From Candidatus Poribacteria bacterium (lineage in GTDB: Bacteria > Poribacteria > WGA-4E > GCA-2687025), in NCBI GenBank assembly GCA_028818695.1, contig JAPPNK010000029.1:101450-165449 (forward strand): DNA of 64,000 bases, in the 5' to 3' direction. Of the stretch, positions 1-64,000 are shown piece after piece (within the stretch, counting starts at the first letter, position 1; the number at the start of each line of letters is the position of its first letter). A program made the translations under genes and the position numbers. The notes beneath the pieces were generated by a model. The model was not told where the DNA came from and ran no database searches. It was given only the letters and a program-made list of their open reading frames with translations.

Positions 1-280
1 CGTCCGGAGACCACGCTACGGATCTGACCCAATCCGTATGCCCTTCGAGCGTTCGTATTAGGTCGCCTGTCTCAGCGTTCCAGATCCTTACTGTGCCGTC
101 CACGCCGCCGCTGGCAAGCCGGGAGCCGTCCGGAGAATACGCCAGGGAGTAAACGATAAGCGTACGCTCCCCGAGCGTTCGTATCGGTTGCGCCTGGCTG
201 TTTTCAACAACGAGCGTCAGCCCGAAAAGAACTGCTAAAGTCGGCAAAATGCGCGAAAGAAAAGGCCGCCATGTTTTCAT
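1..280 (-). CDS. Secreted WD40 repeat protein, 5' part only
   Basis: The gene runs off the left edge of the window, so only about 93 codons are visible. The start ATG (278-280) has an AGGAG ribosome site about 6 bases upstream. Residues 1-28 look like a signal peptide (MKTW, basic start, hydrophobic LPTLAVLFGLTLVV, then NSQAQ). After it comes a typical beta-propeller blade with SPDGSRLASGG and TVRIWNAETGDLIRTLEGH. It resembles the WD40 genes at 32666-40070 and is likely a periplasmic or exported propeller. It lies downstream of the DUF1501 gene on the same strand. The function is unknown. Confidence 0.85.
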   Translation of the reverse strand, partial: MKTWRPFLSRILPTLAVLFGLTLVVENSQAQPIRTLGERTLIVYSLAYSPDGSRLASGGVDGTVRIWNAETGDLIRTLEGHTDWVRSVAWSPD

Positions 281-363
281 GTGAATCTCCTGATGCTGCG
301 GTCGCGTTGCGATGTCTATCATACCCTAAAGCGTCTGGCGCGTCCACGTCTCGTTCACAGCGC

Positions 364-1779
364 CTAAGCCAAAACGCCCTGGACAACCTCCCCATGAACG
401 TCTGTCAAACGGAAGCGGCGCCCCTGATACTTATGCGTCAAACGCTCATGGTCGATTCCAAGCAGATGCAGCATCGTCGCATGCAGGTCATGCACATGGA
501 CAGGGTCGGACGCGATGTTGTAGCCGAGCTGGTCGGTCTCGCCGTAGACCGTTCCAGGCTTCACGCCGCCGCCCGCCATCCAGACGGTGAAGCAGCGCGG
601 ATGGTGGTCTCTGCCGTAGTTGGAGCGCGTCAGCCGCCCCTGGCAGTAGCTGGTGCGTCCAAACTCGCCGCCCCAGATCACCAGCGTGTCCTCTAACAGC
701 CCGCGCATCTTTAGGTCTTTCACCAGCGCCGCGGACGCCTGATCCGTCTCAAGGCACTGCTGGCGTATCGCGTTCGGCAGGTTTCCGTGCTGATCCCATC
801 CCTTATGGTAGAGCTGAACAAAGCGCACATCGCGCTCCAATAGACGGCGCGCCAGCAAGCAATTCGCGGCGTAGGTTCCAGGATCACGCGCGTCCATCCC
901 ATACATGTCAAACACATGGTCAGGCTCGTTTGAGATGTCCATCGCCTCTGGAACGGAGGTTTGCATGCGGTACGCCATCTCGTATTGAAGCGTCCGGGCG
1001 CGTATCTCTTCGTCCTCCTCGCGCTCATAGGCGATTTCGTTCAGCTCCTTCAAGCCGTCCAGCATCAAGCGGCGGCAATCCTCGGTGACGCCGTCCGGGT
1101 TCGTCAGGTAAAGAACAGGATCTTTCCCTGAACGGAATTGGACGCCCTGATGCTCCGACGGCAGAAAACCGTTGCCCCATAAGCGCGAATAGAGCGGCTG
1201 CCCGCCCTTGTTTTTGCTGACAAGGACGCAAAACGCCGGCAGATTCTCGTTCATGCTTCCCATGCCGTAGCTGATCCATGAGCCGACGCTCGGCCGCCCC
1301 GCGATTTGCGAGCCTGTCTGAAAAAAGGTGATCGCCGGGTCATGGTTGATCGCCTCCGTGTAGAGTGAGCGGATGAAGCACAGTTCGTCCACGATTTCGC
1401 TTGTGTACGGCAGCAGGTCGCTCACCCAGGCGCCCGATTTCCCATGCTGTTTGAACTGAAAGACAGAGCCTGCCAGCGGCAGCGTCGCCTGATGGCCGGA
1501 CATTGCCGTCAAGCGCTGACCCTGACGCACCGAGTCGGGCAGCTCCTGTCCATGCTGGGCGTTCAGCGTCGGCTTGTAGTCGAACAGATCCATATGGGAG
1601 GGACCGCCGCTTTGAAACAGATAGACGACGCGCTTCGCCTTCGGGGCATGGTGCGGCGCCTCCAGCAGTCCCGCCTTCGCTTTTGATCCGCCCATCAGCT
1701 GCGACAAGGCGACCGAGCCGAGGCCGAGACCCATTTTATAGAGAAAAGCGCGGCGCGTGACCGTCATCCTATCGGACAT
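364..1779 (-). CDS. DUF1501 family protein with Tat signal
   Basis: This 471-residue protein starts with a twin-arginine-like signal (TRRAFLYK at residues 8-15, then a hydrophobic stretch), so it is probably exported folded. The body is typical of DUF1501, a family with an alkaline-phosphatase/sulfatase-like fold. Visible landmarks are FQSGGPSHMDLFDYKP near residue 55, WGGEFGRT, and DHHPRCFTVWMAGGGVKPG near the C-terminus. AGGAG precedes the start and overlaps the stop of the upstream PSD1 gene (1789), so the two are translationally linked. DUF1501 and PSD1/DUF1549/DUF1553 genes are commonly paired in planctomycetes and related bacteria. The substrate is not established. Confidence 0.9.
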   Translation of the reverse strand: MSDRMTVTRRAFLYKMGLGLGSVALSQLMGGSKAKAGLLEAPHHAPKAKRVVYLFQSGGPSHMDLFDYKPTLNAQHGQELPDSVRQGQRLTAMSGHQATLPLAGSVFQFKQHGKSGAWVSDLLPYTSEIVDELCFIRSLYTEAINHDPAITFFQTGSQIAGRPSVGSWISYGMGSMNENLPAFCVLVSKNKGGQPLYSRLWGNGFLPSEHQGVQFRSGKDPVLYLTNPDGVTEDCRRLMLDGLKELNEIAYEREEDEEIRARTLQYEMAYRMQTSVPEAMDISNEPDHVFDMYGMDARDPGTYAANCLLARRLLERDVRFVQLYHKGWDQHGNLPNAIRQQCLETDQASAALVKDLKMRGLLEDTLVIWGGEFGRTSYCQGRLTRSNYGRDHHPRCFTVWMAGGGVKPGTVYGETDQLGYNIASDPVHVHDLHATMLHLLGIDHERLTHKYQGRRFRLTDVHGEVVQGVLA

Positions 1780-1788
1780 GAGATGCTC

Positions 1789-4700
1789 CTAACGTTTCGT
1801 CAATGCCTCGTCCGCGTTCAACAGCGCGCTGGCGACCATCGTGGACGCCGCCAGCTCTATCATATCGATATTTGCGTCAAAGGTCGAGTCGCCGACGGAA
1901 AGAAGCGCATACGCCTGCTCAGGATTCTCGTCAAAGAGGCGGAACTGCGCTTCATAAAGCCGCGTCAACGCCTCCATCTCCCTTTGCGTCGGAATGCGGC
2001 TGGTCGCGAGTCGATGGGCGATGCGCAGCTGTTCTGGAACAAGCCCGCCCCCTTCTCGTATGCTGCGTTCGGCGAGGGCGCGCGCCGCTTCCATAAACTG
2101 CGTTCCGTTCATGAGCAGCAGCGCCTGCGTCGGCGTATTCGTGACGCGCCGTTTTGCCGTACACACCTCGCGCGTTTCGGCGTCCAAGATCAACATTGCG
2201 GGCGGCGGAGAGGTGCGCTTCCAGTAGGTGTAGAGGCTGCGGCGGTATAAACCAATGCCTGTATCGCGTCGATAGGTTCCGCCGGACTTTTCGCGCCACA
2301 AGCCGTCCGGCTGGTACGGTTTTGCGTGTCCGCTGCCGACGCCTCCCGACAGGAGGCCGGACGCCATGAGCGCGCTGTCCCGTATCATTTCGGCGGAGAG
2401 GCGCATGCGCGGACCGCGGCTCAAGAGGCGGTTCCTCGGATCAACGCGCTGCGAGTCGGCGCCGCCAACCGAATCTTGGCGGTATGCGGCAGACATGAGG
2501 ATGAGCTTGATCATGCCCTTCTGATCCCATCCCGATTCGATCAAGCGCAGAGCGAGCCAGTCGAGCAGTTCAGGGTGCGACGGCGGGTCGCCTTGGCTGC
2601 CGAAATCCTCCGGCGTCGACACAAAGCCTGTGCCAAAAAGCCATTGCCAATAGCGATTCGCCGCGACGCGCGCCGTCAGCGGATGGCGTTCATCGACTGA
2701 CCAAAGCGCCAGGCCGAGGCGGTTGCGGGGGAGATCGTCTGAAAACGAGTAAATGGATGCCGGGGCGTTTGGATACACCTGTTCGCCGGGGGAATCGTAG
2801 GCGCCGCGCTCTAGTATGAAGGTTGGGCGGCGTTCAGGCATCTCCTTCATGGTCATGATTTCGCGGATGCCGTTCTCCATCGAGTCGCGCTTCGCCCTTG
2901 CCTCGTTTCGAAGGGCGCGCGCTTCAGCTGCGGCTTCGTCAACGGCGGAGATGTAGTACTCGAACAGCGCCTCGTCCGGCGCGTCGTTCACAGGCTCATA
3001 GAGCCGGCGCGCCTCCAACGGGGAGAGGTCGCGGTTGAAGACGCGAATCTCATCCACCTGCCCGTCTTTGAAACCCTTGTCCCGAAAACGCTCTCCAATC
3101 GCCAGAGACATTCCGCCGCCGTAAGAGATGTCCTTATAGAGATGGTCGCGGACAACCTCCGCCGGCGCCGCCTCGCCGTTCACATAAAGACGCAGCCCGT
3201 CCGCGCGGCTTGAGCCGTCGTAGGACATCGTTACATGCGTCCACTCGTTGATGGGAAGCGGGTTTAGCGAGAGTATGCGGATTGCGTTGCCCGGCCAAAA
3301 ATGAATCAGCGAGGCGCTGAGACGCCCATTTTCTAAAAGCAGCTGATAGCCTCGGCTGCCGGCGTCTGTCCAGGCGCGGGAGACATGGAAAAGAACGGCG
3401 CGCTCATGCAGGCGGGACGGACGAACCCAGAGAGAAACGGAGAACGGCTGCGAGCGGTTGAAGCTGCCGACGCCGCTCAATGTTAAAGCGCTGTCGCCGG
3501 TCAACTGGACAGCTCCGCCGCTGCGGCCCTCGACAGCCGTATTGCCTCCGCCGATGGAAGCGGGTTTTTCGGCGTCCGACTCATTCGGCGTTTTGCCGCC
3601 GTCTATAGCGTCAAGCGGGTAATGTCCGACCAGCCCCTTCATTTGCGGTAAGACGTCCAGCTCTCCGTTCCAGCTCTCCCGCCAGGCTTCAAACGCCTCC
3701 CGCCGCGTCTCGATGAGCTGCGCATACGCGGTCTCCGCCTCTGTGGCAGCCTGACGAAGCTGGGCAAGCTCCGCCTCTGTCTTTTCGTTTGTTAAAAGGA
3801 GAGTCGGCGTCGGCGTCGCGTTCGTGAAGTGGGAATAGAGACCGCTTTCGTCGATGTTGTTGAAAAAGGCGAACAGCTCATAGTAGTTCTTCTGGGAAAC
3901 AGGGTCGTATTTATGGTCATGGCAGCGGGCGCATTGGAAGGTCATCCCCAGAAACGCTGTGCCGAAGGTGTCGACGCGGTCGGCGACATACTCGGCGCGA
4001 AACTCCTCCTCAACGCTGCCCCCCTCGTTCGTCTGGCGGTGGTTCCGATTGAAGGCGGTTGCCAGGCGCTGTTCAAAGGTCGCCTCCGGCAAGAGGTCTC
4101 CCGCCAGCTGCCACACCAAGAAGTCGTCGTATGGGAGGTTTTCGTTGAACGCGCGTATCGCCCAGTCGCGCCATGGGGACATATCCCTGTAAACGTCAGA
4201 CTGGTAGCCGTACGTGTCGGCATACCGCGCCAGGTCAAGCCATTCTGCCGCCATGCGCTCTCCAAAATGGAGAGACGACAGGAGTCGGTCGACCGACCGC
4301 TCATACGCTTCAGGCGATTCGTCCAGCAAAAAGGCGTCCATCTCCTTTAGAGACGGCGGCAAGCCTGTCAGATCGAACGACAGACGGCGCATCAGACGCT
4401 CCTTGCCCGCTTCAGGCGACGGAGACAGCCCGTCCTCTTCAAGACGGCGCAGGATAAAGCGGTCGATCTCGTTTCTCACCCATGCCTCGTTCTGGACGGC
4501 GGGCGGCTCAATCTGCTTCGGCGGAACGAACGCCCAGTGCGTTTCAAAGACGGCTCCCTGCTCAATCCATCTCTTTAATAGGGCGATCTCCTCGCCGCTC
4601 AACATGCGCTTTGAATGGACAGGCGGCATTCGGAACGAGTCGTCTGGAGAGGCGATGCGTTGATACAGGGCGCTCTCCGTCGGCTTGCCGGGGGTTGTCA

Positions 4701-4920
4701 CGCGCTCTACGCCCTCCCGCCTGTCCAGGCGCAGGTTTGCTTTGCGCTGACCGCTGTCAGGACCATGGCACGCAAAGCACTTGTCCGACAAGACGGGGCG
4801 TATCTGTGTGTTGAACTGAACCGTCGCCTCGCCCTTCGCCTCCGCCGCTGCGGTAAAACATGCGGCGCCGGCGACGCATAAAACGGCGACAAAAGCGAAC
4901 GTTTCGCATCGACTCTTCAT
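1789..4920 (-). CDS. PSD1 cytochrome, DUF1549, LamG-like and DUF1553 protein
   Basis: A large exported protein of 1043 residues. It has a signal peptide of about 27 residues, then a planctomycete-type cytochrome c motif CFACHG (C48, C51, H52), DUF1549 (about 140-345, including CARCHDHKYDP at 330-340), a concanavalin/LamG-like beta domain (about 450-610, with FSVSLWVRP and VDEIRVFNRDLSPLEARRLYE), and DUF1553 (about 720-1000, with HPLTARVAANRYWQWLFG). The LamG-like insert suggests binding of a polymer or glycan. Its ATG overlaps the stop of the upstream gene (ATGA at 4917-4920). Together with the DUF1501 protein and the upstream cytochrome it probably forms a periplasmic redox or degradation system. 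This is family inference only. Confidence 0.92.
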   Translation of the reverse strand: MKSRCETFAFVAVLCVAGAACFTAAAEAKGEATVQFNTQIRPVLSDKCFACHGPDSGQRKANLRLDRREGVERVTTPGKPTESALYQRIASPDDSFRMPPVHSKRMLSGEEIALLKRWIEQGAVFETHWAFVPPKQIEPPAVQNEAWVRNEIDRFILRRLEEDGLSPSPEAGKERLMRRLSFDLTGLPPSLKEMDAFLLDESPEAYERSVDRLLSSLHFGERMAAEWLDLARYADTYGYQSDVYRDMSPWRDWAIRAFNENLPYDDFLVWQLAGDLLPEATFEQRLATAFNRNHRQTNEGGSVEEEFRAEYVADRVDTFGTAFLGMTFQCARCHDHKYDPVSQKNYYELFAFFNNIDESGLYSHFTNATPTPTLLLTNEKTEAELAQLRQAATEAETAYAQLIETRREAFEAWRESWNGELDVLPQMKGLVGHYPLDAIDGGKTPNESDAEKPASIGGGNTAVEGRSGGAVQLTGDSALTLSGVGSFNRSQPFSVSLWVRPSRLHERAVLFHVSRAWTDAGSRGYQLLLENGRLSASLIHFWPGNAIRILSLNPLPINEWTHVTMSYDGSSRADGLRLYVNGEAAPAEVVRDHLYKDISYGGGMSLAIGERFRDKGFKDGQVDEIRVFNRDLSPLEARRLYEPVNDAPDEALFEYYISAVDEAAAEARALRNEARAKRDSMENGIREIMTMKEMPERRPTFILERGAYDSPGEQVYPNAPASIYSFSDDLPRNRLGLALWSVDERHPLTARVAANRYWQWLFGTGFVSTPEDFGSQGDPPSHPELLDWLALRLIESGWDQKGMIKLILMSAAYRQDSVGGADSQRVDPRNRLLSRGPRMRLSAEMIRDSALMASGLLSGGVGSGHAKPYQPDGLWREKSGGTYRRDTGIGLYRRSLYTYWKRTSPPPAMLILDAETREVCTAKRRVTNTPTQALLLMNGTQFMEAARALAERSIREGGGLVPEQLRIAHRLATSRIPTQREMEALTRLYEAQFRLFDENPEQAYALLSVGDSTFDANIDMIELAASTMVASALLNADEALTKR

Positions 4921-6137
4921 TCAGACGCCTCCATCTGCGCGGAGGAAAGGGCAACCCATCCCGCCTCCGTCTTTATGTACACTTCAACCAAACGCCCTGA
5001 CGATGTTTCGACCGGGTCGGTTCCTTTGAACGAGGAGAAATAGTAGTCGGCATAGACGGCCGCCGTGTTGCCTGCGATCTGTACCGCGCGGGGAAAGAGT
5101 TGTAAGACGGGATAGGTTCTGCCCTGCGTTTCTTCGGTCAGCGTCGTTTTCCAATCGTCAAACGATATGAAGCCGACCTGACCTGGCAGGACGCCCGACC
5201 AGCGCGGATGAAACCAGGCGCGGGCGTCTTCAAATTTGCGGGTGCGGCGCGTTCCCCATATCTGCAGGGCGCGGCGCCATACCTGTATCTGCTCCGCGCT
5301 CCAGGCGACGGCATGCGGCGGACGTTTCAATGAGGCGTCCAGGACCGCCATGTCGGGGCGCATTTGACGCAGGCGGTTGACGCCTTCTTCAGTGACGCGC
5401 GTGTCGGACAGATACACCCTGTCTAAATTTGGGAGTGTTCCGAGCGCGTCTAGTACTTCGTCGCCGCATTGCGCGCCGTATAAGTTGAGAGTCTCAAGCG
5501 TTGTCAGCTGCGCCAGCCAGAGCGGGTCGACATGCGGCGCGCGGGATAGATTGAGCCTGCGCAAGTTGACGCTTTCGGTTAAAGCAGCGCCGACGCTTTC
5601 AGGCGCTTCCGCGCCCGACAGGTCCAGCTCATATACCCAAGGGGCGATTTGGCGAAAACTTTCCAGGGGAAGCTGTCTGTCCGAGACATCGACCGTCAGC
5701 CAATGCGTTTCTTGCGACACGCGCGACACATACGCCCCCGCTTCTTTCAGCGCAAGGACGGCCGCGGCGTCCGCCGGCGTTTCGGGGCTTGGCGGCAGCT
5801 GTTTCGCCTCTTTTGGGGTTAAATTGTCTGCCGCCGTTTTCGAAAGGGAAGCCGCCCATGCGCGGACGGTTTCTATGTCGGCCGCGGTTGGGCGCCGCTT
5901 GACGCTCGCTGGGGGCATCGCTTTCGGGTCGCCGGCTGGGAGCGTCATGCGGCGCAGAATCTCGGCAGAGGCAGATTCCGCCGCCTCCGCTGAATCTAAA
6001 CGCAGAGAGCTTGGGGCGTCTTCTCCCGTATGACACGAGGCGCAGTACCGGGAGAACACCGCCTCGACAGGCGATTCTTCAGCCGAAGCGAAAACGCAGA
6101 ACGCCGCCAAAAGAAAACAGAGCCGCTCAATCCGCAA
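4917..6137 (-). CDS. Single-heme cytochrome with leucine-rich repeats
   Basis: A 406-residue exported protein. A short signal peptide ends at about residue 19. YCASCH (C32, C35, H36) is a c-type heme site followed by the planctomycete pattern of PSSLRLDS. Residues of about 150-270 carry leucine-rich repeats (for example LRRLNLSRAP, LETLNLYGAQCGDEVL, LDRVYLSDTRVTEEGV). Residues of about 280-400 look like a small alpha+beta SnoaL/DUF4440-type domain (WRRALQIWGTRR, then WFHPRWSG and VYADYYFSSF). The gene overlaps its upstream neighbour by 11 bases and the downstream PSD1 gene by ATGA, so the four genes 6573-364 are likely one operon. Confidence 0.85.
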   Translation of the reverse strand: MRIERLCFLLAAFCVFASAEESPVEAVFSRYCASCHTGEDAPSSLRLDSAEAAESASAEILRRMTLPAGDPKAMPPASVKRRPTAADIETVRAWAASLSKTAADNLTPKEAKQLPPSPETPADAAAVLALKEAGAYVSRVSQETHWLTVDVSDRQLPLESFRQIAPWVYELDLSGAEAPESVGAALTESVNLRRLNLSRAPHVDPLWLAQLTTLETLNLYGAQCGDEVLDALGTLPNLDRVYLSDTRVTEEGVNRLRQMRPDMAVLDASLKRPPHAVAWSAEQIQVWRRALQIWGTRRTRKFEDARAWFHPRWSGVLPGQVGFISFDDWKTTLTEETQGRTYPVLQLFPRAVQIAGNTAAVYADYYFSSFKGTDPVETSSGRLVEVYIKTEAGWVALSSAQMEASE

Positions 6138-6573
6138 TGACGTTCTGATGAAACTCCGTCCAATCGTCCAGATTATTCAAGTTCACGGCGTCCAGGATGG
6201 AGCCGTCGTCCTCAATGCCAGCCGCGTCTAGAATGGCTTTGCGCGTTTCGTCCGCGTGGTTGTAACCGCGTATGGCTGCGTTCAAGGCGTCGATCTTTTC
6301 AGCGTCAAGGCAGCCGCTGCCGGCGTTCTCCTTGACCCAGGCTTCAAACTGCGCATACGACGGACGCTCTTCTTTCACAAACGCGATCGCCGCCTCCCTG
6401 TCAAGACCGAGGCCGTCCAGGACCATCTGGTCAAAACCGCCTCCGCATAGGTCCCATTCCTCATGGAGTTGATCTGTCGTTCCCAGAGTCAGCTTGTGCC
6501 ACAGCCTTGGGAGGTGGATCACGCCGAGGGGGCCGGCGAGTTCGGAACTTACCAACGGGATGTAGGCTCCCAT
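6127..6573 (-). CDS. DUF5069-like protein
   Basis: I place the start at the ATG of MGAYIPLVSSELAGPLG, giving 148 residues. An open frame extends upstream to 6822 but it crosses the divergent promoter region and has no family-like content. The sequence has the DUF5069 look: LPRLWHKLTL near the start, then LHEEWDLCGGGFDQMVLDGLGL, then RPSYAQFEAWVKENAG. No catalytic function is known to me for this family. It is the first gene of the cytochrome/PSD1/DUF1501 run and is divergent from the Wzi-like gene. It has no signal peptide, so it is probably cytoplasmic. Confidence 0.65.
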   Translation of the reverse strand: MGAYIPLVSSELAGPLGVIHLPRLWHKLTLGTTDQLHEEWDLCGGGFDQMVLDGLGLDREAAIAFVKEERPSYAQFEAWVKENAGSGCLDAEKIDALNAAIRGYNHADETRKAILDAAGIEDDGSILDAVNLNNLDDWTEFHQNVIAD

Positions 6574-6727
6574 GATTGCCCTTTCCGTTTGAATTGGTTT
6601 TGTTCGGGCATGGTAATCTATCTCGTTTATGAACGCAACCGAGATTGCTGACCGAATGCGCTTATAGACGACGGCATTCATTTTACAAAAGCATTCCCTC
6701 GTGTAAGCGGAAAAACGGCGCATGACA

Positions 6728-6733
6728 TATAAT
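6728..6733 (+). promoter_or_regulatory. -10 box of the Wzi-like gene, possibly leaderless
   Basis: A perfect TATAAT lies only 6 bases before the ATG at 6740. Transcription would start at or within a base or so of the start codon. There is no Shine-Dalgarno sequence and no clear -35 box. This fits a leaderless mRNA but is inferred from sequence alone. Confidence 0.5.
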
Positions 6734-6739
6734 GCCACT

Positions 6740-8230
6740 ATGAAACGCGCCTCCGCCTTCAGCATAACCTGCCTGCTGTTCGCCGCCTTGACGCATGCCG
6801 CAGCGCAAACCCCCGCCCCCAACGGCGTTCTAAGCCCTGTATGGAGCGAGGCGTTCCGCTACCTAGCCGAAAAAAACGAAACGCCCGATTTTCATCTGAA
6901 CGTCCAGCCCTACAACATCCAAGAGGCGGAAGCGGTCCTGCTCAACATCCGCCGCAGCGACGCCGACCCCTTAGACCGCCGCCTAGCCCGGCAACTGCTA
7001 GACGACCTGCCCAATTCCAGCCCTGGAGCGACGCTCAATGCCCGCGCGGGAATCTCCCAAAACGCGCTGCCGTATCTGAACGGCGCCTTTCATCTGCTTC
7101 ACCCGAAGGGGGCGGAGTTGATCCTTGAAACGCGCGTCTTCCCCGCCGGCGACCGAAAAGACCCCCTGCCCGGCGCCTCAACCGCCCAGTTCCGAACGCG
7201 CCCATGGAACCCGTTCGACGCCTTCCCCGACGACGGCTACTCGGCCGATTTCACCCGCGCCGCCCTCTCCGCCCATATTTCAGGCATCAACATCAGCCTC
7301 GGACGCATGCCGTTTCGCTGGGGTCCAGGCATGCGCGCCGCTCTTCTTCTCTCCGACGACAGCCCCAGCCTAGACGGCATTTTCATCAACGGCGCATTCG
7401 GACAAATCAAGGGCTGCGCCGTCTTCGCCTATCTGAACCGCATATGGAGCGGAGCCGGGACGGAGCGTTATCTTGCCAGACGATACATCTCCGCCCGGCG
7501 CCTCAACTGGAAACCGTCCCCGTCGCTAGAGATCGGCCTGTCGGACGCCGTTGTGTACGGCGGAGACCTGCGCGCCCCCGAAATCCATTACCTGAACCCG
7601 ATCTTGCCGCTCTACGCAAGCCAGTTCAACGCCGCAAAGGACGCCTCGCATGCCGATCTGGACGACAACGTCATGGCGTCTCTGGATGTCCAATGGAAGC
7701 CTGCAAAACGCCATGCGCTCCACGCTGAAATCTTGATAGACGACCTGCGCTACGATCCGAAATCGAACGATCCGCAAGCGCTCGCATGGCTCGTTGGATG
7801 GCGGCGCGCCGCCCAGAACGACGCGGGCGAATGGAGCCTAGAGTATAGCCGCGTCCGCCGCTTCACATACACGCATCTAAAACAGGAGAACCGATACACC
7901 CATTACAGCCGCTCGCTAGGGCATTTTTTAGGCAACGACGCCGACCTGCTGCATGCCTCCTACGCGCGCTTTCTGTCGCCGAACATACGCGCCTCTTTTG
8001 CGGTTGAACAGCGGAGAAAAGGCGACTCGACCGTCAACGACCGATACCGCGGCGAGACGGACATTTCTTTTTTAAAAGGAACGGCTAAAACGACCCGCGC
8101 CGCAGAGCTGCGCGTATGGGCGCGGCGTCAAAACTGGCTTGCGCGGTGCGGGTTATCGGTTCAGTTCACGCGCGGACAGACGCGGCCTTCGATAGAATGG
8201 ACAGGCTCCATTGAGCGCGCCTTTCGGTGA
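6740..8230 (+). CDS. Wzi-like outer-membrane beta-barrel protein
   Basis: A 496-residue protein with a signal peptide (MKRASAFSITCLLFAALTHA, cleavage near AAA-QTP). The rest is rich in alternating beta strands. It carries patterns of the capsule-assembly Wzi family: a RWGPG motif (MPFRWGPGMRAALLLSDDSP), LNRIWSGAG, a VVYGGDL turn, a YLNP segment (IHYLNPILPLYASQFN) and an acidic ILIDDLRYD segment. Wzi proteins sit in the outer membrane and bind capsular polysaccharide. Here no capsule genes are adjacent, so the ligand is unknown. I chose the second in-frame ATG because the signal peptide begins there and it sits just after the TATAAT box. Confidence 0.7.
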   Translation: MKRASAFSITCLLFAALTHAAAQTPAPNGVLSPVWSEAFRYLAEKNETPDFHLNVQPYNIQEAEAVLLNIRRSDADPLDRRLARQLLDDLPNSSPGATLNARAGISQNALPYLNGAFHLLHPKGAELILETRVFPAGDRKDPLPGASTAQFRTRPWNPFDAFPDDGYSADFTRAALSAHISGINISLGRMPFRWGPGMRAALLLSDDSPSLDGIFINGAFGQIKGCAVFAYLNRIWSGAGTERYLARRYISARRLNWKPSPSLEIGLSDAVVYGGDLRAPEIHYLNPILPLYASQFNAAKDASHADLDDNVMASLDVQWKPAKRHALHAEILIDDLRYDPKSNDPQALAWLVGWRRAAQNDAGEWSLEYSRVRRFTYTHLKQENRYTHYSRSLGHFLGNDADLLHASYARFLSPNIRASFAVEQRRKGDSTVNDRYRGETDISFLKGTAKTTRAAELRVWARRQNWLARCGLSVQFTRGQTRPSIEWTGSIERAFR

Positions 8231-8255
8231 ATGCGCAGGAAATTGCCGGCGCAGA

Positions 8256-9632
8256 CTAGAACATCCGAGACAGCGCTTCCCGCAGGTTGGCGACGCCGAC
8301 AAATTCCAAGCTGGGCGGAACGACGGCGCCCTCTGCCATGCGTTTGGAGGCGACGACCCGCTTGAATCCAAGCCGCGCCGCCTCCGCGAAACGTTGAGAC
8401 GCCCGACCGACGGCTCGAATCTCCCCGCCGAGGCCCGCTTCTCCGATAAACGCCGTATCAGACGGAACGGGCTTGCCGAGACAGCTGGACGCGAGAGCCA
8501 TCAGCGCCGCCAGGTCCGCCCCAGGCTCGTTGACGCGCAGACCGCCCGTGACATTCACAAACACATTCGAGTTGTGAATCGGAATGCCGCCCCGCTTTTC
8601 AAGGATGGCGATCAGAAGCGAGACGCGGTCTTTGTTGATGCCGCCGGCGACCCGAAACGGCGCGTAGTTCCCATGGTTGCGCCGAACGGCGAGCGCCTGC
8701 GCCTCAAGAAAAATGGGGCGCGAGCCGTTCATGACGCACGCGACAGCGGAGCCTTCCGCCCCTTCGCTCCGCTGACTCATAAACAGCGCGGACGGATTCT
8801 CAACAGGAAACAGCCCGTCCGCCCTCATCTCAAAGACGCCGATCTCGTTCGTCGACCCAAATCGGTTTTTGACAGCGCGGACGATGCGGTAGGCGTCGTC
8901 GTTTTCGCCCTCAAAGTAGAGCGCGGCGTCCACCATATGCTCCAGCATCTTCGGGCCGGCGAAGGCTCCCTCTTTTGTAACATGCCCCGTCATCAGAAGA
9001 GCAGTTGCGGCGCTCTTGGCATGGCGCAAAAAGGCGGACGCGCTCTCCCGCGCCTGCGTCACGCTTCCCGGCGCCGACTCGAACGCCGAACGCGCCGCTG
9101 TCTGTATCGAATCCACAACGAGCGCGGCGGGGTTCATCTGATCTGCCTGATGCAAGATCGCGTCCACATCCGTTTCAGCCAGCAGATAAAGCCGCTTCGA
9201 TTGAAGCCCAATGCGGTCGGCGCGCCGTTTCAGCTGGGCGACCGACTCCTCGCCTGATGTGTAAAGAACCGCCCCTGTCGAATCGGCCAGGGCGGACGCC
9301 GCCTGCATGAGCAGCGTCGACTTGCCGACGCCGGGTTCCCCTCCAATCAGAACGCCTGAACCCGGCACGAGGCCGCCCCCTAGAACGCGGTCAAACTCGC
9401 CGATTCCTGTCAGCAACCTCTGCTCCGATTCGGTCGGCGCCTCCAAAAGAGGAATTGGCTTGGACGCCGACCGCGCCGAAGCCTGCCCCCTGGCGGACGA
9501 GCCGCTTGACGCCGCCGCAACCGCTTCTTCCTCATATGAATTCCACGCTTGACAGACTGGGCAGCGACCCATCTCTTTGAGAGAGGTTTTCCCGCACTCT
9601 TGACACACATAATGCGTTTTCAGCTTTTTCAT
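8256..9632 (-). CDS. radA: DNA repair protein RadA (Sms)
   Basis: A full-length 458-residue RadA. The order is an N-terminal four-cysteine zinc finger (C10, C13, C24, C27), a RecA-like ATPase with Walker A GEPGVGKS at 98-105, the RadA signature KNRFG at 255-259, and a Lon-protease-like C-terminal domain. RadA is a helicase that helps branch migration during recombination. It is the last gene of a minus-strand run that begins at rpsF and includes dnaB. It converges with the Wzi-like gene with only about 25 bases between them. Confidence 0.97.
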   Translation of the reverse strand: MKKLKTHYVCQECGKTSLKEMGRCPVCQAWNSYEEEAVAAASSGSSARGQASARSASKPIPLLEAPTESEQRLLTGIGEFDRVLGGGLVPGSGVLIGGEPGVGKSTLLMQAASALADSTGAVLYTSGEESVAQLKRRADRIGLQSKRLYLLAETDVDAILHQADQMNPAALVVDSIQTAARSAFESAPGSVTQARESASAFLRHAKSAATALLMTGHVTKEGAFAGPKMLEHMVDAALYFEGENDDAYRIVRAVKNRFGSTNEIGVFEMRADGLFPVENPSALFMSQRSEGAEGSAVACVMNGSRPIFLEAQALAVRRNHGNYAPFRVAGGINKDRVSLLIAILEKRGGIPIHNSNVFVNVTGGLRVNEPGADLAALMALASSCLGKPVPSDTAFIGEAGLGGEIRAVGRASQRFAEAARLGFKRVVASKRMAEGAVVPPSLEFVGVANLREALSRMF

Positions 9633-9655
9633 CTCAACAGCCTGTCAATAGCCTG

Positions 9656-11206
9656 TTAATAATGAGCGCGGACTCCAAAGAAAATGCCGCGCCGATCCTC
9701 CGCTAAGTCCTCGCCTCCGATGAAGAGCCGCCCGCGCTTCCACAGCAGGTAGCCGATCTCGGCGTCAATGCGCGGCCGCTGGAACCCGTTCTCTTCCTCG
9801 CTGGCAGAACGGACAACGTCCAGCGCCTCAACCCGCAGCAGCGTCCGCGCATGCGGTTCCCAGTCGATTCCAACCCCTGCGGATGAATCGATGACCCCAA
9901 GCCGCCCCCAGAACGGACCCGCCTTCTGCTCAAGCGTCAAACTATAGATGAGACTCGATTCGCGCGAGCCGATTGCGGCTGTGAACCCCTGCGATTCCCA
10001 AGGGCGAATCGTCAAAAACGCCTCGTTTTGAAGGCTTTGCGACGCATCGCGGTAGGCGATCTCGGCGCCGCCGGACAGAAACGACAGATCGGTCTTGCCG
10101 AGCTTCTCCGCCGCGGCTGTGAAGTCGTCAATGCGTTTCACCGCCGAAGCCGCCGACTTCGCAAGCGTATCGTCTGTCAACAGACGGCCGATGGAGCCTT
10201 TGCCGGCTTCCGTTTCGGCGGCGATGCGGTCTAAACGCTGCGCAAAACGCTGAATTTCGCCCGCGCTCTCTTCCAGCCGCGCCAAAGTTTGAAACGCGCG
10301 CTTCAGCCCTGCATTGAACGTCGTTGAGATCCCGCCTGTTGTCTGCGCAACATTCGACTCGATGCTGTCTGCCGCCCCGTCAATCACATCAAGCGAAGCC
10401 TGCGCGGAACGAAGCGTCTCCCGAAGATCTCCCGCCAGCGATTCCAGCTCGCCGCGGGAGGCTTGAAGCGCTTCGGACGCTTCCTTCAGCGTTTCGTCCG
10501 CTCCGGTTGAGAGCGCCGCAACGCTTTTCTCCGCCTGCTCTAAGAGCGACTGCGCGCGCTGAATCAACGGCGGCAAACTTTCCAACGCCTCCAACGCGGT
10601 CAGCGCCTCCGTCAGCTCGTCCGCCGCGGCGTCGGTCGTTTCGACAAGCGCGTCCGCCTTGTTCGATAGATCGCCCATGAATTGAACCGCCGCCTCGGAC
10701 ACATTTTGAAGATCGCGCTGCGCGTCGGAGCCGACTTTCTCTACTGACGCTAAAAAAGCGCTCAACTGATCAATCGTCTCGTTCAGGCGCGGGAGAATGT
10801 CGGACACAAACGCGGTTGTCCCGACAACCGGCTGCGACCAGTCAAGCGGCGGCGCGTTCGGATCGCCGTTCGTCAACATCACAATCGTTTCGCCGACGAT
10901 TCCGAGCGTTTGAAGCTCCGCCTTTAGCCCCTCCCGAAGCTCAAACGGCGGCTTGATGCGCACCGCCACCTCCCCGTAGCCGGACTCGTCAAGCCGTATA
11001 TCCGTCACCTTGCCGACAGCGACGCCCGCCAGCTGCGTATGAGCGCCCTTTTTCAAATTTTGCAGATGCGGAAAATGCAGCGTCAGCTTATCCCCTGGCG
11101 TTCCGAGAGACCAGTCCGACGCCATCGTCAGCAGTATGCCCAAAAGGATGACGCCGATGACGACCATCACCCCCACTTTGAGATCGTTATCCCAGCGACG
11201 CACCAT
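9656..11206 (-). CDS. MCE (MlaD-like) protein with C-terminal beta domain
   Basis: An inner-membrane anchored lipid-transport protein of about 516 residues. It has one N-terminal membrane helix (VGVMVVIGVILLGILLTMA), an MCE domain (about 38-125, with GVAVGKVTDIRLDE and LGIVGETIVMLT), a long helical/coiled-coil segment (about 150-350), and a C-terminal stretch of about 140 residues made of alternating strands ending in FFGVRAHY. Standard MlaD is much shorter and lacks the last two parts. The start is uncertain: ATG 11206, GTG 11209 or GTG 11203 are in frame, and AGGGGG at 11211-11216 best fits 11203. It overlaps the ATPase gene and is the substrate-binding partner of the adjacent MlaE/MlaF. 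Confidence 0.88.
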   Translation of the reverse strand: MVRRWDNDLKVGVMVVIGVILLGILLTMASDWSLGTPGDKLTLHFPHLQNLKKGAHTQLAGVAVGKVTDIRLDESGYGEVAVRIKPPFELREGLKAELQTLGIVGETIVMLTNGDPNAPPLDWSQPVVGTTAFVSDILPRLNETIDQLSAFLASVEKVGSDAQRDLQNVSEAAVQFMGDLSNKADALVETTDAAADELTEALTALEALESLPPLIQRAQSLLEQAEKSVAALSTGADETLKEASEALQASRGELESLAGDLRETLRSAQASLDVIDGAADSIESNVAQTTGGISTTFNAGLKRAFQTLARLEESAGEIQRFAQRLDRIAAETEAGKGSIGRLLTDDTLAKSAASAVKRIDDFTAAAEKLGKTDLSFLSGGAEIAYRDASQSLQNEAFLTIRPWESQGFTAAIGSRESSLIYSLTLEQKAGPFWGRLGVIDSSAGVGIDWEPHARTLLRVEALDVVRSASEEENGFQRPRIDAEIGYLLWKRGRLFIGGEDLAEDRRGIFFGVRAHY

Positions 11207-12008
11207 CACCCCCTGCCGATTTCGAGCCGCCTCCGCCGTTGTCTTTATTCAGCGAGGCGACATATTGATCTGGATGAAAAAACTGCAGCGCCAGCGGATT
11301 GTCGGAACGCAGCGCCTCGCGCGGGGAGCCTTCCATGACAATCTGACCGTCCTGCGTTAACGCAAAGTATCCGCCGACGCTCAACGCGCTTTCCACATCG
11401 TGCGTCACGACGATGGAGGTCGCGCCCAAGCGCTCATGCATATCTCTAATCATATTGTTGATGCCGCGCGCCGTGATCGGATCCAAGCCCGTCGTCGGTT
11501 CGTCATATAAGATGAGCGTCGGGTGCATGACAACGGCGCGCGCCAGCCCGACGCGCTTGCGCATCCCGCCGCTCAACTCGGCCGGTTTCAATTTTTCAGC
11601 CCCAGTCAAATCGACCATCTCAAGCGCTTTCGCCACTTCCGAAGCGATCTCGGACCGGGTCATGGAACGGTGCTGGCGCAGCATGAACGCAACATTGTCG
11701 GCAACGGTCATGGAATCGAACAGGGCGGCGCTCTGGAACAGCGCTCCCATTTTCTGGCGCAGGCGGTTCAATTCGCGCAGGCTCATGGCGGACGCTTCCT
11801 CCCCATCGACCCATATGCGCCCCGAATCTGGACGCATGAGGCCGATGATATGCTTCAAAAGAACGCTTTTGCCGCATCCGCTTGGTCCCATGATGACGGT
11901 CGTTTCGCTCCGCGGTATTTCTAGGCTGATGCCGCGCAGCACCTCCTTGCCGCCGAGGCTCTTATGCACCTGCTCAATGCGCACCATCGGGTCTTCGAAA
12001 CTGGTCAT
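11187..12008 (-). CDS. mlaF: Mla-type ABC transporter ATPase
   Basis: A 273-residue ABC ATPase of the MlaF/MkL family. It has Walker A GPSGCGKS (41-48), the ABC signature LSGGMRKR, Walker B LILYDEPTTGLD and the switch histidine in VVTHD. I chose ATG 12008 because it lies one base after the stop of the permease gene. A later ATG (MVRIEQ) also fits. The protein powers lipid movement by the MlaE permease and the MCE protein encoded next to it. Its end overlaps the start of the MCE gene by about 20 bases. Confidence 0.93.
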   Translation of the reverse strand: MTSFEDPMVRIEQVHKSLGGKEVLRGISLEIPRSETTVIMGPSGCGKSVLLKHIIGLMRPDSGRIWVDGEEASAMSLRELNRLRQKMGALFQSAALFDSMTVADNVAFMLRQHRSMTRSEIASEVAKALEMVDLTGAEKLKPAELSGGMRKRVGLARAVVMHPTLILYDEPTTGLDPITARGINNMIRDMHERLGATSIVVTHDVESALSVGGYFALTQDGQIVMEGSPREALRSDNPLALQFFHPDQYVASLNKDNGGGGSKSAGGDGASLG

Positions 12009-12009
12009 G

Positions 12010-12864
12010 TTAGATGTCCAACACCTGCCCCGAGACATATTCTATGAGAAAGTCGGCAATGAGAATCAGCACGAGCGACAGCACCGCGCTTGAGGTGGTC
12101 GCTCTTCCGACGCCCTCTGCGCCCGAGGCGGCCGGCGCCGAAAAGCCCATATAACAGCCGATCGTGGCGATGATGACGCCAAAAGTGGCTCCTTTAAAAA
12201 GGCTGGTGTACACATCTTTCACCATAAAACTGCGCGAGGACTGCACCATATCCCAAAAATGTTCGCCGCTGACGCCGCTCGCCCCGCCGGCTCCCGACAG
12301 AATGGAGGTGGCGAAAAAATAACCGCCGACGACCACAATCATATTCGCAAAAACGGCCAAAACCGGCAGCATCAGCAGGCAGGCGATGAAGCGCGGCACG
12401 ACAAGATACTGTACAGGGTTCGCCCCCATCGCCTCAATCGCGTCGATCTGCTCCGTAACTTTCATCGATCCCAGCTCCGCCGTGATGGACGCCCCAATCC
12501 GCCCCGACAGGACGAACGCTGTCAACATCACGCCCAGCTCCTTGATCGCGGCAGTGCTGACAAAGGATCCGAGAAGCCCCTCCGTTCCGAGCATCTTCAG
12601 CTGTTCATACCCTTGCAGCGCCAGCACCATTCCGATGAAGGCGCCGTTCACCGCCACGACTGGGAGCGATTCGACGCCCACCTTCGCCATCTGCGCAATG
12701 AGGTTTGAAAAGAAAAAGGGGCGGGCGAAAAGGCAGCGCGTCGTCATCGCCAGCAGCGAGGCGCACGCCCCAATATGCCGCAGATAGGACGAGGCGCGGG
12801 AACCTATCTGCGAGGCGAACGCGCGTCCAGCCTTGCCGACCCGCCGAAAAACGCCCGCAATCAT
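12010..12864 (-). CDS. mlaE: Mla-type ABC transporter permease
   Basis: A 284-residue MlaE-family permease. Several membrane helices are visible (VVAVNGAFIGMVLALQGYEQL, MLTAFVLSGRIGASITAELG, LLMLPVLAVFANMIVVVGGYFF and the final VLSLVLILIADFLIEY). The family signature with SGRIGASITAELGSM and EQIDAIEAMGANPVQYLVVPR is clear. It forms the membrane core of a phospholipid transporter between inner and outer membranes. The start codon overlaps the dnaB stop (ATGA), which couples its translation to the helicase gene. Confidence 0.95.
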   Translation of the reverse strand: MIAGVFRRVGKAGRAFASQIGSRASSYLRHIGACASLLAMTTRCLFARPFFFSNLIAQMAKVGVESLPVVAVNGAFIGMVLALQGYEQLKMLGTEGLLGSFVSTAAIKELGVMLTAFVLSGRIGASITAELGSMKVTEQIDAIEAMGANPVQYLVVPRFIACLLMLPVLAVFANMIVVVGGYFFATSILSGAGGASGVSGEHFWDMVQSSRSFMVKDVYTSLFKGATFGVIIATIGCYMGFSAPAASGAEGVGRATTSSAVLSLVLILIADFLIEYVSGQVLDI

Positions 12865-14222
12865 TCAAACGCCGAATCGCGGTATTCGAGAGGCGAGAAA
12901 CGCAGCGATGCGCTGTCAAACGCAAGATTCGCCGTTCCGAGCGGTCCGTTGCGGTGCTTCCGCACAATCACTTCCACCTCCCCAGGGACGTCCGAATCTT
13001 CAGGGTTGTAGTAGTCGTCGCGGTATAAGAATAGAACGATATCGGCGTCCTGTTCGATGGCGCCCGATTCGCGCAGGTCGGCGAGCTGCGGGCGCTTGTC
13101 CGGTCGGTTCTCCACGTTGCGGTTCAGCTGGGAGAGCGCGATTACAGGAACATCCAGCTCGCGCGCCAGGGTCTTCAACGAGCGGGAGTATTCCGAAATC
13201 TCCTGCTCGCGGCTCTGATGCTGGCGGCTGCCCGACTGCAGCTGCTGGAGATAGTCCACGATGACAAGTCCAAGATTCGGCCGCCGTATCTTGAGACGCC
13301 GGCTCTCCGAGCGGATGTCCATGAGCGTCAAGCCGGGCGTGTTGCTGATGTAAATCTGCGCCCTTTCGATCTCTTGCGCCGCTTCGCTGATGCGTTTTAA
13401 TTCCTCCCCGCTCAATTCGCCTGTGCGCATGCGCGACATGTTGATTTCTCCAACCGTCGCCAGCATGCGCATGACGATCTGGTCAGCCGGCATTTCGGTT
13501 GTGAAGAGAGCGACCGCCGGCGGCTCCTCTTCTTCTTCTGTCTGCAGAAGCGACACGTTCAACGCGAGGTTGTGGGCGAAGGAACTTTTGCCCATGCTTG
13601 GCCGCGCGGCAACGATGATCAGATCGGAACGGTTCAGACCGTAAATGATCTGATCTAGCTCCGGAAGGCCGGTTGGGGTGCCGATCAGCTTTGAGGAGTT
13701 GTTATAGATCCATTCTATGCGGGTCATCGCTTCCTGCAGCGACTGGTCAATCTCGATAAATCCGTTCGTTTCGCCTCGGTAGATGTCAAACAGGAAGCGC
13801 TGCGACTGGTCCAGCACCTCTTCAATTTCCACTTCAACGCGCCCGGCGCGGGAGACGATTTCGCTTCCTGCTTGTATCAGTTCGCGGCGCGTCGCCATTT
13901 CGCGCACGATGTTTGCGTAATACTCAATGTTTGCGGAGGTGGGGACGCCTTCCTGAATGTCGTAGAGGGCGCGGACGCCGCCAATCTTTTCGAGGTCGCC
14001 GGCGCGTTTCAGGCTGTCGGTGATCGTGTACAGGTCGATCGGGTCCCCCTTGTTCGCCATACGAAGCGCCGCGGCGTAGATCAGCTGATGGGAGGCTTTG
14101 AAAAAAACGGTCGTCTGCTCGCCCAGAATAGAGGCTGCCAGATGCACCGCATCCTGGTCAACCAAAAAGGCGCCTAGAACATGCCGTTCAGCGTCAAGAT
14201 CATGCGGGCTGACATCTGCCAT
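12861..14222 (-). CDS. dnaB: Replicative DNA helicase DnaB
   Basis: A 453-residue DnaB. The N-terminal domain begins SPHDLDAERHVLGAFLVDQDA. The RecA-like helicase domain has Walker A ARPSMGKSS, the FTTEMPADQIVMRML segment and LVIVDYLQQL. The arginine-containing end (DIVLFLYRDDYYNPE, VIVRKHRNGPLGT) is typical. It is the replicative fork helicase. It lies downstream of rplI, as in many bacteria. Its stop overlaps the mlaE start. Confidence 0.98.
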   Translation of the reverse strand: MADVSPHDLDAERHVLGAFLVDQDAVHLAASILGEQTTVFFKASHQLIYAAALRMANKGDPIDLYTITDSLKRAGDLEKIGGVRALYDIQEGVPTSANIEYYANIVREMATRRELIQAGSEIVSRAGRVEVEIEEVLDQSQRFLFDIYRGETNGFIEIDQSLQEAMTRIEWIYNNSSKLIGTPTGLPELDQIIYGLNRSDLIIVAARPSMGKSSFAHNLALNVSLLQTEEEEEPPAVALFTTEMPADQIVMRMLATVGEINMSRMRTGELSGEELKRISEAAQEIERAQIYISNTPGLTLMDIRSESRRLKIRRPNLGLVIVDYLQQLQSGSRQHQSREQEISEYSRSLKTLARELDVPVIALSQLNRNVENRPDKRPQLADLRESGAIEQDADIVLFLYRDDYYNPEDSDVPGEVEVIVRKHRNGPLGTANLAFDSASLRFSPLEYRDSAFE

Positions 14223-14265
14223 CAGCTTTCATGCTCTCCCTTCGAACGCGCTTATCTAACCGATC

Positions 14266-14808
14266 TTACGCTTCGGGACCTTCCGCGGTTTCCTCCGCCG
14301 CCGGTTCGTTTTCCGCCGCCTCTTCAGCCTCTTCCTGCTCTTCGCCGCGCAGGTCCGAAGTGGAAAGCACCGTCAACGGAAGCGGAACGCTCACCTGCGG
14401 ATGCAGCTGCAATTCCACCTCGTAAGAGCCAATCTCTCGTATCGGCTGCGGGAGAAGCACCTGCCGCCGCGTGAACGGATAACCGCGTTCAGAGAGCGCG
14501 TCGGCGACATCGTTCGTGGTTACGGAGCCGAACAGGCGTCCGCTATCGCCGGCGCTGCGCACGACCTGGAGCTCAAGGCCTTCGATTTCGGCGGCAAGCG
14601 CGGTCGCTTCGTCAAACTGTTTCGCTTCTGCCACTTTTTTAGCGCGCAGCTGCCCGTTCAGCCGCCGTCGATTCGCCTCGGTGGCATGTTCGGCGTATCC
14701 GCGCGGTATCAGATAGTTTCGCGCGTAGCCTGCCGCCACACGCACCACCTCGCCCACGCGGCCGACGCCCCGCAAGCTTTCTGTCAGTATCACATGAATA
14801 TGCGCCAT
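14266..14808 (-). CDS. rplI: Ribosomal protein bL9
   Basis: A 180-residue bL9. The N-terminal domain carries the L9 signature (LRGVGRVGEVVRVAAGYARN with YLIPRGYA). A central helix and the C-terminal RNA-binding domain follow (SLRLFGSV-type GRLFGSVTTNDVADAL). The usual L9 ends near residue 150. Here about 28 extra residues, mostly Glu and Ala, follow LSTSDLRGE. The small S6 protein of the same cluster also has a charged tail. GAGG precedes the ATG. Confidence 0.97.
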   Translation of the reverse strand: MAHIHVILTESLRGVGRVGEVVRVAAGYARNYLIPRGYAEHATEANRRRLNGQLRAKKVAEAKQFDEATALAAEIEGLELQVVRSAGDSGRLFGSVTTNDVADALSERGYPFTRRQVLLPQPIREIGSYEVELQLHPQVSVPLPLTVLSTSDLRGEEQEEAEEAAENEPAAEETAEGPEA

Positions 14809-14850
14809 GTCGCTCCTCGCTTCGTCTAAAGTGGATCGTCGCCTTCAATT

Positions 14851-14856
14851 ATTATA
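14851..14856 (-). promoter_or_regulatory. Possible -10 box upstream of rplI
   Basis: On the minus strand the bases read TATAAT, 42 bases before the rplI start. No good -35 box is visible at 16-18 bases. It could give rplI-dnaB-mla-radA its own transcription apart from the rpsF promoter. Confidence 0.35.
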
Positions 14857-14928
14857 TCGTCATGACGGTCAGCAGGCGGCGCGCGCCCCGTTTTTAAGCG
14901 GCGAAACTGACCATAAATGCGGACGAGC

Positions 14929-15798
14929 CTACATCGGAACGTCGTTTTCAACGGCGCTCGCGTAGAGCTCACCCTCCAGATTGTCCGTCATAAAGTATAT
15001 TTCCGTTTCTCCCTCTTCGGCGACCCGTTGCACCCGTTCGGGGCGTTTGACATCTAAAAATTGGACAGCGCGCGCGTTCATCTGATGCCGCGGCTGTCGA
15101 TTCCTTTTCGGAGCTTCCCATGCGTCGTACTGTAAAGTTCCTTCAACCAAGATCTGCCGACCCTTGCTAAGATACTTGCAGCACAGCTCGGCGCTGCGAT
15201 TCCACACCTTCACATCAATATAGCAGACCGTCTCCATGCGCTCGCCGGACGGCGTGTTGTAATCCCTGGTTGAGACCAGCTTCAGCAGCGCAAGCGGTCT
15301 GCCGTCGCCAACATTGTAGAGCGCCGGGTCTTTGGCGAGGTTGCCGAGCAGCACGGCGTTGTTGAATTCGGGGACGAGCTCCTGCGTTCCGCCGTCCGGC
15401 CAGCCCAGATGCTGCACCGACCGCGCGATGAGGCAATGCTTGGAGCGCGTCTCGCCCGTTTCCGAACGCCACTGATGATACGCCAGCCGCCCCTCCACAA
15501 GAGCCTGCATGCCTCTGTTGAGATACTGGCAGCACACCTCCGCCGTTCCGCCATGCGCGAGGACGTCAATGCCGCACTCTTCGACGCGCCGTTCGCCGCT
15601 GCGGTCGATGTAGCTGCGTCTGGAGTTCAAGCGGAAAGCGGCAAGGGCGGTTCCGTTTTCAAGATGCGGGGGCGTCGGAAACTTACAGCTCTTTCCGGAG
15701 AGCGTCCGCGTTTCGATGGGCTTGCCGTACTGCAAGCGGGTCGAAACGGGAGCTTCCGCGAGGCGGCCTAGCAGAATCACTTTGTTGAGTTGTCGCAT
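14929..15798 (-). CDS. ssb: Tandem-OB single-stranded DNA-binding protein
   Basis: A 289-residue protein with two SSB-type OB folds in one chain. The first (about 1-130) begins MRQLNKVILLGRLAEAPV and carries CCQYLNRGMQALVEGRLAYHQW. The second (about 143-255) begins FNNAVLLGNLAKDPAL and carries CCKYLSKGRQILVEGTLQYDAW. Two-OB SSBs are known in Deinococcus-Thermus. The C-terminus is acidic but ends ENDVPM rather than the usual DDIPF, so binding of partner proteins may be weakened. It lies directly downstream of the ordinary SSB gene and probably arose by duplication and fusion. Confidence 0.9.
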   Translation of the reverse strand: MRQLNKVILLGRLAEAPVSTRLQYGKPIETRTLSGKSCKFPTPPHLENGTALAAFRLNSRRSYIDRSGERRVEECGIDVLAHGGTAEVCCQYLNRGMQALVEGRLAYHQWRSETGETRSKHCLIARSVQHLGWPDGGTQELVPEFNNAVLLGNLAKDPALYNVGDGRPLALLKLVSTRDYNTPSGERMETVCYIDVKVWNRSAELCCKYLSKGRQILVEGTLQYDAWEAPKRNRQPRHQMNARAVQFLDVKRPERVQRVAEEGETEIYFMTDNLEGELYASAVENDVPM

Positions 15799-15827
15799 CG
15801 TTCATTCCCTTGCCGCTCGCGCCTCGA

Positions 15828-16319
15828 CTAAAACGGGATGTCGTCGTCGATCGGCTCGTCGGACGGCTCCGACTGGTCGCCGCCGCTGAATCCGCGCCCG
15901 CCGCTTGCGCGGTCATAACTGGGTTGAGAGCGCGTGTAGCCGCCTTCGCCCTCTTCTTTGGCGAACCCGCCGCCTTCGCTGTCCCGCGGTGAACCGAGAA
16001 ACTGAACCGTGAACGCTTGAATACGGTACGTTGAACGTTTCTCGCCCGTCTCCGTCTCCCATTGCTCATATTTTAAACGCCCCTCAACCAGCACCTGACT
16101 CCCTCTGCCGAGATACTGACAGCAATTTTCAGCTGTCCGATCCCACACAGACACGTCAATGAAGCAAGTATCTTCTTTGCGCTCGCCATCCCGCGTGGTA
16201 TAACTCGTGCCAGAAGCCAATCGCAGCGTGGCAACGGCCGTTCCGCTGTCAAGATGTCGCAACTCTGGATCTTGCGTCAGTCGACCTAACATGATCACTT
16301 TGTTGAATTCAGCAGCCAT
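15828..16319 (-). CDS. ssb: Single-stranded DNA-binding protein SSB
   Basis: A standard 163-residue SSB. One OB fold occupies residues 1-110 (FNKVIMLGRLTQDPELR, NCCQYLGRGSQVLVEGRLKYEQW). A Gly/Ser/Pro-rich linker follows, and the chain ends in DDDIPF, the tip that recruits repair and replication partners. The gene is in its classic place next to rpsF, with 8 bases between them. It is the likely main SSB of the cell. Confidence 0.97.
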   Translation of the reverse strand: MAAEFNKVIMLGRLTQDPELRHLDSGTAVATLRLASGTSYTTRDGERKEDTCFIDVSVWDRTAENCCQYLGRGSQVLVEGRLKYEQWETETGEKRSTYRIQAFTVQFLGSPRDSEGGGFAKEEGEGGYTRSQPSYDRASGGRGFSGGDQSEPSDEPIDDDIPF

Positions 16320-16327
16320 AATCTCCC

Positions 16328-16789
16328 CTATTCTTCGGTTGAATCGTCTTCGTCCTTGTTCTCATCTTCCGCGTCGTCACGCCGTCCCAAGGCGCTTGCC
16401 GGTCGGTAGTCGGATCGGGGCGGGCGGTCTCGGCGGGATCGGTCGCTCGCGGGCCGGTCGTCCAGGCGCACGGCGATCTCTTCAACCGGTACCTCGCACC
16501 GCACCGTCAGATAACGCAGCACATTTTCATTGATCTGAAACTGGCGCTCCAGTATCGGCGTCGCTTCGGTCGGGCCGCGGAACACCATGAAAGCGTACAC
16601 GCCGTCGTAGTCGCGTCCGATCTGGTAAGCGAGCTTGCGCCGCCCCCACAGATCCGCTTTCAACACCTCGCAGCCGTTCTCTTCCAAGAGCTGCTTTACG
16701 GAAGCGACCATCTCATCCACCTCAAGATCGCTCAACGCCGGGCGCAGTATAAATGTCGTTTCGTATGTTCTTGCGGACGCTTGATTCAT
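16328..16789 (-). CDS. rpsF: Ribosomal protein bS6
   Basis: A 153-residue bS6. The ribosomal fold covers about residues 1-105 (YETTFILRPALSDLEVDEMV, GRRKLAYQIGRDYDGVYAFM). A charged Arg/Asp/Glu tail of about 45 residues follows and ends DEDDSTEE. It is the first gene of the rpsF-ssb-ssb-rplI-dnaB run. The usual neighbour rpsR (bS18) is absent between ssb and rplI. Confidence 0.96.
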   Translation of the reverse strand: MNQASARTYETTFILRPALSDLEVDEMVASVKQLLEENGCEVLKADLWGRRKLAYQIGRDYDGVYAFMVFRGPTEATPILERQFQINENVLRYLTVRCEVPVEEIAVRLDDRPASDRSRRDRPPRSDYRPASALGRRDDAEDENKDEDDSTEE

Positions 16790-16878
16790 CCACGCGCTCC
16801 TTCCCTTCGGTCAATTGGCCCTTGGGACATTCGGCGCTTCTGTCAAATCGATACGCCGCCCAAGAGCAGGGCGCAGAT

Positions 16879-16907
16879 AGTATAACCCGCAAATGAACAA
16901 ACTGCAA
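16879..16907 (-). promoter_or_regulatory. Promoter of the rpsF operon
   Basis: On the minus strand TTGCAG, a 17-base spacer and TATACT are found, giving a start near 16872 and a leader of about 80 bases before rpsF. The -35 box is weak but the spacing and -10 box are good. Confidence 0.5.
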
Positions 16908-16927
16908 ACCGATCTCCACTGACCTTA

Positions 16928-17087
16928 GCGCTTTAGTTAGGACATTCCGCCTAGCGAACGCGGACGGTTTCTGCGGCGCCTCTGGATTCCCGCTTTCGCG
17001 GGAATGACAGCCTGGTTGGCGGCGCCTTTTCCCATCAATAGAGCGATCATTCGTTCAAATGTTCCAACTTTACGCATGAGGTCGGGA
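16928..17087. repeat. MITE-like repeat with dRS3-type palindrome
   Basis: This is the main content of the 520-base gap between rpsF and feoA. It contains the palindrome ATTCCCGCTTTCGCGGGAAT at 16986-17005. The stretch 16928-17028 matches 48919-49012 closely. The ends are imperfect inverted repeats: CTTTAGTTAGGACAT near 16930 and ATGTTCCAACTTT near 17059. The right end also matches, inverted, 30625-30655. No open frame in it looks like a gene. Confidence 0.6.
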
Positions 17088-17213
17088 TCTCCAGAGCGTG
17101 CCGAACGCGGTGCAAGCCGTTCATTTTCCCCTCGATTTAGCCCAAAATGAACCGCCTGGCGGGGGTGTCAGAATCTTTTTTTCTAAAAAAGCGGCTCTAA
17201 AGCGCGTTTTCGC

Positions 17214-17243
17214 TTGACAACGCGCTGCGCGATCCGTTATGAT
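17214..17243 (+). promoter_or_regulatory. Promoter of the feo operon
   Basis: TTGACA (17214-17219), an 18-base spacer and TATGAT (17238-17243) form a good sigma-70 promoter. The transcript would start near 17250, leaving a leader of about 64 bases before the first feoA. Confidence 0.65.
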
Positions 17244-17273
17244 ATTCAAAACATATGCCATGAGAACGACTCG

Positions 17274-17297
17274 ACGCGCCGCTCAGTTACGGCGCGT
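17274..17297 (+). promoter_or_regulatory. Stem-loop in the feo leader
   Basis: ACGCGCCG (17274-17281) and CGGCGCGT (17290-17297) form a GC-rich 8-base stem with an 8-base loop, just before the GGAG ribosome site at 17304-17307. It could control translation of feoA. ATAATGATAAT at the start codon (17311-17321) resembles half of a Fur box, but the other half is missing. Confidence 0.4.
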
Positions 17298-17313
17298 TAA
17301 TACGGAGCGCATA

Positions 17314-17670
17314 ATGATAATGGGTCTCAATATCAGTATCGGAGACGCCGATATGGGACAGACGAAACGGCGAAAAATCGCCGGCAAAAAAGAGAACAGC
17401 GGGGCATGCGCGCGCGGAAAATGTGAAGCGAACCCTGGTGAATTTCCCCTCGCTTCCATGCGCAAACCAGGGCGCGCTGTCATTGCGCGCATCTGCTGCG
17501 CCAACCCTGAAACGAAACGGCTGCGCGAACTCGGCCTCGTCGAAGGCAGACCGATCAACCTGCTGCATCCGCGCCGTGAATCGGACCCCGCCGCGCTCCG
17601 AATCGGCGAATCGAGACTATGCATCAGCCATGAAACCGCACAACATCTCTGGATGGAGCAAGACGCATGA
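17314..17670 (+). CDS. feoA: FeoA domain protein, first copy
   Basis: A protein of 118 residues. I chose ATG 17314 because GGAG lies 6 bases upstream. An open frame extends back to 17239 but lies over the promoter region. The first 45 residues are polar and include ACARGKCE. The FeoA SH3-like fold follows (AVIARICCANPETKRLRELGLVEGRPINLLH). FeoA proteins assist the FeoB iron transporter. The stop overlaps the next feoA start (ATGA). Confidence 0.85.
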   Translation: MIMGLNISIGDADMGQTKRRKIAGKKENSGACARGKCEANPGEFPLASMRKPGRAVIARICCANPETKRLRELGLVEGRPINLLHPRRESDPAALRIGESRLCISHETAQHLWMEQDA

Positions 17671-17912
17671 AGACCGTTCATCCGTTGTCTGAACTGAAAC
17701 CCGGCGAAGGCGGCGTCATCGCGCGCATCGAAGGCAGCGTATTGAGATTGCGTCTCATGGAACGCGGGCTGCTCCCTGGCGAGCGCGTCCAAACGCTCAA
17801 ACGAGCGCCCCTCGGAGACCCCATCGAACTCGCCCTCGACGGATTCCGACTTTCCATACGAAAACAGGAAGCGGAACGCATCTTTGTCGTTCGAGAGGAA
17901 GAATCAAAATGA
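17667..17912 (+). CDS. feoA: FeoA domain protein, second copy
   Basis: An 81-residue stand-alone FeoA. It has the pattern LSELKPGEGGVIARIEG, RLRLMERGLLPGERVQTLKRAPLGDP and ends IFVVREEESK. Two feoA genes before feoB are found in several phyla. The gene overlaps both neighbours by ATGA, so all three are translationally coupled. Confidence 0.93.
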   Translation: MKTVHPLSELKPGEGGVIARIEGSVLRLRLMERGLLPGERVQTLKRAPLGDPIELALDGFRLSIRKQEAERIFVVREEESK

Positions 17913-20053
17913 ACGCCAATGAGAGGCGAATTGCGGTTTTGGCGGGAAACCCGAACTCCGGCAAAACAACGCTCTTCAACGCTCTCACAGGACTGCGCCA
18001 AAAGGTCGGCAACTACGCCGGCGTCACAGTGGAACGCAAAACAGGCGTCTTTGAAACAAACGGCGCCGAATGGAGCCTGATCGACCTGCCCGGCGCCTAC
18101 AGCCTCACCGCCCGCTCCCCAGAAGAAACGATCGCCCGCAAAGCCCTCCGCGGCGAAATGGAAGACCTGCCGAAGCCGAACCTAGCGATCATCGTCGTGG
18201 ACGCCAGCAACCTGGACCGAAACCTATATCTTGCGACGCAGATACTCAACATGGGCGTCCCGTCCGTCATCGCGCTCAATATGATGGATCAGGCGGAGAC
18301 GGCGGGAGCGCAGATCGACGCGGACATCCTCGCGGCGCAGCTCGGCGCGCCTGTCGTGCCGATGATCGCGACGCGCGGCGAAGGCGTTGAAGAGCTGAAG
18401 GCGGCGGCGGAAAACGGCGCCTCGGAACCGCCGATGCGCCCATGGCGCCTAGACGACGAGAGCGAAGCGGCGCTCTCGTATGTGTCGCTCGCCTTAGGGC
18501 GCGTCCACAAAGAAGCCTCCGACGCCGAGCTGGATTCGGAAGCGGTGAGACTTGTCGCCGGCGGGGACTCCGAATCGACCCCGCCAAGCGATGAGGCGGC
18601 TGAAGCGGTCGCCGAAGCCCGCAACACGCTCTCTCAAAATGGACACACGCCCGAAACCTTTGAGGCGCAAGCGCGGCACCGATGGATCCGCTCCGTCACA
18701 GCAAAAGCGGTCGGACGCTCCGAAAACGCGCTCCTCTCCCGAAGCGACCGCATCGATTCCGTCTTGACGCACCGCGTCTTCGGTCCCTTGATTCTGCTCG
18801 CCGCGGCGCTGCTCGCCTTCCAAGCGATCTTCTCATGGGCGTCTATTCCGATGGACTGGATCGACGCGGGCGTGTCGGCTCTAGGGGGATGGGTCGGGGG
18901 ATGGATGCCCGAAGGCGCCTTGAGCGGCTTGATCGTGGACGGGGTCATCGCGGGGGTCGGCTCCGTCGTCATCTTTCTCCCGCAGATACTCTTCCTCTTC
19001 TTCTTTATCGGACTGCTCGAAGACACCGGCTACATGGCGCGCGCCGCGTTCATGATGGACAGATTCATGCGCGGCATGGGGCTTCACGGAAACGCCTTTA
19101 TCCCGCTGCTCAGCTCCTTTGCCTGCGCCATACCGGGCATCATGGCGACGCGCACCATCAGCGAGCCGAAGGACAGGCTCGCCACCATACTGGTCGCGCC
19201 GTTGATGGCATGCAGCGCGCGCCTGCCTGTCTATGTTCTGATCATCGCGGCGTTCATCCCCGGCGGCGCGTGGGCGCAATCACTCTCGTTGACAGGCTTG
19301 TATCTCCTGGGCGTCCTTGCGGCAATGGCAATGGCGTTCCTCTTCAAAAAAACGCTCCTGCGCGGAGAAGCGGCGCCGCTCATCTTGGAGCTGCCGCCGT
19401 ACCGCTTGCCGAACTGGCGAACGCTTTTCTTTCGGCTGTGGGACCGCTCCGGCGAATTCATCAAGCGGGCGGGAGGAATGATACTCGCGGCGACCATCGT
19501 ACTCTGGTTCATGGCGTCCTATCCGAAGCTGCCGGCGGATGTCGAAGCGGCGTATGAGACGCGCTTAGCCGCCGCTGAAACAGAGGCGGCAGAGCAGCAA
19601 ATCGAGAACGAACGGGCCGAAGCAGCGATCTCTAACAGCTTCGCCGCCCGACTCGGACGGTGGACGGAACCGGCTCTGCGCCCCCTTGGTTTTGACTGGC
19701 GAATCGGCGTCGGAGTGATCGCTTCCTTTGCGGCGCGCGAGGTGTTTGTCGGCGCGATGGGAACGCTCTACGGCGTTGGAGAAGCGGACGACGACACCAA
19801 ATCGCTCCAAGAGCGGCTGGAAGGCGCCGTCTGGGAATCGGGCGACAAAAAAGGAGAGAATATCTATACGCTGCCGACGGCGGTCGCGCTGCTGCTCTTC
19901 TATGTCTTCGCGCTGCAGTGCGTCTCAACGGTCGCGGTCATGCGCCGCGAGACGAACTCATGGCGCTGGCCGGCGTTCGCTTGGGTTTACATGTTCATTT
20001 TGGCGTACGGGTTCGCTTGGGCGGGGCGGGTCGCCGTCGCCGCGTTCATTTAG
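17909..20053 (+). CDS. feoB: Ferrous iron transport protein B
   Basis: A 714-residue FeoB. The N-terminal G domain has GNPNSGKTT (about 13-21), the G3 motif DLPGAYSL and G4 NMMD. Then come a linker helical domain (about 170-270) and the membrane part with the Gate motifs, including GLLEDTGYMARAAFMMDRFMR split around residue 370 and CSARLPVYVLI. A hydrophilic insert near 550-580 and the final helices are present. It imports Fe2+ across the inner membrane. Confidence 0.97.
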   Translation: MNANERRIAVLAGNPNSGKTTLFNALTGLRQKVGNYAGVTVERKTGVFETNGAEWSLIDLPGAYSLTARSPEETIARKALRGEMEDLPKPNLAIIVVDASNLDRNLYLATQILNMGVPSVIALNMMDQAETAGAQIDADILAAQLGAPVVPMIATRGEGVEELKAAAENGASEPPMRPWRLDDESEAALSYVSLALGRVHKEASDAELDSEAVRLVAGGDSESTPPSDEAAEAVAEARNTLSQNGHTPETFEAQARHRWIRSVTAKAVGRSENALLSRSDRIDSVLTHRVFGPLILLAAALLAFQAIFSWASIPMDWIDAGVSALGGWVGGWMPEGALSGLIVDGVIAGVGSVVIFLPQILFLFFFIGLLEDTGYMARAAFMMDRFMRGMGLHGNAFIPLLSSFACAIPGIMATRTISEPKDRLATILVAPLMACSARLPVYVLIIAAFIPGGAWAQSLSLTGLYLLGVLAAMAMAFLFKKTLLRGEAAPLILELPPYRLPNWRTLFFRLWDRSGEFIKRAGGMILAATIVLWFMASYPKLPADVEAAYETRLAAAETEAAEQQIENERAEAAISNSFAARLGRWTEPALRPLGFDWRIGVGVIASFAAREVFVGAMGTLYGVGEADDDTKSLQERLEGAVWESGDKKGENIYTLPTAVALLLFYVFALQCVSTVAVMRRETNSWRWPAFAWVYMFILAYGFAWAGRVAVAAFI

Positions 20054-20067
20054 AGGGGAGAGTTGCG

Positions 20068-20337
20068 ATGTGGCAGGACGCCGCCGCCGTTTTGATTGCG
20101 CTGGGAGCGGCGCTCTATCTGGCGCGCGCCCTCATACTCGGCAAGGGGGAAAGCTGCGGCGGGTGCGAAAAGAAAAACCCGCCCCTCATCGCGCTCGATT
20201 CCATCGCTCCGCCGCCGGTCAATCCAGCAGAGCCTGGTAAGTCAAATGGCGCAGCTTCGGGTGATCAACCGGATAAGGCCAAAAATCGTCAGGAGGGTCT
20301 TCCGGCCAGGCGTCCGGGCAGTACTGCGACATCTTGA
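20068..20337 (+). CDS. FeoB-associated Cys-rich membrane protein
   Basis: An 89-residue protein starting 14 bases after feoB, with GGGGAG upstream. One membrane helix (AAAVLIALGAALYLARALIL) is followed by CGGCEKKN. This is the usual form of the small Cys-rich proteins found after feoB (FeoB-associated, NCBI FeoC-like group). The last 39 codons run, on the opposite strand, through the 3' end of the convergent serine hydrolase gene, so the natural C-terminus may have been replaced by read-through into that sequence. Confidence 0.7.
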   Translation: MWQDAAAVLIALGAALYLARALILGKGESCGGCEKKNPPLIALDSIAPPPVNPAEPGKSNGAASGDQPDKAKNRQEGLPARRPGSTATS

Positions 20338-21499
20338 TGGCAAACATCTCCTTAGCGGGATCAACCCAAAAGATCGTGTGCCACCATCCGCCCCAGTCGT
20401 AAGACCCAACGCTTTTCGGACTGCCGGAAAGTCCTGGGTCGGTGTGAATTTGGAACCCAAGCCCAAACTTGAAACCTGGCATATCCCACGGGTTTAAATC
20501 GCCAATATGGTTGGCAAGCGCAAGTTCAATGGAGCGCGGACTCAAGATACGCTCTCCGTTCAGCTCTCCGCCGTTCAGCGTCATCTGTAGAAACCGCGCA
20601 TAGTCCGTAATCGTCGAAGTGAGACCGCCCCCGCCGGCAAGGAACAGCAGCGAAGGATCATACGGTTCAGGAACATAAGTGTCCTGGTAAGGCTGTAAAT
20701 TTCCATCCTCTACTTTGATGTAAAGAGTCGCAAGCCGATCAACCTTTTCAGGCGGAAGACGAAAATCGGTGTCGTTCATCTGAAGCGGCTCAAAAAAGCG
20801 CGTCTTGAAATACTGGTCAAGCGTCATCCCAGAAACAACCTCAGTCAGACGCCCCAGAACATCGATAGAATATCCGTATTCCCACCGGTCGCCAGGATGG
20901 AATGCAAGCGGCAGCTTGCCAAAACGCTGCATGGCGCGCTCAAGCGTTTCCCATCCCCCAAGACCGCAGTTAAGGTTGGCGACATCGTAAAAGGCCTTTA
21001 GAGTTTGGTAAAAGGCGCTGAGCGGTCCATCTATAGCAGGATCTGGTTCGTAGATCAAACCGGAGGTGTGCGTCAGGAGATGCCGTATCGTCATCGGACG
21101 CTTCACATCAACCAGCCTGAAGGCGTCCGAAGAGTCGGGTACCTCTTCAAGAACTTTCCCGTCTCTGAATTCGGGCAGATACGCTTGAATCGGATCGTTC
21201 AAAAGAAGCCGCCCTTCCTCCGCCAGCTGCAAGACGGCGAGGCTCGTAACGGGCTTTGTCATGGAGGCGATGCGAAAAATCGTGTCTTCAGCGATCGGCC
21301 GACCCTTCTCAATATCCGCCATGCCGTATGCTGCAAGATGCGCAACGTTCGAACGGCGCGCAATCAGCACAGACGCCCCCGCCAACTTTCCGTCGTCAAT
21401 ATAGCTCTGATAAAAGTCGTCCAGGCGCTTGATGCGCTTGGAGCATAATCCTATAGATTCAGCCGACGCGACAAGTTCAGGATCAAACGTGGACGCCAT
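20219..21499 (-). CDS. Beta-lactamase-like serine hydrolase, copy 1
   Basis: A 426-residue class C beta-lactamase/penicillin-binding-protein-like hydrolase. The SxxK motif is S79-M-T-K82 (FRIASMTKPVTS). The tyrosine motif lies in WEYGYSIDVLG. The third motif region is GGWWHTIFWVDP. No signal peptide is evident, so a cytoplasmic esterase role is more likely than cell-wall work. It is a tandem paralogue of the next gene, sharing the C-terminus LRHLTYQALLD and long identical segments. Confidence 0.9.
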   Translation of the reverse strand: MASTFDPELVASAESIGLCSKRIKRLDDFYQSYIDDGKLAGASVLIARRSNVAHLAAYGMADIEKGRPIAEDTIFRIASMTKPVTSLAVLQLAEEGRLLLNDPIQAYLPEFRDGKVLEEVPDSSDAFRLVDVKRPMTIRHLLTHTSGLIYEPDPAIDGPLSAFYQTLKAFYDVANLNCGLGGWETLERAMQRFGKLPLAFHPGDRWEYGYSIDVLGRLTEVVSGMTLDQYFKTRFFEPLQMNDTDFRLPPEKVDRLATLYIKVEDGNLQPYQDTYVPEPYDPSLLFLAGGGGLTSTITDYARFLQMTLNGGELNGERILSPRSIELALANHIGDLNPWDMPGFKFGLGFQIHTDPGLSGSPKSVGSYDWGGWWHTIFWVDPAKEMFAIKMSQYCPDAWPEDPPDDFWPYPVDHPKLRHLTYQALLD

Positions 21500-21589
21500 A
21501 TCGATCTCTCCTTGCGCTGTTCATTCCGCCCGCTTTCAAGTATAGCGCGCGGCGTCCGCAAAGAAGAAGCCGCCCCCTCGATCCGCCGG

Positions 21590-22798
21590 TCAATCCAACA
21601 GAGCCTGGTAGGTCAAATGGCGCAGTTTCGGATGATCGTCCAGATGGTCGGACGGATAGATCTGCGACATTTTGACGACGAACAGCTGCTTGACAGGATC
21701 CACCCAAAAAGTCGTGTGCCAATATCCGCCCCATTCATACGCCCCCTTGCTGGACGGACTGCCCGACTGTCCAGGGTCGACATGAATCTGGAACCCTAGC
21801 CCAAACTTGAACCCAGGACCGCCCATGGGCGTCAATCCGCCGATATGGTTCTCCAGCGCCAGCTCGATGGACCGGCGGCTCAGAACGCGCTCCCCCTCCA
21901 GCTCTCCGCCGTTCAGCGTCATCTGTAAAAACCGCGCGTAATCCAGCAGCGTAGAAGAGAGGCCCGCCCCGCCGGAGAGGTACAGCTGCGGAGGGGCGTA
22001 CGGGTATTGCGCCGGGTAAACCTGCAGGCTTCCGTCCTCCGCTTTAGTGTAAACCTGGGCAAGGCGCGCCGCCTTTTCCGGCGAAAGGCGGAAATCGGTG
22101 TCGTTCATCTGAAGCGGCTCAAAAAAGCGCGTCTTGAAATACTGGTCCAGCTCCATTCCCGAAACGACCTCCACCAGACGACCCAGAACGTCTGTTGAGT
22201 AGCCGTACGCCCATCCTTCGCCCGGATGAAACTGCAGCGGCATCTTGCCGAGGCGCATCATCGCCCGCTCCAGCGTCTCAAAACCTTCAAAGCCGCCCGT
22301 GATGTTCGCCACCCGGTAAAAGGCGGTCAACGGCTCGCTTCCGCCGTAGCAGAGACCCGACGTGTGCGTCAGGAGATGCCGTATCGTCATTGGACGCTTC
22401 GCATCAACCAGCCTGAAGGCGTCCGAATCGGGTACGCTCTCAAGAACCTTCCCGCCGCGAAATTCCGGCAGATAGGCGGAGATCGGGTCGTTCAGCAACG
22501 CCTTCCCTTCTTCAATCAGCTGCAAAACCGCAAAACTGGTGATCGGTTTTGTCATGGACGCGATGCGGAAAAGCGTGTCGATCTCAACGGCGCGCCCTGT
22601 CTCAATGTCCGCCAACCCGTACGTTTTGAGATGGGCGGTTTGCCCATTCCGCACAATGATGACGGAAGCGCCGGACATCTCCCCGTCGTCAATATACTTT
22701 TGGAATACGCCGTCCAGACGTCCGATCCGTTTCGGGCATATGCCGTTGGAGCCGGGCGGATGGACAAATTCAGGTCGAAAGTTCGTCAAATTAGACAC
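21590..22798 (-). CDS. Beta-lactamase-like serine hydrolase, copy 2
   Basis: A 402-residue paralogue of the gene at 20219-21499. SxxK is S81-M-T-K84 (FRIASMTKPITS) and the tyrosine motif is WAYGYSTDVLG. The segment LDQYFKTRFFEPLQMNDTDF is shared word for word with copy 1 (first 20 residues compared). Copy 1 has short insertions (for example after LIYEPD). They arose by tandem duplication and both look intact. The gene is divergent from the VWA protein. Confidence 0.9.
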   Translation of the reverse strand: MSNLTNFRPEFVHPPGSNGICPKRIGRLDGVFQKYIDDGEMSGASVIIVRNGQTAHLKTYGLADIETGRAVEIDTLFRIASMTKPITSFAVLQLIEEGKALLNDPISAYLPEFRGGKVLESVPDSDAFRLVDAKRPMTIRHLLTHTSGLCYGGSEPLTAFYRVANITGGFEGFETLERAMMRLGKMPLQFHPGEGWAYGYSTDVLGRLVEVVSGMELDQYFKTRFFEPLQMNDTDFRLSPEKAARLAQVYTKAEDGSLQVYPAQYPYAPPQLYLSGGAGLSSTLLDYARFLQMTLNGGELEGERVLSRRSIELALENHIGGLTPMGGPGFKFGLGFQIHVDPGQSGSPSSKGAYEWGGYWHTTFWVDPVKQLFVVKMSQIYPSDHLDDHPKLRHLTYQALLD

Positions 22799-22862
22799 GC
22801 GCTCCGTCTCTCCTTGCGTTTAGACAGCGTCTTCGGTTCCGTTCTCAGACGATTAGCGCCAT

Positions 22863-22868
22863 TATACT
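22863..22868 (+). promoter_or_regulatory. -10 box of the VWA gene, possibly leaderless
   Basis: TATACT ends 4 bases before the ATG at 22873. There is no ribosome site before this ATG, so the transcript may begin at or very near the start codon, as proposed for 6740. Confidence 0.4.
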
Positions 22869-22872
22869 GCAT

Positions 22873-25398
22873 ATGGACATTCAATCCACCTTTTTTTGGT
22901 TCATGGCGTCGGCGGCGTTGGCGTTGGCGTTTGCCGTCTTCGCGGTATGGAGCATACGGCGAAAGGCGGCGGGGCGCTTTGGAACCGTCCTGCGCTTCTC
23001 CGCATGCCTGCTCATCTGCTTCGCGCTCATCGAGCCTGCCGCTCTGCGCCCCGGCGGACGCCCCACCGTCGCTGCGCTCATTGACGCCTCCGACAGCGCC
23101 GCTCCAAACGAACAACAGCGAAACGCCGTTGAGCAGTTGTCGAACGACAAACGGGTACGCTTTGTACGCTTTGCCAAGCGCGCCGCGTTGGGAACCGACG
23201 GGCGGACGCTGGATCCCTCCTCAACCGACATTGAAGGAGCGCTCGCCTACGCGGCGGATCTGCTCCGCGCCTCTGAACGCAGCCGCATCCTGCTCTTTTC
23301 GGACGGGGCGGAAACCTATGGAAACGCGCGTGCGATGATCCCTCGTCTGCGGGCGGAGGGCGTCTCCGTCTTCGCCGCGCCGTTAGACAGCGCGAAGCCG
23401 CCCCCGCTGCGCATCCGTGAGCTGCGGCTTCCGCCGTCCGCTCCCGTCGGTCCCGTCGGGGGGCGAATCGCGGTTGAAAGCGAGACGGGCGGCGAAGCGG
23501 AGATGACGGCGTATGTGGACGGAAAACTTGCGATGCGCCGCAGTCTGCAGTTGGAGGCGGGCTATTCCTCGGTCGACTTTTCATTTACGGCAGAATCCAG
23601 CGGCGAAAAACATGTCGTCGCTGCAATACGCCTGCCAAGCGGAGAGGAGGCGCGGTCCGCCGCCTACGTTCAGATCGACGGCGCGATCAAAGGACTCTAT
23701 GTACATGGCGGAGCGGAACGGACGGCGGTATGGTCGGCTCTCATCGGCGATCCGTCCATCGAATGGCGGAAGACGGAAGCCGATGCGCTGGATTCGTCGG
23801 GTCTGCGTCTACAGGAGTACGACGCCGTCGTGTTCGACAACGTCTCCGCCGAATCGATTTCGTTTGAGTGGATGGAGTCGTTTCGCGCCTGGGTTGAAAA
23901 CGGCGGGGGATGGCTCGCGGTCGGCGGTCCGAACAGCTTCGGCGCGGGAAAATGGACGCAGACGGGGCTGGAGAAGGCGGCTCCCGTTACGATGACGCCG
24001 CCTGACAAGCGAAAGCCGCTTGCGCTCGTTCTTCTGCTTGACAAGTCGGGCAGCGCAGCGCGCCGATCCAAATGGACGCTCGCCGTGAGAGCGGCAGAAG
24101 CGGCGGCGCGCGCCCTTCATCCAAAGGACAAGGTCGCGGTCATTGCCTTCGATGCGAAGCCGCAAACCGCCGTTCCGCTCATCGAAGCGGGGAAGCACGG
24201 AACGCGAATCGAACGGCTGGCGGAACTCTCGCCAGGGGGCGGCACCGATCTAGCGGCGGGGCTTCAAGCCGCTTACGATCTGCTGCGAAAGGCGGACGCT
24301 CCGCGCAAACATGCGGTCGTCTTCTCGGACGGGCACTCTACAACCGATCCGTCCGAAACGGCGCGGCGAATGTTTGAGGCGGGCATGACCGTCTCTGCCG
24401 CCGCTGTCGGCTCTGACGCGCGCGCCGATTTGGAGGAGGCGTCCCGTCTCGGCGGGGGAGCGTTTTACCCGCTCAAAGACGCCTCGGACCTTCCGGATGT
24501 GTTCGTCAGAGAAACGATCCAGACAGGAGAACTGATCATTCAACAAAAAACGGAAGCGTCCGCCCCATTTCCATCCGCGCTTGCGGAAGGGCTTGAGCTG
24601 ACGGCGGACGGGTATGTCTCCGCCGAGGCAAAATCCACCGCCGCCGTTTTTTTGAAAGCGCAAGAGGGCGACCCGCTTCTCGTCGGATGGAGATACGGGC
24701 TGGGGCGCGCGCTCGCGTTCCTTTCGGACGGCGGAAACCGATGGACGACCGACTGGGCGGCGTCCGAAGGCTATGCGGACCGCTGGCGCTCATGGCTGCG
24801 CTGGACGGCGCCCTCGGCAGAAACAGGAGAGGAATATGACCTGAGCGTCGAAACGGTCGGATCCGCCTTGACGGTCAGAGCGGAGTTCCCAAACGAAGCG
24901 GACGTCCCAAGCCGCTTCTCCGCTGAGACGGTCGACCCGACCGGCAGGCGCGCATCGATAGAGATGAAGAGAGAAGGAAACGGCTTTGTCGGACGCGGCC
25001 GTCTCGGACCGGCGGGCGCATACGCCGTCTCCGCCGGTCCCTGGGGCGGCCAAACGATCCTCCGCCGCGTCCATTACAACGGACGCGCTGAAACGCTCGC
25101 GCCCCCCAACCTGAACCTGCTCAAGGCGCTGACCGACGCGACCGGCGGAACAACGGCGTCCGAGCTGGGCGACTGGATTCTTCCGCCGGACAAAGAGCCG
25201 CGATCCTTGTCCGCTTGGCTGCTGTTCGGAGCGCTGGCGCTCATGGCGGTTGAATGGATACTGCGGCAGCTGCGCCTGCCCTCCCGAAAGCGCGCTGTAA
25301 CGGAGCAGGCTCCGTATTCTTCTCCTGAGGCGTTTGTTGAAGAACCTCCTCTCTTCGCCCGCCTGCGCGGCGCAAAAGAACGCGCCCGCGGCCGTTGA
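22873..25398 (+). CDS. VWA-domain inner membrane protein
   Basis: A protein of 841 residues. It has an N-terminal membrane helix (FFWFMASAALALAFAVFAVW), a second hydrophobic segment, an N-terminal VWA-like region (VAALIDASDSAAP), a glutamine-amidotransferase-like middle (VVFDNVSAESI, WLAVGGPNSFGAG), then a true VWA domain with the MIDAS motif DKSGS (LVLLLDKSGSAARRSKW). The C-terminus has a membrane helix (LLFGALALMAVEWILRQL) and a basic tail. This layout is typical of large membrane VWA proteins near MoxR/Bat genes. The gene at 63315 encodes a BatA-like relative. The function is unknown. Confidence 0.85.
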   Translation: MDIQSTFFWFMASAALALAFAVFAVWSIRRKAAGRFGTVLRFSACLLICFALIEPAALRPGGRPTVAALIDASDSAAPNEQQRNAVEQLSNDKRVRFVRFAKRAALGTDGRTLDPSSTDIEGALAYAADLLRASERSRILLFSDGAETYGNARAMIPRLRAEGVSVFAAPLDSAKPPPLRIRELRLPPSAPVGPVGGRIAVESETGGEAEMTAYVDGKLAMRRSLQLEAGYSSVDFSFTAESSGEKHVVAAIRLPSGEEARSAAYVQIDGAIKGLYVHGGAERTAVWSALIGDPSIEWRKTEADALDSSGLRLQEYDAVVFDNVSAESISFEWMESFRAWVENGGGWLAVGGPNSFGAGKWTQTGLEKAAPVTMTPPDKRKPLALVLLLDKSGSAARRSKWTLAVRAAEAAARALHPKDKVAVIAFDAKPQTAVPLIEAGKHGTRIERLAELSPGGGTDLAAGLQAAYDLLRKADAPRKHAVVFSDGHSTTDPSETARRMFEAGMTVSAAAVGSDARADLEEASRLGGGAFYPLKDASDLPDVFVRETIQTGELIIQQKTEASAPFPSALAEGLELTADGYVSAEAKSTAAVFLKAQEGDPLLVGWRYGLGRALAFLSDGGNRWTTDWAASEGYADRWRSWLRWTAPSAETGEEYDLSVETVGSALTVRAEFPNEADVPSRFSAETVDPTGRRASIEMKREGNGFVGRGRLGPAGAYAVSAGPWGGQTILRRVHYNGRAETLAPPNLNLLKALTDATGGTTASELGDWILPPDKEPRSLSAWLLFGALALMAVEWILRQLRLPSRKRAVTEQAPYSSPEAFVEEPPLFARLRGAKERARGR

Positions 25399-25423
25399 AC
25401 GAGACCCCCTTTCGCTATACAAT
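25395..25423 (+). promoter_or_regulatory. Promoter of the Gfo/Idh pair
   Basis: TTGAAC (25395-25400), a 17-base spacer and TACAAT (25418-25423) precede the gene at 25453. AGGAG at 25442-25446 gives a good ribosome site. The promoter overlaps the end of the VWA gene. Confidence 0.6.
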
Positions 25424-25452
25424 GCGCGGATAAGAACCTCTAGGAGTACAAT

Positions 25453-26502
25453 ATGGCAACGCCAAAAAAGATGCGCGTCGGATTTGTCGGCGCGGGCGGA
25501 ATCGCGCAGGGCAAGCATGTCCCAGGACACCGCAGCGTCAAAAATGTGGAGCTGTTCGCATGCTGCGACATTGACGAAAAACGGGCAAAAGCCTTCGCCG
25601 AAAGAAACGGCATCAAGCATGTCTTCACCGACTACAACAAGATGGTCGAAATGGAGGAGCTGAACGCCGTCTCGGTCTGCACGCCGAACAATTTCCACGC
25701 CCCGCCCACCGTCGCCGCGCTGAACGCCGGCAAGCATGTCCTCTGCGAAAAGCCGCTTGCAGGCAACGCCGTCGACGGCGCAAAAATGGTCGAAGCGCAG
25801 CGCAAGTCGGGCAAGACGCTGCAGATCGGGCTGCAGTCGCGCTTCAACCCGCACTACTGGACGCTCGCCAGACGCATTCAGCAGGGGCTGCTGGGCGAGA
25901 TCTACTACGGGCGGACGATGGCGCTGCGCAGGCGCGGCATCCCCGCCGCCCCAACCTTCATCAAAAAAGCGATCTCCGGCGGCGGACCGCTCATCGACAT
26001 CGGCGTCCACTCGTTCGACCTGATGCTGTTTCTGATGGGTTACCCCGATCCTGTCGAGGCATTCGGCTCCGCCTATCAAAAATTCGCCAAGCGCAAAAAG
26101 GTGTTCACCGGCGGATGGGGCATGTGGAATCAGGACGATTTTGATGTGGAAGATTTTGCTGTCGGGCAGGTGAAATTCGCCAACGGCGCAACCGTGACGG
26201 TGGAGACCTCCTGGGCGGCGCATCTCGGCAATGTCGGGCAGGATTTCATCGTCGGAGAGGAGGCGGGAGCCTCCTTGACCGCGCCCGTCAAGATCTACTG
26301 CGACAAAAAAGACCATTCAGGGCTGACAGAGTACGACCTGAAGCCGTTGAAGCGGACGCCCAAGGAGTTCGCGTCGTTCCACAAATCGGCGCGGGAAGGC
26401 GTCCCGTCGCTTGTGCCGGGCGAGCAGGTCCTGAAGCTGGCGAAGATCTTTGACGCGATCTACGAATCGGCGGAGAAGGGGGAGTCGGTCAAGATCGAAT
26501 GA
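25453..26502 (+). CDS. Gfo/Idh/MocA family dehydrogenase
   Basis: A 349-residue NAD(P)-dependent oxidoreductase. The Rossmann start is VGFVGAGGIAQGKHVPGH. The catalytic EKP motif is in VLCEKPLAG. The conserved GGGPLIDIGVHSFDLMLFL segment marks the substrate domain. Members oxidise or reduce sugars, inositols and their derivatives. The substrate cannot be read from sequence. It is followed by a second family member 51 bases downstream, likely in one operon. Confidence 0.93.
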   Translation: MATPKKMRVGFVGAGGIAQGKHVPGHRSVKNVELFACCDIDEKRAKAFAERNGIKHVFTDYNKMVEMEELNAVSVCTPNNFHAPPTVAALNAGKHVLCEKPLAGNAVDGAKMVEAQRKSGKTLQIGLQSRFNPHYWTLARRIQQGLLGEIYYGRTMALRRRGIPAAPTFIKKAISGGGPLIDIGVHSFDLMLFLMGYPDPVEAFGSAYQKFAKRKKVFTGGWGMWNQDDFDVEDFAVGQVKFANGATVTVETSWAAHLGNVGQDFIVGEEAGASLTAPVKIYCDKKDHSGLTEYDLKPLKRTPKEFASFHKSAREGVPSLVPGEQVLKLAKIFDAIYESAEKGESVKIE

Positions 26503-26553
26503 CCGACTTCGGAAAATTCTCAACGGTTATGAAAGCGGACAGCGGAGGCGGCA

Positions 26554-27495
26554 ATGCGTTTGACATTCTTGGGCTACGGCGGCATCGCGGAGGAGCATGC
26601 GCAGGCGTTCAAGCGTCTCGGCGCGGCGGGGGAAGGCGTGCAGTTCAGCGCCGTCATGGGAAGAGTCGAAGAATCGGCGCGCCGATTCGCCGACCGGCAC
26701 GGGTTTGAGCGGGCGACCGTTTCCCTAGACGAGGCGCTGGACTGCCCCTCCGACGCTGTCGTTATCGCCTCGCCGAGCGATCTGCATGCCGAGCAGACCG
26801 TTGCCTGCCTGCGCGCCGAGAAGCATGTTCTGTGCGAGATACCGCTCAGCGTAAATCTAGACGATGCGCTGGAAGCGGCGCGCTTCGCCGAGTCTTCCTC
26901 CAAACAGCTCATGATCTGCCATACGCAGCGGTTTTTCCCCGCCCTGCAGGAGCTGCGCCGCCGCGTAGAAAACGGAGAGTTCCGCCTGAAACAGATCGTC
27001 TGCCGGTGGGGCTTCCTGCGCCGAAAAAATGAAAACTGGAAGGGGCAGAAACGCAGCTGGACGGACAACCTGCTCTGGCATCACGGCGCGCATGTGATCG
27101 ACATGGCGGTCTGGATGCTCGGCGAAACGGAAATTGTTGACGTGAAAGGCATTCTCGCCCCGCCGACGCCTCCGCTCAATATCCCTCTCGACCTCAACAT
27201 GTGCTTCAAAACGGCGTCGGGGGCGGTCGTTAGCGCGGCGATGTCTTACAACACGCGCCGCCCCTTCCACGACTACCTGTTCATCGGCGAGGAGGAAACC
27301 TACCGTTATCAGAACGGCAAGCTCTACGCCGCCGATCAGGTTGTCTATGAGGGCGGCGCGCACGCTCTAGAAGCGCAGAACGCCGAGTTCTTAGCCGCCG
27401 TCCGCGGCAACCGCGCGCCCAGCGTCTCCGCCGAAGAGATCATGCCCGCCATGCGAATCCTGCAGGCGGTTCAAGACCAGAACGGAGCGCCCTGA
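26554..27495 (+). CDS. Gfo/Idh/MocA-like protein with altered EKP motif
   Basis: A 313-residue relative of the preceding gene. It begins MRLTFLGYGGIAEEHAQAFK and has the DNLLWHHGAHVIDMAVW segment. The usual EKP lysine is replaced: VLCEIPLSV reads E-I-P. This lysine normally takes part in catalysis, so the protein may act on a different substrate or be a non-catalytic partner. GGAGG lies 6 bases before the ATG. Confidence 0.88.
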   Translation: MRLTFLGYGGIAEEHAQAFKRLGAAGEGVQFSAVMGRVEESARRFADRHGFERATVSLDEALDCPSDAVVIASPSDLHAEQTVACLRAEKHVLCEIPLSVNLDDALEAARFAESSSKQLMICHTQRFFPALQELRRRVENGEFRLKQIVCRWGFLRRKNENWKGQKRSWTDNLLWHHGAHVIDMAVWMLGETEIVDVKGILAPPTPPLNIPLDLNMCFKTASGAVVSAAMSYNTRRPFHDYLFIGEEETYRYQNGKLYAADQVVYEGGAHALEAQNAEFLAAVRGNRAPSVSAEEIMPAMRILQAVQDQNGAP

Positions 27496-27517
27496 CGCGC
27501 ATTTGCCGCATTCCCGC

Positions 27518-29293
27518 TTATCGAGAGGGCGTCGAATACGGCAGCAGCATGAACACGCGCTCGCGCTGCATCGCCTCCAACGCGCGGAACCAGTAAGCGA
27601 GCGCCTCTCCCGTCCCAAGCGCCGACGACGCCCCCTCGCCGAACAGGGAGAAGAGCGACGGTTTATTCGGCAGCTCCAGCAGCTCCAGCTTGTCTTCGGG
27701 GCTGAAACCGGCGCGCGTTTTGGCGGCGGCAAACGCCTCTTTTAGTCCGCCCAGCTCATCAACCAGTCCGTTTTTAACCGCCTCTGCTCCTGTCCAGACC
27801 TGCCCCTTTGCCAGCTCCTTGATCTTCTTTTGATCCATGGAGCGCCCCTGCGCCGCTTTAGAAGTGAAATCGTCGTATACAGCGTCGATGAGGCTGCGCA
27901 GCCGCTTCCGCTCCGAGTCGGTGAACCCGCTCGCTTCGTCGTAAATGTTCGCGTTTTGGCCGCGTTTGACAACCTGTTTTCGGACGCCGATCTTGTCGTA
28001 TAAGCCGCCCAGGTCCATCTTTCCGCCGAACACGCCGACGCTTCCGGTGAGCGTTCCGGGATTGGCGACGATATAATCGGCGCCCATGGCGATGTAATAC
28101 CCGCCCGAGGCGGCGACATTCCCCATAGAGACGACGACAGGCTTTGCCTCGCGCGCCCGGCGCACCGCGCGCCAGATGAGATCGGACGCCAGAGCGGAGC
28201 CGCCGGGGCTGTTGACGCGAATCACGATCGCCTTGACGGTCGAGTCGCGCCGCGCCTTATCCAGCGCCGCAACCATATCGGCAGATGTCAACACGGAACC
28301 AAGCAAAAACGGGGACGAAGCCTGGTCAGGCGCGATGACCCCCTCCGCATGGATGAGCGCGATCTTGTCGGCTCCTGAACCGGACGACAGGTCTCCCCCG
28401 CCGAAGATGCCGCGCAGAAGATGGCTAAAGAGCGCGCTCTCCGGGTCGGTCGTCTGAGAGCTGGGCTTTGAACGCGCATAGGCGACATCTTTCCCGGCGA
28501 GCGCGTCCGCAACCTCGTCCAGCTCGTCTGGGTAGCGCAGCTCGTCAATGAGGCCGGCGTCCAGCGCCTCCTTCGCCGTGTACGGTCCTCCGTCGATGAG
28601 CCGCTCCGCCTTTTTGATGTCCATGCCGCGCCCTGCCGCCACTTCGGTCGTCATCTGCTCATAAAGCGAATTGAGCATGCGCTCCATCATGGCGCGCGCC
28701 TCGTCCGACATTTCGGCGCGTGTGTACGGCTCCACGGCTGTTTTGAAATCGCCCGCGCGCACAAACTCCGCTTTCACCCCAATCTTATCCATCAGGTCCT
28801 TGTAAAACATGACGCTCGCCGAAACGCCTGTTAAATCCAGCATGCCGCTTGGCGGAAGCAGAACCATATCTGCCTGCGCCGCGAGAAGATACCCGTTTCC
28901 TCCGATCGTCGGCGCCCAGAAGACAACCTTCTTCCCTGTCTTTTGAAATTTGCGAATCTCCGCCGCCAGCTCATACCGGTCGGAGCGCGAGACGCCTGAC
29001 CCGGACGAACGCAGCACAATGCCGGCAACCTTGTCGTCTTCCCGCAGCGTTTCGATGCGCTGAATCAATTTGAGCAGGCGCGAGGCGTCCGGCTCCATCG
29101 GCCCGAAGGGAAAGGCGGAAAACAGATCTGCCTCGCTCGATAGCCGCACCTCCACATATTTTTCTTCAGCCGACGAAACGCAGCACAGAAGAGCGAGCGC
29201 AACGGCCGCCGCCCAACATTTCCCCCATCCTCTAATAGAAGGGGAAAAACGGCGGCTCAACTTTTTACAAAAAGGACGATTCATCGGGTTCAT
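27518..29293 (-). CDS. sppA: Signal peptide peptidase SppA, long type
   Basis: A 591-residue protease with two ClpP-like halves (67K type). The N-terminal hydrophobic segment (CWAAAVALALLCCVSSA) serves as signal or anchor. The catalytic lysine lies in the first half (AGDFKTAVEPYTRAEMS) and the catalytic serine in the second (GNVAASGGYYIAMGAD). It degrades cut signal peptides in the membrane. I chose ATG 29293 because GGAGG lies 6 bases upstream; 29296 is an alternative. The gene overlaps the upstream small membrane protein. Confidence 0.95.
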   Translation of the reverse strand: MNPMNRPFCKKLSRRFSPSIRGWGKCWAAAVALALLCCVSSAEEKYVEVRLSSEADLFSAFPFGPMEPDASRLLKLIQRIETLREDDKVAGIVLRSSGSGVSRSDRYELAAEIRKFQKTGKKVVFWAPTIGGNGYLLAAQADMVLLPPSGMLDLTGVSASVMFYKDLMDKIGVKAEFVRAGDFKTAVEPYTRAEMSDEARAMMERMLNSLYEQMTTEVAAGRGMDIKKAERLIDGGPYTAKEALDAGLIDELRYPDELDEVADALAGKDVAYARSKPSSQTTDPESALFSHLLRGIFGGGDLSSGSGADKIALIHAEGVIAPDQASSPFLLGSVLTSADMVAALDKARRDSTVKAIVIRVNSPGGSALASDLIWRAVRRAREAKPVVVSMGNVAASGGYYIAMGADYIVANPGTLTGSVGVFGGKMDLGGLYDKIGVRKQVVKRGQNANIYDEASGFTDSERKRLRSLIDAVYDDFTSKAAQGRSMDQKKIKELAKGQVWTGAEAVKNGLVDELGGLKEAFAAAKTRAGFSPEDKLELLELPNKPSLFSLFGEGASSALGTGEALAYWFRALEAMQRERVFMLLPYSTPSR

Positions 29294-29573
29294 CATATTC
29301 CTCCGTTTCATAACGAGACGGTATCGCTTTCACCAATAGATACTGAACGGCGAGACCTGCAGGAGCCGACAGCGCAGGAATCAAAAAACCCCATACCGCC
29401 GGCCAGATCGTCTCGTCTCCTTTCAAAAACATGAGCAAACCGTAGACCATGGAGCCGACAGCAAAAACGACCGACGCAAACGGGGCCGCCTTAATCATGA
29501 AACGCAGGGCGGCGATCGTCGGCGGGACGTCAGGGCGGGGCGCGGGAGTCTCTCGGCTGTCGGAGCCGTTCAT
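29265..29573 (-). CDS. Small two-helix membrane protein
   Basis: A 102-residue protein I do not recognise. Residues 1-20 are polar and proline-rich. Two membrane helices follow (FASVVFAVGSMVYGLLMFL and WGFLIPALSAPAGLAVQYLL), then an acidic tail YETEEYDEPDESSFL. Its stop lies inside the sppA start region, and its start overlaps the stop of the phosphatase gene by 4 bases. It is likely co-translated with both. Confidence 0.75.
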   Translation of the reverse strand: MNGSDSRETPAPRPDVPPTIAALRFMIKAAPFASVVFAVGSMVYGLLMFLKGDETIWPAVWGFLIPALSAPAGLAVQYLLVKAIPSRYETEEYDEPDESSFL

Positions 29574-30385
29574 GAGAGCTCCGATCCGGCTCGGCGCACA
29601 GCCGCCTCATGGTCGACGCCGTTGGTTGCCAAAAACGGGAACGGCGCTCCTTCAAACGCCTCGGCGCTTTTTAAAGGAAACAGGGGCGAGCCGTCCCACG
29701 CGGTGACGCTGCCGCCAGCGCTCTCGATCAGAACCGACCCTGCCGCGGCGTCCCACAGGCGCGTCCTCGAATCTATCGCCAGATCAAGCCCCCCGGCGGC
29801 GATATACGCCATCTGCAGCGCGGCGGAACCGAGGCTGCGCCCCTTTGACAACGACGACAAAAAAGGCGGACGCGCGCGGATGATGTCGGCGGAAACGGCG
29901 GAGGGCGAAATGCCGCGGAAAGGCGGACGCGCGCTCACTCGGCAGGGAGAGTCGTTTTGCAGACAGGGACCGCCCTGAAACGCCTTAAACAGGTCGTCCC
30001 TCGTCGGGTCGTAGATGACGCCAAGAATGGGCGCGCCGTCTCTCATGAGCGCGATCGAGATGGAGAAGATCGGAACGCCCGCCGAGTAATTCGCCGTCCC
30101 GTCCAGCGGATCAACGACCCAGCATTCGCCTTGAAGCGGATCGCCGCCGCCGTATTGCATTCCAAACTCTTCGCCGTAAAACGCGGCGTCAGGGGCTATC
30201 TTCTTCAGCGCTTCCGCCAAAAAACGCTCGGAAGCGCGGTCAGCCTCGGTCACGGGATTGCCGGGGCTTTTGTAGTCGATCGGCTCTTCCTTTTTGAAAA
30301 AATAGAGCAGAATCTCGCCCGCTTCTTTTGCCGCCTCCCCCGCGTGATAAGCCAACCTTTTGAGGGTCAATTTCTGGTTGTTCAT
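29570..30385 (-). CDS. Inositol monophosphatase/CysQ-type phosphatase
   Basis: A 271-residue magnesium-dependent phosphatase. Metal sites are visible in order: GEEFG (about 70), VDPLDGTANYSAG (about 92-105) and the C-terminal LWDAAAGSVLIESAGGSVT. Members hydrolyse inositol phosphates, fructose bisphosphate or 3'-phosphoadenosine-5'-phosphate. Because the genome has cysC and cysH (46600-47902), removal of PAP is a reasonable but unproven role. A GTG start at 30415 that overlaps the stop of the upstream 42-codon gene (GTGA) is also possible. Confidence 0.88.
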   Translation of the reverse strand: MNNQKLTLKRLAYHAGEAAKEAGEILLYFFKKEEPIDYKSPGNPVTEADRASERFLAEALKKIAPDAAFYGEEFGMQYGGGDPLQGECWVVDPLDGTANYSAGVPIFSISIALMRDGAPILGVIYDPTRDDLFKAFQGGPCLQNDSPCRVSARPPFRGISPSAVSADIIRARPPFLSSLSKGRSLGSAALQMAYIAAGGLDLAIDSRTRLWDAAAGSVLIESAGGSVTAWDGSPLFPLKSAEAFEGAPFPFLATNGVDHEAAVRRAGSELS

Positions 30386-30411
30386 GCGCCTTTTCCCGCC
30401 ATCGCCAGTAC

Positions 30412-30540
30412 TCACTCTCTTTCAGACAGCTCCTGCTGGGCGTATTCGACCGCCTTATACAGCCCGAACACCTGCACCGTCTCAATGACGCACAGATACA
30501 TCAGCAACAGCGCGATCAGGACGCTCATAAATTTACTCAT
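30412..30540 (-). CDS. 42-residue single-helix membrane protein
   Basis: A small ORF starting MSKFMSVLIALLLMYLCVIE. One membrane helix is followed by a charged end, AQQELSERE. AAGGCGG precedes the start. Its TGA overlaps a possible GTG start of the phosphatase gene. I do not recognise it. The clean helix, ribosome site and coupling support it as a gene. Confidence 0.55.
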   Translation of the reverse strand: MSKFMSVLIALLLMYLCVIETVQVFGLYKAVEYAQQELSERE

Positions 30541-30620
30541 GCGTACCGCCTTTTCCCAATGAAGCTCTATACGGATTGCCGCCTCTAATCATGGCACAGA
30601 TCCGCGCCCAATATCAACCA

Positions 30621-30728
30621 AGAGACTCCGACCTCATGTCAAAAGTTGGAACATCGCCGCGAAAGAACTGCGACGACCAGCGGAAAAGCCGCCGCGCCGC
30701 CCGCCGCCATTCCCGCGCAAGCGGGAAT
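30621..30728. repeat. dRS3-like repeat remnant
   Basis: Lies in the 240-base gap between the small membrane protein and the methyltransferase. It has the palindrome ATTCCCGCGCAAGCGGGAAT at 30709-30728. The stretch GACCTCATGTCAAAAGTTGG at 30629-30648 (followed by AACAT) matches, inverted, the element near 17059-17087. Confidence 0.55.
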
Positions 30729-30781
30729 TCAGAATCTTATCAAAACCGTCCGGCGTTCGCCATGTCAACCTCCCCCGATCG

Positions 30782-31435
30782 CTAGGCTGAGCGCTCTATC
30801 GACCAGTGCCGGTCGCTGCTCTGCGCGACGACAGCTCCCGGCAGGTTCATCTTCGCCAGCATCGCCTCCACCTCTTTCACCGTGAAGGAGGCTAAAAACG
30901 AATCGTGGTAGAGCTTCTGTTGATGCGGCGTGTCCCCGCCGGCGTATTTGTCCACAAACGCCTGCGTCTCCTCCAGCGTTTCTGGACGAATCAGGTCGCG
31001 TATCAGAACGGGGCTGTTGGGCTTCACAACGCGGCTCATCTCCCGCAGCGCGCGCATGGAGTCATGCACATGATGAACGATGCTGTTCGAAATGAGTCCG
31101 TCAAAATGCCGGTCTGGATACGGCAAAGCTTTTGCGTCGGCGCGCCTGAACGCAATGCGGTCTTGAACCCCAGCCTCCTCAGCCCTCCGCCGCGCGATCT
31201 TCAGCATCTCCTCCGACAGGTCCGCCGCCATGAAGCGCATCTCAGGACGGCGCTGCGCCAGCATGATCGGTATCTGCGCCGGCCCGCATCCGACATCCAA
31301 CACATGCCCAAACCCGCCCCCCAACTCCAAAAACCGCTCCGCAAAGGCTCTGTCCACCTCGCCATGCCCCATCGCGTCATATGCTTCCGCCTCCTCGCGC
31401 GTGTCCATGACCTCCGGCTCTACGATTCGCTTCAT
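30782..31435 (-). CDS. Class I SAM-dependent methyltransferase
   Basis: A 217-residue methyltransferase of the UbiE/Methyltransf_11 type. SAM-binding motif I is HVLDVGCGPAQIP (about 45-57). The acidic residue of motif II lies in FMAADLSEEML, and the post-I region reads FRRADAKALPYPDRHFDG. The start is set by AGGAG 7 bases before ATG 31435. It lies just downstream of the enolase-superfamily gene (10-base gap), probably in one operon. The substrate is unknown. Confidence 0.9.
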   Translation of the reverse strand: MKRIVEPEVMDTREEAEAYDAMGHGEVDRAFAERFLELGGGFGHVLDVGCGPAQIPIMLAQRRPEMRFMAADLSEEMLKIARRRAEEAGVQDRIAFRRADAKALPYPDRHFDGLISNSIVHHVHDSMRALREMSRVVKPNSPVLIRDLIRPETLEETQAFVDKYAGGDTPHQQKLYHDSFLASFTVKEVEAMLAKMNLPGAVVAQSSDRHWSIERSA

Positions 31436-31445
31436 GCCGTTCTCC

Positions 31446-32582
31446 TCAAAAGCCCGCTTCAATGCGCATGCGTTCCAACGCCGATTCGTCCATCTCGATG
31501 CCGAGACCGATGCCGCCGGGGACATGCGCGCAGCCCTTCTGAACCTGAACGCCCTTGGACGCCGCCGAGGCGGACAGAAACTGTGGACCGTTCAAAGCGG
31601 CGGGATATTTTAAACCATACGCCGCGTAGATCTGAACGCTCGCCGCAAAACCGATGTCAGGGTCGGTCAAGCCGCTGCCGAGAAACATCAGCCCCGCGTC
31701 CAGCGCCGTCTCGATCAGCCGCCGCTGCGGGAAGAGTCCGCCGACGCGCATCGGCTTCATGGCGATCCCGTCGATCAGGTCAAGCCGCATCCACTCGATG
31801 AGGTCGCGCGGCGAGACGATCCCTTCATCCACCGCGACGGGCAGCGCATTCAGTCGGCGCAGTTCGCGGTAGCCCGTTACGGCGTTGATCGGAAGCGGTT
31901 GTTCGAGGACATCGACGCCGGCGTCGGCAAGGCGGCGGGCGGCTTCTTTGGCGGTTTGAACGGAGTATCCGCCGTTCGCGTCCGCCCATAGAAACCCTTC
32001 CGGCTCCGCTTGGCGAACATACCGCGCGAGCGCGATGTCAAAATCGAGCCGCTCTTCGCTTCCGACTTTGATGTTAAAATGGGAATAGCCGGCGGCGCGT
32101 CCTTCTTCAACCGCTTCTTCCGCCTTTTCAAGCGTCGGAACGGCGACCGTCCATGAAAGCGGAATGGAGCGCAGCCGCGCCGTTCCCCAATATTGCGAGA
32201 GCGAAACGCCGAGCGTTTTGCCGAGGGCGTCATGCGCGGCGATGTCGATAGCCGCCCGCGCGATCGGCTGTCCAAGCGTATAACCCGGCGCGATCTCGGC
32301 GTCCATGCGTCGATGCAGCCCGTCAAGGTCGAACAGGTCGGCGCCGAGAACGGCTGGAACGAGATAACGCGACAAGGTTGAATAAACCGACTCCAGCGTC
32401 TCATAAGACCATTGTCGAATGGGAGCCGATTCGCCCCATCCAACCGTTCCGTCCTCCGTCGTCAGCTTGGCGATAACGGTTTGGCGTCCGAGCGCCGCCG
32501 AGCCGACCGAACCGCGCGAGATTCGAAACTCTCCCCGAAACGGATACTCGACAGGAATCAGATCGATTCGCTCTATCTTCAT
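31446..32582 (-). CDS. Enolase-superfamily enzyme (mandelate racemase/muconate-lactonizing type)
   Basis: A protein of 378 residues. It has the N-terminal capping domain (VWGESAPIR-like VGWGESAPIRQ), then the barrel with SHFNIKVG, metal ligands in FLWADANGGY, VLEQPL and VAVDEGI, and a lysine in GIAMKPMRVGG. This set fits the muconate cycloisomerase/dipeptide epimerase/o-succinylbenzoate synthase branch more than true enolase. The substrate is not clear. GGAGG lies 6 bases before ATG 32582; the longer frame upstream is not coding-like. Confidence 0.88.
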   Translation of the reverse strand: MKIERIDLIPVEYPFRGEFRISRGSVGSAALGRQTVIAKLTTEDGTVGWGESAPIRQWSYETLESVYSTLSRYLVPAVLGADLFDLDGLHRRMDAEIAPGYTLGQPIARAAIDIAAHDALGKTLGVSLSQYWGTARLRSIPLSWTVAVPTLEKAEEAVEEGRAAGYSHFNIKVGSEERLDFDIALARYVRQAEPEGFLWADANGGYSVQTAKEAARRLADAGVDVLEQPLPINAVTGYRELRRLNALPVAVDEGIVSPRDLIEWMRLDLIDGIAMKPMRVGGLFPQRRLIETALDAGLMFLGSGLTDPDIGFAASVQIYAAYGLKYPAALNGPQFLSASAASKGVQVQKGCAHVPGGIGLGIEMDESALERMRIEAGF

Positions 32583-32665
32583 CGGAATCCTCCCGCCCGT
32601 TATCTTAACCCTAGAAACGCTCCGCGTCCAGATTGCCGCTGATCGATCTAAAAGACTCTTACCGC

Positions 32666-34005
32666 CTAAGGCGCAGGCGACGCCTCTTCTTCCAGGTCCC
32701 AAATCTGGATTTCGCCGTTTTTGAGGGAGAAGGCAAGCGTCTTTCGGTCTTGAGAATAGGCGACGCCGTCAACCCCTTCAGGAGAATCCTCAGACTTTTT
32801 AAGGAGCTTCCATGACTCCGCGTCCCATACCTCAACCCGCGCAGGACGGGAAAGGCCGCCCCTCCTCTGGAATCTGAGGCTGATCAGCTTTTCCCTGCCC
32901 GCGAATAACTGCGCGATAAACTGCCGCCTCTAAACCTTTGGAGCCGCGCGCCCGTTTCCACATCCCAGACCTCGCCGGACCCGCCGGACGGGTTGATGAG
33001 AATGCTCTTGCCGTCTGGGAAATAATCAAGAATATACGGGTGCGACAGGCTAGCGACTTCAGATGTATGGAGCAGCGCGCCCGTTTTCATATCCCAGATA
33101 TTGGCGGCCGTATCCCTTATATTGAAGACATTGTAGTTCACGCTAGCGATCTTCTTGCCGTCCGGCGAATACTTGAAGGACCAGGGAGATCCATGGGTAT
33201 GGAGCAGCGCGCCTGTTTCCAGATCCCATACCTTAATCGTATTCGGATCCCATGCCTTAGTCGAAGGACCGTCGCAGACAGCCGCCAAAACTCCGGCAGT
33301 ATGGCTTCTGTCCGGCGAAAGAGCGATGGTATTGTAGCGCTCAATTCCATGGAACGTATGGAGCAGCGCGCCCGTTTTCACATCCCACACCTTGGCGGTA
33401 TTGCCGCCCGCGCTAACGATCTTCTTGCTGTCCGGCGAATACAAGACGCGACGTTCCCAACGTTGATTTGGCGTATCAAGCGTATGAATCAGCGCGCCGG
33501 TCTCGACATCCCATATATAGATCGAATACTCGATTCTGGAGCTGCTTCCGGGTTCCGTTCGGACGACGGAGGCGATTGTTCGGCTGTCGGGAGAAAAATA
33601 TATCGAAACCAGCGCCCTTTCCACCACTTTCGAGATATGGATATCGCCGGTCGAAACATTCCACAGGCGCAGTTCCGCAAAGCCGTTGACAGCGATGGTT
33701 CTGCCGTCGTTCGAAACCGATGCGCCGCCTCTAACGATTCGAGGAAAGCTCTTTGTTTGAAGAAGATATCCAGAGTCGACGTCCCAGAGGTAGACGGAGT
33801 TATCCTCGTATGCGCTGAGGAGCGTTTTGCCGTCCGGGAAAAACTCAATCGATATGACGCGGCCGGCGCCATACCCCGGCAAGTCCATTTTCGGCGCAAT
33901 CGGCTCGCCCGCATTGTTGTATCGAAGCCAAAGGAACCCCGCCGCCAAACCTGCCAACGCCAAACTGATCAGCGCCAGCGAGCGCCAACGACCCGCCTTT
34001 TTCAT
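32666..34005 (-). pseudogene. Secreted WD40 protein, frameshifted near the C-terminus
   Basis: The first 373 codons (34005-32884) encode a membrane-anchored beta-propeller. It has the N-terminus MKKAGRWRSLALISLALAGL, a hydrophobic helix, WLRYNNAGEPI, then blades such as SVYLWDVDSGYLL and AKVWDVKTGALLHTF. The frame then ends early at AGKS. Adding one A at about 32890 (GGGAAAAGC to GGGAAAAAGC) restores GKKLISLRF and a further blade ending NGEIQIWDLEEEASPAP with TAG at 32666. That matches the end of the tandem copy at 34051. It is therefore a single-base deletion in a short A run, either real decay or a consensus error. Confidence 0.8.
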
Positions 34006-34050
34006 GCGCGCTCTCCCTCAGCGGCATCATAACAGAGCCGAGAATGAGCG

Positions 34051-35396
34051 TCAAGGCGCGGGCGGCGCGTCTTTCAGGTCCCAAATCTGTATTTCGCCGT
34101 TGTCGAGGGAGAAGGCGAGCGTCGTTCTGTCTTGAGTATATGCGGCATTGTCGATCCGTTCTGGAGAACGCTTAGAGGATTGAAGGAGCTTCCATTCCGC
34201 CGCGTCCCATACCTCAACCCATGCGAGCGGGGAAACTTCGCCATGCCCCTTCAGTACCGACTGTTGAGAAAGCTTATCGTACTGTGATTTGAAGCCAATC
34301 AGCTTCTTCCCGTCCGTCGAATAGATGCCCCAGAAATGATGAGCTCTAAACGTACGGAGCAGCTGCGCGCCCGTTTCCACATTCCAAACCTCGCCGGGCC
34401 CGCCGGCCGGGTTGACGATGAGATGCTTTTGCCGTCAGGGGAATAATCCACAATATACGGCAATCCCATGTCAGTGACCTCAGATGTATGGAGCTGCGCG
34501 CCCGTTTTCATATCCCAGACCTTGGCGGCGTTGCCGCTGACGCTGGCGATCCTCTTGCCGTCCGGCGAATATTTGAAGGTACTGGACGCTCCATGGAGCG
34601 TGTGGAGCAGCGCGCCTGTCTCCAGATCCCATACCTTAATCGAAGGACCGGCGCAAACAGCCGCCAGCGTTCCGGCAGTCTGGCTTCTGTCCGGCGAAAG
34701 CGCGATGGTATGCGTTTTCTCAATTCCATGGAACGTATGAAGCGGCGCGCCCGTTTTCACATCCCACACCTTGGCGGTATTGCCGTGCGCGTCAACGATC
34801 CTTTTGCTGTCCGGCGAATACCAGACGCGATCCCCTCTACTTTTATCAGGCGTATCAAGCGTATGCAGCAGCGCGCCTGTCTCGACATCCCATATACAGA
34901 TCGAATACTCAATGGAGCCCCTTCTGCGGTACTTTTCGACAACAGAGGCAATTGTTCGGCTGTCGGGGGAAAACTGTATCGAATCCACTGCCATTTCCAC
35001 CAATTTCAATTTCAAGATATTGATCTCGCCGGTCGAGACCTTCCACAGGCGCAGTTCCGTATGTCCGTTGACAGCGACAGTTCGGCCGTCGTTCGAAACC
35101 AATGCGCCGTCGACGATTCCAGGGAATCCGAGGAATTTCTTTGTTTGAAGAAGCTGTCCAGAGTCGACGTCCCAGAGGCGGACGGACCCATCCTCGTATG
35201 CGCTGAGGAGCGTTTTGCTGTCCTGGAAAAATTCAAGCGATATGACGACGCCGGCGGCATGCCCCGGCAAGACCGTTTCCGGCGAAATCGGCTCGCCCGC
35301 GTTGTTGTATCGAAGCCAAAGAAACGACGACGCCGCCAAACTTGCCAACGCCAAACCGATCAACGCCAACGAGCGCCAACGACCAACCTTTTTCAT
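34051..35396 (-). pseudogene. Secreted WD40 protein, frameshifted tandem copy
   Basis: The tandem paralogue of 32666-34005. The first part (35396 to about 34421) encodes MKKVGRWRSLALIGLALASL, a membrane helix and several propeller blades. At about 34421 one T is missing relative to the other copy (AGCATCTCATC against AGCATTCTCATC). After this the frame carries nonsense residues and stops at 34299. The propeller continues in another frame (WNVETGAQLLRTFRAHHFWG, then GEIQIWDLKDAPPAP) to TGA 34051. Each copy is broken at a different place, so the lesions are independent. Confidence 0.82.
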
Positions 35397-35547
35397 GAGC
35401 GTACTCCATAGGCGCTATGGTAACAGCGGCAAGAATGAGCGTCAAGGCGCGGGCGGCGGCAGTACGGCATTGCCGCCGCAACTGCTCCAGTGTCCAACGA
35501 ACAAATCTATGTTATTCTATTGATACCGAATGTGCTTGGAGGAATAG

Positions 35548-37740
35548 ATGAAACGCGCGGCTCTATTGGCGGCAGCGGCTTTGTTGGTTGAAGGGGCCGA
35601 CGCGCAGGAGGTCCTCGGATGGCATCCTAGCGCCGTTTTATCGGCGGCATATTCGACTGACGGAAAAACCATCGCAAGCGGCGGGGAGGACTATAAGACG
35701 CGCCTTTGGGACGCCGAAACAGGCAAACTGAAAGCGGAGCTGCCGACCTATTCCGCAGAGGTAAACGCGGTTGTCTTCTCTCCCGACGGAAGAATCTTTG
35801 CAGCAGCCGGGAGCGGCGATGAAATTCATTTATGGAGCGCCGAAACGGCAGAACCGCTCTTGGAGCTAGAATCGGGTCTGAATTTTACGCGCGCCGCCGC
35901 GTTCTCAAAAGACGGCGCGCTTCTCGCAGCGGCAGGCGGGGGAGGAAGAGAGGCTGGATGGGGCAGCCGAATTCATCTGCTAGACGCTAAAACAGGCGAA
36001 TTGAAGATGGAGATAGAGGGTCATCCTAAATGGATCAACTCGCTCCAATACTCGCCGGACGGAAGGACGCTTCTAAGCGGCGGAGAGGACGCCGAGCTGC
36101 GCTTTTGGGACGCCGAAACGGGCGAGCTCAAAAAAACGATCGAAGCGCCAAAAGTCGTCTTTACAGCTGTCTATTCGCCCGACGCCCGCGTCGTCGCGGC
36201 ATCCCTTCAAGGAGGCGATGTGAGAATATGGGATGCCGAAACGGGCGAGTTCAAAAGGGTCTTGAAGCAGCTCGGCGCGTCTCCCTGGAGAGACACGCCG
36301 AGCTTCGCCGCGTTTTCGCCGGACGGTCAGACGCTTCTAAGCGGTACCGAAAGAAATGCGAATCTATGGAGCGCCAAAACATTCGAGCTGAAGGCAAAAT
36401 GGGAAACAAGCGCAGGCGACCTGGAAGTGCTTGCATTCGCCCCTGACAGCCAAACCATACTCAGCGCCGCCATGGACGGATCGCTCCGTATATGGGACGC
36501 CGAAACGACCGACTTGATCAGAACGCTGGACGGACATCGCGGCTCCGTCCGATCGCTTGCCTTTTCGCCGGACGGAAAATCGCTTGTCAGCGGCGGTTCG
36601 GGCGGCCAAGGCGGATCGGCGCGCGTCTGGGACATGGAACGGCGCGAACTGATATACGCAGTGGAGGGGCGCGGAGGGTACGACGAATGGGTTAGCGCTG
36701 TCGCCTACTCGCCCGATGGAACGCTGTTTGCCAGCGCGCATCAAGACAACGAGCTTTATCTATGAGATGCTGAAACAGGCGAAATGAAAGCGTCGGCGAG
36801 AACCGAAGGTTATATCTACGAGTTGAGCTTTTCGCGCTCAGGCGGCATGCTTGCCGGGGCCTGCGGCGACGATCTTGTGTACCTGTGGAGAGCCGAAACG
36901 GGCGAGCTCGTCCAAACGCTAGAGGGACATCAGGACAGGGTCACTGCGATTCAGTATTCACCGGACGGGAACCTGATCGCCAGCGGCAGCAGCGACAAGA
37001 CCGTTCGACTATGGAGAGCCGAAACGGGCGAGCTCGTCCAAACGCTAGAGGAGCATCTCTACGGCATCTGCTCGTTGACGTTTTCGCCGGACAGCAAGAC
37101 GCTCGCAACCGGCAGCTCCGCCGGCCGCATTCGGGTATGGGACGCGGCGACAGGCGACTTGAAATACGAAATTAAGGCGCATGAACATTGCGCGCTTGCA
37201 ATCGACTATTCGCCGAACGGGAGCGTCTTCGCCAGCGGCGGATACCTCCCGCCTATCCGCATTTGGGACGCGGCGACCGGAGAGCCGGCGGGCGAGCTGA
37301 ATTATGAAAGGCGCGCCGTACACGGCCTTAGCTATTCGCCGGACGGCAAGACGCTCGCAAGCGGAGGCGACGACGGAGTGATTCTGTTGTGGAACCTCAA
37401 TTTGCCGATTCAATGGTCAGACGCCAAACGCCCCAACTCGCCGCTCTTTAGAAACGCGCTCCTGCCGAATTACCCGAACCCGTTCAACCCTGAAACATGG
37501 ATCCCGTTTGACCTAGCAAAATAAAGCGCTGTAACGATCGCGATCTACAACGCCGCAGGTCGCGCCGTCCGCGTTTTAGAGCTGGGAGAATTGCCGGCTG
37601 GAACCTACCGCGCCAAAGAGAAAGCCGCCTTCTGGGACGGCCGAGACAGCTTCGGCGCGCCCGCCGCCAGCGGCGTGTACTTTGCGCGCATTCAGGCTGG
37701 TTCATTTTCAGAGACGCGGCGCATGGTCCTATTAAAATAA
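35548..37740 (+). pseudogene. Secreted WD40 protein with two in-frame stop codons
   Basis: A 730-codon reading frame, strong GGAGG ribosome site, signal peptide MKRAALLAAAALLVEGADAQ, then about 14 beta-propeller blades of the form SPDGKTLASGG and IRLWDAETGE. The C-terminus is a poribacterial-type tail with NYPNPFNPETWIPFDLAK and ends RRMVLLK. Two stop codons interrupt it in the same frame. TGA at 36763-36765 replaces the Trp of a blade (L-W-DAETGE). TAA at 37522-37524 replaces the Gln that the neighbour gene has as CAA after DLAK. Both changes are transitions. The pieces 35548-36765 and 36784-37524 are open on their own. Confidence 0.85.
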
Positions 37741-37746
37741 AGCGGA

Positions 37747-40070
37747 ATGTATCGGATGACAAAACAGCGGACAGCTTATGTATTGACCGCGTTGACGTTC
37801 TTTTTTTCTGGGTTGAGGGCGCCGATGCGCAGAAGCATGTTGGACTGCATGAAGGGCCGGTCGTATCGTTGGCGTATTCGCCGGACAGCAGGATCATCGC
37901 CAGCGGCGGAATGAACGGAATGATCCGCCTCTGGGACGCGAAAACAGGCGAGATGACTCGAACCATTGACGCGAGTCTCAGCGCTGAGCCTTGGCTCCAA
38001 AATGTGAGACGGCTGGATTTTTCCCCAAACGGTCGGTACATTTTCTGCTTCGGCTTCTCGCAAGCGGGAATATGGGAGGTCGAGACGGGAAAGCGGATGC
38101 CGTTCCACGGGAGCGGCAGTCTTAACGCGCCGATTGCGTTTTCGCCGGACAGCCAAACAATCGCCGCTGTCAGCGCCAAAGGCGTCGTCCGCGCGATTGA
38201 TGTCGAATCGGGAGCCGTCATATTGGAAATGAGATTGACCGGCGATCCGATGCAAATCGCGTATATTTCTCCGGACGGTCGACTCATCGCCGGTCAGAGC
38301 AGGCGTCTAATTGAGGTTTGGCATCTTAAAACGGGAAAGAAAACCGCCTCCTTCGAAGCGCCGCTGGATTCAGCCTTCAGTAATCTGGCGTTCCTGCCGG
38401 ACAGCCGAACGCTTGCCGCTGTCAGCTCTACAGGTTCATATCCCAACTCCGTCCATGCCGTCCATGTCTGGGAGGCGGAAACGGACGAGCTGCTGTCGAC
38501 CTTTAGCGGAGATTTCAACAAGGCTGTGTTCTCGCCGGACGGGCGAACGCTGGCGACCAACGGCGGAGGGGCGGAACGGTCTAGAGACAATACCATTCGG
38601 TTGTGGGATGTGGAGACCGGGCGGATGAAGGCGGAGTTGGACGGTCAATTTTATCGGCCTGTGTTCTCGCCGGACAGCCGAACGCTCGCAGACCGCACCG
38701 AAATCAGTTCGACCGGCATTTGGGATGCGGCGACAGGGCAGATGAAAGGAGAAGTGAAGAACCGCTATCTATACCGCAAAGCGTTCTCGCCGGACGGAAA
38801 GTATCTGGCAGGGGCGGGAGGCGTTGACGGCATCCACCTTATCCATGTCGAGACGGCGCAGACGGTCAGAAGGCTGGACGGGCAGGGGAGGGCGATACGT
38901 TCAGTCCAATTTTCACCGAACGGCGGCTCCATTCTAAGCGTTGACGACAATTCCCACGGACATTACTACATTAGGGATTTGTCAACGGGCGGGCTCATGG
39001 CGGAGCCTGTCGGCGCGAACGGTCGAGCTCTCTTGTCGCCGGACGGTCAAACCGTCGCCTCCATCAACAACTCTGCCATTCAGAAGCGGGACGCTTCGAC
39101 AGGCGAGTTGATAGCCGAAATACCCATTTATGGAAGCGGTCGGCTCGCTATTTCGCCGGACGCCAAGACGCTCGCGTTTGTAAACGACTATTCCCAGAAA
39201 GGCGTCGTCCGCATTTGGGACCTCTTGACGCTGAAACGGTTAGAGACAACCTATGAACATGGGGATATCGTGGACGCTATGGTCTATTCGCCGGACGGAA
39301 ACATTTTGGCGACCGCCGGCGGCGAAGAGATACGCCTTTGGGATGCGTCGTCGGGCGGGCAGATACGTTCGTTGACAGGAGGCATGGTCTTTGTTCTTTC
39401 GATCGCGTTTTCTCCCAACAGCGAGACGCTTGTAAGCGGCGAGTACGACTCCATCGCGCGCGTTTGGAACGTCGCCAACGGAACCGTTAGGGCGAGATTG
39501 TGGGGGCATCAAGGCGCCGTCCGCTCCGTCGCCTTTTCCCCTGACGGACGCCTCATCGCAACCGCCGGCAGCGACAGCGTCATTCGCGTCTGGAGCGCCG
39601 AGACGTTTCAGCTGAAAAGAAGGCTGACGGGACATATCGGCTGGGTGAATTCGGTCGCCTTTTCCCCTGACAGCCGCTCCCTTGTCAGCGGAGGGCAGGA
39701 CGGGCGCGTTCTACTCTGGCGTCTTGAAAATCTCCCGATTCAATGGTCAGACGCCAAACACCCCGACTCGCCGCTCTTCAGAAATACGCTCCTGCCGAAT
39801 TACCCGAACCCGTTCAACCCTGAAACATGGATCCCGTTCGATTTAGCAAAACAAAGCGCCGTAACGATCTCGATCTACAACTCGGCAGGTCGAACCGTCC
39901 GCGTTTTAGAGCTGGGAGAATTGCCGGCTGGAACCTACCGCGCCAAAGAGAAAGCCGCCTTCTGGGACGGCCGAGACCGCTTCGGCGCGCCCGCCGCCAG
40001 CGGCGTGTATTTTGCGCGCATTCAGGCGGGCGGCTTTTCAGAGACGCGGCGCATGGTTCTGTTGAAGTAG
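37747..40070 (+). pseudogene. Secreted WD40 protein, frameshifted in a T tract at the signal peptide
   Basis: A tandem relative of 35548-37740, 6 bases downstream. The start (ATG 37747 or 37756) begins a signal peptide MTKQRTAYVLTALTFFF. At 37801-37807 lies a run of seven T. One more T would join it to the long downstream frame, giving WVEGADAQKHVGLHEGPVVS, which matches LVEGADAQ of the upstream gene. The downstream frame (from about 37809) holds over ten WD40 blades and a complete tail NYPNPFNPETWIPFDLAKQS, ending RRMVLLK. Because the change is in a homopolymer at the signal peptide it could also be a reversible on/off tract. Confidence 0.82.
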
Positions 40071-40072
40071 CC

Positions 40073-41020
40073 TTACTCCGCGTCCCCCTCCAGCGCCTCG
40101 GTCAGCCGCGCCGTGTGGACCACATCTCGAATGTCGTTGATGGGCGTCTTGCCGTCCAACACGCAGGACGCAAAATGCTCGTGCATCTCTAAGACGCCTT
40201 CATACTGCGGCTCGTCTCTCTCCTCGCAGCCGGCGATCTCGGCGCCGCTCTTCCAAACAGGCTTCTGGTTGTCGACCAATATCTCAACGCCCTCCGGCAG
40301 ACGCATATAGCATCCGACCCCAATCCCATGCAGCTCCGCCCGCAAGACGCGCCCGCCCGATATGCGGTTGCCCATCACGATGCCGGTCGCGCCGTTCTCA
40401 AAACGGATCATGCTCGTGTAGCAGTTGCGCCAATTTTCGTCAAAACAGTCCTGATACGCGGTCGTTTCAGCCGCCTCGCTCTGCGCCATATAGCGCACTA
40501 GATCGACGATATGAATGACGTCGTTCCAAAGCGTCGTCGTGTTGCCAGGTCCGCCGCACAGCAGCTTGTTGAAGGAGGCTGTCACAAGCGTCGGCTGCCC
40601 CCGTTCATTCACAAGGCGCATCGCCTCCTGCGTGACGGACGCAAAACGCCTTTGCAAACCGACGGCGCAGTACACATCGTTTCGAACGGCGGCGTCCCGC
40701 AGCTGTTCCGCTTCGTCGGCATTCGCGCCGGGCGGCTTCTCAATGAACACATGCTTTCCCGCGTTCATGCAATCGACCGCCGGCTTCAGCGTGTAGATCT
40801 CGTTCATAACGCAGTACACGATGTCGGGGTCCGTTTCCGCAAGCATTTCCTGATGGTCTCGGTACATCTTCGGAATGTTGTACCTCTCGACGACGCGCTG
40901 CCCGCGCGCCTCGTCCAGCTCCGCGACCGCCTCCATCGAGACGTTGTCAAGGCGGTCCACCGACGGATAATGGGCGCCGGCAGCGCGTCCGCCCGCTCCA
41001 ATGAATCCAGCTTTCAGCAT
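40073..41020 (-). CDS. Gfo/Idh/MocA family dehydrogenase
   Basis: A 315-residue oxidoreductase. It begins MLKAGFIGAGGRAAGAHYPS (NAD-binding glycine loop) and has the catalytic EKP in VFIEKPPGANADE. GGAGGAG lies just before ATG 41020, so I prefer it to the open extension to 41035. The end is 2 bases from the end of the WD40 gene (convergent). The start lies 15 bases after the stop of the next Gfo gene, so the two are likely one operon. Confidence 0.92.
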   Translation of the reverse strand: MLKAGFIGAGGRAAGAHYPSVDRLDNVSMEAVAELDEARGQRVVERYNIPKMYRDHQEMLAETDPDIVYCVMNEIYTLKPAVDCMNAGKHVFIEKPPGANADEAEQLRDAAVRNDVYCAVGLQRRFASVTQEAMRLVNERGQPTLVTASFNKLLCGGPGNTTTLWNDVIHIVDLVRYMAQSEAAETTAYQDCFDENWRNCYTSMIRFENGATGIVMGNRISGGRVLRAELHGIGVGCYMRLPEGVEILVDNQKPVWKSGAEIAGCEERDEPQYEGVLEMHEHFASCVLDGKTPINDIRDVVHTARLTEALEGDAE

Positions 41021-41035
41021 CGTTCTCTCCTCCAT

Positions 41036-42109
41036 TTAAGTTGGCCATGCCAAAGATCGCGTCATTTCAAGTTGTCCGCTTTCCGCAGAACGCAGCCCGG
41101 CGTCTAAGACCGCCATCGCGTCGATATTGACGGGGGCGTCCAGCGTCGGATGAATCGGATCGCCTGTTTCCAGATGATGAATCAGCTCCTTCGCCATCGT
41201 GTTCCGGTTTTCAGGCAGCGGCTGAGGCTTGCGCAGTTCCCCTTCGCCCCTGTCTTTAAACACCTGAACGCCGCCGGGAACCATCGCTATCGTCCCTTCG
41301 CTTCCGTAAATCAGATGACGGGACGAGACGCCGTGATGGACGCAGTTCCATGTCGACTCCAGGATCGCCATCGCAGACGGGAACCGAACGATGAGCGCGG
41401 CGTTGTCGTCCGCGTCTCCCCATAGACTGGTGAAATTTGCCGCCATTCCCATTACGGCTTGGGGCGATTCGTCCAAAATCCAGCGGGAGATGCAAGCGCC
41501 GTAACAGCAGTAGTCAAGCAGTGAGCCGCCGCCGTCCGCTTTTCGGTGCCACCATTCCGCGCCTTTTTCGCGGTCGGTCAAACGGGGGAGCGGACCTGTG
41601 GAGCCTTGACGCCATTTGATCTGAAAAACCTGTCCGATTTCGCCGCTATCGACGATCTCTTTCGCCAAACGCAGCTCGGGCGACCATGTGGAGGGCCAGT
41701 TGACCGCCATCGTCGCGCCCGCCTTTTCAACGGCGCGCAGCATCCGCGCGTAATCGTCAAAGTTGTGCGCGGGAGGCTTTTCCACGATGATATTTGCCCC
41801 GCTCTCGGCGACCGCTTCAATCGTCTCCGCATGCCGCGCGTTTTCTGGGCAGACGATGACAATGTCGCATTTCTCTTTTTCCAGCAGCTCGCGGTAGTCG
41901 TTGTAAAAGCGCGGAACGCCCGTTTTTTCAAGGGCATGTTTCAGGTTCTCGGCGCGCGTCAGGGGACCTTTGGAAAGGGAGGGGGCGCTCGGCGCGGTAT
42001 CGGCGCATGCCGTCCATTCGATATTGTCCAGTTGACTGAATTCGTCCAGATGCCATGTTACATGCATATGCGCGAAACCGATTACGCCGACGCGGTAGAT
42101 ATTTGCCAT
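41036..42109 (-). CDS. Gfo/Idh/MocA family dehydrogenase
   Basis: A 357-residue oxidoreductase. The start is YRVGVIGFAHMHVTWHLDEF, with the His-rich GFAHMH variant of the glycine loop seen in some members. EKP is in IIVEKPPAHNFDD. The segment GGGSLLDYCCYGACISRWIL marks the substrate domain. AAAGG precedes ATG 42109. It follows the membrane gene at 42126 by 16 bases and may be read from the cys operon promoter. The substrate is unknown. Confidence 0.92.
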   Translation of the reverse strand: MANIYRVGVIGFAHMHVTWHLDEFSQLDNIEWTACADTAPSAPSLSKGPLTRAENLKHALEKTGVPRFYNDYRELLEKEKCDIVIVCPENARHAETIEAVAESGANIIVEKPPAHNFDDYARMLRAVEKAGATMAVNWPSTWSPELRLAKEIVDSGEIGQVFQIKWRQGSTGPLPRLTDREKGAEWWHRKADGGGSLLDYCCYGACISRWILDESPQAVMGMAANFTSLWGDADDNAALIVRFPSAMAILESTWNCVHHGVSSRHLIYGSEGTIAMVPGGVQVFKDRGEGELRKPQPLPENRNTMAKELIHHLETGDPIHPTLDAPVNIDAMAVLDAGLRSAESGQLEMTRSLAWPT

Positions 42110-42125
42110 GCGGACCTTTCGTAAA

Positions 42126-43073
42126 TTAGAGTCGTTTGAACTGAAACTGAAAGCCGTTGACGGCAAGCAGGTCGCGGGGGCGGAGCGGCGCGTCGTCGGA
42201 CGCCGGCTTGCCGTTCAGCTGCGCGCTCTCAACGCTTGTTGAAAGCCGAAGCTCAAGGCCTAGGTCAGGCTGATACTCCATGATAAATCGCATGCGTCCG
42301 TCCATCTCCGCCGCTATGAGCTCCTCTGGATTGAGCCATGGATCGTCAATGGTTCTCCGCTCTTCCGTCCCGTCCTGTTTGACGATGCGCAGATTATAGA
42401 GCTCCCATTTGCGCGCGTCATCCTCCTCCAGCCTTTTTTCGATATGGCTGTCGCCCAACAGCGCCGCGTCCATATACGCCCAGATCAAGACTGCCGCCAG
42501 TTCGATGCACAAAAAGATGTAAAATGGATGTTCGACTCTAAAGTAGAGCGTCGTCGTGCCGCCCTCTTCAGTTTCAGGGACGAAGAAACCGGGCATCCAT
42601 TCGGGCGTCGGCCATGAGCGTTCGATCTGCAGAACATATGCGCTGATGAAAAACAGCGCGAACCCTCCCATCGTCCAGATGAAGAGAACGCGCGCGAAAC
42701 GTCCATAAACCAGCTGACCCAAACCTGGGAAAAGACCGGCAGAGATCGACCCGATCAACGCTCGTACGGGCGGAAAGCGGTCGGCTCGGCTGCTGCGGCG
42801 CGTTTCGTCAACAGGACGCGGAACGCCAAACGGCGACGCCCACGGAGCCGGGGCGTTTTTCAACAAGAGACGCGCGAGCGTCAACGGCGCCGTAAACGGC
42901 ATGAGCCACACCCAGCGCGTTCGCTTTCGAGGCGACGCCAGACGCGACCGGCGCGACGCAAACGCCGCCAGAACCGTCCCCGCCGCAAGGTAGAACCAGA
43001 CCGCTCCAATCAGAAACCCATGCGCGCTCAAGACGCGCGCCGCTTCCGCCTGCGCTAACTCTAACATGGACAT
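42126..43073 (-). CDS. Polytopic membrane protein with C-terminal cytoplasmic domain
   Basis: A 315-residue protein I do not recognise as a named family. Hydrophobic segments are near 18-38, 52-70, 113-150 (LFPGLGQLVYGRFARVLFIW, the glycine pattern seen in TM2/DUF5683-type proteins) and 185-205. The final 60 residues (ELRLSTSVESAQLNGKP, LRPRDLLAVNGFQFQFKRL) look like a small beta domain, perhaps FHA-like. It follows the JAMM protease gene by 21 bases on the same strand. There is no evidence that it belongs functionally to sulfur metabolism. Confidence 0.75.
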   Translation of the reverse strand: MSMLELAQAEAARVLSAHGFLIGAVWFYLAAGTVLAAFASRRSRLASPRKRTRWVWLMPFTAPLTLARLLLKNAPAPWASPFGVPRPVDETRRSSRADRFPPVRALIGSISAGLFPGLGQLVYGRFARVLFIWTMGGFALFFISAYVLQIERSWPTPEWMPGFFVPETEEGGTTTLYFRVEHPFYIFLCIELAAVLIWAYMDAALLGDSHIEKRLEEDDARKWELYNLRIVKQDGTEERRTIDDPWLNPEELIAAEMDGRMRFIMEYQPDLGLELRLSTSVESAQLNGKPASDDAPLRPRDLLAVNGFQFQFKRL

Positions 43074-43094
43074 GGGGCGGAATCCCGATCCGCT

Positions 43095-43574
43095 TTAAGA
43101 CGCATTTTCCACGATCTCAACCGCGCGCTCAACAAACTCAGCCTTCTCCTCGTCCCAAGAAAAGGCGCGCGCCTCCTGAGCCTCCCCTTCTATCACAGAC
43201 ACAACCAGATGGTCGGGATACGCCGGGAAATCCCATGCGCCGCCCGCCATCGCGGCATGTCTGTCCATCTCGGAGAAGTATGCCGCCGCGTTCGGATGGG
43301 AATGGTACACCGCCGCCAATTCGGCGCTCTTTTGGTTCAGCTCTTGATGCAGGCGAATCGCGTCTTCTGGACTGACGCGATAGGCCGTTTCGGCGGATCG
43401 GACAGCGCCTTCATGGTCGACCGCCGGGTTTTCATCCTGCGCGTTTTTGAATTGCCGCGCCTCCATTTTTTCGTCGATATAAAGGAGCGCGCCGCAGCAT
43501 TCCAACGGGTACGCCTCTTCAGCATGGCGCCGAACCGCCTGTATCAACGCGCGGGAGATGCGCAACGGCGTCAT
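43095..43574 (-). CDS. M67 family JAMM metalloprotease (Mec-like)
   Basis: A 159-residue zinc protease of the JAB/MPN+ fold. The full JAMM set is visible: E25 in YPLECCG, H91 and H93 in YHSHP, S101 and D104 in YFSEMD. In Mycobacterium the homologue Mec cuts cysteine from the sulfur carrier CysO. In other bacteria (QbsD) relatives trim the tail of a ubiquitin-like carrier. Here it is coupled to cysM by ATGA and shares an operon with a carrier that has seven residues after Gly-Gly. Both roles, trimming the precursor and releasing cysteine, are possible. Confidence 0.93.
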   Translation of the reverse strand: MTPLRISRALIQAVRRHAEEAYPLECCGALLYIDEKMEARQFKNAQDENPAVDHEGAVRSAETAYRVSPEDAIRLHQELNQKSAELAAVYHSHPNAAAYFSEMDRHAAMAGGAWDFPAYPDHLVVSVIEGEAQEARAFSWDEEKAEFVERAVEIVENAS

Positions 43575-44533
43575 GGCAAACCCGCCTTTCTGATCTTCTG
43601 AAGGGAAACGGGAGGTTCAAAAAGGGGCGTGCTAAGATAACGCGATCCGCCGTCGGGAAAGACGATTACGATGACCGCCTCTTCGAGACCGCGCGCCAGT
43701 TGCATGGCAGCCAGCATAGCGGCGCCGCTCGATTTGCCGACCAAAACGCCCTCTTCCATCGCAAGACGGCGCGCCATGTCGTAGGATTCTTCGGTCTTCA
43801 TATAGAATGTGCCGTCCAGCGTTGAGGCGTCGTAGATGCCGGGCGTGATCGCCGACTCGATATGCTTCAAGCCTTCCAGTCCGTGAAAACCGCTTTCCGG
43901 TTCGACGCCGTAGGTTTTGACGGCGCTGTTGAAGGCTTTCAGGCGGCGACTCGTTCCAACGGCGGTTCCGCTCGTGCCGATCCCGGCGGCAAAATGGGTG
44001 ACTCGTCCGCCGGTCTGACGGATAATCTCGCCCCCGGTCGTGTCGAAATGCGCCTGCCAGTTGGACGGGTTGTCGTATTGACATGGAAGATAGTATTGGT
44101 CGGGTTTCTCTTCATAGAGCTGTTTTGCCAATAGAAGCGCGCCGTCCGAACCTTCCAGCGGATCCGAGTACGTGATCTCTGCGCCGTAGGCGCGGACGGT
44201 CAAAACCCGCTCCTTGCTGACGTTGGACGGCATGACAAGTTCGCACCGGTACCCTTTGACGGCGCAGACCATCGCATAGGCGATCCCGGTATTGCCGGAG
44301 GTGGAATCGAGCAGCGTTTTGCCGCGATGCATCCGCCCCTTCCGCTCCGCGTCCTCAACGATGCGCAGCGCAGCCCTGTCCTTGACAGAGCCGCCAGGGT
44401 TGAACTGCTCCGCCTTGGCGTAGATCTCTACGTTCGGATTGTTCAGCTCAATCGGAATGCGGCGCATTTGAAGAAGCGGCGTGTTTCCGATCCGCTCCAA
44501 GACGCCGTTCGGCTTTCTCTTTGGGATCACCAT
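43571..44533 (-). CDS. cysM: Cysteine synthase B type (CysM)
   Basis: A 320-residue PLP enzyme. It begins LERIGNTPLLQMRRIPIE and has the PLP lysine K51 in NPGGSVKDRA, the substrate loop TSGNTGIAYA and GKSSGAAMLA near the end. It is the second cysteine synthase of the operon (the other is at 47899). Neighbouring Mec-like and CysO-like genes suggest it may use a protein thiocarboxylate as sulfur donor, as mycobacterial CysM does. The start overlaps the DsrH-like gene by 7 bases. Confidence 0.93.
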   Translation of the reverse strand: MVIPKRKPNGVLERIGNTPLLQMRRIPIELNNPNVEIYAKAEQFNPGGSVKDRAALRIVEDAERKGRMHRGKTLLDSTSGNTGIAYAMVCAVKGYRCELVMPSNVSKERVLTVRAYGAEITYSDPLEGSDGALLLAKQLYEEKPDQYYLPCQYDNPSNWQAHFDTTGGEIIRQTGGRVTHFAAGIGTSGTAVGTSRRLKAFNSAVKTYGVEPESGFHGLEGLKHIESAITPGIYDASTLDGTFYMKTEESYDMARRLAMEEGVLVGKSSGAAMLAAMQLARGLEEAVIVIVFPDGGSRYLSTPLFEPPVSLQKIRKAGLP

Positions 44534-44784
44534 GCGACGACCCGATCGTATTCAAAGATGAGAGCTGCCAGCTCCGCATAACTCAATGTCGGCAGATCCG
44601 GTTTCACGCCCCGCATTTGGCAATCCTCCTTCAGGGCGGCGGCGTTCTCGCTTCGGGGGAAAGGACCGTACACGGCGTCCTGCAGATACGCCGCAAACAC
44701 TTGCAGCCCGTCTGCTTCATGCGCTTGCATGGCGCTTTCGGCATAGGCGTCCATCCGCCGCCGTATCAGGTGTAGAACGCGCAT
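44527..44784 (-). CDS. DsrH/TusB-like sulfur relay protein
   Basis: An 85-residue protein beginning MRVLHLIRRRMDAYAESAMQ, with VFAAYLQDAVYGPF in the middle and EYDRVVAW at the end. Size, the start and the QDAVY segment fit DsrH/TusB, the smallest subunit of DsrEFH/TusBCD. The match is weaker than for its two neighbours; position in an E-F-H series is part of the argument. It overlaps cysM. Confidence 0.55.
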   Translation of the reverse strand: MRVLHLIRRRMDAYAESAMQAHEADGLQVFAAYLQDAVYGPFPRSENAAALKEDCQMRGVKPDLPTLSYAELAALIFEYDRVVAW

Positions 44785-44811
44785 CGCGGTTTTCTCACAA
44801 CACTCAACGGC

Positions 44812-45144
44812 TTACCATATATACACGGCTCCGCTTTCCGCCACCATACGCGCCGCGCCGGCTCGGCTGATCGTCTCAACGCCGGCGGGCAGACGGTCGA
44901 TGCCGCGTTCCTCCATCGATTCTTTCTCGGCGTAAACGGGGCTGCCCAGCATCTTCAAGGTCTCAAACGGACGGGCGGTTGAGTCGCTCGTTTCCAGCGT
45001 CAGGAGAGCGAACACCGCTTCTTCAGCAAAAATAAGACGCACATCATGGTCGCCCAACGTCTGCCCGACCGTCATGCGCATTGCTTCCGCTGTCCGGCTG
45101 GATTCAAATGCGCCGCTGCGTATCAATGTCGTCGCAACCGCCAT
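44812..45144 (-). CDS. DsrF/TusC-like sulfur relay protein
   Basis: A 110-residue protein with a DsrE-type fold signature: an N-terminal polar strand-helix, HDVRLIFAEEAVFALLTLE in the middle and VSDRAGAARMVAE-like ending (ISRAGAARMVAESGAVYIW). In TusBCD/DsrEFH complexes the F/C subunit pairs with E/D. It has no cysteine at the usual donor position, as is common for this subunit. Confidence 0.6.
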   Translation of the reverse strand: MAVATTLIRSGAFESSRTAEAMRMTVGQTLGDHDVRLIFAEEAVFALLTLETSDSTARPFETLKMLGSPVYAEKESMEERGIDRLPAGVETISRAGAARMVAESGAVYIW

Positions 45145-45162
45145 GCCTCTCGCTCCGCCTGT

Positions 45163-45495
45163 TTAGTTGAAGGCGACGATTCGGTCGCACTCTTCGGACA
45201 TCTGCGCAAGGTCGTACTGGCTTCCCCATTCAATGTTCGGTTCATCCGTTATTTCTTCGACGCGCCGCTGTTCGGCGTTGTGTCCGCAGACCCGTACCCT
45301 CGCGCCTTCAGCCGCCAGCTCCTTGAGCGCCTCTTCTCCAAGCGCATAAACCCCATCGCACATCACAAACAGACGCGCCTCCGCTCCTAAACCCATCGCC
45401 GCCTTTGCCAGCTGAACGGCGGAATCCAGGTCGGCGCGTTCGGGGCTTGTCGTCAACAGCAGCCCAAGCGTTTTGCCCGCAAGCGTCTTTACCAT
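45163..45495 (-). CDS. DsrE/TusD-like sulfur relay protein
   Basis: A 110-residue DsrE-family protein: TLGLLLTTSPERADLDSAVQ, then ARLFVMCDGVYALGEEAL and RVRVCGHNAEQR. The cysteine in RVCGHN is placed where DsrE/TusD subunits carry persulfide. ATG 45495 has GGAG just upstream and overlaps the stop of the MoeB-like gene by 7 bases. In known systems these subunits pass sulfur from one carrier to the next. Here they sit between a sulfur carrier activating enzyme and a cysteine synthase. Confidence 0.72.
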   Translation of the reverse strand: MVKTLAGKTLGLLLTTSPERADLDSAVQLAKAAMGLGAEARLFVMCDGVYALGEEALKELAAEGARVRVCGHNAEQRRVEEITDEPNIEWGSQYDLAQMSEECDRIVAFN

Positions 45496-46292
45496 CTCAC
45501 TCCGCAAAACTCTTCATAATCGATCAGCTCCGTCACGGTCGGATTCTCGCCGCAGACGGGGCAGGCGGGGTCTTTGTGGAGAACATGCTTGCGAAAATCC
45601 TGCCTCAGCGCGTCGTAAAGCAACAGCTTCCCGACCAGCGTTTCCCCCGCGCCGAGAATATACTTGATCGCTTCCGCCGCCTGAAGCGAGCCGACAATGC
45701 CCGGCAGAACTCCCAGAACGCCCGCCTCTTGGCAGCTCGGAACCATCTCCGGCGGAGGCGGCTCTGGATAGAGGCACCGGTAGCACGGTCCCTGCGTCGG
45801 GTCAAACACGGTCACCTGACCCTCAAACTGAAAGATGCTGCCATGAACGACAGGCTTGCCGGTGAAGACGCTCGCGTCGTTCAGCAGGTAGCGCGTCGGC
45901 AGGTTGTCGCAGCCGTCCACCACAAGATCGTATTCGCGCAGGATTTCCATCACATTTTCGGAGTTGAGGCGCATTTTGTAAGGGACGACCTTCACATCGG
46001 GGTTGACCGCGTTCAGCGTCTCCTGCGCCGAGGCGACCTTAGCGCGTCCGACATCGTCGTTTCGATGCAGGATCTGCCGCTGCAGGTTGCTGAGGTCCAC
46101 CTCGTCGTCGTCAATGATGCCGATCGTTCCGACGCCCGCCGCCGCCAAGTACAGCGCCGCCGGCGATCCGAGGCCGCCCGCCCCGATCATCAAAACCTTC
46201 GCGTTCAGCAGCTTCGTCTGTCCGACTCCGCCCACCTCTCTGAGAATGATATGCCGGCTGTAACGCTCAATCTGCTCGTCGGTGAAGTTCAT
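45489..46292 (-). CDS. moeB: MoeB/ThiF-type sulfur carrier adenylyltransferase
   Basis: A 267-residue E1-like enzyme. ATP site GAGGLGSP is at 37-44, followed by IIDDDEVDLSNLQRQILH and the CxxC pairs of a zinc site (CYRCLYPEP and CPVCGENP). The segment CQEAGVLGVLPGIVGSLQAA is the usual conserved region. It would adenylate the C-terminal glycine of the sulfur carrier encoded just upstream; the two genes overlap by ATGA. There is no rhodanese domain, so sulfur must come from another donor, possibly the DsrE-like proteins. Confidence 0.94.
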   Translation of the reverse strand: MNFTDEQIERYSRHIILREVGGVGQTKLLNAKVLMIGAGGLGSPAALYLAAAGVGTIGIIDDDEVDLSNLQRQILHRNDDVGRAKVASAQETLNAVNPDVKVVPYKMRLNSENVMEILREYDLVVDGCDNLPTRYLLNDASVFTGKPVVHGSIFQFEGQVTVFDPTQGPCYRCLYPEPPPPEMVPSCQEAGVLGVLPGIVGSLQAAEAIKYILGAGETLVGKLLLYDALRQDFRKHVLHKDPACPVCGENPTVTELIDYEEFCGVRW

Positions 46293-46582
46293 CGCGCCGT
46301 CCCAGTTCCATTTCCGCCGGCGATGGCGGGTATGATCGAGACGACATCGTCCGGCTCCAGTTCGGTATCGGCGTTGTCTAGAAACCGTATGTCCTCGTCG
46401 TTGATGTAGATGTTCACAAAGCGTCGGACGGTTCCGTTTTCGTCGCAGATGCGCTTTTTGAGACCTTCGTAATTGCTCTCCAGGTTGTCGATCAGTTCAG
46501 CGATCGTGGCGCCGTCGGCTTCGACCTCGGCGTTTCCGTTGGTGAGGCGTCTCAGGGGCGTCGGTATCCGTACAATAGCCAT
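46289..46582 (-). CDS. Ubiquitin-like sulfur carrier (CysO/MoaD type) with C-terminal tail
   Basis: A 97-residue beta-grasp protein. I chose ATG 46582 because GGAAAGGAAG lies just before it. The fold is of the CysO/MoaD/ThiS kind: MAIVRIPTPLRRLTNGNAEV, ATIAELIDNLE, VNIYINDEDIRFL, DDVVSIIPAIAGG. The Gly-Gly that is normally the last pair is here followed by NGTGTAR. The carrier would need cutting after Gly-Gly before a thiocarboxylate can be made. The tail codons also contain the ribosome site and start of the moeB-like gene, so the tail may partly be a by-product of gene overlap. Confidence 0.92.
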   Translation of the reverse strand: MAIVRIPTPLRRLTNGNAEVEADGATIAELIDNLESNYEGLKKRICDENGTVRRFVNIYINDEDIRFLDNADTELEPDDVVSIIPAIAGGNGTGTAR

Positions 46583-46599
46583 GTTCTTCCTTTCCGCGT

Positions 46600-47136
46600 T
46601 CACGCTGGTTCAAGATAGCCTAATTCTTCAAGGACTTGGACGACCTTTGCCGCCGATTCGTTCACCGTTTCTCGGTCCGTATAGCAGACCGCTTCAGGGT
46701 TGACGGGCGGCTCATACGGGTCGCTAATGCCGGTAAAGTTCTGTATTTCGCCCGCGATCGCTTTTTTATAAAGCCCCTTCACATCGCGCTCAATGCACAC
46801 ATCGATGGGGCTGTTGACATACACCTCGACGAAATTTTTGATTTCGTTTCGGGCGTATTCGCGCGTTTCGCGGTATGGGGAGATCGCCGCGGCGATGCAG
46901 GCGGCGCCTTGGCGGGTGAGCAGTTTGCAGACAAACGCAATGCGCTTGATGTTCGTGTCCCTATCCTCTTTGCTGAAGCCGAGTCCTTTGCTTAGATTCT
47001 CGCGTATGACGTCGCCGTCCAGTATTTCAGATTGGACGCCGCGTTCGTCCAGCATTTCAGCGACGCGCTGCGAGACGCTCGTTTTTCCAGACCCGGAGAG
47101 ACCAGTAAACCAGATGGTGAAGCCTTTTTTCTTCAT
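46600..47136 (-). CDS. cysC: Adenylylsulfate kinase
   Basis: A 178-residue APS kinase. The P-loop is GLSGSGKTS at 12-20. LDGDVIRENLSKGLGFSKED is the APS-binding region and VYVNSPIDVCIERDVKGLYKKA follows. It makes PAPS from APS. No sulfate adenylyltransferase gene is present in this window. It is separated by 25 bases from cysH. Confidence 0.96.
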   Translation of the reverse strand: MKKKGFTIWFTGLSGSGKTSVSQRVAEMLDERGVQSEILDGDVIRENLSKGLGFSKEDRDTNIKRIAFVCKLLTRQGAACIAAAISPYRETREYARNEIKNFVEVYVNSPIDVCIERDVKGLYKKAIAGEIQNFTGISDPYEPPVNPEAVCYTDRETVNESAAKVVQVLEELGYLEPA

Positions 47137-47161
47137 GCGTTCTTTCTTCGCGTTGTTCGTT

Positions 47162-47902
47162 TTAAGTTGGCGGAAGCGGCTGCGTTAGATGGATGCCGCA
47201 TTCCGTTTTGCCTCTGCCTTTCCATCGGCCGGCGCGTTCGTCCTCGCCGTTGAGAACGGGCAGCGTGCAGGGCCAGCACCCGACGCTCGCGTAGCCTTGG
47301 TCATGCAGGGCGTTGTAGGGTATGTTGTGTTTGCGGATAAATTCCCATACCTGTTCCGACGTCCATTCAGCCATCGGGTTGATTTTAATCATACCATGCC
47401 GCGCGTCCCATTCGACAACTTTGGCGCCTCGGCGGGTCGCCGCTTGGCTCTTGCGGATGCCTGTAACCCAAGCCTCCATGCCCCTCAACGCCTTTTCAAG
47501 CGGCGCCACCTTGCGCATATAGCAGCAGTAATCAGGGTCGGCGCTGTACAGCTTCGGACCGTATTTTTCCGCCTGCTGCTCTACGGTCAATTCAGGGCGT
47601 ATATGCCGTATCTGGACGCCGTACCGCTGCTCCAATTTTTGCGCGATTTCTGCCGTTTCTTCAAATTCAAATCCCGTGTTGATATGGACGATCGGGACGT
47701 CCGCGCGGCCAATTTCGGCTAAATGGTGAATCACGACGTTGGTGCTAGGGCCAAAATTGGAAACGACCGCCAGCTTCGGATGGTATCTCTCGACGCCCCA
47801 CTGGACAATGCTCTGGGGCGTTTCATTCTGCAGCCGCTCGGCAAGCTGGGATGCGTTCTCTTCGTCCCGCCTGGGAGCGGCGCGTTCGCGCGTCTCGTTC
47901 AT
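47162..47902 (-). CDS. cysH: Adenylylsulfate/phosphoadenylylsulfate reductase
   Basis: A 246-residue CysH. It has VSNFGPSTNVVIHHL, the loop HINTGFEFEET, CCYMRKVAPLEKAL and SVGCWPCTLPV. The CC plus CxxC pairs are the four ligands of a [4Fe-4S] cluster, which points to use of APS rather than PAPS. TECGIH carries the catalytic cysteine. The product is sulfite. The start overlaps the cysK stop (ATGA). Confidence 0.95.
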   Translation of the reverse strand: MNETRERAAPRRDEENASQLAERLQNETPQSIVQWGVERYHPKLAVVSNFGPSTNVVIHHLAEIGRADVPIVHINTGFEFEETAEIAQKLEQRYGVQIRHIRPELTVEQQAEKYGPKLYSADPDYCCYMRKVAPLEKALRGMEAWVTGIRKSQAATRRGAKVVEWDARHGMIKINPMAEWTSEQVWEFIRKHNIPYNALHDQGYASVGCWPCTLPVLNGEDERAGRWKGRGKTECGIHLTQPLPPT

Positions 47903-48822
47903 TCAAATATCTCCGATAGGCTCAGGTACCGGTCTCCAGTGTCTGCTAAGATTGTAACGACGCGCTTGCCCGATCCGATCCGCTTAGCGACGCGCAGGGC
48001 GGCGGCCGCGGCGGCTCCTGAGCTCATTCCTGTCAGCAAGCCCTCCTCCTGACCTAAGGCGCGCATCATCTCATACGCTTCTTTCTCCTCAACGGTCTCG
48101 ACGCTATCGATCAGATCGGCGTCCAGCGCTTCAGGTATGAAGCCCGCGCCCAGCCCGTCAATTCGCGTTGGATCGATCGGTCCGCCGGAGATCGCGGGGC
48201 TGACGCTTGGCTCAACGGCGACGATCTCCGTCTTCATGCCGCGTTCTTTTAAAGCGCGCGCGACGCCGGTGAGCGTGCCGCCCGTCCCGACGCCGCACAC
48301 AAAGGCGTCCATGCGGCCGTCCGTCTGACGGATGATCTCCTGCCCTGTCGTCAACTGATGGGCGGCGGGGTTGGCAGGATTGGAAAACTGGTTCGGCATA
48401 AAAGCGTTCTTTTCGGCGCGGGCGATCTCCTCCGCTTCCCAGATGGCGCCCGCCATGCCGTCGGAGGCGGGCGTCAAGACCGCTTCGGCGCCGAAGGCGC
48501 TTAGCAGCGCGATTTTTTCTCGGCTGATGTTGTCCGGCATCGTCAACACGGCGCGGTAACCTCTCGCTTTTGCGACGACCGCAAGCGCAATGCCCGTGTT
48601 CCCGGCGGTCGGCTCTACAATGATGGAGCCTCGGCGGACGGCGCCGCGCCTCTCGGCGTCCAGTATCATGGAGAGGCCGATGCGGTCTTTGACGCTGCCG
48701 CCTGGGTTGCGCATTTCGAGCTTCGCCAACGTCTCAGCCGAATCGGCGTCGGTCAGGTTGTTTAGCGTCGTCATCGGCGTTTCGCCGATCATGTCCAGCA
48801 CGCTGCGGTAAAACTTTTTCAA
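47899..48822 (-). CDS. cysK: Cysteine synthase A type
   Basis: A 307-residue O-acetylserine sulfhydrylase. It has LDMIGETPMTTLNN, the PLP lysine in NPGGSVKDRIG, TAGNTGIALAVV and the C-terminal GMSSGAAAAAAL. I place the start at TTG 48822, with GGGGAAA upstream and the family's usual N-terminus (KKFYRSVLDMIG). An ATG at 48879 is in frame but lies upstream of the predicted transcription start near 48861. It is the first gene of the ten-gene sulfur operon. Confidence 0.94.
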   Translation of the reverse strand: MKKFYRSVLDMIGETPMTTLNNLTDADSAETLAKLEMRNPGGSVKDRIGLSMILDAERRGAVRRGSIIVEPTAGNTGIALAVVAKARGYRAVLTMPDNISREKIALLSAFGAEAVLTPASDGMAGAIWEAEEIARAEKNAFMPNQFSNPANPAAHQLTTGQEIIRQTDGRMDAFVCGVGTGGTLTGVARALKERGMKTEIVAVEPSVSPAISGGPIDPTRIDGLGAGFIPEALDADLIDSVETVEEKEAYEMMRALGQEEGLLTGMSSGAAAAAALRVAKRIGSGKRVVTILADTGDRYLSLSEIFE

Positions 48823-48867
48823 TCCGTTTCCCCGGCGCCGGGAGGGGATATACAGCTCCACGTAGAA

Positions 48868-48913
48868 ACGATAGAGCATGGACGGCGTCAGGTCAAGTAA
48901 ACCTGCTTGACCT
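48868..48913 (-). promoter_or_regulatory. Promoter and operator-like palindrome of the cys operon
   Basis: On the minus strand TTGACC (48896-48891), a 17-base spacer and TATCGT (48873-48868) make a promoter. The -35 box lies inside a perfect inverted repeat, AGGTCAAG (48890-48897) and CTTGACCT (48906-48913), with an 8-base spacer. A regulator bound there would touch the -35 box. The regulator is unknown. Confidence 0.55.
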
Positions 48914-48918
48914 TATGT

Positions 48919-49012
48919 CTTTAGTTGGGACATGTCGGCGGGCGGATGCAGACGCTTTCTGCGGCGCCTCTAGATTCCCGCTTGCGCGGGATGACGGTCT
49001 TGTTGGGGACGC
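48919..49012. repeat. MITE-like repeat, second copy
   Basis: This matches 16928-17028 along about 95 bases, including CTTTAGTTGGGACAT at the left, GCGGCGCCTC in the middle and the palindrome ATTCCCGCTTGCGCGGGAT. One A of the palindrome is lost. It lies directly upstream of the cys operon palindrome. Confidence 0.6.
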
Positions 49013-49041
49013 CTAAAATTTCCGCAATGGACGGGTTCAAT

Positions 49042-49641
49042 CTATGAAGCCGCCCTCTCCTGCGCCGCCTCGCGCACATGCCAGGCAGGGTCATGCGCCA
49101 ACCGCCGCGCGATGAGATCGATGAATGCGGTGTCTTTTGAGGCAACTGCCATCGAAATAGAAGCCTGCCGGATGTAAGGATCCTCATGCCGGCAGAACCG
49201 ATCGGCGAGCTCTTTGGCGTCCTTCGGAGAAAGGCGGGCTAGACTGAGAAGCGCGCGCCGTTTGCAGTAGTCGTCGGGATCGCTAAGCCCCTTTCGAAGC
49301 AGCGTTTCAGCCTTCCGACCGGCGCAACTCAGTACGTCATACGCCTGCCATCTAGTAGCCCTGCGCTTCGATTCTGTCAAGAGACATAAAACGGTCCAAC
49401 ACCGCTCTACATGCGCCCTTGCGTAATCCGCAAGGCATTCGCCCTCTTTAGAAATCGCCCAGCATTTGTCAATATAGTCGACATCCTCTGAGCCTGGAGA
49501 CGGCTGCGTCATCTTCTGGACGGCGGAGTCCATCAAGAGGCTCCATCTCGGATAATCCGATTGCCATCCCTCGTCGCTTTGATCAGCGGTTGCCGCCCAT
49601 TTCTCCCAGTCGTTGTACAATCGCGCAATGCCGCTGCTCAT
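49042..49641 (-). CDS. HEAT-repeat protein
   Basis: A 199-residue helical protein without a signal peptide. The second half has HEAT/PBS-lyase-like repeats (AETLLRKGLSDPDDYCKRRA, LADRFCRHEDPYIRQASISM, IARRLAHDPAWHVREAAQER). The first half is helical and unfamiliar. HEAT repeats bind other proteins. The partner is unknown. Confidence 0.8.
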   Translation of the reverse strand: MSSGIARLYNDWEKWAATADQSDEGWQSDYPRWSLLMDSAVQKMTQPSPGSEDVDYIDKCWAISKEGECLADYARAHVERCWTVLCLLTESKRRATRWQAYDVLSCAGRKAETLLRKGLSDPDDYCKRRALLSLARLSPKDAKELADRFCRHEDPYIRQASISMAVASKDTAFIDLIARRLAHDPAWHVREAAQERAAS

Positions 49642-49662
49642 AGCGTCCCTCCCGTCGCTGCG

Positions 49663-50703
49663 TTATTCGTCGTCATCTGATTCTTCCGGGTATTTCTCAA
49701 CCGGGCTGAAAATATCTTCGTGCTCGTTGACAACGCCCAAGTTCAACTCAACCCGTTTGAAGTTATGCTCGTTCCCTGTCCCGATTTTACGTATCCGTTT
49801 ATGAGTGCCATAAACAGGCGTCAGCATTAGCTGAATTTTTTGCTGAACTTTTGTCAGCTCCTCATTCAATTTCTTCGCTTCGTTTTCTGAAAAATCGCCG
49901 CTTGCAAGACGAGACAGCAGTTCGGTTTCCTTCCGCTCTGCCTCATAATAATTGCGCCGCCCTTCTTCCGTGAGCTTGCCTTTCCTCTTAAAGTTGATGA
50001 CAAGCTCCATTGGCGCAATCATGTTGTAGATCTCGCCGTTCGGCAACTCAACTTTGTGGTAAAGCACAGATTCCGGCAATCTGCCTGCGCGAACCAACAA
50101 CGATAACGGCTCTTGCCCCTCCACCGACCATATCGGGTCCATTGCTTCTTCCAGAGCCGCGTATTTTTCATCCTCCCCAATTTTAGTCATCACGTTCTCT
50201 AATGCATCCCATCCGAGACTTCGGATCTTTCGATCCTCGCGAGAGTAGCCAAACTCTCCTAATTGCGCGTCCTTCCCAGTGAGATACTCTTCATCCATCA
50301 TAGCTTCCCACTCCGCTTCCTCCTTCGTCAATGGTTTAGGAGATTTGGCGTCTTCGGCGTACAACCTTTCAAATTCTTCGGCAACCAACTTGGCGAAGTA
50401 GTTCAACGTTTCCTCGCGCGATCCAAAATGGGTCGGAATCTCCGCGTCGGAGTTCGTTTTTTCAGCCGATTCGTTCGTGGAATCGGACATTGAATCGGCG
50501 ATTTCCGATTCAGAACTTGGCTCCTTTGGGGCGACCACGGGCGATTGCCGGTCATGCGCCTCCGCCCCGCCTTCGGCCGCCGCGCCCTGAGAAGCGGAGT
50601 CGCCCGCTTGGCGGTTGAGCAGCCGTACTAGCGCAACTGCCAACAAGCAGACCGTCAACAATGAAATGAGCGTAACAGCAACCGCTCGGTGTCGTTGATT
50701 CAT
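49663..50703 (-). CDS. Membrane-anchored protein of unknown function
   Basis: A 346-residue protein I do not recognise. It has one N-terminal helix (AVTLISLLTVCLLAVALVRLL), a Ser/Glu-rich linker (about 35-95), then a mostly helical charged domain (FAKLVAEEFERLYAEDAKSP; NEELTKVQQKIQLMLTPVYG) and an acidic end EESDDDE. In style it resembles the protein at 61660-63165 (N-terminal helix, charged body, acidic end), without clear sequence identity. Confidence 0.7.
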   Translation of the reverse strand: MNQRHRAVAVTLISLLTVCLLAVALVRLLNRQAGDSASQGAAAEGGAEAHDRQSPVVAPKEPSSESEIADSMSDSTNESAEKTNSDAEIPTHFGSREETLNYFAKLVAEEFERLYAEDAKSPKPLTKEEAEWEAMMDEEYLTGKDAQLGEFGYSREDRKIRSLGWDALENVMTKIGEDEKYAALEEAMDPIWSVEGQEPLSLLVRAGRLPESVLYHKVELPNGEIYNMIAPMELVINFKRKGKLTEEGRRNYYEAERKETELLSRLASGDFSENEAKKLNEELTKVQQKIQLMLTPVYGTHKRIRKIGTGNEHNFKRVELNLGVVNEHEDIFSPVEKYPEESDDDE

Positions 50704-50930
50704 CGCATTGATTCCTTTCCATCAGCTCTCCGAGGCGCGCTTCGGTTCAAAAATGCGCGCCATGTCATCTTTTGCGCCATGAACGGTTGTTTCGCTCCCA
50801 AAACACAACGTTCACACCCATATTATAAACGAAATTCAATGCGGCCGCAACCGTTATGAGCGGCAGGGCAGCTCCTGAAGGCGACGGCACTGACCAGAGA
50901 CGCATATGGACGGAGCCTACGACGCCTAAG

Positions 50931-50950
50931 ATTCCCGCCTGCGCGGGAAT
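50931..50950. repeat. dRS3-like palindrome in the 50704-51007 gap
   Basis: ATTCCCGCCTGCGCGGGAAT, a perfect-arm palindrome followed by GACGG, as in the other copies. The rest of this 300-base gap holds no gene that I can support. Confidence 0.6.
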
Positions 50951-51007
50951 GACGGTTTGGGCAGCAGACGCCGCCCGCATTCTTGACGCGGACGGCGTCT
51001 GGAACCG

Positions 51008-51844
51008 CTAATCGACCTTCTTCTGCACGCTTATCGAAAGTCCGATCTTGGGCTTCGGACGTTGACCCGATTGGACATCCCACAAAATGACACAGTCAAG
51101 GATAGAGTCCGATTCCAGGGTCGCGTCGTCAGAGAGAATACGAATCGAATGAATTGAGTGGCGCTCCGCTTTTAAAGAGGACGTCTGCAGCCCGACTTTC
51201 ATCCTCGCTGCGTCTAGGTTTTTCTTCTTTTTTGCCATGGTTTTCTCCTTCATGGGTTGGCTGGGCATGTTGGAATCGATGCGGTCAAGTTTGGGTTCAA
51301 TCCTCCTTTCCGCTCCTGTTCGTTCTTTTGCGTATGCGGCTTCTTCCGCTTCATACAGCTCTTTGAGACGCGCTTTCACTTCGGACACTTTCCGTTTCAC
51401 CGTCCCGATCGGCATCTTCAAGGCCTCTGCGATTTCAGCAAGCGCGTAGTCATACACAAAGCGCAGCTCCGCCAGCGTCCGATCCTCGCCGCGCAGCCTG
51501 TTGAGCGTCTCAAGAGCGAACGGGTCTTCCGGTTCCGCCCATTCGCGCGCGTCTCTCACCTCGGCGAGCTGGACAGGATCCATGGTCTGCTCCACGCGCC
51601 GCCGCTTCGACCTGTGAAAGTCGATGATGCGGTTTTTTGCGATCCAGAACAGCCATATCTCCAGCTGGCTCACGTTTCGGAGTCGGCTTCTATTCTTCCA
51701 TGCCTGCGTCAGCGTCTCTTGCGCGATGTCCTTCGCGTCCTCATCCGACGAAACGCGATTTCGAATATACCGATACAAACGCTCCCAGCCGCCGCTGCCG
51801 TAGCCGTATGCTTGAAAAGCTTGCCTAACAATGCCGTCGTTCAT
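51008..51844 (-). CDS. ECF sigma factor with in-frame C-terminal extension
   Basis: A 278-residue frame. Residues of about 1-175 are an ECF sigma factor: region 2 with DAKDIAQETLTQAWKNRSRL and LFWIAKNRIIDFHRSKRR, region 4 with LAELRFVYDYALAEIAEALK and PIGTVKRKVSEVKARL. A linker leads into a 76-residue segment starting MAKKKKNLDAARMKVGL (from 51238). That ATG has a good AAGGAG ribosome site 7 bases upstream and no stop lies before it. So the tail may be both a domain of the sigma factor and a separate short protein. The ATG 51844 has GAGAGG upstream; the longer frame to 52210 is shadow sequence. Confidence 0.85.
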   Translation of the reverse strand: MNDGIVRQAFQAYGYGSGGWERLYRYIRNRVSSDEDAKDIAQETLTQAWKNRSRLRNVSQLEIWLFWIAKNRIIDFHRSKRRRVEQTMDPVQLAEVRDAREWAEPEDPFALETLNRLRGEDRTLAELRFVYDYALAEIAEALKMPIGTVKRKVSEVKARLKELYEAEEAAYAKERTGAERRIEPKLDRIDSNMPSQPMKEKTMAKKKKNLDAARMKVGLQTSSLKAERHSIHSIRILSDDATLESDSILDCVILWDVQSGQRPKPKIGLSISVQKKVD

Positions 51845-51925
51845 CGCGGCCCTCTCTACCACGTTATCGACTGACGGAATGAATTGGTTCAAATAAAATG
51901 CAAACCGGCATGGCGGCTCTTCTAG

Positions 51926-51953
51926 ATTCCCGCTCCCCGCCTGCGCAGGAACG
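51926..51953. repeat. Degenerate dRS3-like repeat
   Basis: ATTCCCGC followed by CTGCGCAGGAACGACGG, with an insertion between the two arms. It lies in the 127-base gap upstream of the ECF sigma gene. Confidence 0.4.
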
Positions 51954-51971
51954 ACGGAAGCGGGCGACAGA

Positions 51972-52418
51972 CTAGAGGCGCAGCGGCCGTTCGGGCGACT
52001 CGATATGCGCGCGGCGGCGATTCCGTCCGACAATTTCCAACTGAACGCGAACGGCGTTTTTTGGCAGCAGCTCTTCTGCCCGGTCCGCCCATTCCACGAC
52101 GGCGACGCCTTCCGCCCCCAAAACCTCGCCCCCGCCGATGTCGAGCAGATCGTCCGCGCCGGCGAGCCGGTATAGGTCCAGGTGGCGCATGGGGAACGGC
52201 TTGCCTTCAAGCGGGTATTCGCGCATGAGGATGAAAGTCGGGCTGCGGACGCGCGCCGCGGAACCCGCCCCGCGGGCGATGCCGCGCGTCAAGCATGTTT
52301 TGCCCGAACCGAGCTCGCCAATCAGCGCGACCACATCGCCCGACCGCAGCTGACGCCCGATGCGTTCGCCCAGCGCCTCTGTTTCTTCAGGCGAGGCGGT
52401 CTCCACAATTGCGCTCAT
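51972..52418 (-). CDS. tsaE: tRNA threonylcarbamoyladenosine biosynthesis ATPase TsaE
   Basis: A 148-residue P-loop protein. Walker A is GELGSGKTCL, followed by VRSPTFILMREYP and HLDLYRLAGADDLLDIG, all typical of TsaE. It works with TsaB/TsaD to make t6A37 in tRNA. I place the start at ATG 52418, which overlaps the purE stop (ATGA); 52442 is possible. Confidence 0.95.
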   Translation of the reverse strand: MSAIVETASPEETEALGERIGRQLRSGDVVALIGELGSGKTCLTRGIARGAGSAARVRSPTFILMREYPLEGKPFPMRHLDLYRLAGADDLLDIGGGEVLGAEGVAVVEWADRAEELLPKNAVRVQLEIVGRNRRRAHIESPERPLRL

Positions 52419-52957
52419 TCCTTGCGCGTGTAGTTTTTCCATCCGAGCTCCTGCAGGCGCGCGTTCTTGCCGCGCACGCCGTCCTCTAGACTTTGCGTGT
52501 GTTCCCCCAGGAGTTGCGCGAGCCGTTCGTCGCTTAGCGCCAGTATCTGTATCGCCAGGAGAGCCGCGTTGCGCGCGCCGCCGGCGCCGACCGCAAGCGT
52601 CCCGACCGGTATGCCGGGGGGCATTTGCACCGTCGCATAGAGCGCGTCCACGCCGTTCAACGGCCCGCCATCGATGGGGACGCCGAGGACGGGCAGGTTT
52701 GTGTGCGCGGCGACGACGCCCGCCAGATGCGCCGCCCTCCCCGCTCCGCAGACGACGACGCGCAAACCCCGTTCACGCGCCGAATCGGCGTATTCAACCG
52801 CTAAACGCGGCGAACGATGCGCCGACAGGACATGCAACTCAAACGGAACGCCGAAATCTTCCAGCGTCTGCGCCGCCTGCGACATGACCGGCAGGTCGGA
52901 ATCGCTTCCCATCAGAATGCCGACAAGCGGCGCCGCAGCGTTATGTTCTTTAGGCAT
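52415..52957 (-). CDS. purE: N5-carboxyaminoimidazole ribonucleotide mutase
   Basis: A 180-residue class I PurE. GILMGSDSDLPVMSQAA and ELHVLSAHRSPRLAVEYA are the active-site segments, and GAGRAAHLAGVVAAHTNLPV follows. It converts N5-CAIR to CAIR. It lies between purD and tsaE. No purK is seen in this window. Confidence 0.96.
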   Translation of the reverse strand: MPKEHNAAAPLVGILMGSDSDLPVMSQAAQTLEDFGVPFELHVLSAHRSPRLAVEYADSARERGLRVVVCGAGRAAHLAGVVAAHTNLPVLGVPIDGGPLNGVDALYATVQMPPGIPVGTLAVGAGGARNAALLAIQILALSDERLAQLLGEHTQSLEDGVRGKNARLQELGWKNYTRKE

Positions 52958-52986
52958 CTATTTTTACTCTCTGTTGATGTTGATGT

Positions 52987-54267
52987 TCATGCGAGGCGCG
53001 CAAGGGCGCGGAAACCGATGTCGGAACGTTTGTACATGTTTTGAAAGGAGATCGTCTCCGCCGCGGAGTAGGCGCGTTCAGCCGCTTCTCGAATGCCGCC
53101 GCCGAGAGCTGTGACGCCTAAGACGCGCCCGCCGCTCGTCGTCAAGACGCCGTCTTTCCGAGCGGTTCCCGCATGAAAAACGACCGCGCCCGTCTGCGAC
53201 TCCGCCTTCTCAATCCCCTCAATCGGATAGCCTGTCTGATACGACCCTGGATAGCCGCCCGACGCTATGACGACGCAGACGGAGGTCTCCTCCCGCCATT
53301 CCGCCGTTTGTTGAGACAGGCTGCCGTCCAGCCCTGCGTTCAGAAGCGGTACCAGATCCGACGAAAGGCGCGTCAACAAAACCTGCGCCTCGGGGTCTCC
53401 CAAGCGACAATTGTACTCCACCACCTTGGGACCTTCCGCCCCGATCATCAGACCGACATACAGAATGCCTTTATACGCCGTTCCCGCCTCCGCCATGGCG
53501 CGCAAGGTTGGGCTTACGATCCGCTTCATGACGCAGTCATGCGTCTCCTGCGTCACGACGGGGGCGGGCGAGTAGGCTCCCATTCCGCCCGTGTTCGGAC
53601 CCTTGCCGCCGTCGTAGATCGGCTTATGGTCTTGCGAACTTGCCATCGGAAGGGCGGTTATTCCGTCGCATAGGACGGTGAACGAAGCCTCTTCGCCTTC
53701 AAGAAACTCCTCGATGACGACAGCCGACCCGGCTTCTCCGAACGCCTTTTCTGTCATGGAGCGGTCGATGGCGGCGCGCGCCTGCTCTACGGTATGGCAG
53801 ACGGCGACGCCTTTTCCCGCCGCCAGTCCGTCCGCCTTGACGACAACAGGCGCGCCTGTTTTTTCTAAATGCGCCTTCGCGGCGCCGGGATCGTCAAACG
53901 CGGCGTATCGTGCGGTTGGGACGCCCGCCTTTTCCATGAGCCGTTTGGCGAACGTCTTGCTGCTTTCAAGGCGCGCCGCCTCTTGACGCGGGCCGAAAAC
54001 GCGCAGACCTTCCGCCTCCATCGCGTCCACAACCCCCGCCGCCAACGGCGCCTCCGGCCCGACAACCGTCAGCTCAATCTCTTTCTCTTTAACAAAACGG
54101 ATGAGCGCGCTGAAATCGTCTGCTAGCGGTATGTCATGCCGTTCCGCTAAGGCGTCCATGCCGGGGTTGCCGGGGACGACGTAAAGCGCGCCGCAGAGAG
54201 GGCTTTGCGCCAGTTTCCAAGCAAACGCATGCTCGCGTCCGCCGCTTCCGACGACAAGTATGTTCAT
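52987..54267 (-). CDS. purD: Phosphoribosylamine-glycine ligase
   Basis: A 426-residue PurD. It begins MNILVVGSGGREHAFAWKLA, has GPEAPLAAGVVDAMEAEGL, the ATP-grasp part with VVKADGLAAGKGV and DHKPIYDGGKGPNTGGMGAY, and VVEYNCRLGDPEAQVLLTRL. The ATG 54267 follows the purH stop by 14 bases; the upstream extension of the frame is shadow sequence. Confidence 0.97.
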   Translation of the reverse strand: MNILVVGSGGREHAFAWKLAQSPLCGALYVVPGNPGMDALAERHDIPLADDFSALIRFVKEKEIELTVVGPEAPLAAGVVDAMEAEGLRVFGPRQEAARLESSKTFAKRLMEKAGVPTARYAAFDDPGAAKAHLEKTGAPVVVKADGLAAGKGVAVCHTVEQARAAIDRSMTEKAFGEAGSAVVIEEFLEGEEASFTVLCDGITALPMASSQDHKPIYDGGKGPNTGGMGAYSPAPVVTQETHDCVMKRIVSPTLRAMAEAGTAYKGILYVGLMIGAEGPKVVEYNCRLGDPEAQVLLTRLSSDLVPLLNAGLDGSLSQQTAEWREETSVCVVIASGGYPGSYQTGYPIEGIEKAESQTGAVVFHAGTARKDGVLTTSGGRVLGVTALGGGIREAAERAYSAAETISFQNMYKRSDIGFRALARLA

Positions 54268-54281
54268 GACGGCTCCTTTGG

Positions 54282-55835
54282 TTAATGTCGAAAATGGCGC
54301 GCGCCGGTGAAGACCATCGCTGCGCCGACAGCGTCCGCGACCGCGACGGAATCCTTGTCGCGCACCGACCCGCCCGGCTGAATGAACGCGCGGATGCCGT
54401 GCGCCGCTCCAATCGCCGCGGTGTCTAAAAACGGCATGAGCGCGTCCGACGCCATGACGGCGCCCTCCGCCTGAAGACCCGCCTGCGCGAGCGCGATGCG
54501 CGCCGAATGAACCCGGTTCGGCTGCCCCGCGCCCATGCCGAGAAGCGTCTCCCCCTTCGCCACAACAATCGCGTTCGATTTGACATGCTTGGCGCATTTC
54601 CATGCGAAGCGCAGGTCCGCCCATTCCGTCTCGGTCGGAGCGCGCTGCGCGGCGCTCTTCCAGTCCGCCTCCGTTTGATTCAGTCCGTCCCCCTCTTGGA
54701 CAAGCATGGCTCCTTCGACGCTACGGTATCGAACCTGCGCTTCCTCTAATAAGGGCAATGTTAGGATGCGCAGGCTTTTGCTTCGGCTCAGCAGCAGCGC
54801 CGCAGACGGCTCCACTTCCGGCGCAATCAAGAGATGCAGCAGGAGCCGCTGTCCGCTGGTCGGATGCTTCGAGGCGCGAATCGTTTTGGCGAGCGGTTCA
54901 TTCACGGGGCGGTTGAAGGCGGCGATTCCTCCGAACGCGCTGATCGGATCCGCGGCAAAAGCCGCCCTGAACGCTTCCCGCATGTCGTCTCGGCTTGCGA
55001 GTCCGCACGGGTTCGTGTGCTTGACGACAGCGCAGGTCGGGCGTTCAAAGTCGCGCACGGCTCCCCATGCGGCGTCCGCGTCCAGGATGTTGTTGTAAGA
55101 GAGTTCGGGACCTGCCAGCTGCTTCATCTGCGCCCATGGGCTGTCCTGCCCTTTGACGCGGTAAAACGCCGCCTTCTGATGCGGATTCTCGCCGTAACGC
55201 AGCTCCTGAATCCGCTCCATTTGCGCGGAGATGTTTTGAGCCAAAAACGGCTCCTCTCCGCCCAGATACGCGGCGATGGCGGCGTCGTAATTCGCCGTCA
55301 ACTGAAACGCCGCCAGCGCGTAACGCCGGCGCGCCGCCTCTGAAATTCCCCCCTCCCGGCGCATCTCTTCAAGAGACTCGCTGTACTGGGCGGGGTCGGT
55401 CAGGACGGCGACATGGGCATGGTTCTTCGCCGCGGCGCGTATCATCGCCGGTCCGCCGATGTCGATCATTTCAACCGCTTCTTCGCGCGAGACGCCCTCA
55501 ACCGAGACGGTTTTTTGAAACGGGTAAAGGTTGCAGACGACCAGATCGATAAGGCGGACGCCATACGCCTCCGCTTGACGCATATGCTCTGGGTTGCCGC
55601 GAAGGGCTAAGATTCCGCCGTGCGTTTTGGGGTGAAGCGTTTTGACGCGCCCGTCCATCATTTCGGGAAAGCCTGTGTAGTCGGACACTTCGACATGGTC
55701 AATGCCCGCTTGGGCGAGGGCGCGCGCCGTTCCGCCCGTTGAGAGAATCTCAACGCCCAGGTCTTGCAGCGCGCGGCAGAATTCAACAATCCCTGTCTTG
55801 TCCGATACGCTCACTAGAGCGCGTTTGATGTTCAT
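54282..55835 (-). CDS. purH: AICAR transformylase/IMP cyclohydrolase
   Basis: A 517-residue bifunctional PurH. The N-terminal MGS-like IMP cyclohydrolase begins MNIKRALVSVSDKTGIVEFC. The transformylase part has LRYGENPHQKAAFY and VVKHTNPCG, and ends GAAMVFTGARHFRH. GGAGG lies before ATG 55835. It is the first gene of purH-purD-purE-tsaE. Confidence 0.97.
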   Translation of the reverse strand: MNIKRALVSVSDKTGIVEFCRALQDLGVEILSTGGTARALAQAGIDHVEVSDYTGFPEMMDGRVKTLHPKTHGGILALRGNPEHMRQAEAYGVRLIDLVVCNLYPFQKTVSVEGVSREEAVEMIDIGGPAMIRAAAKNHAHVAVLTDPAQYSESLEEMRREGGISEAARRRYALAAFQLTANYDAAIAAYLGGEEPFLAQNISAQMERIQELRYGENPHQKAAFYRVKGQDSPWAQMKQLAGPELSYNNILDADAAWGAVRDFERPTCAVVKHTNPCGLASRDDMREAFRAAFAADPISAFGGIAAFNRPVNEPLAKTIRASKHPTSGQRLLLHLLIAPEVEPSAALLLSRSKSLRILTLPLLEEAQVRYRSVEGAMLVQEGDGLNQTEADWKSAAQRAPTETEWADLRFAWKCAKHVKSNAIVVAKGETLLGMGAGQPNRVHSARIALAQAGLQAEGAVMASDALMPFLDTAAIGAAHGIRAFIQPGGSVRDKDSVAVADAVGAAMVFTGARHFRH

Positions 55836-55854
55836 GCAGCCTCCGTTCCACCTC

Positions 55855-55955
55855 AATTGCGCATCGTTCCGCTCCATTCCGCTTTTATGTTACCCGCTTT
55901 GTCCGCATAGATAAAGCGCGAAGGCGCGCCAGAATCCAAATGCGCCGGCATGGCT
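55855..55955. repeat. Left-end repeat of cassette 1
   Basis: About 100 bases nearly identical to 59980-60080, including TTCCGCTCCATTCCGCTTTT, GATAAAGCGCGAAGG and CCAAATGCGCCGGCATGGCT. It lies between purH and the secreted-protein gene and so may hold divergent promoters. Confidence 0.75.
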
Positions 55956-56039
55956 CTTTCAGAGTTTGCGCGCCGGCGAAAGCTATGCTACAATGAAAAC
56001 AAACGAAATTGATGCAACCAAGAAAGGTACGACGAGCAA

Positions 56040-56138
56040 ATGAAACGCCTGAAAAAACTCATGTCCGCTCTTCTCGGACGAACCGACCGTCAGGATTTGG
56101 GCAATGTACCCCCCCCCTCGCGTAAGTCGGCTGCATAA
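56040..56138 (+). CDS. Conserved 32-codon leader ORF
   Basis: It encodes MKRLKKLMSALLGRTDRQDL, then GNVPPPSRKSAA. The copy at 60324 encodes nearly the same peptide with mainly silent or mild changes, which suggests selection on the peptide. AAAGG lies about 11 bases upstream. It overlaps the start of the secreted protein in another frame and crosses the C9 tract. Loss of one C would fuse this ORF to the signal peptide of that protein. Confidence 0.5.
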   Translation: MKRLKKLMSALLGRTDRQDLGNVPPPSRKSAA

Positions 56139-57411
56139 AGCCGCTCTGACCCTGCTTGTTGCGGCAACTGCCGCTTTCTTCGTCTGCGCGCCAGCCAGCG
56201 CCATTCAGATCACTTCGATCTGGCCTTCTTCAGGCTCATACTCAAACCCTGTTCACGTCTTCGAAGATATGGACAACCAGTTCACGATCACAACCGATGC
56301 CGACTTTGAGCGCGTCGAATGGGAACTCATACGCCAGTGGTGGTCCCCCTTCCTAGAGAAGAAAAATGACCCCGGAACCAAAAATGGAACCGACACGCGC
56401 AGCCATTACTCCCCCGCACTCGGTGGAATGGGCGCGCCATATGGAAATCGGCACTACATTAAGGTGACCGCCTTCGATGCAAACGGCGCCAGCGACTCCG
56501 AAGCAATCTATCTCATGGTTTGGAGAAGAAGCAACCTCCCCAATCAAATCCTTAATATGAGCGCCCCGGACAATGTCCTCGCCGGCGAATCGTTCGAAGC
56601 GGAGGTGGAAACGCTCACCCTCTATAGCCGCGTTGAGTGGTACATCAAAAGATCCGGGTGGTTTCTGGCTCCCCAAGCCGAAAGGGTATACGGAAACCCC
56701 GTTGATGTCACCAGAGGAAGGGGTCTTAAAGCCTCCTTCCCACACACCTTTCAGTCAGACAGGACGGATCGGGATAGACTATCGAAAACCGGCAGCAAAT
56801 ACTACATCCTCGCAAGAGCATTTTCCTTGCTTGATCCAGATGCGGAGCCGGTCGAAGACAAGATCGCCATCCACGTCCATGAAGGCAAAAAGAGACGCGC
56901 AATCTCCGGCCACTCGCATATCTATTATGCTCACATTGATCCGGCCACATGGGTTTCCACAGTCGATTGGATACACGAGCTCACATACTACAACGAAATC
57001 GAAGGCGCCGAGGCGCATCTCTACGCATGGGCGAAGTTGTTTGAAGTGTCCGAAGAAAACGACGACGACGAACAAGAGGTGGCTGTGTTTCGTTCAGGCG
57101 ACACAGAAAACGGGGTGGGTCGGAATGATCTTGTTCTGAATCTGGACGTCACATTCGAAGGGCGCGTTTACGAGTTCTTCAACTCCAAACCCCTGAAAAT
57201 CGGCGACGAGCCTTTCAGACTCATCGCAGGCGTGAAATACAGATTTAAAGCGCACCAATTCCTTGGGCATCAAGGCGGTGAGGTGTGGAGGGAGCGGCAA
57301 AATGGAAATTACACTTTCACGTCGCAAACTCGGAGGTTCGATCCAAGGGATGAGTTTGACGATGGGGGCTTGGAGTGGGAGAAAGGGTTGAATGGCGTTG
57401 ACGAAGAATGA
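56104..57411 (+). CDS. Secreted Ig-like repeat protein, poly-C start
   Basis: A 435-residue protein. The frame starts ATG TAC CCC CCC and enters a signal peptide (ALTLLVAATAAFFVCAPASA). Two beta-sandwich-like repeats follow, each with a RVEW strand and a long beta end (FERVEWELIRQW with IKVTAFDANGASDSE; YSRVEWYIKRSGW with YYILARAFSLLD). The C-terminal half is unfamiliar and acidic at its end. The start codon is followed at once by nine C, so strand slippage would turn the gene off or change its start. The relative at 60388 is out of frame. Confidence 0.75.
   Translation: MYPPPRVSRLHKAALTLLVAATAAFFVCAPASAIQITSIWPSSGSYSNPVHVFEDMDNQFTITTDADFERVEWELIRQWWSPFLEKKNDPGTKNGTDTRSHYSPALGGMGAPYGNRHYIKVTAFDANGASDSEAIYLMVWRRSNLPNQILNMSAPDNVLAGESFEAEVETLTLYSRVEWYIKRSGWFLAPQAERVYGNPVDVTRGRGLKASFPHTFQSDRTDRDRLSKTGSKYYILARAFSLLDPDAEPVEDKIAIHVHEGKKRRAISGHSHIYYAHIDPATWVSTVDWIHELTYYNEIEGAEAHLYAWAKLFEVSEENDDDEQEVAVFRSGDTENGVGRNDLVLNLDVTFEGRVYEFFNSKPLKIGDEPFRLIAGVKYRFKAHQFLGHQGGEVWRERQNGNYTFTSQTRRFDPRDEFDDGGLEWEKGLNGVDEE
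56109..56117 (+). repeat. Poly-C tract (C9) at the start codon
   Basis: Nine C directly after ATGTA. With nine C the secreted protein is in frame from ATG 56104. With eight C it would be in frame with the conserved leader ORF from 56040. Confidence 0.8.
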
Positions 57412-57492
57412 TCTGAAATGATCCGCCCCGCGTCCGCGCCAGACCATGCGTCTCGGCGCGGACGCTCCCCTTCATCTTGAAAGGAGCATGAC

Positions 57493-58611
57493 ATGGCCTT
57501 CTCCGCCTTCGCAAAACCCATGGCGTCGTTTGCGGTCGCTGTCTTCTCACTTCTGCTGTGCGCTTCCGCGCCGGCAAGAGACTTTGTCCCGATGGAAGAT
57601 GTAACAAAACTGGAAAAGCCGACCATCTGCATAAGGAGCGGAAACACGCTTAAACTCATCGACTGGGACGGACAAAACGAAAGAGTCTGGATGACAGGAG
57701 AGTTCAACCTTCCGGCAAGATTCAGCCGGGACGGCAAACGCGTCGCCTTCATCGCTAGTACGGAAGATTTCGGTTGGTACACGCTGTTCATCCTGGAGCT
57801 GGAAACCGGTCGGCTGATCAACATGACCGAGCGCCTTAACAACAAAGGATATGAACATATCTACATTCCACACGCAGTGTGGTTTCCAGACGGGAGGCGT
57901 CTTGCATGCGACGCAAATGACAGAGCCAACCCCGCAGGGTTTTCAGAGATATATGTGTTGGATTTCCGCGCCGCAACGCTGGAGCAGCTGACAGAGACGC
58001 CGACTCAGAGAGAATATTGGCCGTCCGTCTCTAGGGACGGCAAGAAGATCGTTTATTTTTCCACTCCTAGCGAAAAGGAACGCGCGGCTCTTGGCATCCT
58101 CCCAGGCGCTTTCGTACCCTACGATCTCTATACGATGAACGCGGACGAATCCAATGTCGTGAATCTGACGTTCAGCGCCGCAGATGAGGGGTACCCTGAA
58201 TGGTCGCCGGACGGCAAGAAGATCGCGTTTAATGCGTTCGACCGCAAAGAGCAGGAAGGAGAGATACGCGGAACAGATCTTTTTATGATGGATCCGGACG
58301 GTTCCAATGTTGAGCGTCTCACATCCCGCAAAGACGGATTGCGGTCATTGGTAAACGATTGGTCGGCGGACAGCAAGTGGATTCTGTTCCATATGGAACT
58401 TGACGACAACCTGCTGAGCGGACTTTACCGCATTCATATAGAGACGCGGGAGATGGTGCGTATCGGCAGATTTGGTGCCGCGACATGGGTTCATGCGGGC
58501 AAGAGCCGCTTCCTCTCCGTTGATCCTGCCGATAAAAAAAAAGCGCAGTGGGGGGCGTTGAAAGAAGCGGACAGCAGTCCGAATAATCCAACTTCGCAAG
58601 ACGGCGAATGA
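57493..58611 (+). CDS. TolB-like periplasmic beta-propeller
   Basis: A 372-residue exported protein with AAAGGAG upstream and a signal peptide (MASFAVAVFSLLLCASAPA). The body has PD40/TolB-type blades: FSRDGKRVAFIAS, WFPDGRRLACDAND, WPSVSRDGKKIVYFS, PEWSPDGKKIAFNAF, WSADSKWILFHM. The C-terminus is polar. It is probably co-transcribed with the Ig-like protein 81 bases upstream. It lacks the N-terminal domain of true TolB and no Pal or Tol genes are nearby, so it is not TolB itself. Confidence 0.82.
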   Translation: MAFSAFAKPMASFAVAVFSLLLCASAPARDFVPMEDVTKLEKPTICIRSGNTLKLIDWDGQNERVWMTGEFNLPARFSRDGKRVAFIASTEDFGWYTLFILELETGRLINMTERLNNKGYEHIYIPHAVWFPDGRRLACDANDRANPAGFSEIYVLDFRAATLEQLTETPTQREYWPSVSRDGKKIVYFSTPSEKERAALGILPGAFVPYDLYTMNADESNVVNLTFSAADEGYPEWSPDGKKIAFNAFDRKEQEGEIRGTDLFMMDPDGSNVERLTSRKDGLRSLVNDWSADSKWILFHMELDDNLLSGLYRIHIETREMVRIGRFGAATWVHAGKSRFLSVDPADKKKAQWGALKEADSSPNNPTSQDGE

Positions 58612-58650
58612 GAAGCGGGGAAGGTTCATGCCTTCGCGCCGGCGGAAATC
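58601..58650. repeat. Right-end repeat of cassette 1
   Basis: About 50 bases with GCGGGGAAGGTT and CGCGCCGGCGGA, matching 63155-63204 at roughly 86 percent by eye. It spans the stop codon of the TolB-like gene and reaches the end of purM. Confidence 0.6.
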
Positions 58651-59682
58651 TCAAACGATGTCGACGCCCTTTTCGCCAGCCTTGATTCCGCCGATGAGGC
58701 GCGGCTGTTCTCCCGCCGCTTCCAGCAGATCCATCGCCGCGGGCAGCTTCTCCGCCTCCACAACGGCCGTCATCCCGACGCCCATATTGAAGACGCGGAA
58801 CATCTCGGCGTCCGCGACGCTGCCCGCGCGCTGTATGCATTCGAAGATGGGCGGAACCTCCCAAGCGTCTCGGCGCAGGACGGCGCGGCATCCCTCTGGC
58901 AGTATTCGCGACAGGTTGTCCATCAGCCCGCCGCCAGTGATATGCGCAAACCCAAGAACGCCCGCCTCCCGATGCAGCGCCAGGCAGGACCGCGCATAGC
59001 TGCGGTGAGAAACGAGCAGCGCCTCGCCGACCGACATCTGCAGCTCGGGCAGCGGATCGTCCAGCGCCATTTCCGCCGCTTCGAGAAGCGCTTTGCGCGC
59101 CAGAGAAAAACCGTTCGTGTGCAGCCCCGCGCTGGGAAAGCCGATGACAACGCAACCGGGGCGTATCGATTCGCCTGTGACCGCCTGCGAGCGCTCCACA
59201 ACGCCGACAATGCAGCCAGCCAGATCGTAATCGCCGTCCGCGTACAGGTCGGGCATCTCTGCCGTCTCGCCGCCGATGAGCGCGCAGCCGACCTCTCGGC
59301 AGCCGCGCGCGACGCCTTCGATGAGACTCTCGACCGTGTCAGGCTTCAGACGCCCCATGCCGATGTAGTCCAAGAAAAAAAGCGGCTCGGCGCCTTGAGC
59401 GGCAATATCGTTGGCGCAATGGGCGACGATGTCGTACCCGACCGAGTCATGCTTGTCCATTGCAACGGCGATCTTCAGCTTCGTTCCGACGCCGTCGATG
59501 CTGGAAACAAGTATCGGCTCTTCATAGGGACCGAGGGCGAACATTCCGCCGAAGGAGCCGAGTTTGCCAAGAGTTTCAGGGCGGCTTGCCGTTTTTGCGA
59601 TCGCCTTGACGCGCTCAAACGCCTTCGCCTTCGCGTCCAGATCAACGCCCGCCGCGCGGTAGGTGAGCGGTTTATTCGGCAT
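58651..59682 (-). CDS. purM: Phosphoribosylformylglycinamidine cyclo-ligase
   Basis: A 343-residue PurM. It begins LTYRAAGVDLDAKAKAFERV and has SSIDGVGTKLKIA, CANDIAAQGAEPLFFLDYIG, GGETAEMPDLY and ITGGGLMDNLSRIL. AGGAG lies 7 bases before ATG 59682. Unlike the other pur genes it stands apart, between the two cassettes. Confidence 0.97.
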   Translation of the reverse strand: MPNKPLTYRAAGVDLDAKAKAFERVKAIAKTASRPETLGKLGSFGGMFALGPYEEPILVSSIDGVGTKLKIAVAMDKHDSVGYDIVAHCANDIAAQGAEPLFFLDYIGMGRLKPDTVESLIEGVARGCREVGCALIGGETAEMPDLYADGDYDLAGCIVGVVERSQAVTGESIRPGCVVIGFPSAGLHTNGFSLARKALLEAAEMALDDPLPELQMSVGEALLVSHRSYARSCLALHREAGVLGFAHITGGGLMDNLSRILPEGCRAVLRRDAWEVPPIFECIQRAGSVADAEMFRVFNMGVGMTAVVEAEKLPAAMDLLEAAGEQPRLIGGIKAGEKGVDIV

Positions 59683-59989
59683 CGCGTTTCTCCTGCGGGG
59701 ACTTTTCATGCGCCATCGCTTCGATTTGTTGATAAAACTTTTCGCGCTCCTCTTGAAGCCGGCGCTTGGAGGCGCGCGCGGAGCGGATCGTCATCGCCAC
59801 GATAAAGACGCCGCCGACGCTGACAGCAACGACCACCGTCATCCCGACATCCGCGCCAAAGAACTTGTTGAGCAAGACGGTTAGAACGACCAGCAACGCC
59901 CCGCCGATCATCGTCGGCCCAAAATAAGGGGAGGAAGTACCCCGACTCGCCAAACGGGAGTAAAGATCGCCTGGACGCAAATTGCGCAT
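59672..59989 (-). CDS. Small membrane protein with coiled-coil end
   Basis: A 105-residue protein. Two hydrophobic helices (MIGGALLVVLTVLLNKFFG, TVVVAVSVGGVFIVAMTI) are followed by a charged coiled coil (ARASKRRLQEEREKFYQQIE). It overlaps the purM start by 11 bases. The first codons lie in the left-end repeat of cassette 2. I do not recognise the family. Confidence 0.7.
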   Translation of the reverse strand: MRNLRPGDLYSRLASRGTSSPYFGPTMIGGALLVVLTVLLNKFFGADVGMTVVVAVSVGGVFIVAMTIRSARASKRRLQEEREKFYQQIEAMAHEKSPQEKRDAE

Positions 59990-60080
59990 CTTTCCGCTCC
60001 ATTCCGCTTTTATGTTACCCGCTTTAGCCGCATAGATAAAGCGCGAAGGTTACGCCGGCATCCAAATGCGCCGGCATGGC
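59980..60080. repeat. Left-end repeat of cassette 2
   Basis: The second copy of the 55855-55955 repeat, same orientation. About 240 bases follow before the leader ORF at 60324; they hold no supported gene. Confidence 0.75.
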
Positions 60081-60323
60081 TTCCTCGCCGTTGATGCGCG
60101 AATCGATCTTTGAAACGTTAAGGAACGGCAAGGAACCGTTTGCGCAGAAATAGTCGTTGCGCGTCGTCGAAAGCCATGCTAGAGTTACGACACGGCATTG
60201 AGACGGTCTTTAGATCAGCGGCGAAAGACGTTGAGACTGGAGAACGATTTATGCTAGAGTGGATGCAGCGGCATGAGCCGTCTGGAAACGAAATTTTCAA
60301 AATGCGAAAGGAACGATCCTGCA

Positions 60324-61663
60324 ATGAAACGACTGAAAAAACTCATGTCCGCGCTTCTCGGACGAACCGACCGTCATGATGTGAGCAATGTACCCCCCCC
60401 ACCCCCGTAAGTTGGCTGACTGACACCGCTCGAGCTCTCCTTCTTGCGGCCGTCGCCGCTCTCCTTGTCAGCGGACACACCAACGCTGTCGAATCGTTTG
60501 AAATCACTGTGAGCTTTTATACGACCGACGTCGTCGAAGACGAATACCACTCAGGATACGCCGAAACCACCGCGCCGTTTTCGCGCGTGGAGTGGTACCT
60601 CAACGGCAATCTCACGAGCACAGACACCGCTCCCCTCGGCGCTCCCTACTAAACAAGCTACTTCGACTCCACATACGAAGGCCTCGGTTCGACAACCGGC
60701 GCCGAAGTGACAGTCATGGCAACCGCCTACGACGCCAACGGAAACAGCGTCTCCGACGAGGAAACCATCACTGTCACATCAAGCGCCGAGAGCGACGATG
60801 AAAATGGCGACGAGTCCGATGGTGAAAATGGCGGCGACTCCAGCGCCAACGCCCCTGCTGCGCAGTCGTATCCGCTCCTGGAGGTCTACGCGGGATGCGG
60901 CAAAATGGAATGGTGGTACGCTCCGCGCGACTCAGTTCCTGATTTTCCGCTCCTTTTAGAGGGGACCGAGCTTGCCGTTAAAAACGCCATGTCTGCATCA
61001 AATCTTGGGGCGGCAATGGTGCTTGGCCGCGGCGCACATCTCATGCGATTAAAAGTGACGCCGTCTTTTGTCGGAGACTTGTTGAAGTACTCCCGAGGAG
61101 AACTTTGGGAAGGGGTTGCTATAATGAGAATTGACAAGGATAGACCCGGCGGCAATGTTCATACATTTTTTGGGGATTTAGAAGGTGTCCCAGACATGTG
61201 TTTACCGTCAAGTCCTGCCGAGATCAACGAATCTTTGCCTCATCCTTTGGATGAAAAAGGCACTGGTGTGGAAGTGTACATCAAAGTTGCTCAAAAAACC
61301 GGCTGGCAGGCGACTTTAGGAGCGCTCACAGCGGCGTTCGGCTTAGGGTCAACGAAGGGCCTGGATGATCTGGAAGTACGGTACAGCCCATCTGTACAGA
61401 TGGAATCTGTTCCACTGGAGGGCGAGGGATCAATGAAAGGATCTGGTGTTGTTCATATTGGAAATTGCCCTGCGCCTCTCCTCCCCGGTACAACACACGG
61501 CAAGGCGAGCGCATACTGGGTGAAAGCGCCTACAGAAGCCAAGGTGGAGCCGCCTGCTTGGGCTAAACATGTCAGCCCCGACGGCGATGGAGGCAGCAAC
61601 GAGGATTGCAAGCAAGGCGTCGGCACGGCGCAGGCACAGGATGAAACTACGGAGGAACAATGA
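60324..61663 (+). pseudogene. Secreted Ig-like protein, shifted in a C tract and with a stop codon
   Basis: This is a relative of 56040-57411. The leader ORF (60324, MKRLKKLMSALLGRTDRHDV) and ATG TAC (60388) are conserved. From ATG 60388 the frame stops at TGA 60418. Removing one C from the tract at 60393-60406 restores MYPPTPVSWLTDTARALLLA, a signal peptide, and a FSRVEWYLNG repeat. That frame then meets TAA at 60650-60652, probably a former CAA. After it the frame is open for about 336 codons to TGA 61661-61663, with ATAYDANGNSVSDEE and an unfamiliar C-terminal domain. The piece from 60707 could still be translated. Its end overlaps the next gene by ATGA. Confidence 0.78.
60393..60406 (+). 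repeat. Interrupted poly-C tract (C8-A-C5)
   Basis: It lies at the same place as the C9 tract at 56109. The distance from ATG to the following GTAAG is one base longer than in the intact copy, which puts the signal peptide out of frame. Confidence 0.8.
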
Positions 61664-63165
61664 AAACAAAAAAGACGCGAAACATCCTCATCGGCGCGGC
61701 GGCCGCTCTCTTGGCGGCTCTGATGTACTTTGGATGGCGGAGGGCGGCAGAGCCGCCGCCTTCCGCCTCACACGTTGCCCTGATGTCCCAACTGGCTGAG
61801 CAGGGTAAATCTGAGCATCCAGACCTCACCGTTTATGACGGAACGAACGCCGACGAGGACCCTATCGTAACCAAGGAGCAGCTTGTCGAAATGGGGCTTG
61901 AAACGCTCAGGAAGGATCAAAAGAAAAAGACAGGAACGGGCGATCTGTCGAAGGAAACAGAGGAGGAAATTCGAAAGAAGCTCACCGATCTCTACAACAA
62001 ATTCGTCAAGAAGGATGGACGCCCCCCGCGGCTGTCGGAGGTTTCATTCAAATACAATGAGGAATACGTGATGGAGGATTACGACGGTCCGCAGACCGTC
62101 GAAGCTCTCATGGCGGAGTTCGATGAGTATCACAGCAAAGTACACACACCGCAGGGAAGCGAAATCGACATGCTCTTCCCGCGCGATGAATGGATTCAAC
62201 GCGCGCTGGATCTAGGGGTTGTTTTTCTCGACTACTACGATTACTCAGGTGTTGTGGGTTTGCGTGGGCATTTTGCGCGGGTCCAAAGCGACCCGAAACG
62301 GTACGCCCGGCTCTACCAAGCGAAAGGGCTTAAAGACGAAGCCAACTTCAACGCGTACATTGATGAGATGATCAAAGACGCCGCGATGGACAATATCTTG
62401 TGGCGCGACGCGATACGCAAATTTCCGGACAGCTCTGGCGGCTTTCGTCTGGGGAACCGGTATGTCATGACCAAAGACAACCACATGCATGTCAAGATCG
62501 CGACAGGGGACCCCGATCACACCGTTTTCATGTTAGGACCGCGCAAGAGAGACCTGACGGATGAAGAGATGCATCTCCTGAAATACCATGGCGTCGCTCC
62601 TGAGGACATTGAGGTGTTTTACATTGACGAGAACAACGAAGTGATGCCTCCCGACAGCGAGCCGATGCGCCTGGACTGGAAGGACCGCGTCGCCGCCATG
62701 TCGGAGCATAAGCGGCAGGAGGCTCTCCAAGAAGCGGTTGAATTCCTGAACTCCGACATGGTGAACCATATGACGATCGTCGATTGGATGACGCTGGCAG
62801 ACTACACGGGCGCCCTGCTGGATTATACCGAGGGCGGACGCGCAGGAGTGTCCGACGCGCCGCCTGTTCCGCCTGCGCCGTCGGGCGTTGCCGCTTCGTC
62901 GGAAGGGCAAGCTCCTCCGCCAAGCGAACAGGAGCTGCCGCGTCTCTTGCCGCCGGGCGTGGAACTGCCGAAGTCGCCGGGCAGGAGCCGAGAGGATGTG
63001 GACGCCTTCTTTGACTTTCTCGATCTGCATCTCATCGAGAACGCAGATGTGCCGGAGAATGTGCGCCGCGGCTTGAAGCAGCGTTACGAGGCGTATCTGA
63101 TGTGGAAGGATCAGGATCGGCTTCGGCGTCAGGAGCCGGCGCCGCCCAATGAAGACGACGAATGA
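61660..63165 (+). CDS. Membrane-anchored protein of unknown function
   Basis: A 501-residue protein I do not recognise. It has one N-terminal helix (ILIGAAAALLAALMYFGW), a charged helical region (about 70-130), a middle domain with several Trp/Tyr/Asp-rich motifs (FLDYYDYSGVVGLRGHFARV), a Pro/Ala-rich linker (about 400-430) and a helical end with DDE tail. It takes the position in cassette 2 that the TolB-like gene holds in cassette 1. The start overlaps the upstream stop. Confidence 0.75.
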   Translation: MKTKKTRNILIGAAAALLAALMYFGWRRAAEPPPSASHVALMSQLAEQGKSEHPDLTVYDGTNADEDPIVTKEQLVEMGLETLRKDQKKKTGTGDLSKETEEEIRKKLTDLYNKFVKKDGRPPRLSEVSFKYNEEYVMEDYDGPQTVEALMAEFDEYHSKVHTPQGSEIDMLFPRDEWIQRALDLGVVFLDYYDYSGVVGLRGHFARVQSDPKRYARLYQAKGLKDEANFNAYIDEMIKDAAMDNILWRDAIRKFPDSSGGFRLGNRYVMTKDNHMHVKIATGDPDHTVFMLGPRKRDLTDEEMHLLKYHGVAPEDIEVFYIDENNEVMPPDSEPMRLDWKDRVAAMSEHKRQEALQEAVEFLNSDMVNHMTIVDWMTLADYTGALLDYTEGGRAGVSDAPPVPPAPSGVAASSEGQAPPPSEQELPRLLPPGVELPKSPGRSREDVDAFFDFLDLHLIENADVPENVRRGLKQRYEAYLMWKDQDRLRRQEPAPPNEDDE

Positions 63166-63204
63166 GGACCGGGGAAGGTTGATGCCCTCGCGCCGGCGGA
63201 GGTC
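63155..63204. repeat. Right-end repeat of cassette 2
   Basis: The partner of 58601-58650. It again spans the stop codon of the last gene of the cassette. Confidence 0.6.
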
Positions 63205-63314
63205 GGCCTTCCCTTGACGTCCGCGCCCGCATGTGTATCTTTGACCATAGCATGGGCGCGCGCCATGTTGCGGAGCGCGCCCTGCGGTCAACATCGGCTG
63301 GATATGGACGCATC

Positions 63315-64000
63315 ATGGTTTGGCAGCATCCTGCGGCGCTGGCGGCACTGGCGCTGGCGCCTCTTTACTGGGCGGCGGATGCGTATCTGTCGCGTTACGC
63401 CCCGGCGGCGCGGCATGGCAACGCGGACGCCCTGCCGGACGCATCCTCCTCAGGCGGGGCGCCGGGGTTGTTTCGGCGGTTGATGCGCAGCGCCGCCGTT
63501 GCGTTGATTGTCATGGCTCTTGCGCAGCCGAAATTGCCGGCAGACGACCGGCTAAACGTTGGCGCGGGCGTCTCCATCTGCCTCGCCTTAGACCTGTCCC
63601 GCTCCATGCGCGCCGAAGATTTTAGACCGAACCGACTCGAAGCGGCGAAAACGACGCTCCGCCGTTTTGTGAAGGCGCGCCCGGACGACCGCATCGGCAT
63701 GGTCGCGTTTTCAGGCGACGCCTTCTTGCAGTCGCCGCTCACGCTTGACCATACGGCGCTGGACAGGCTCATCGAACGGACCGATTTCAACCTTGTGGAC
63801 GCAAACGGAACCGCCATCGGCGACGCGCTCATCAAGGCGGCGGCGCGTTTGAAAGATGCGCCCGGTAAAAGCCGCGTCATTGTTCTTGTGACGGACGGGG
63901 AAAATAATGTCGGCCGCGTCGCCCCAGAAAGCGCGGCGGAAGCGGCCGCCGAGATGGATATACGAATCTTCGCTGTCGGCGTCGGAAGCGCGGAGGGCGC
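63315..64000 (+). CDS. BatA-like VWA membrane protein, 3' end outside the window
   Basis: At least 228 codons from ATG 63315 (MVWQHPAALAALALAPLYWA), open to the window edge. Two membrane helices precede a VWA domain with a MIDAS motif DLSRSM (ICLALDLSRSMRAEDFRPNR), MVAFSGDAFLQSPLT and VIVLVTDGENN. This is the pattern of BatA/BatB proteins, which usually sit beside MoxR ATPases. The start is the ATG that gives the full first helix; the ribosome site is weak. Confidence 0.88.
   Translation, partial: MVWQHPAALAALALAPLYWAADAYLSRYAPAARHGNADALPDASSSGGAPGLFRRLMRSAAVALIVMALAQPKLPADDRLNVGAGVSICLALDLSRSMRAEDFRPNRLEAAKTTLRRFVKARPDDRIGMVAFSGDAFLQSPLTLDHTALDRLIERTDFNLVDANGTAIGDALIKAAARLKDAPGKSRVIVLVTDGENNVGRVAPESAAEAAAEMDIRIFAVGVGSAEG

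Follow-up and report, generated by a model that had tools for sequence, protein, structure and literature searches.

An in-frame ribosome site and start codon recur at the junctions of ECF sigma factor fusions in Candidatus Poribacteria and are present in a 278-residue ECF sigma gene

In Candidatus Poribacteria and relatives of its class, genes in which an ECF sigma factor is continued in frame by a C-terminal extension often carry a ribosome site followed by an in-frame ATG at the junction, and this junction site is strongly enriched as a feature of the class, beyond chance. The explanation that we prefer, and which we hold to be slightly more probable than its negation, is that this is a recurrent design in which an ECF sigma is joined in frame to a protein X while X retains a ribosome site and a start codon of its own within the longer gene. 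In the gene from which the analysis departs, X would be a fragment, and a neighbouring gene would be the likelier partner of the sigma factor. That gene lies in a stretch of 64,000 nucleotides (contig JAPPNK010000029.1, positions 101,450 to 165,449), the whole of which is called the window here.

The initial annotation, made from the letters of the window, described an ECF sigma factor whose frame continues through a linker into a 76-residue segment with an ATG at 51238 and an AAGGAG at a good distance. The features concerned are the following:

51008..51844, minus strand: ECF sigma factor gene with a C-terminal extension, 278 aa (open frame; Pfam sigma-70 regions 2 and 4)
51596..51781, minus strand: sigma region 2, residues 22-83 (Pfam Sigma70_r2, PF04542, E 2.4e-13)
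51365..51514, minus strand: sigma region 4, residues 111-160 (Pfam Sigma70_r4_2, PF08281, E 6.7e-6)
51239..51364, minus strand: linker without a stop, residues 161-202 (translation)
51245..51250, minus strand: AAGGAG, Shine-Dalgarno-like, with a 6-nt spacer to the internal ATG (sequence)
51008..51238, minus strand: internal in-frame start and 76-residue tail, the short product being putative (translation)

PF04542 and PF08281 are both above the Pfam cut-offs, which makes the product an ECF (group 4) sigma factor, and the 278-aa frame translates from 51844 to 51008 without a stop, so that it is indeed open across the linker. Codon 203 is the ATG (51238-51236), the preceding bases being CCC ATG AAG GAG AAA ACC. 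The ribosome site (AAGGAG), the spacer of 6 nt and the ATG together make a well-formed internal start in frame within the gene, and the translation gives the 76 residues that had been counted from it. The earlier observation on the sigma frame and its internal site is thus confirmed as real.

Taken alone, the internal site of this gene is a weak signal, barely more than chance. For comparison, 41 long frames from elsewhere in the window were kept, the frame covering the sigma gene being left out; in these an equal ribosome site was found at 12 of the 349 internal in-frame ATGs and in 10 of the 315 stretches of 45 codons. Since other internal ATGs also have an equal site, and since 25% of synonymous codon draws of the stretch retain the AAGGAG-ATG site, it is not unusual by itself. 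No orthologue of the gene was found among the matches listed in 57 other genomes, the best having 33% identity over 143 residues of the sigma part, nor in a wider search of genome contigs, which gave four distant matches only. The gene also lies outside the sigma subfamily A1 considered below (no own-genome match at 1e-25), and in the synonymous null computed gene by gene, which used 36 codons, its ATG, at offset 38, fell outside and hence scored zero.

The initial annotation had further suggested that the 76 residues could be a built-in regulator, and had proposed a homologue survey to see whether they occur alone. Pfam reported nothing when the tail was scanned by itself. An own-genome search with the 76 residues, taken as far as E 10, yielded 80 matches, the tail itself among them, and no stand-alone copy was found in the own genome or among the matches listed in 58 genomes (own included), where no listed match sits in an open frame shorter than 284 aa. 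In 26 of 26 re-examined loci (L002-L008 and L055-L073), the best-matching frame is a WD40 array of 6 to 17 repeats, the repeat profile used for this check having been made from L003-L008, so that those six are not independent; two of the 26 loci were in addition read over their whole length. A one-repeat WD40 profile from the own genome scores the tail at 13.8 bits, or 12.5 bits when the best-matching locus, L002, is excluded; these scores were reached by none of 20,000 shuffles. When 1063 pieces of 76 residues from the window were scanned, the tail piece (12.5) was outscored by none but the clear WD40 pieces, and the next two scored 11.6 (a piece from the beginning of a WD40 frame) and 11.0. 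Tail residues 28-61 look like a single decayed WD40 repeat:

51056..51157, minus strand: degenerate WD40-like repeat, tail residues 28-61 (own-genome WD40 profile; 26/26 WD40-array loci)

The C-terminal WD40 content of the protein is this one degenerate repeat, with a low profile score (12.5-13.8 bits) and without a Pfam match. In the AlphaFold model, tail residues 216-258 and 260-278 are placed without confidence (pLDDT under 50). Judged by eye, the tail contains no extended run of hydrophobic residues and hence no membrane segment of the kind expected in a sigma/anti-sigma fusion. Because the tail amounts to about one degenerate WD40 repeat, with its best matches in WD40 arrays in all 26 loci, a built-in regulator is unlikely and that suggestion was not borne out; the survey also went against the segment occurring alone. 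The tail looks as if it had been put together from scraps, and a short product, should this gene give one, would probably do little by itself.

One of these scraps may be related to a repeat in the local DNA:

51182..51206, no strand: inverted-repeat arm, 25 nt, 24/25, within the tail-coding DNA (repeat search)
52227..52251, no strand: the other inverted-repeat arm, within the upstream gene 51972-52442 (repeat search)

The two arms differ by one mismatch, the chance expectation of such a pair is 0.00, and the arm at 51182-51206 lies shortly before the WD40-like repeat of the tail. The upstream gene is one that we take to be tsaE-like. A second explanation of the window gene, less probable than the first though still quite possible, is that the tail is 3' sequence accreted without a role: the sigma frame would have drifted past an old stop into a WD40 scrap and the 25-nt inverted copy, and the AAGGAG-ATG would be a coincidence. 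The absence of an orthologue from both searches, the single weak repeat, the inverted repeat common to the tail and the upstream gene, the frequency of equal sites at other internal ATGs and in synonymous draws, and a model in which most of the tail is without confidence are all consistent with it. It is opposed by the finding that the same design is enriched in the fused sigma genes of the own genome and of the class.

That finding comes from a survey of ECF genes, from the own genome and from relatives of the class, that continue for 60 or more residues as a C-terminal extension; in this survey 99 fused frames were reduced to 93 genes (16 clusters at 60% identity) by removing repeats of the same gene. 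A site was defined as a 5-base ribosome site 4-11 nt ahead of an in-frame ATG, and the junction as the 45 codons after region 4. Such a site stands at 56 of the 177 in-frame ATGs of the junctions compared with 4 of 174 in the sigma part and 18 of 870 later in the extension, and at none of the 98 out-of-frame ATGs. Counted by gene, it is present in 56/93 fused genes versus 17/1039 control stretches, rates that are valid for fused genes only, the genes having been chosen as long open frames among the matches listed. In the own genome, a 5-mer site and ATG occur in 10 of the 12 genes of two clusters of TM-tail paralogues.

The junction site is not universal in sigma fusions. Clusters 64 (3/16) and 70 (0/6) are mostly without it, and it is also missing from three single-gene clusters and from one of the two genes of cluster 14. 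In clusters 66 (4/7) and 18 (3/3), the site is supplied by a Glu-Glu pair close to where region 4 ends, perhaps by coincidence. The site is encoded in all three codon phases, as RGE, KE, RR or EE according to the family, which argues for conservation of the nucleotides even where the peptide differs.

Peptide and site are nevertheless entangled. With the protein held fixed, synonymous draws have a mean predicted pairing of -5.8 versus the -7.7 observed, and in the synonymous-codon null taken gene by gene, 10 of 91 junctions reach p<=0.05 (6 of 597 control windows do so); since only these few are significant singly, part of the signal is peptide. The per-gene null, not being decisive for single junctions, was dropped as the decisive test in favour of pooled codon tests.

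The pooled tests were made on subfamily A1 (alignment A1), which is the best-sampled sigma subfamily. A search of 117 genomes gave A1 matches in 58, and fusion is the rule in this subfamily because none of the 150 matches listed has an open frame shorter than 269 aa. The A1 gene set (33 + 44, giving 74 after filtering and de-duplication) recurrently has the site, with a predicted pairing of -7 kcal/mol or better at the junction in 68 of the 74 genes, and the codon test was applied to 39 non-redundant junctions. Arginine codons at positions 3-5 before the junction Met are AGA or AGG in 26 of 26 cases, whereas ahead of other Mets the count is 23 of 105 and over the final 60 sigma residues 120 of 404; this leads to the conclusion that selection acts on the nucleotides at the junction. 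Glycine codons behave similarly, GGA or GGG being used in 27/30 at the junctions versus 87/143 before other Mets and 37/104 in the sigma part.

We consider it unlikely that the purine-rich junction tract has some purpose other than initiation, for example to make ribosomes pause from one domain to the next or to encode a basic Gly/Arg linker. This could account for the fact that synonymous draws already average so much of the observed pairing with the protein fixed, but it does not account for the ATGs, which stand at initiation spacing in frame and not out of frame, for AGR and GGR codon biases that exceed usage, or for the use of three codon phases with different peptides. Moreover, the FtsZ/DnaE boundary within the long fusions examined showed no such site and no second internal start; some scattered sites lie deep in the DnaE part.

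That the window holds a plain gene pair whose sigma stop was lost through a sequencing error is very improbable. Unfused sigmas in relatives do end near the start of the fused linkers (e.g., LRKEFGVEPE-stop in L038), but the window frame is clean and fused frames recur in the 150 listed A1 matches, single-contig genomes included. An ancestral pair of unfused sigma, stop, ribosome site and WD40 was not found in 20 regions picked from short-frame matches, some of them near contig ends. In one locus (L167, G053:C1), a sigma-WD40 gene is broken just past the junction by a frame change, after which the WD40 continues in another frame; this may be an assembly fault. In tandem sigma arrays, fused copies have as neighbours some frames that resemble the TM-tails and contain no sigma domain (L178:7531-8052, L179:7700-8386 and L179:8169-9329).

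The nature of X in the favoured design, an ECF sigma joined to a protein with its own start, varies widely. The extensions of the 74 A1 genes were assigned to kinds by short patterns, and ten representatives were submitted to Pfam. WD40, one of the two commonest kinds (33/74), was found in L126, the FtsZ GTPase domain in L186, a full FtsZ in L191, PurC in L210, DnaE in L196, FtsZ and DnaE parts together in L105 and L140, DnaN with all three domains in L093, and a helix-turn-helix in L219 (1.9e-5); L018, a TM-tail paralogue of the own genome, has a weak DnaJ_C match below the Pfam cut-off. Domains with a membrane segment are also among the extensions, in the TM-tail paralogues of the own genome. 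In-frame fusions of an ECF sigma to an extra DnaN, FtsZ, FtsZ plus DnaE, PurC or DnaE were seen in L093, L101, L103, L105, L140, L186, L191, L196, L210 and others.

The idea that these fusions are the sole copies of FtsZ, DnaE or DnaN was rejected on the evidence of ten genomes. A separate FtsZ frame of 411-442 aa exists in 10 of the 10 genomes checked; a separate DnaE finger match lies in a frame of 1178-1202 aa in nine of ten, the own genome (91% complete) being the one without it; and a DnaN match outside sigma-length fusions exists in all ten, the one in the own genome covering half of the model. The GGGTG[TS]G motif is retained in 13 of 32 FtsZ-type fusions, and the other 19 are without an intact motif.

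When three DnaN fusions were aligned with one stand-alone DnaN, the internal Met coincided with the Met of MELTFERD that opens the latter, so that the partner gene seems in these cases to have brought its former start with it. In several FtsZ fusions the alignment begins close to the N-terminus of FtsZ. At DnaN matches in two further loci, frames of 581-582 aa (L220:13787-15529 and L221:3036-4781) open with an ECF-like sigma of another type, and the joining of sigma to DnaN may have arisen more than once.

A better candidate than the tail for the partner of the window sigma is the gene that follows it:

49663..50703, minus strand: next gene downstream, 346 aa, candidate sigma partner (homology to the L022 tail)

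This neighbour (read from 50703 to 49663) encodes one N-terminal hydrophobic segment, as judged by eye, and its residues 165-330 resemble the end of the tail of L022, a fused ECF sigma paralogue (40% over 179 aa; E 1e-28 against 13 own-genome tails, 3.2e-25 in the genome search). The homology is confined to these residues and excludes the N-terminal part. The whole tail of L022 stands behind GGAGGAG...GTG, 24 residues past the sigma part. The family of the neighbour has 14 matches in the own genome, the neighbour itself included, and zero in the 19 other genomes searched. An ECF gene lies within about 1.5 kb of a family gene in only two of the ten loci fetched, namely the window locus (L223) and the fused L225, which is the L022 gene again; in seven of the eight other loci, the start codon of the family gene stands behind a ribosome site of at least 4 bases (loose pattern). 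The extension of L022 thus has relatives that are genes by themselves, including the neighbour of the window sigma gene, whereas no free-standing copy of the 76-residue piece was seen in the searches. The similarity to a sigma-fused tail makes the neighbour at 49663-50703, rather than the tail, more likely to be the working partner of the window sigma.

How the design might operate can be outlined as follows. Ribosomes starting at the sigma ATG would make sigma-X, and some ribosomes would start at the junction ATG and give free X, so that fused ECF genes would make both the sigma fusion and the free extension. X might restrain the sigma or respond to a signal, and free X might compete. At the window locus, all that is left of X would be a fragment with a single degenerate WD40-like repeat, whose short product would probably be useless or nearly so, and the more likely partner would be the adjacent protein with its one hydrophobic segment, a homologue of which lies behind an internal ribosome site in L022. 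The initial interpretation of the window gene holds in part: the open linker, the formed internal start and the same design across the class stand, and the tail as a built-in regulator does not. A broader proposal, to which we give an even chance, is that dual-output sigma genes exist across the class, with a WD40 propeller, an extra FtsZ, DnaE, DnaN or PurC, or a domain preceded by a single membrane segment as partner, that selection keeps the ribosome site of this partner and that free X competes with or titrates sigma-X.

Internal in-frame starts that yield N-terminally shorter products are familiar in bacteria, as in the short form of CheA and the forms of IF2. The genes described here are like these in having a ribosome site and an ATG within a longer frame, and differ in that the putative start is found again and again where a sigma part meets its partner, the partners being unrelated to one another.

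Among the known ECF groups, ECF57 has, according to the passages that describe it in PMC8999054, a WD40 extension and two conserved cysteines linking regions 2 and 4. The likeness lies in the ECF core with an extension, WD40 being common in the A1 fusions. However, there is no cysteine in residues 1-202 of the window protein, its WD40 part is one degenerate repeat, and the ECF57 passages of that source mention no internal start; because the cysteines named for ECF57 are missing, the window gene was not filed under that group. The same source describes, in the parts concerned, sigma/anti-sigma fusions that are activated by proteolysis (IutY and ECF48/52/53). The paralogues of the own genome likewise consist of a sigma, one hydrophobic segment (by eye) and a variable domain; unlike what those parts describe, they retain, within the gene, a ribosome site and a start codon for the tail. 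The window tail, being without a hydrophobic segment by eye, departs from IutY and ECF48/52/53 in this respect too. Among the papers listed in a literature search of largely open-access scope, none dealt with internal starts at the borders of sigma fusions or with sigma-FtsZ fusions.

The window gene alone is of modest importance. If the junction starts are used, a reading of sigma fusions as genes with one product misses a second product in each of them, and the ratio of sigma-X to free X would be a regulatory dial. The joining of a sigma to an extra FtsZ, DnaE, DnaN or PurC would be an unexpected link between transcription and division or replication; if the proposal is true, sigma factors carrying spare division or replication proteins would couple transcription to the state of the divisome and the replisome.

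Two observations on the surrounding DNA may be added. The sigma gene is flanked by two copies (91%) of the GC-rich repeat CCCGCCTGCGCGGGAATGACGG, at 50934-50955 and 51936-51957. Further away, between 32887 and 40067 of the window, five long WD40-repeat frames are clustered on both strands.

Follow-up and report, generated by a model that had tools for sequence, protein, structure and literature searches.

A run of nine cytosines (C9) separates a short leader reading frame from the signal-peptide frame of a predicted secreted protein, and its best explanation is probably translational phase variation of secreted proteins by slippage at the C tract. A single tract alone is weak evidence; the genome holds a whole class of such tracts. 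The earlier note had proposed the C9 as a candidate phase-variable switch, and the proposal gained support from two unrelated gene families with a tract before the signal peptide, tract lengths of 8-13 (one about 19) and open reading frames (ORFs) that are intact both in and out of frame. Surface genes whose 5' coding region carries a poly-G/C tract of at least nine are textbook cases of phase variation, and nalP and pilC come closest in design. The kind of switch is thus known, and what is unusual here is the lineage, the number of loci and the shared 5' segment.

The C9 tract and the frames on either side of it

The features of the locus and of its decayed paralogue are listed below in coordinates of the window, the whole 64 kb stretch of DNA that was analysed. 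Leaders of two types, A and B, occur in the gene family concerned (family 1), and both leaders in the window are of type A.

55984-55994, + strand: extended -10-like TATGCTACAAT 5' of the leader, a weak candidate promoter read by eye
56020-56027, + strand: Shine-Dalgarno-like AAGAAAGG of the leader; other copies have a conserved AGAAAGGA or GAAAGG ahead of their leader start
56040-56138, + strand: leader ORF, translation MKRLKKLMSALLGRTDRQDLGNVPPPSRKSAA and stop; at C9 out of frame with the signal peptide
56092-56095, + strand: Shine-Dalgarno-like AGGA, 8 nt 5' of the internal ATG 56104; in both intact type-A copies, absent from the 60388 pseudogene
56104-57411, + strand: ORF of the predicted secreted protein, 435 aa; predicted signal peptide and a body without Pfam match
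about 56104-56202, + strand: predicted signal peptide MYPPPRVSRLHKAALTLLVAATAAFFVCAPASA, read by inspection
56109-56117, + strand: C9 tract, seen in the sequence, with homologous tracts in paralogues; proposed slipped-strand switch
60324-60410, + strand: type-A leader of the decayed paralogue; TAA ends the leader after the interrupted tract
60393-60406, + strand: interrupted tract C8-A-C5 of the decayed paralogue
60413-61663, + strand: decayed paralogue, body read in the signal-peptide frame; interrupted by TAA at 60650-60652

Inside the leader, ATG 56104-56106 is followed by TA, by the C9 at 56109-56117 and then by TCGCGTAAGTCGG. Read from this ATG, the sequence opens as ATG-TAC-CCC-CCC-CCT-CGC and continues through the signal peptide into the 435-aa protein, with the ORF running to 57411, which confirms that the tract directly after the start codon opens the signal-peptide frame. 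Because that frame is +1 relative to the leader frame 56040-56138, a C8 tract would indeed fuse the leader from 56040 to the signal peptide, as had also been claimed. The C9 lies in the 5' coding region, where one C more or less shifts the frame between start and product.

The window has just two C or G runs of at least 7, the C9 at 56109 and the C8 at 60393, and these occupy equivalent positions in two paralogues. By first-order simulation about 0.25 runs of at least 9 would be expected per window, and the C9 at 56109-56117 is more than chance. Its length is that from which PhasomeIt counts poly-G/C tracts as phase-variable (at least 9; PMC5953494).

Motifs similar to the -10-like element (TATGCTATAGT and TATGCTAGAGT) were found 5' of the other copies, and a promoter consensus scan gave none at the threshold set. 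An Rfam scan of 55850-60700 found nothing. A small GTCCG-loop-CGGAC hairpin is visible in the type-A leader, a leader known from three copies. Pfam searches of the family-1 bodies gave no usable match, and a single-sequence AlphaFold model of the 435-aa protein (no alignment) had a pLDDT of 32 and gave nothing usable apart from one helix at the signal peptide, residues 9-28.

Two families of tract-bearing genes

The genome (3.57 Mb, 35 contigs, 91% complete) was analysed by pattern and homology searches, from which all genome-wide counts derive. Its PurH shares 62-63% identity with that of four Candidatus Poribacteria MAGs and at most 55% with the remaining hits, most of them from Chloroflexi, and we therefore regard the genome as Poribacteria-related. 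BLASTN of 55930-56240 against the same genome located the segment of leader, poly-C and signal peptide at about a dozen further places, and in most copies the homology begins exactly at the C tract. The signal-peptide DNA is 80-92% identical among family-1 copies; the two full-length paralogues closest to the 435-aa protein are 36-39% identical to it over the body. The type-A leader is found, near-identical, in three copies (56040, 60324 and contig C35), and the remaining copies have a type-B leader, (A/G)TG CGT CAT TTG AAT RAA ATC ..., with AGAAAGGA-like ribosome sites.

A second family of five loci (family 2) shows the same poly-C layout with a leader (MM...) and a signal peptide (NFRxNxxxSALTxLL) of its own. 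The tracts of both families are given below, named by contig and not by tract length; an assembled metagenome gives consensus lengths, which may err by one.

Family 1, C13a (56109-56117): 9
Family 1, C35: 9
Family 1, C7: 8
Family 1, C3b: 9
Family 1, C3a: 10
Family 1, C8: 10
Family 1, C15: 10
Family 1, C26a: 11
Family 1, C23: 12
Family 1, C32: 13
Family 1, C24: about 19, at the contig end
Family 2, C2:32835: 9, in frame
Family 2, C10:38103: 10, out of frame
Family 2, C13:31475: 9, in frame
Family 2, C24:82186: 11, out of frame
Family 2, C29:62273: 11, in frame

Paralogues of one genome therefore carry tracts of 8, 9, 10, 11, 12, 13 and about 19 at the same point, with C9 in both intact type-A copies (56109, which is C13a, and C35). 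In family 1, leader and signal peptide share one frame only in C23 and C7. Four copies are out of frame with their leader and yet open after the tract, for 423 codons in C32, 487 in C26a and 506 in each of C3a and C3b; an internal ATG in the signal-peptide frame is present in C3b and absent from C32, C26a and C3a. The broken copies are 60388, C24 (early TAA) and C7, in which the tract is in frame and a frameshift follows after about 60 codons. The out-of-frame copies of family 2 are open for 499-500 codons. Proteins of three of the five family-2 loci have the zinc-protease motif HExxH, and two of these three gave weak Pfam matches to reprolysin/matrixin, suggesting that family 2 includes metzincin-like proteases.

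Contigs C8 and C15 end inside the gene at a motif, TINVWTKSETVN, that is common to several paralogues. The family-1 bodies are modular and repeat-rich, and possibly recombining. Contigs C4, C22, C11 and C24 terminate in C runs of 19-51, some with junk sequence past the run; the end of C24 is a family-1 copy, and C22 and C11, read outward, stop shortly after a Shine-Dalgarno sequence, an ATG and about 20 leader codons that lead into poly-G. These contig-end runs are either tracts of great length or a poly-G artefact that sequencing produced at real tracts.

Tract statistics and selection on the downstream frames

About 20 runs of C9 or longer occur in the genome, against six exact C8 runs. Under simple run-length decay, six C8 runs would be accompanied by two to three longer ones, and the number observed has a P of about 1e-12. 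At least 15 of the roughly 20 long runs have C on the coding strand and lie between a start codon and a signal peptide. The probability of this placement is about 1e-20 when the 15 tracts are counted as independent (about 3000 genes assumed) and about 0.004 when independent families are counted. The phase of the signal peptide relative to the leader start, over 15 copies of both families, was 0 in five, +1 in nine and +2 in one.

The downstream ORF is intact in in-frame and out-of-frame copies alike (420-506 codons when out of frame). Between C3a and C3b, both out of frame, there are 192 substitutions and not one stop, against an expectation of 5.2 stops (P = 0.004); the only indels of this pair are of 15, 9 and 6. 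The dN/dS ratios (about 0.64 for C3a/C3b and 0.36 for C35/C8) indicate weak purifying selection on both pairs, and the proteins were therefore probably made in the past. Intact out-of-frame ORFs, with C3a/C3b free of stops, are the trace that slipped-strand phase variation would leave.

The decayed paralogue at 60388

The paralogue at 60388 had been described as carrying the tract in a different length and out of frame. The tract does differ, but it is interrupted (C8-A-C5) and the copy is a pseudogene, with the TAA at 60650, not an alternative phase. We regard it as decayed because the tract is interrupted, both frames close soon after it, the AGGA before the internal ATG has been lost (CAG to CAT) and the body contains a TAA. 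An interrupted tract is as expected of a locus that no longer has its switch. Near-identical intergenic sequence (GCGCATC.TTCCGCTCCATTCCGCTTTTATGTTACCCGCTTT.. CCGCATAGATAAAGCGCGAAGG) lies 5' of both type-A loci of the window, at 55862-55960 and 59976-60080, so the duplication took in upstream DNA; this repeat adjoins purH and a 105-aa ORF.

Proposed switch and competing explanations

In the proposed mechanism, this would be a contingency locus with the C9 as its hypermutable part. Transcription would begin upstream of 56040 and ribosomes would initiate at the leader ATG 56040, as its Shine-Dalgarno sequence and the other copies suggest; by homology, this start would be used as in the type-B and family-2 genes. 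The leader would supply the start codon and the n-region, with the poly-C between it and the signal peptide, and slipped-strand mispairing would add or remove C residues. Since the main start of the other copies is a leader start with a Shine-Dalgarno sequence, ATG 56104 is probably a secondary start, so the assembled C9 would be OFF or low and C8 (or C11) fully ON. At C8 or C11 the leader would continue into the signal peptide, giving a high level of the secreted protein. At C9 the leader frame closes at 56138, which would leave the signal-peptide frame to the internal ATG alone, with its weak AGGA; at C10 neither start would work and the gene would be OFF. In most type-B and family-2 copies the leader start is the only well-placed one, so tract length would decide access to the signal peptide. 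The same switch may act on about ten family-1 sister genes and on family 2, and probably on a DNA methyltransferase, and cells of one clone would then show different secreted sets. The tract, its position, the differing lengths in paralogues, the effects on frame and the intact out-of-frame ORFs are seen in the sequence; slippage and its rate, the start used, secretion and the biological role are inferred.

It is unlikely that ATG 56104 is the sole real start, with the leader an incidental or coupling upstream ORF and the C9 merely encoding Pro-Pro near the N-terminus of a constitutive protein. The AGGA 8 nt upstream and the frame open at C9, both shared by the two intact type-A copies, are consistent with such a start, which could make the protein constitutive at C9. 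Most type-B and family-2 copies, however, carry the tract without such an ATG in the signal-peptide frame, and a run of nine C is itself likely to be unstable, which would leave the frame phase-variable even from this start. We give a slightly smaller chance to steady, low-rate slippage by ribosomes (+1 frameshifting on CCC-CCN) or RNA polymerase, under which out-of-frame copies would still yield some protein, tract length would matter little and there would be no heritable switch. Poly-C is a plausible slippery sequence, and the excess of phase +1 fits such slippage a little, as do the intact ORFs 3' of out-of-frame tracts. Yet all three phases occur, and five of the 15 copies need no slippage to be in frame; a programmed frameshift or transcriptional slippage site would keep one phase and one length across copies, whereas lengths here are 8 to 13 or more and the phases 0, +1 and +2 are distributed 5/9/1.

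The chance is slim that the tracts mark a decaying multigene family in which changes of length are common frameshifts that inactivate genes as these turn into pseudogenes. Such decay would account for the three clearly broken copies (60388, C24 and C7), but not for the at least four out-of-frame family-1 copies that keep 420-506 codons open, the C3a/C3b pair with no stop in 192 changes or the recurrence of the tract placement in the unrelated family 2. Errors of assembly or base calling as the source of the homopolymer lengths are highly improbable: reads do fail at long C/G runs, where contigs C24, C11, C4 and C22 end with junk, but the tracts of 8-13 are internal to their contigs, have clean flanks and recur at the same place in many paralogues, and an error of length could alter ON/OFF calls but not the existence of the tracts. 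Phase variation itself faces further counterpoints. The two intact type-A copies have the same length, C9, and the other genomes searched do not carry the segment, so that its evolutionary record is limited to this species. The phases are uneven, with +1 in nine of 15 copies, and the genome encodes MutS (two MutS_V matches), which damps mononucleotide slippage in some bacteria; with MutS present, a lack of mismatch repair was rejected as the cause of the tracts.

Comparison with known systems

Most known cases of G/C-homopolymer phase variation come from bacteria that are cultured and host-associated, among them Neisseria and Haemophilus. A full-text literature search returned no paper treating phase variation in Poribacteria (one chance co-mention). 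NalP is a secreted protease, and family 2 likewise encodes secreted protease-like proteins. The tracts of pilC, G(9-20), and nalP, C(9-13), are given as phase-variable (PMC5953494), and as in Neisseria pilC1/pilC2 and nalP, the 5' coding region contains a G/C homopolymer, which here is C8-C13 (one about 19) and precedes the signal-peptide core. Unlike pilC and nalP, about a dozen genes that are dispersed and differ in their bodies have one 5' segment in common here, and their switching is a prediction; the likeness is one of design, with no sequence relation expected.

Haemophilus licA has alpha, beta and gamma start codons just upstream of its repeat (PMC2992063). The lic1 arrangement resembles that of ATG 56040 and ATG 56104, which read different frames across the tract, so that full, low and off states are predicted; licA, however, has a CAAT tetranucleotide repeat and a product that adds phosphorylcholine to lipooligosaccharide, whereas here the repeat is poly-C and the predicted products are secreted proteins. 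In Listeria inlA, a short homopolymer likewise lies near the 5' end of the gene, and slippage truncates the surface protein after a few residues (PMC2831843). That study concerned poly-A/T, in contrast to the poly-C of 8-13 across two gene families described here.

A candidate methyltransferase and the extent of the system

A DNA methylase on contig C18 (103277-105070; Pfam N6_N4_Mtase, E 8e-43) has a G13 run in its DFFGGGG motif region, in frame. In its homologue from a related genus (G002:C19, last 170 bases), which shares 60% identity, the corresponding run is G10 and out of frame. The contig C18 gene is a candidate phase-variable methyltransferase. We suggest, tentatively and at somewhat below even chances, that this uncultured Poribacteria-related bacterium has a large phasome, in which two dispersed 5' modules precede divergent secreted bodies, including metzincin-like proteases, and are joined by a poly-G DNA methyltransferase; its population would then be a mosaic of secreted-protein and methylation states. 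If so, an uncultured lineage gains a set of switches that can be read from existing metagenomic reads, and selection on the surface by hosts, phages or grazers is suggested. A further caution is that such tracts break assemblies and cause secreted genes to resemble pseudogenes.

The segment is apparently restricted to this genus or species. A leader search in 58 relatives found the leader in this genome only, a protein family profile search of 82 other genomes of the class gave only partial matches to the bodies, and exact-pattern scans for the signal-peptide DNA in genome and viral contig collections gave no match. Poly-C tracts of same-family relatives, among those read, were rejected as the same system, being unrelated to secreted-gene starts, as were those of a large sister family, which lie mostly in an intergenic repeat element. 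In three sister-family genomes (G018, G019 and G034), runs of C9-C17 occur in a recurring intergenic element, TTTTAACTATAAGTTAATA-Cn-GATTAACATTCGTTAATTT, whose tract is flanked by two TTAA-rich, near-inverted arms.
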